DNA of 6,489 nt, from the NCBI GenBank assembly GCA_003648125.1, contig QMOE01000144.1, positions 1 to 6,489 on the forward strand, written 5' to 3'. Within the stretch, counting starts at the first letter, position 1; each line of letters begins with the position of its first letter. The translations under genes and the position numbers were made by a program. Under the pieces are notes generated by a model, which saw only the letters and a list, made by a program, of their open reading frames with translations, did not search any database and was not told where the DNA came from. This DNA comes from Chloroflexota bacterium (GTDB taxonomy: Bacteria > Chloroflexota > Anaerolineae > B4-G1). Positions 1-6,489 of the stretch are shown in pieces.

Positions 1-715
1 AGGACAAGGGATACTCGTTCCGTTTGGCGCGGCTCATCTCCTCCCCCAGCCTCTGCCCAAAGTAGCGGTTGTTGTACACTCCAGTTTCGTCATCAAAAAT
101 GCCCAGGCCCGTCACGCTCTCTACGGGAGTCTGTAGGTATACCGAAAGAAAAGCCAAGCCCACGCCCAACGCCAAGCCAAAGACACCTCCAAGAGCAAGG
201 TTTAGCATCTTGTTAGGTTTTATGGGAAAATTGGGGACTGTAGCCTCATCAAGTGGACTCAGACTGTACATCTCGTACAATTCTTGCACATAAGCCATTG
301 TCTTGACGCCAATCGTGTTGGCGAAATCCCTGACGAGAACAGGATCGTTTCCTTCAACTACGATCTCAAAGACATTTGTACCGGCTCGCAATTTGCTCTC
401 GACCGAAAGACCCTTCCTCTGGCTTTGAGATAAACCCAACTCCTCGCTGGCCTGCCCTCTGATCAGATGGCTGATGGCTACCTCGGTATAAGTAGTCGCA
501 ATCTCAGTCCGCCGGCTCAACATATCTAACCCGCTCGCAAAACTTCTAATGTCCCCAAAAGAGCTAGTGGGAGTAACAACAAAGGTGGCAACTGCCCTAT
601 AGGTAGGCGCTTGAGTGAACGTAAACACAATGGTTGACGTAAACGTAACCAGAAAGACAGGCAGAACAATCCACCATTTTTTCAACAGAATACGCAGGTA
701 GATTTTTAGTTCCAT
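1..715 (-). CDS. Wzz-type chain-length determinant fused to a GGDEF domain start (3' end outside window)
   Basis: The frame reads leftwards from ATG at 715-713 and is still open at base 1, giving 238 complete codons. It shows a short cytoplasmic N-terminus, a first membrane helix (about residues 15-33), a periplasmic or external segment (about 35-168), a proline motif PNFPIKPNK (161-169), and a second Gly-rich helix (about 171-193). This is the layout of polysaccharide co-polymerases (Wzz/FepE), which set polymer chain length beside the Wzy polymerase. After helix 2 the chain does not stop. Residues 207-238 contain FDDETGVYNNRYF, then RLGEEMSRAKR and YPLS, matching the opening of GGDEF domains (DxLTGLxNRRxF, ExxRAxR, PLS). 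The GG[DE]EF signature would lie outside the window, so catalytic activity cannot be judged. Only a weak purine-rich stretch (AAAGAAAAA) precedes the ATG. The start lies 12 nt after the sugar transferase stop, so the two genes are probably one operon. The Wzz part is secure; the GGDEF part is strong but partial. Confidence 0.88.
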   Translation of the reverse strand, partial: MELKIYLRILLKKWWIVLPVFLVTFTSTIVFTFTQAPTYRAVATFVVTPTSSFGDIRSFASGLDMLSRRTEIATTYTEVAISHLIRGQASEELGLSQSQRKGLSVESKLRAGTNVFEIVVEGNDPVLVRDFANTIGVKTMAYVQELYEMYSLSPLDEATVPNFPIKPNKMLNLALGGVFGLALGVGLAFLSVYLQTPVESVTGLGIFDDETGVYNNRYFGQRLGEEMSRAKRNEYPLS

Positions 716-727
716 ATTTTTCTTTAT

Positions 728-1474
728 TTACTCAGCGCCTGTTCCCAAAAGGACTGTGTGGAGAGTCCACCACAATATCTTTAAATCCATTACCAGACTC
801 TGTTTCTCCACATACTCTATATCATATTTTACTATACTATCAAAAGAAATGCCACTCCGCCCTCGAACCTGGGCTAACCCGGTAATCCCCGGCAGCGCTT
901 TCAATCGCTCATAGTGCCAGGGTTGATATTCTTCAACCTCCCACGGCACATTAGGTCTTGGGCCGACCAGGCTCATTTCTCCCTTGAGCACGTTGAATAT
1001 CTGGGGCAGTTCGTCTAGGCTGGTCTTGCGCAGGATGCGTCCCACGTGGGTGACCTGCGAGGTCTGAATAGGTTTGTAAACCTTGCCGTGCCCATTGTTG
1101 TCCAATGCCGCATTTGCAAGAGTTTTCCTAAAGATGCGTCGAAAGTTGTTATTCTGGATACCTTTATCGTTGCCAATTTGGCCGTTCACAAAAGCCTTCA
1201 TAAAGGCGCGGTGGAAACTATTGTCGAGATTGTGTCGCATTGTGCGGAATTTATACATCCGGAAATGATGCCCCTTTTTGCCAACACGCTTTTGGATAAA
1301 GATGGCCGGGCCTGACGAGTCGAGTCGTATGGCCAGCACACAGATAGCCATCAGAGGCAAGGCTACGGGTAGTACCAATAAGCAGAGCATTATGTCTACC
1401 ACTCGCTTGGTGAGTTGATAAGTTCTTTGATAAGATAATACCTGGGGTCTGTTGGTGATCGCTAACTCCATCAT
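728..1474 (-). CDS. Bacterial sugar transferase (polyprenyl-phosphate sugar-1-phosphate transferase, monotopic type)
   Basis: This 248-residue protein should transfer a sugar-1-phosphate from a nucleotide sugar to undecaprenyl phosphate, the first membrane step of exopolysaccharide repeat assembly. It has one hydrophobic segment (about residues 25-50), with the Arg and Asp before it typical of the family (KRVVDIML). Then come [11 protein letters not shown] (55-65), MYKFRTMR (73-80), the catalytic Asp-Glu pair in [24 protein letters not shown] (D154, E155), and the C-terminal [13 protein letters not shown] (195-207). It lacks the extra N-terminal helices and nucleotide-fold domain of WbaP/WcaJ, so it resembles the short catalytic-core form. 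Between residues 101 and 132 lies an Asn/Arg-rich stretch that looks longer than usual for the family. Two adjacent ATGs start it (1474 and 1471); GGGAG at 1483-1479 is 4 nt from the first and 7 nt from the second, so 1471 may be used. The chain-length gene follows 12 nt downstream. Sugar specificity cannot be read from the sequence. Confidence 0.95.
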
Positions 1475-1758
1475 CCTGCTCCCGTGTGAACTATTTGTTT
1501 TACGAGGTCATCCCCTCCACTTTCCCAAGCCCATTCCAAGTAATTCGCCACTTGCGTTGTGCGTGAGAATCTCGTAGGGCAAGGTGTCATCTTGCCCTAT
1601 ATGAGAAAACTCATTATTACATTCTAAAGCACAGCCGTAATGCACAGGTAGTGAAATGATTAAATTTTTCTTAATTCCTCTCACTTGTAGCGCCTCTTTT
1701 TGTCTGTCCCCAATGCGTGACGGTCGCTTTATCCATTTATCCTAAAAAGCGTGTTCTA
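1475..1758. other. Divergent intergenic region, no gene seen
   Basis: This stretch separates the leftward polysaccharide genes from the rightward lipoprotein gene and should hold both promoters. It is more A+T-rich than the right-hand genes. It contains the 9-bp hairpin at 1575-1599 and an A/T-rich patch near 1650-1680. For the leftward genes, the minus strand offers TAGAAT (complement of 1621-1626) as a weak -10 candidate, with no convincing -35. I see no coding frame with a credible start and ribosome site. An open plus frame from GTG 1717 simply runs into the lipoprotein gene and includes its promoter. Confidence 0.5.
1575..1599. repeat. Perfect 9-bp hairpin, REP-like palindrome
   Basis: TAGGGCAAG at 1575-1583 is exactly complementary to CTTGCCCTA at 1591-1599, around the 7-nt loop GTGTCAT. 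No T-run follows on either strand, and the hairpin lies in the 5' region of both flanking genes, so it is not a good intrinsic terminator. It may be a dispersed palindromic element or a leader hairpin of the leftward transcript. Other copies would have to be found elsewhere in the genome to tell these apart. Confidence 0.6.
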
Positions 1759-1767
1759 TGGTATAAT
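1759..1767 (+). promoter_or_regulatory. Extended -10 promoter for the lipoprotein gene
   Basis: The bases TGGTATAAT match the extended -10 consensus TGnTATAAT exactly. No good -35 is visible 16-18 bp upstream, which extended -10 promoters tolerate. Transcription would begin near 1773-1775. That gives a leader of about 30 nt to ATG 1804, which has its own Shine-Dalgarno, and it rules out translation from the upstream GTG at 1717 on this transcript. A near-leaderless start at ATG 1777 is the alternative. Confidence 0.5.
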
Positions 1768-1803
1768 CCACGAGTGATGAATGGAAAACTCTTGAGGTGG
1801 CCG

Positions 1804-2895
1804 ATGCGTTACTTGGTGCTTGTTTCGATTGTCGTTGTCTTGCCGACTGCCTGCGCGCCTCAGCCCGCCCCGACCGTTGTCACGCCCGCGCCGTCGCCCA
1901 CGTTCACGCCGCTGCCTGCTGTGCCTACATCTACGCCCGCGCCTGTCCCCACGACCACGCCAACCCCCGCTCCCACGCTTGACTCGGCCGCCGTCGCTGC
2001 CAACATCGCTGCTGGAGAGGCGCGGCTGGAGGCGCAGGGAATCAAACCGCTCTGTCTGCGCTGGGATGATACCGATGGCGATGGGGAGGCCGAGTGGGTA
2101 GGGTTGTACTTGCAGCCCGGCGAGCCGCCCCAATTGGCGGCCTTTATCCTCGATGGCGACGCCTGGCACGACCTGCGGCCGCTCGAAGATGAAAAGTATG
2201 GCTTGGGCGAGTACCCCACCTGCGAGTTGCAAGTACGCGATGTCAACGCCGATGGGCGGGCCGAAATCCTTGTCTGGGGACACGCTGAGGCCAGTATCGG
2301 GCTGCTGCACATCTTTATCTGGGATGGTGAGAGCTATGCACTGCTGGCTTTTTTCGAGGGGGACGCTGGCGTGCGCCTGGAGGACGCGGACGGCGACCTG
2401 GCGGACGAGATCAGTGTCCGCTACGAGGCCGGGGACGATCTGGTGTGGGAGGCGGTTCACACCTGGGATGGGGCCAACTATGGCTGGACATGGGAGCGAT
2501 ATACCTGGTTCTATCTGGACCGTCCTCACGTCTACCGCACCGACACGCCGGAGCACGCCGTTATCTCCTTCTACCTGGCGGTGGATGACCGCGATCTGCC
2601 AGGGGCTTACGGCTTGCTCGGCCCCGAGTCTCAAGCGGCTACGCCGGCCGACGAGTGGATGACCGGCTTTGCTACCACCGTCGCGGCCGAGGTCGGCGCG
2701 GTACACGAGCTTGGCCGCAGCGGAGATACCGCCACCGTCATCGCCCAGGTGCGGGCCTACGATAACTTGGATGGCCGCGTCATCGCCACGCTGTGGGACG
2801 TCGAGTGGACGGTCGCGCTGACTGCCGGCGGTTGGCGGTTGGAGAGCGCGACGACAGATGAACTTGACCGCTGGGAAGCGGTGTATTATCCGTAG
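1804..2895 (+). CDS. Lipoprotein with Thr/Pro linker, Asp-rich loop domain and NTF2-like tail
   Basis: This is an unnamed surface lipoprotein of 363 residues. Start 1804 is chosen because GAGGTGG (1794-1800) sits just upstream and it gives a compact signal peptide, MRYLVLVSIVVVLPTAC. The lipid-bearing residue would be Cys17. The lipobox is slightly irregular, with Pro at -3 and Leu at -4. A Pro/Thr/Ala-rich linker spans about residues 18-60. The next domain carries three Asp-rich loops: DTDGDGEAE (89-97), DVNADGRAE (146-154) and DADGDLADE (194-202). These resemble calcium-binding loops of VCBS/FG-GAP-type repeats. Residues about 247-363 (HAVISFYLAVDDRD onward, ending in a Trp-rich strand) look like an NTF2/SnoaL-type alpha-beta fold; this is inferred from pattern only. 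The stop TAG at 2893 directly abuts the GTG of the membrane glycosyltransferase gene, so the two are probably co-translated. ATG 1777 and GTG 1717 are alternative in-frame starts. Function unknown; binding or scaffolding at the cell surface is plausible. Confidence 0.82.
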   Translation: MRYLVLVSIVVVLPTACAPQPAPTVVTPAPSPTFTPLPAVPTSTPAPVPTTTPTPAPTLDSAAVAANIAAGEARLEAQGIKPLCLRWDDTDGDGEAEWVGLYLQPGEPPQLAAFILDGDAWHDLRPLEDEKYGLGEYPTCELQVRDVNADGRAEILVWGHAEASIGLLHIFIWDGESYALLAFFEGDAGVRLEDADGDLADEISVRYEAGDDLVWEAVHTWDGANYGWTWERYTWFYLDRPHVYRTDTPEHAVISFYLAVDDRDLPGAYGLLGPESQAATPADEWMTGFATTVAAEVGAVHELGRSGDTATVIAQVRAYDNLDGRVIATLWDVEWTVALTAGGWRLESATTDELDRWEAVYYP

Positions 2896-4929
2896 GTGCA
2901 AGAGACAGAAGGCAAGATGCAAGAGGCAGGAGGCAAGTGGCAAGAATACCGTTTTGTCCTGATTGGCCTGCTGGCGCTGGCGGTCGTCGCCGTGTTCGCT
3001 TACGGGCCTGGACTGGGTCTCCCCTTTTACTCTGACGACATGTACCACTTTCGCTGGGTCGAGACCCACGACGCGGCCGAGTTGCTGCTGCCCTCTGATT
3101 CCTTCGCCAGTTATCGCCCCTTGCCCTCCCTCGTTTGGTACCTGTGGCGGCACACGGTTGGCTTTTACAGCCCGGCCGGGTTTTACGCGCTCAACTTGCT
3201 CCTCCACATTGCCAACGGCTGGCTGGTGGTCGCGCTGGTCCTTCGGCTCTGCTCAGGACAAGCCCTGCGGCTGAGTCGGCGGAAATGGGTTTCCTGGGCG
3301 GCGGGGCTCGTTTTCATCCTGTATCCCTTTTCCTACCAGGTGGTGCTTTGGGTGGGGGCGCTGACTCATCTACTGGGCGCTTTTTTGATTCTGCTATCGC
3401 TGCTCTTTTATGACCGGGGGCGGCGCGGGGCTTGGGGCTGGATGGTCGCTTCCTGGCTGGTCGGGTTGCTGGCCCCTTTCGCCAACGAGGCCGGGTTGAC
3501 TGTGATCGGACTGCTGCTGCTCTACGAATGGGTGCTTCCCAGGGCGGCCGCAAGGGGGAGGATGACCGTGATTGCAAGGGTCGCCCCTATGTTGGTTGGC
3601 CCGATTCTCTACCAGGCGGTCTGGCTGGACTGGGGGGCGAGAGGCCCGGCGGGGTTGTTGGGGAACCTGGGGCGGACGGAGCAATTGCTTCAAAAGACGA
3701 CCTTCTTGGCCCAGGGCGTGACCTTTCCGTTCCAATTTGTCACTGCCTGGCTTGCTGACTCGTGGGGTTGGAGCGTGGGGCGAGCGGTGGGCTGGGGCGT
3801 GATTCTTTCCCTGGTCGTGCTGGGGCTGGCCTACGCCCGGTCTGGATGGCGGCGATTGGGGCTGGCCTGTGGCTGGGTGGCGCTGACCGCGCTGCCGCCG
3901 CTGGTCGCGCTTTCGGCGGCCTACGTGGACACCGCGCCCCGGCTTTTGTACATCCCTTCGGTTGGCGTGGCCCTTCTGTGGGGTGGGGCGCTGGCGGGGC
4001 TGCTGCCCTCCCGTAGGCGCGGTTTCTATACCGCGCAGGCTACAAGTTCGTGCTCTAAAATGTTGTGGGCAGTGGCGCTGGCACTGATCCTGTTGCCCAG
4101 TCTGCTCTTTTTGCGCCAGCGGACGGCGCTCTTTGATCTGGTCGCTCGTCCGGCGCGGCAGGCGCTTGAGGCGAGTCAATCGTCGCCCGACGATGCGCTC
4201 CTCTTTGTCAACTTGCCCGCCTGGGCCGCTTACAAGGAGCATACTTTTCCCGTCAGCACAGAGGGAGTGGCTTTTCTGCCTGACTATGTCGGCATGGCCG
4301 ATTTTGTCTGGGCCAACACCGGCCTCGAGGCGAGCGCGCAGGCGGTGACGTTCGCCAATATCCAGCAGGATCGGCCTTATTGGTACGGCCCGTGGGGCGA
4401 GGCGCGGGATTGGGAATCGCTGGATCGGGCGATTCGGGCTGCGGAGCGGGTCTATGTGACGCTGTACGGGGAGGAGGAGATACGATTGGTCGAGGCGGGC
4501 AGCGTGGGCGGGGTTGCGCCGGCCTCTCGACTTCTGGCGCGTTTCGAGGGCGGCCTCAATCTCCTCGCTGCCCAGGCCGCGCTTGAGCAGGACGGCCTGA
4601 CCGCCGTGTTGGTCTGGTCGGCTGACAAACATCCAGATATTGGGGATGCGGTCTTTGCCCAGTTGTTCGATGGGCAGGGGCAACTGGTGGGCCAGGCGGA
4701 TGGGCTGCCGCTGGCGAATATGTTTCCTTTCTGGCTCTGCCAGGCCGGGGACGTGGTGCGCGACGCGCGTTGGTTCCCCGCGCCGGGTGGGCTGCCGCCG
4801 GGGGAATACGTCCTGCGGGTGGGACTGTACGACACCGGCAGTGGCACGCGCCGCCCAGTGTGGGACGAGGCTGGAGCGCGTTTCCCCGACGACGTGGTGA
4901 CTGCTTTGAGGCTCGATGTGGGCCGGTAG
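2896..4929 (+). CDS. GT-C superfamily membrane glycosyltransferase-like protein (TMTC/GT39-like)
   Basis: This 677-residue protein has about 10-12 membrane helices between residues 18 and 405, then a soluble C-terminal part. Family signs are YSDDMYHF (45-52), an acidic pair in the first external loop where GT-C enzymes keep their catalytic Asp; YRPLPSLVWYLW (73-84); LNLLLHIANGWLV (99-111); FANEAGLTVIGLLLLYEW (195-212), like the KE(T/S)A motif of TMTC-type enzymes; and APRLLYIPSVGVALL (347-361). Such enzymes move sugars from polyprenyl-phosphate donors outside the membrane. The tail (about 565-677) has a beta-rich pattern with FAQLFDGQGQLVGQADG, LPPGEYVLRVGLYD and a final LDVGR. The start is uncertain: GTG 2896 abuts the upstream stop, whereas ATG 2917 has AGAAGG 4 nt before it. 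Both lie in or beside a heptanucleotide repeat. Two repeat-like DNA segments sit in-frame, encoding residues about 116-127 and 373-383. Donor and acceptor are unknown. No downstream terminator is evident. Confidence 0.85.
   Translation: MQETEGKMQEAGGKWQEYRFVLIGLLALAVVAVFAYGPGLGLPFYSDDMYHFRWVETHDAAELLLPSDSFASYRPLPSLVWYLWRHTVGFYSPAGFYALNLLLHIANGWLVVALVLRLCSGQALRLSRRKWVSWAAGLVFILYPFSYQVVLWVGALTHLLGAFLILLSLLFYDRGRRGAWGWMVASWLVGLLAPFANEAGLTVIGLLLLYEWVLPRAAARGRMTVIARVAPMLVGPILYQAVWLDWGARGPAGLLGNLGRTEQLLQKTTFLAQGVTFPFQFVTAWLADSWGWSVGRAVGWGVILSLVVLGLAYARSGWRRLGLACGWVALTALPPLVALSAAYVDTAPRLLYIPSVGVALLWGGALAGLLPSRRRGFYTAQATSSCSKMLWAVALALILLPSLLFLRQRTALFDLVARPARQALEASQSSPDDALLFVNLPAWAAYKEHTFPVSTEGVAFLPDYVGMADFVWANTGLEASAQAVTFANIQQDRPYWYGPWGEARDWESLDRAIRAAERVYVTLYGEEEIRLVEAGSVGGVAPASRLLARFEGGLNLLAAQAALEQDGLTAVLVWSADKHPDIGDAVFAQLFDGQGQLVGQADGLPLANMFPFWLCQAGDVVRDARWFPAPGGLPPGEYVLRVGLYDTGSGTRRPVWDEAGARFPDDVVTALRLDVGR
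2898..2946 (+). repeat. Heptanucleotide tandem repeat, seven degenerate copies of GCAAGAG
   Basis: The 49 bases divide exactly into seven 7-mers: GCAAGAG, ACAGAAG, GCAAGAT, GCAAGAG, GCAGGAG, GCAAGTG and GCAAGAA. The array begins on the last base of the candidate GTG start and contains the alternative ATG (2917). It encodes the hydrophilic N-terminus of the glycosyltransferase-like protein (residues 1-17). Because 7 is not a multiple of 3, gain or loss of a copy after the start would shift the frame. The copies differ from each other, which should reduce slippage. Confidence 0.85.
3241..3275 (+). repeat. Candidate dispersed repeat lying in-frame in the GT-C gene
   Basis: The segment starting CTTCGGCTCTGCTCAGGACA and ending CTGAG encodes the peptide around LRLCSGQALRLS in a hydrophilic loop between membrane helices. 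It contains CTCAG (3252-3256) and its complement CTGAG (3271-3275). I recognise the 'TCAGGACAAGC' word and the 'SGQALRL' peptide as a recurrent repeat seen in metagenomic bacterial genomes. That is recollection, not a search result. It does not disrupt the frame. Confidence 0.4.
4013..4043 (+). repeat. REP-like palindrome in-frame within the GT-C gene
   Basis: GCGCGGT (4017-4023) pairs perfectly with ACCGCGC (4030-4036) around the loop TTCTAT. The outer words GTAG (4013-4016) and CTAC (4040-4043) also pair, with a 3-base bulge AGG on the right. In the protein this encodes RRRGFYTAQAT, a polar loop (about residues 373-383) between two hydrophobic helices. The palindrome is unusual for coding DNA and is consistent with an inserted dispersed element that kept the frame. 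Confidence 0.6.
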
Positions 4930-4951
4930 TTGTGAGCGGGGGCGGATGCTG

Positions 4952-4957
4952 TATAAT
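4952..4957 (+). promoter_or_regulatory. TATAAT box without an obvious gene
   Basis: A perfect TATAAT lies 22 bp after the glycosyltransferase stop, preceded by TG with no spacer base, and no clear -35 is seen. Transcripts would begin near 4964 and run into the palindromic element and the possible gene remnant. It may be the orphaned promoter of a gene now lost. Confidence 0.3.
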
Positions 4958-4972
4958 ATGTTAGATACAAGT

Positions 4973-4986
4973 AACTGCTCAGCCTG
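4973..4986 (+). repeat. 14-bp inverted repeat word, left copy
   Basis: AACTGCTCAGCCTG is the exact inverted partner of 5373-5386. It runs directly into the GTCATTGCGAGG end of the decayed palindrome, so the word may be part of, or a boundary for, that element. Confidence 0.6.
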
Positions 4987-5077
4987 TCATTGCGAGGAGC
5001 GGCAGCGACGAAGCAATCCCCACGCTGCTTGCATTTGAAAGCGGGAGATTGCTTCGCTATGCTTGCAATACTCTTGT
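4986..5077. repeat. Decayed dispersed palindromic element
   Basis: The left half begins GTCATTGCGAGGAGCG, and GAAGCAATC at 5010-5018 pairs exactly with GATTGCTTC at 5047-5055. Further out, ATTGCGA (4989-4995) matches TTGCAAT (5063-5069) with one mismatch. So the outer arms are still recognisable but eroded, while the inner 9-bp arms are intact. The words GTCATTGCGAGGAGC and GAAGCAATCCC are familiar to me from dispersed repeats in environmental bacterial genomes; this is recollection only. Confidence 0.65.
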
Positions 5078-5210
5078 AGAAGCATATTCCGCCGAAGATG
5101 ATGCTACAATACGAGAGCAATTCTTACGGGACGCTATGAATTTCGACTATGACGAAACAGGTGTTTTTGAAGTCAAAAAACGCCGACTTGGCAACTACTC
5201 AGGCCAATGA
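5049..5210 (+). pseudogene. Possible 3' remnant of an unidentified gene
   Basis: One frame stays open from 4965 to the stop TGA at 5208-5210. Its last 50 or so codons read like a real soluble protein: LVEAYSAEDDATIREQFLRD, then AMNFDYDETGVFEVKKRRLG. The only starts are TTG 5049, inside the right arm of the palindrome, and ATG 5136, which leaves 24 residues. Neither has a clear Shine-Dalgarno. The pattern fits the C-terminal end of a gene whose 5' part was lost or replaced by the palindromic element. The final codons also overlap a repeated word (5190-5206). I do not recognise the family, and chance openness is possible. Confidence 0.25.
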
Positions 5211-5215
5211 AGCGG

Positions 5216-5263
5216 GCGCTGGTTGAGTAGCCGCCACGCTTTTTGTGGCGGCGTATCGAAACC
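5216..5263 (-). repeat. REP-like palindromic unit, copy 1
   Basis: GCCGCCAC (5230-5237) pairs perfectly with GTGGCGGC (5245-5252) around loop GCTTTTT. The flanks GCGCTGGTTGAGTAG (5216-5230) and CGTATCGAAACC (5252-5263) match those of copy 2 on the opposite strand, with only transition differences. The hairpin core is longer and different in sequence. No T-run follows the stem, so it is not a standard terminator. Confidence 0.75.
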
Positions 5264-5335
5264 CTTGTACAGAGTCTGTCAAAGTGAAGCGAGCGGCTTT
5301 TGCAATGGATTTTGCCCTACCTGGGCCGCCTGCTT

Positions 5336-5373
5336 GGTCTCGATATGTGCCTCCGGCACTACTCGACCGGCGC
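5336..5373 (+). repeat. REP-like palindromic unit, copy 2 (inverted)
   Basis: GTGCC (5347-5351) pairs with GGCAC (5355-5359) around a 3-nt loop. The left flank GGTCTCGATATG and right flank TACTCGACCGGCGC are the reverse complement of copy 1 flanks at about 23 of 27 positions, every difference being a transition. Seventy-two bases separate the two units, giving a composite like the paired REP arrangements known from other bacteria. Confidence 0.75.
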
Positions 5374-5386
5374 AGGCTGAGCAGTT
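5373..5386 (-). repeat. 14-bp inverted repeat word, right copy
   Basis: CAGGCTGAGCAGTT here is the exact reverse complement of AACTGCTCAGCCTG at 4973-4986. The two copies bracket the whole repeat mosaic, 414 bp end to end. A third, diverged form, GCAACTACTCAGGCC, lies at 5191-5205 on the plus strand. No flanking target duplication is visible. Confidence 0.6.
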
Positions 5387-5485
5387 GCCGAGAATTTGTA
5401 AACAAGTTTTTCGGCTCTGATGAACCATGCCCAAAATTGGGATGGAGTCAATACAGCCACTGGGCACTTGACCCTGTGCTGATTC

Positions 5486-5513
5486 TTGGAATCACCCACA
5501 AGTAGGTTATACA
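5486..5513 (+). promoter_or_regulatory. Candidate sigma70-type promoter for hflX
   Basis: TTGGAA (5486-5491) and TATACA (5508-5513) are separated by 16 bp, each matching consensus at 4 of 6 positions. Transcription would start near 5520, so the 67-nt hairpin at 5515-5581 would form the very 5' end of the hflX mRNA. The match is moderate and could be chance. Confidence 0.3.
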
Positions 5514-5514
5514 G

Positions 5515-5581
5515 GCTCTGGGATTTCGCAGGGTTGAGCCGTTCGGGAGTCCAACATCCTGACCCCGCGAAATCACAGAGC
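5515..5581 (+). repeat. Long inverted repeat in the hflX leader
   Basis: GCTCTGGGATTTCGC (5515-5529) pairs with GCGAAATCACAGAGC (5567-5581) over 15 positions with one mismatch. After a 1x1 mismatch the stem continues as GGGT (5531-5534) with ACCC (5562-5565), making about 20 paired positions and a loop of roughly 25 nt. No T-run follows. It ends 17 nt before the Shine-Dalgarno of hflX, so it could act as a leader structure or simply be another dispersed palindrome. Confidence 0.7.
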
Positions 5582-5598
5582 TTGCCTGATAAAAGTAT

Positions 5599-5604
5599 AG
5601 GAGG
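5599..5604 (+). promoter_or_regulatory. Perfect Shine-Dalgarno AGGAGG that points to an ATC start
   Basis: AGGAGG is followed after 6 nt (CCCAAA) by ATC at 5611-5613, in frame with the HflX protein. A stop codon (TAA, 5590-5592) closes the frame just upstream, and no ATG, GTG or TTG lies within range. The spacing is what one expects if ATC, or a mutated ATG, is the initiation codon. Confidence 0.65.
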
Positions 5605-5610
5605 CCCAAA

Positions 5611-6489
5611 ATCGCCAGACCAACCGAACCGACCGGTCCCCCCCAGGAGCGAGCTTTTCTGGTGGGGGTGGGAATGAAAGGGCCAGCGGCCCGCGCGCCG
5701 GCCGGATACTGGCCCGTCGAGGAATCGCTGGCCGAACTGGCGCAGCTGGCCCGCACCGCCGGCATCGGCGTGGTGGGACAGTTGGTGCAGCGGCTGGAGC
5801 GACCCAATCCGGCCACCTTTATCGGCCCCGGCAAGGTGGGGGAACTGGTGGAGCAGGTGGCCCAGGCCGCTGCCGATGTGGTCATCTTTGACGACGAACT
5901 CTCGCCGCGCCACCAGCGAGAACTGGAAAAATCGCTGGGCGAGAAGGTCAAACTGCTCGACCGTACCGCGCTGATCCTCGACATCTTTGCCCAGCACGCC
6001 CACACCCGCGAGGGGGCGCTGCAAGTGGAACTGGCCCAGTACGAGTACCGCCTGCCCCGGCTGACGCGAGCCTGGACTCACCTGGCGCGGCAGGCCGGCG
6101 GGCGGGCCGGCGGGATCACCGGCGGAGTCGGCGTGCGCGGGCCGGGCGAGACCCAGTTGGAGACCGACCGGCGTGTGATCGGGCGGCGCATCTCCCAGAT
6201 CAAGCGGGAGTTGGAAAAGGTGCGCGCTCACCGGGGCCGCCACCGCGCTCGACGTCGTCAGAAGGGTGTCCCGGTCGTCTCCATTGTTGGCTATACCAAC
6301 GCTGGCAAGTCCACCCTCCTCAACGCTCTATCCGGCGCCGATGTGCTGGTCGCAGACAAGCTCTTTGCTACGCTCGACCCGACCACCCGCCGGGTCGAAC
6401 TGCCCGGCGGGGGTATGGTTCTCTTTACCGATACAGTCGGCTTTATCCAGAAACTGCCCACACAATTGGTGGCTGCCTTCCGCGCTACC
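5611..6489 (+). CDS. hflX: HflX ribosome-associated GTPase, 5' part (3' end outside window)
   Basis: HflX is a translational GTPase-family protein that binds the 50S subunit and splits or rescues stalled ribosomes under stress. Diagnostic segments are [64 protein letters not shown] and [18 protein letters not shown] in the N-terminal HflX domain. The G domain shows GYTNAGKST (G1), ATLDPTTR (G2) and [10 protein letters not shown] (G3). The window ends before G4 and G5. Start choice: homologues usually open with a strand like ERAFLVGV before the first conserved helix. Here [10 protein letters not shown] is encoded at 5644-5673, upstream of the first in-frame ATG (5674). The perfect AGGAGG points to ATC 5611, giving (I/M)[19 protein letters not shown]. 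Canonical alternatives are GTG 5662, GTG 5668 and ATG 5674, all of which trim this strand. The seven-C run at 5638-5644 is a possible sequencing-error site. Product identity is very sure; the start is not. Confidence 0.95.

Follow-up and report, generated by a model that had tools for sequence, protein, structure and literature searches.

Does the reading frame that runs off the left edge of our window (the whole stretch of DNA analysed, 6,489 nucleotides from a Chloroflexota bacterium) really join a polysaccharide co-polymerase (PCP) to a GGDEF domain and, if so, what could this domain be doing there? The frame (2..715, minus strand) is open up to the edge; of a protein of 375 residues, it covers the N-terminal 238. 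Against Pfam, this part scores just above the cut-offs for GNVR (E-value 9.9e-7, 29.0 bits, cut-off 27.7) and Wzz (1.3e-5, 25.9 bits, cut-off 25.5), and its 30 residues of GGDEF domain stay below theirs (E-value 0.11) because the window edge cuts the domain. The full-length database protein (P0001, 375 aa) is identical to the window frame across all 238 residues; run against Pfam as the first-pass annotation had proposed, it matches Wzz/GNVR and also PF00990 (GGDEF) at residues 207–361 (E-value 4.6e-27). The Wzz chain-length determinant fused to a GGDEF domain announced by that annotation is thus borne out, and the intact P0001 shows neither of the outcomes that the annotation had named as fatal, namely a frame interrupted just outside the window (by a stop or a break) and a lack of GGDEF match. 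We ruled out an assembly artefact because of this identity and because independent homologues share the architecture. The PCP–GGDEF fusion is real.

In P0001 the Wzz/GNVR co-polymerase is followed by a putative second membrane helix and then by the complete GGDEF domain. Two long helices are seen in the AlphaFold2 model: residues 14–34 (614..676, minus strand), assigned as the first membrane helix of the co-polymerase from hydrophobicity and family, and residues 169–195 (131..211, minus strand), the putative second one. Between them, residues 35–168 (212..613, minus strand) form the Wzz/GNVR part (Pfam Wzz 2–93, GNVR 155–190), extracytoplasmic if the topology of the family holds. The Pfam GGDEF domain begins within the window (residues 207–238, 2..97, minus strand), at the position occupied by the kinase in Wzc-type proteins, as correctly noted at the outset; the RxxD motif (275–278) and the former GGDEF motif (284–288) lie beyond it, and their positions are read from P0001. 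Structure comparison finds the GGDEF fold in the C-terminal part of the model. The matches listed are all taken up by this part and none bears on the PCP fold; the absence of PelD among them carries no weight for or against. In three solved structures (PDB entries 8qj3, 8qj4 and 8qpf), the GGDEF part is matched close to the C-terminus of chains named ‘Ammonium transporter’, another case of a GGDEF domain on a membrane transport protein. A GAF domain was matched by Pfam neither in P0001 nor in any of 27 diverse fusions.

How widespread is this architecture? The 238 residues of the window match 370 proteins at E ≤ 1e-3, and PF00990 is found in 118 of the best 120, the remaining two being fragments of 239–240 aa. 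A match across PCP and GGDEF together occurs in at least 20 of 400 Chloroflexota genomes, a count that includes the centre genome (G001) and six near-identical sequences (L039–L041 and L043–L045), and that is a lower bound because at most four candidates per genome were scored. Searching with a diverse alignment (set A2) at E ≤ 1e-30, with up to nine candidates scored (six in one search), we found the fusion in one of 198 Actinomycetota genomes, where the reading frame confirms it, and in none of 199 Bacillota or 299 Pseudomonadota genomes. The fusion is therefore mainly found in Chloroflexota. Among viral contigs, 60 pattern matches included no relative of it. Set A2 (n = 27; 25–66% identity to P0001) comprises 20 of the 24 distinct full fusion loci and seven of 122 full-length homologues; it leaves out four near copies, the cut locus L004, the frame-broken L007 and all six homologues without RxxD. 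PF02706 and PF00990 are both matched in 27 of 27 A2 fusions, and GNVR in 15 of 27 (E-value 0.001). PCPs without a GGDEF domain also exist (L009, L070 and L071); in L009 no GGDEF remnant was seen downstream of the PCP in three forward frames. The related gene in L007 (10001–11141), from a genome bin, is broken by several stops, for which sequencing errors are likely since the adjoining genes also look broken. The Actinomycetota fusion (L133, about 9559–10779, minus strand), the sole one found in that phylum, has a glutamate for the arginine of RxxD and the motif GGGRF. We found no published description of a PCP–GGDEF fusion in a search that covered the matching papers in part and had subscription papers and preprints outside its range.

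Can this domain make c-di-GMP? GG[DE]EF is present in none of 122 full-length homologues, and the former motif is degenerate; the position of the metal-binding aspartate holds asparagine in 94 of 118 and aspartate in only 15. In the A2 fusions, the aspartate at the PleD 327 position and the glutamate at 371 are each found in 0 of 27. That the co-polymerase carries an active diguanylate cyclase, as the GGDEF fold and database names such as ‘diguanylate cyclase’ would suggest, is hardly credible in the face of these counts, and we reject it on the motif. As far as sequence can tell, the GGDEF domain of the fusion is catalytically dead, its cyclase site having been lost. RxxD, on the other hand, is kept in 116 of the 122. 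The first-pass annotation had left three options, an active, a degenerate or a binding-only domain, and had called for a check of the two motifs; the first option falls, and a degenerate or binding-only domain fits. In the six homologues without RxxD, the arginine is replaced by histidine in four (one of which also has a glutamate for the aspartate) and by glutamine in one, and the stretch is deleted in one.

We then compared the retained residues with the I-site of PleD (2wb4 numbering). PleD 313 and 390, which we take to be further I-site residues, align with R229 and K306 of P0001. The third basic residue, for which PelD R402 is presumably the equivalent of PleD 390, is thus a lysine rather than an arginine in P0001; in A2 it is arginine in 14 of 27 and lysine in four of 27 (18 of 27 together). 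In an ungapped alignment, R275 and D278 fall on PleD 359 and 362. Their distances to the former motif downstream, nine and six residues, agree with the I-site spacing given in the available text of PMC2170427. Only four domain columns are invariant in the 27 A2 fusions (D208, R275, D278 and F288), and two of them are the R and D of RxxD; the chance of this is 0.0004 for four invariant columns among 165, a figure that treats all 165 alike and is a guide only. D278 may play a structural role.

The presence of RxxD is not special in itself because most ordinary cyclases keep it. In 39 different canonical GGDEF domains of related genomes (44 canonical rows without repeats, drawn from the genomes with a fusion as well as from G406 and G407, whose PCP lacks a GGDEF domain or has a broken frame), all 39 have the active-site D, N and D and GG[DE]E, and 35 of them have RxxD. 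The R and D of RxxD are found in 27 of 27 A2 fusions. The pattern of conservation is therefore reversed: canonical cyclases keep the active site, whereas the fusions keep RxxD. Mere inheritance is a weakened explanation since the active-site residues have decayed in the same proteins. To judge from this reversal, RxxD, the c-di-GMP site of related proteins, is selectively retained in the fusion.

In which genetic context does the fusion stand? Directly upstream of it in the window, on the same strand and separated by 12 bases, lies an initiating sugar transferase gene (728..1474, minus strand; PF02397, 5.7e-61), which confirms the neighbour first proposed. Both the architecture and this neighbour had been suggested as things to look for in other Chloroflexota; the architecture recurs in the genomes counted above, and the sugar transferase in 10 of 21 fusion loci outside the window. 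These loci also hold genes for Wzy_C-like (16/21), Wzx (15/21), BcsB-like (15/21), GT4 (14/21) and GT2 (8/21) proteins and for a companion protein described below (7/21), all counted as present anywhere in the fetched stretch, some stretches being short (neighbour clusters were built by BLAST and their representatives named by Pfam). The BcsB-like gene directly follows the fusion in 10 of the 21, including L004, which at 73% identity is the closest relative within the genome set. It encodes a protein of about 900 residues (PF03170, for example L001 11155–13851, plus strand), from a cellulose-system family that is unexpected in a Wzx/Wzy-type cluster. No tyrosine kinase was found beside the fusion in 21 fusion genomes. 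BY-kinases score over the cut-off in 16 of these 21 (26 matches), one of them 1.3 Mb from the fusion and the remaining 25 on different contigs; a kinase just past the contig end is possible in some genomes because some fusion contigs are short.

Elsewhere in the window, the plus strand holds a proline-rich, lipoprotein-like ORF (1717–2895) with weak FG-GAP matches under the cut-off, a 677-residue hydrophobic ORF (2896–4929) with no match up to E 1 in Pfam or 0.01 in NCBIfam, and an HflX GTPase gene that is truncated at the window edge (5662–6489; TIGR03156, 2.5e-109). A perfect 14-base inverted repeat is located at 4973–4986 and 5373–5386, 386 bases apart. Near it, the 14-mer TCATTGCGAGGAGC, with one further occurrence among 133 loci (in L125), is perhaps an interspersed repeat.

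The companion protein is a second putative pseudo-cyclase of the membrane. It has about 290 residues and combines long helices, predicted at the N-terminus, with a dead GGDEF domain; in the two members run against Pfam, this domain scores under the cut-off. The model of the companion, at a pLDDT of 87.2, is similar to GGDEF structures. The gene is found in Wzx/Wzy-type clusters, for instance in L067 (13034–13909, minus strand), and also in L001, L002, L058, L059, L066, L069, L070 and L071; in L070 and L071 it adjoins a PCP without a GGDEF domain. In the best 120 of its 138 homologues, the R and the D of RxxD are each kept in 119, and GG[DE]EF is found in none. The R is kept in five of the seven fusion loci that hold a companion and lost in L001 and L002. 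A quick tree places the fused domains on one side of a branch (SH-aLRT 86) and groups fusions, companion and L133 together (SH-aLRT 95), all on long branches; it left out five rows, namely L090, L091 and L116 (fusions themselves) and L129/L130 (one gene). The L067 companion is 98% identical to a protein named from Herpetosiphon sp. NSE202, and Herpetosiphon is a culturable genus in which the function of the fusion is probably open to testing.

Is there c-di-GMP for the fusion to respond to? GGDEF matches at E 1e-44 or better are present in 18 of the 20 fusion genomes, and PilZ in 10 of 20. G001 and G002, the second and third nearest genomes to the window by identity, show no canonical cyclase, GGDEF occurring in these bins of unknown completeness only as the fusion and as weak degenerate paralogues. 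EAL, sought in four genomes, is present in G003 and G004 and was not found in G001 and G002, and PilZ was not found in G001–G004. One canonical cyclase is present in G405, which is closest to the window of all. G001, G002 and G405 also encode proteins of about 300 residues (L108–L111, L119, L122 and L125) that resemble receivers at the start and have a GGDEF part that is degenerate. The two bins without a canonical cyclase are what most weakens a c-di-GMP reading in the clade of the window itself. They would rather suit a dead GGDEF domain that binds no ligand and serves as a scaffold, dimerising or packing the PCP ring, with RxxD retained to aid folding or contact with a protein, as would the cyclase-poor homologues and the R to E change of the Actinomycetota fusion. 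Phosphorylation-independent PCPs do have a precedent, the pseudokinase EcpK being proposed to work in this way for the kinase-less PCP EpsV (in the part of PMC12004946 available). However, the fold generally needs no R, which is lost in the companion of L001 and L002 and absent from the degenerate paralogues L109 and L111, and R and D are near-invariant in the fusions while other conserved cyclase residues decay. We consider such a scaffold unlikely, if far from negligible. The lack of canonical cyclases in G001 and G002 could also mean that the ligand of the domain is not c-di-GMP but, for instance, some other nucleotide, bound either by the old I-site or by the active-site pocket, which is indeed remodelled; the spacing and residues of a c-di-GMP I-site are kept, and we regard this as improbable.

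We favour, with slightly more confidence than doubt, a Wzx/Wzy-type co-polymerase whose dead GGDEF end acts as a PelD-like c-di-GMP receptor in the kinase's place. The six of 122 homologues without RxxD and the R to E change of the Actinomycetota fusion count against a receptor. Residue conservation and homology nevertheless make c-di-GMP sensing the likeliest role, as PelD and BcsE bind c-di-GMP through a PleD-type RxxD site in their degenerate GGDEF domains (according to the accessible portions of PMC8461298 and PMC7112168). The likeliest target would be PCP assembly, since PCP-2 function is modelled as cycles of octamer assembly driven by kinase phosphorylation (PMC12004946, available in part). 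The PCP part, with its two putative helices, would help the polymerase in the membrane to set chain length, as in its family, and the C-terminal pseudo-cyclase would stand where PCP-2a proteins have their tyrosine kinase. c-di-GMP could bridge neighbouring domains at the RxxD site, and the bridged domains could favour or block assembly of the PCP ring, doing the job of kinase phosphorylation elsewhere; in some clusters the companion may pair with the fusion. The signal c-di-GMP may thus act directly on sugar-chain assembly through the fusion. In the excerpts at hand, direct control by c-di-GMP is described for synthase-type polysaccharides and Pel (PMC8461298 and PMC12220298), and control of PCP-2 co-polymerases by tyrosine kinases or pseudokinases (PMC12220298 and PMC12004946). 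The two kinds of control would meet in one protein if a co-polymerase had an I-site-bearing domain of its own. We may wonder whether the fusion represents a new, largely Chloroflexota class of PCPs, possibly paired with the companion, in which c-di-GMP binding by the fused pseudo-cyclase replaces tyrosine phosphorylation as the switch of Wzx/Wzy chain assembly; this wider proposal is tentative, and we hold it at somewhat less than even.

How does the fusion compare with known systems? At the sequence level it resembles PelD, the c-di-GMP receptor of Pel synthesis, in its degenerate GGDEF domain with an RxxD mode. Yet PelD, a protein of the Pel system, contains a GAF domain and four membrane helices, whereas the fusion is a Wzz-type protein with two putative membrane helices and no GAF match, encoded in a Wzx/Wzy-type cluster. 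Alg44, which presumably belongs to a different protein family, has a PilZ domain and serves alginate synthesis. Like the fusion, it carries a c-di-GMP receptor domain on a co-polymerase, and BcsE likewise has a degenerate GGDEF domain with its I-site kept on a polysaccharide machine (both in the available part of PMC8461298). BcsE is soluble, however, with no co-polymerase fused, and works in the cellulose system. On the co-polymerase side, Wzc (PCP-2a) and CapA/CapB (PCP-2b) are two-helix co-polymerases of the Wzz type with a regulatory part at the cytoplasmic C-terminal end, an arrangement predicted for the fusion too, and EpsV is likewise a PCP-2 with a catalytically dead partner, the pseudokinase EcpK (PMC12004946, again in part). 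The regulatory part of Wzc and CapA/CapB is a tyrosine kinase, fused or separate, whereas in the fusion it is a seemingly dead GGDEF domain with no kinase found adjoining. Finally, EcpK has a kinase fold and is a separate protein, whereas the dead partner of the fusion has a cyclase fold and is part of the same chain.
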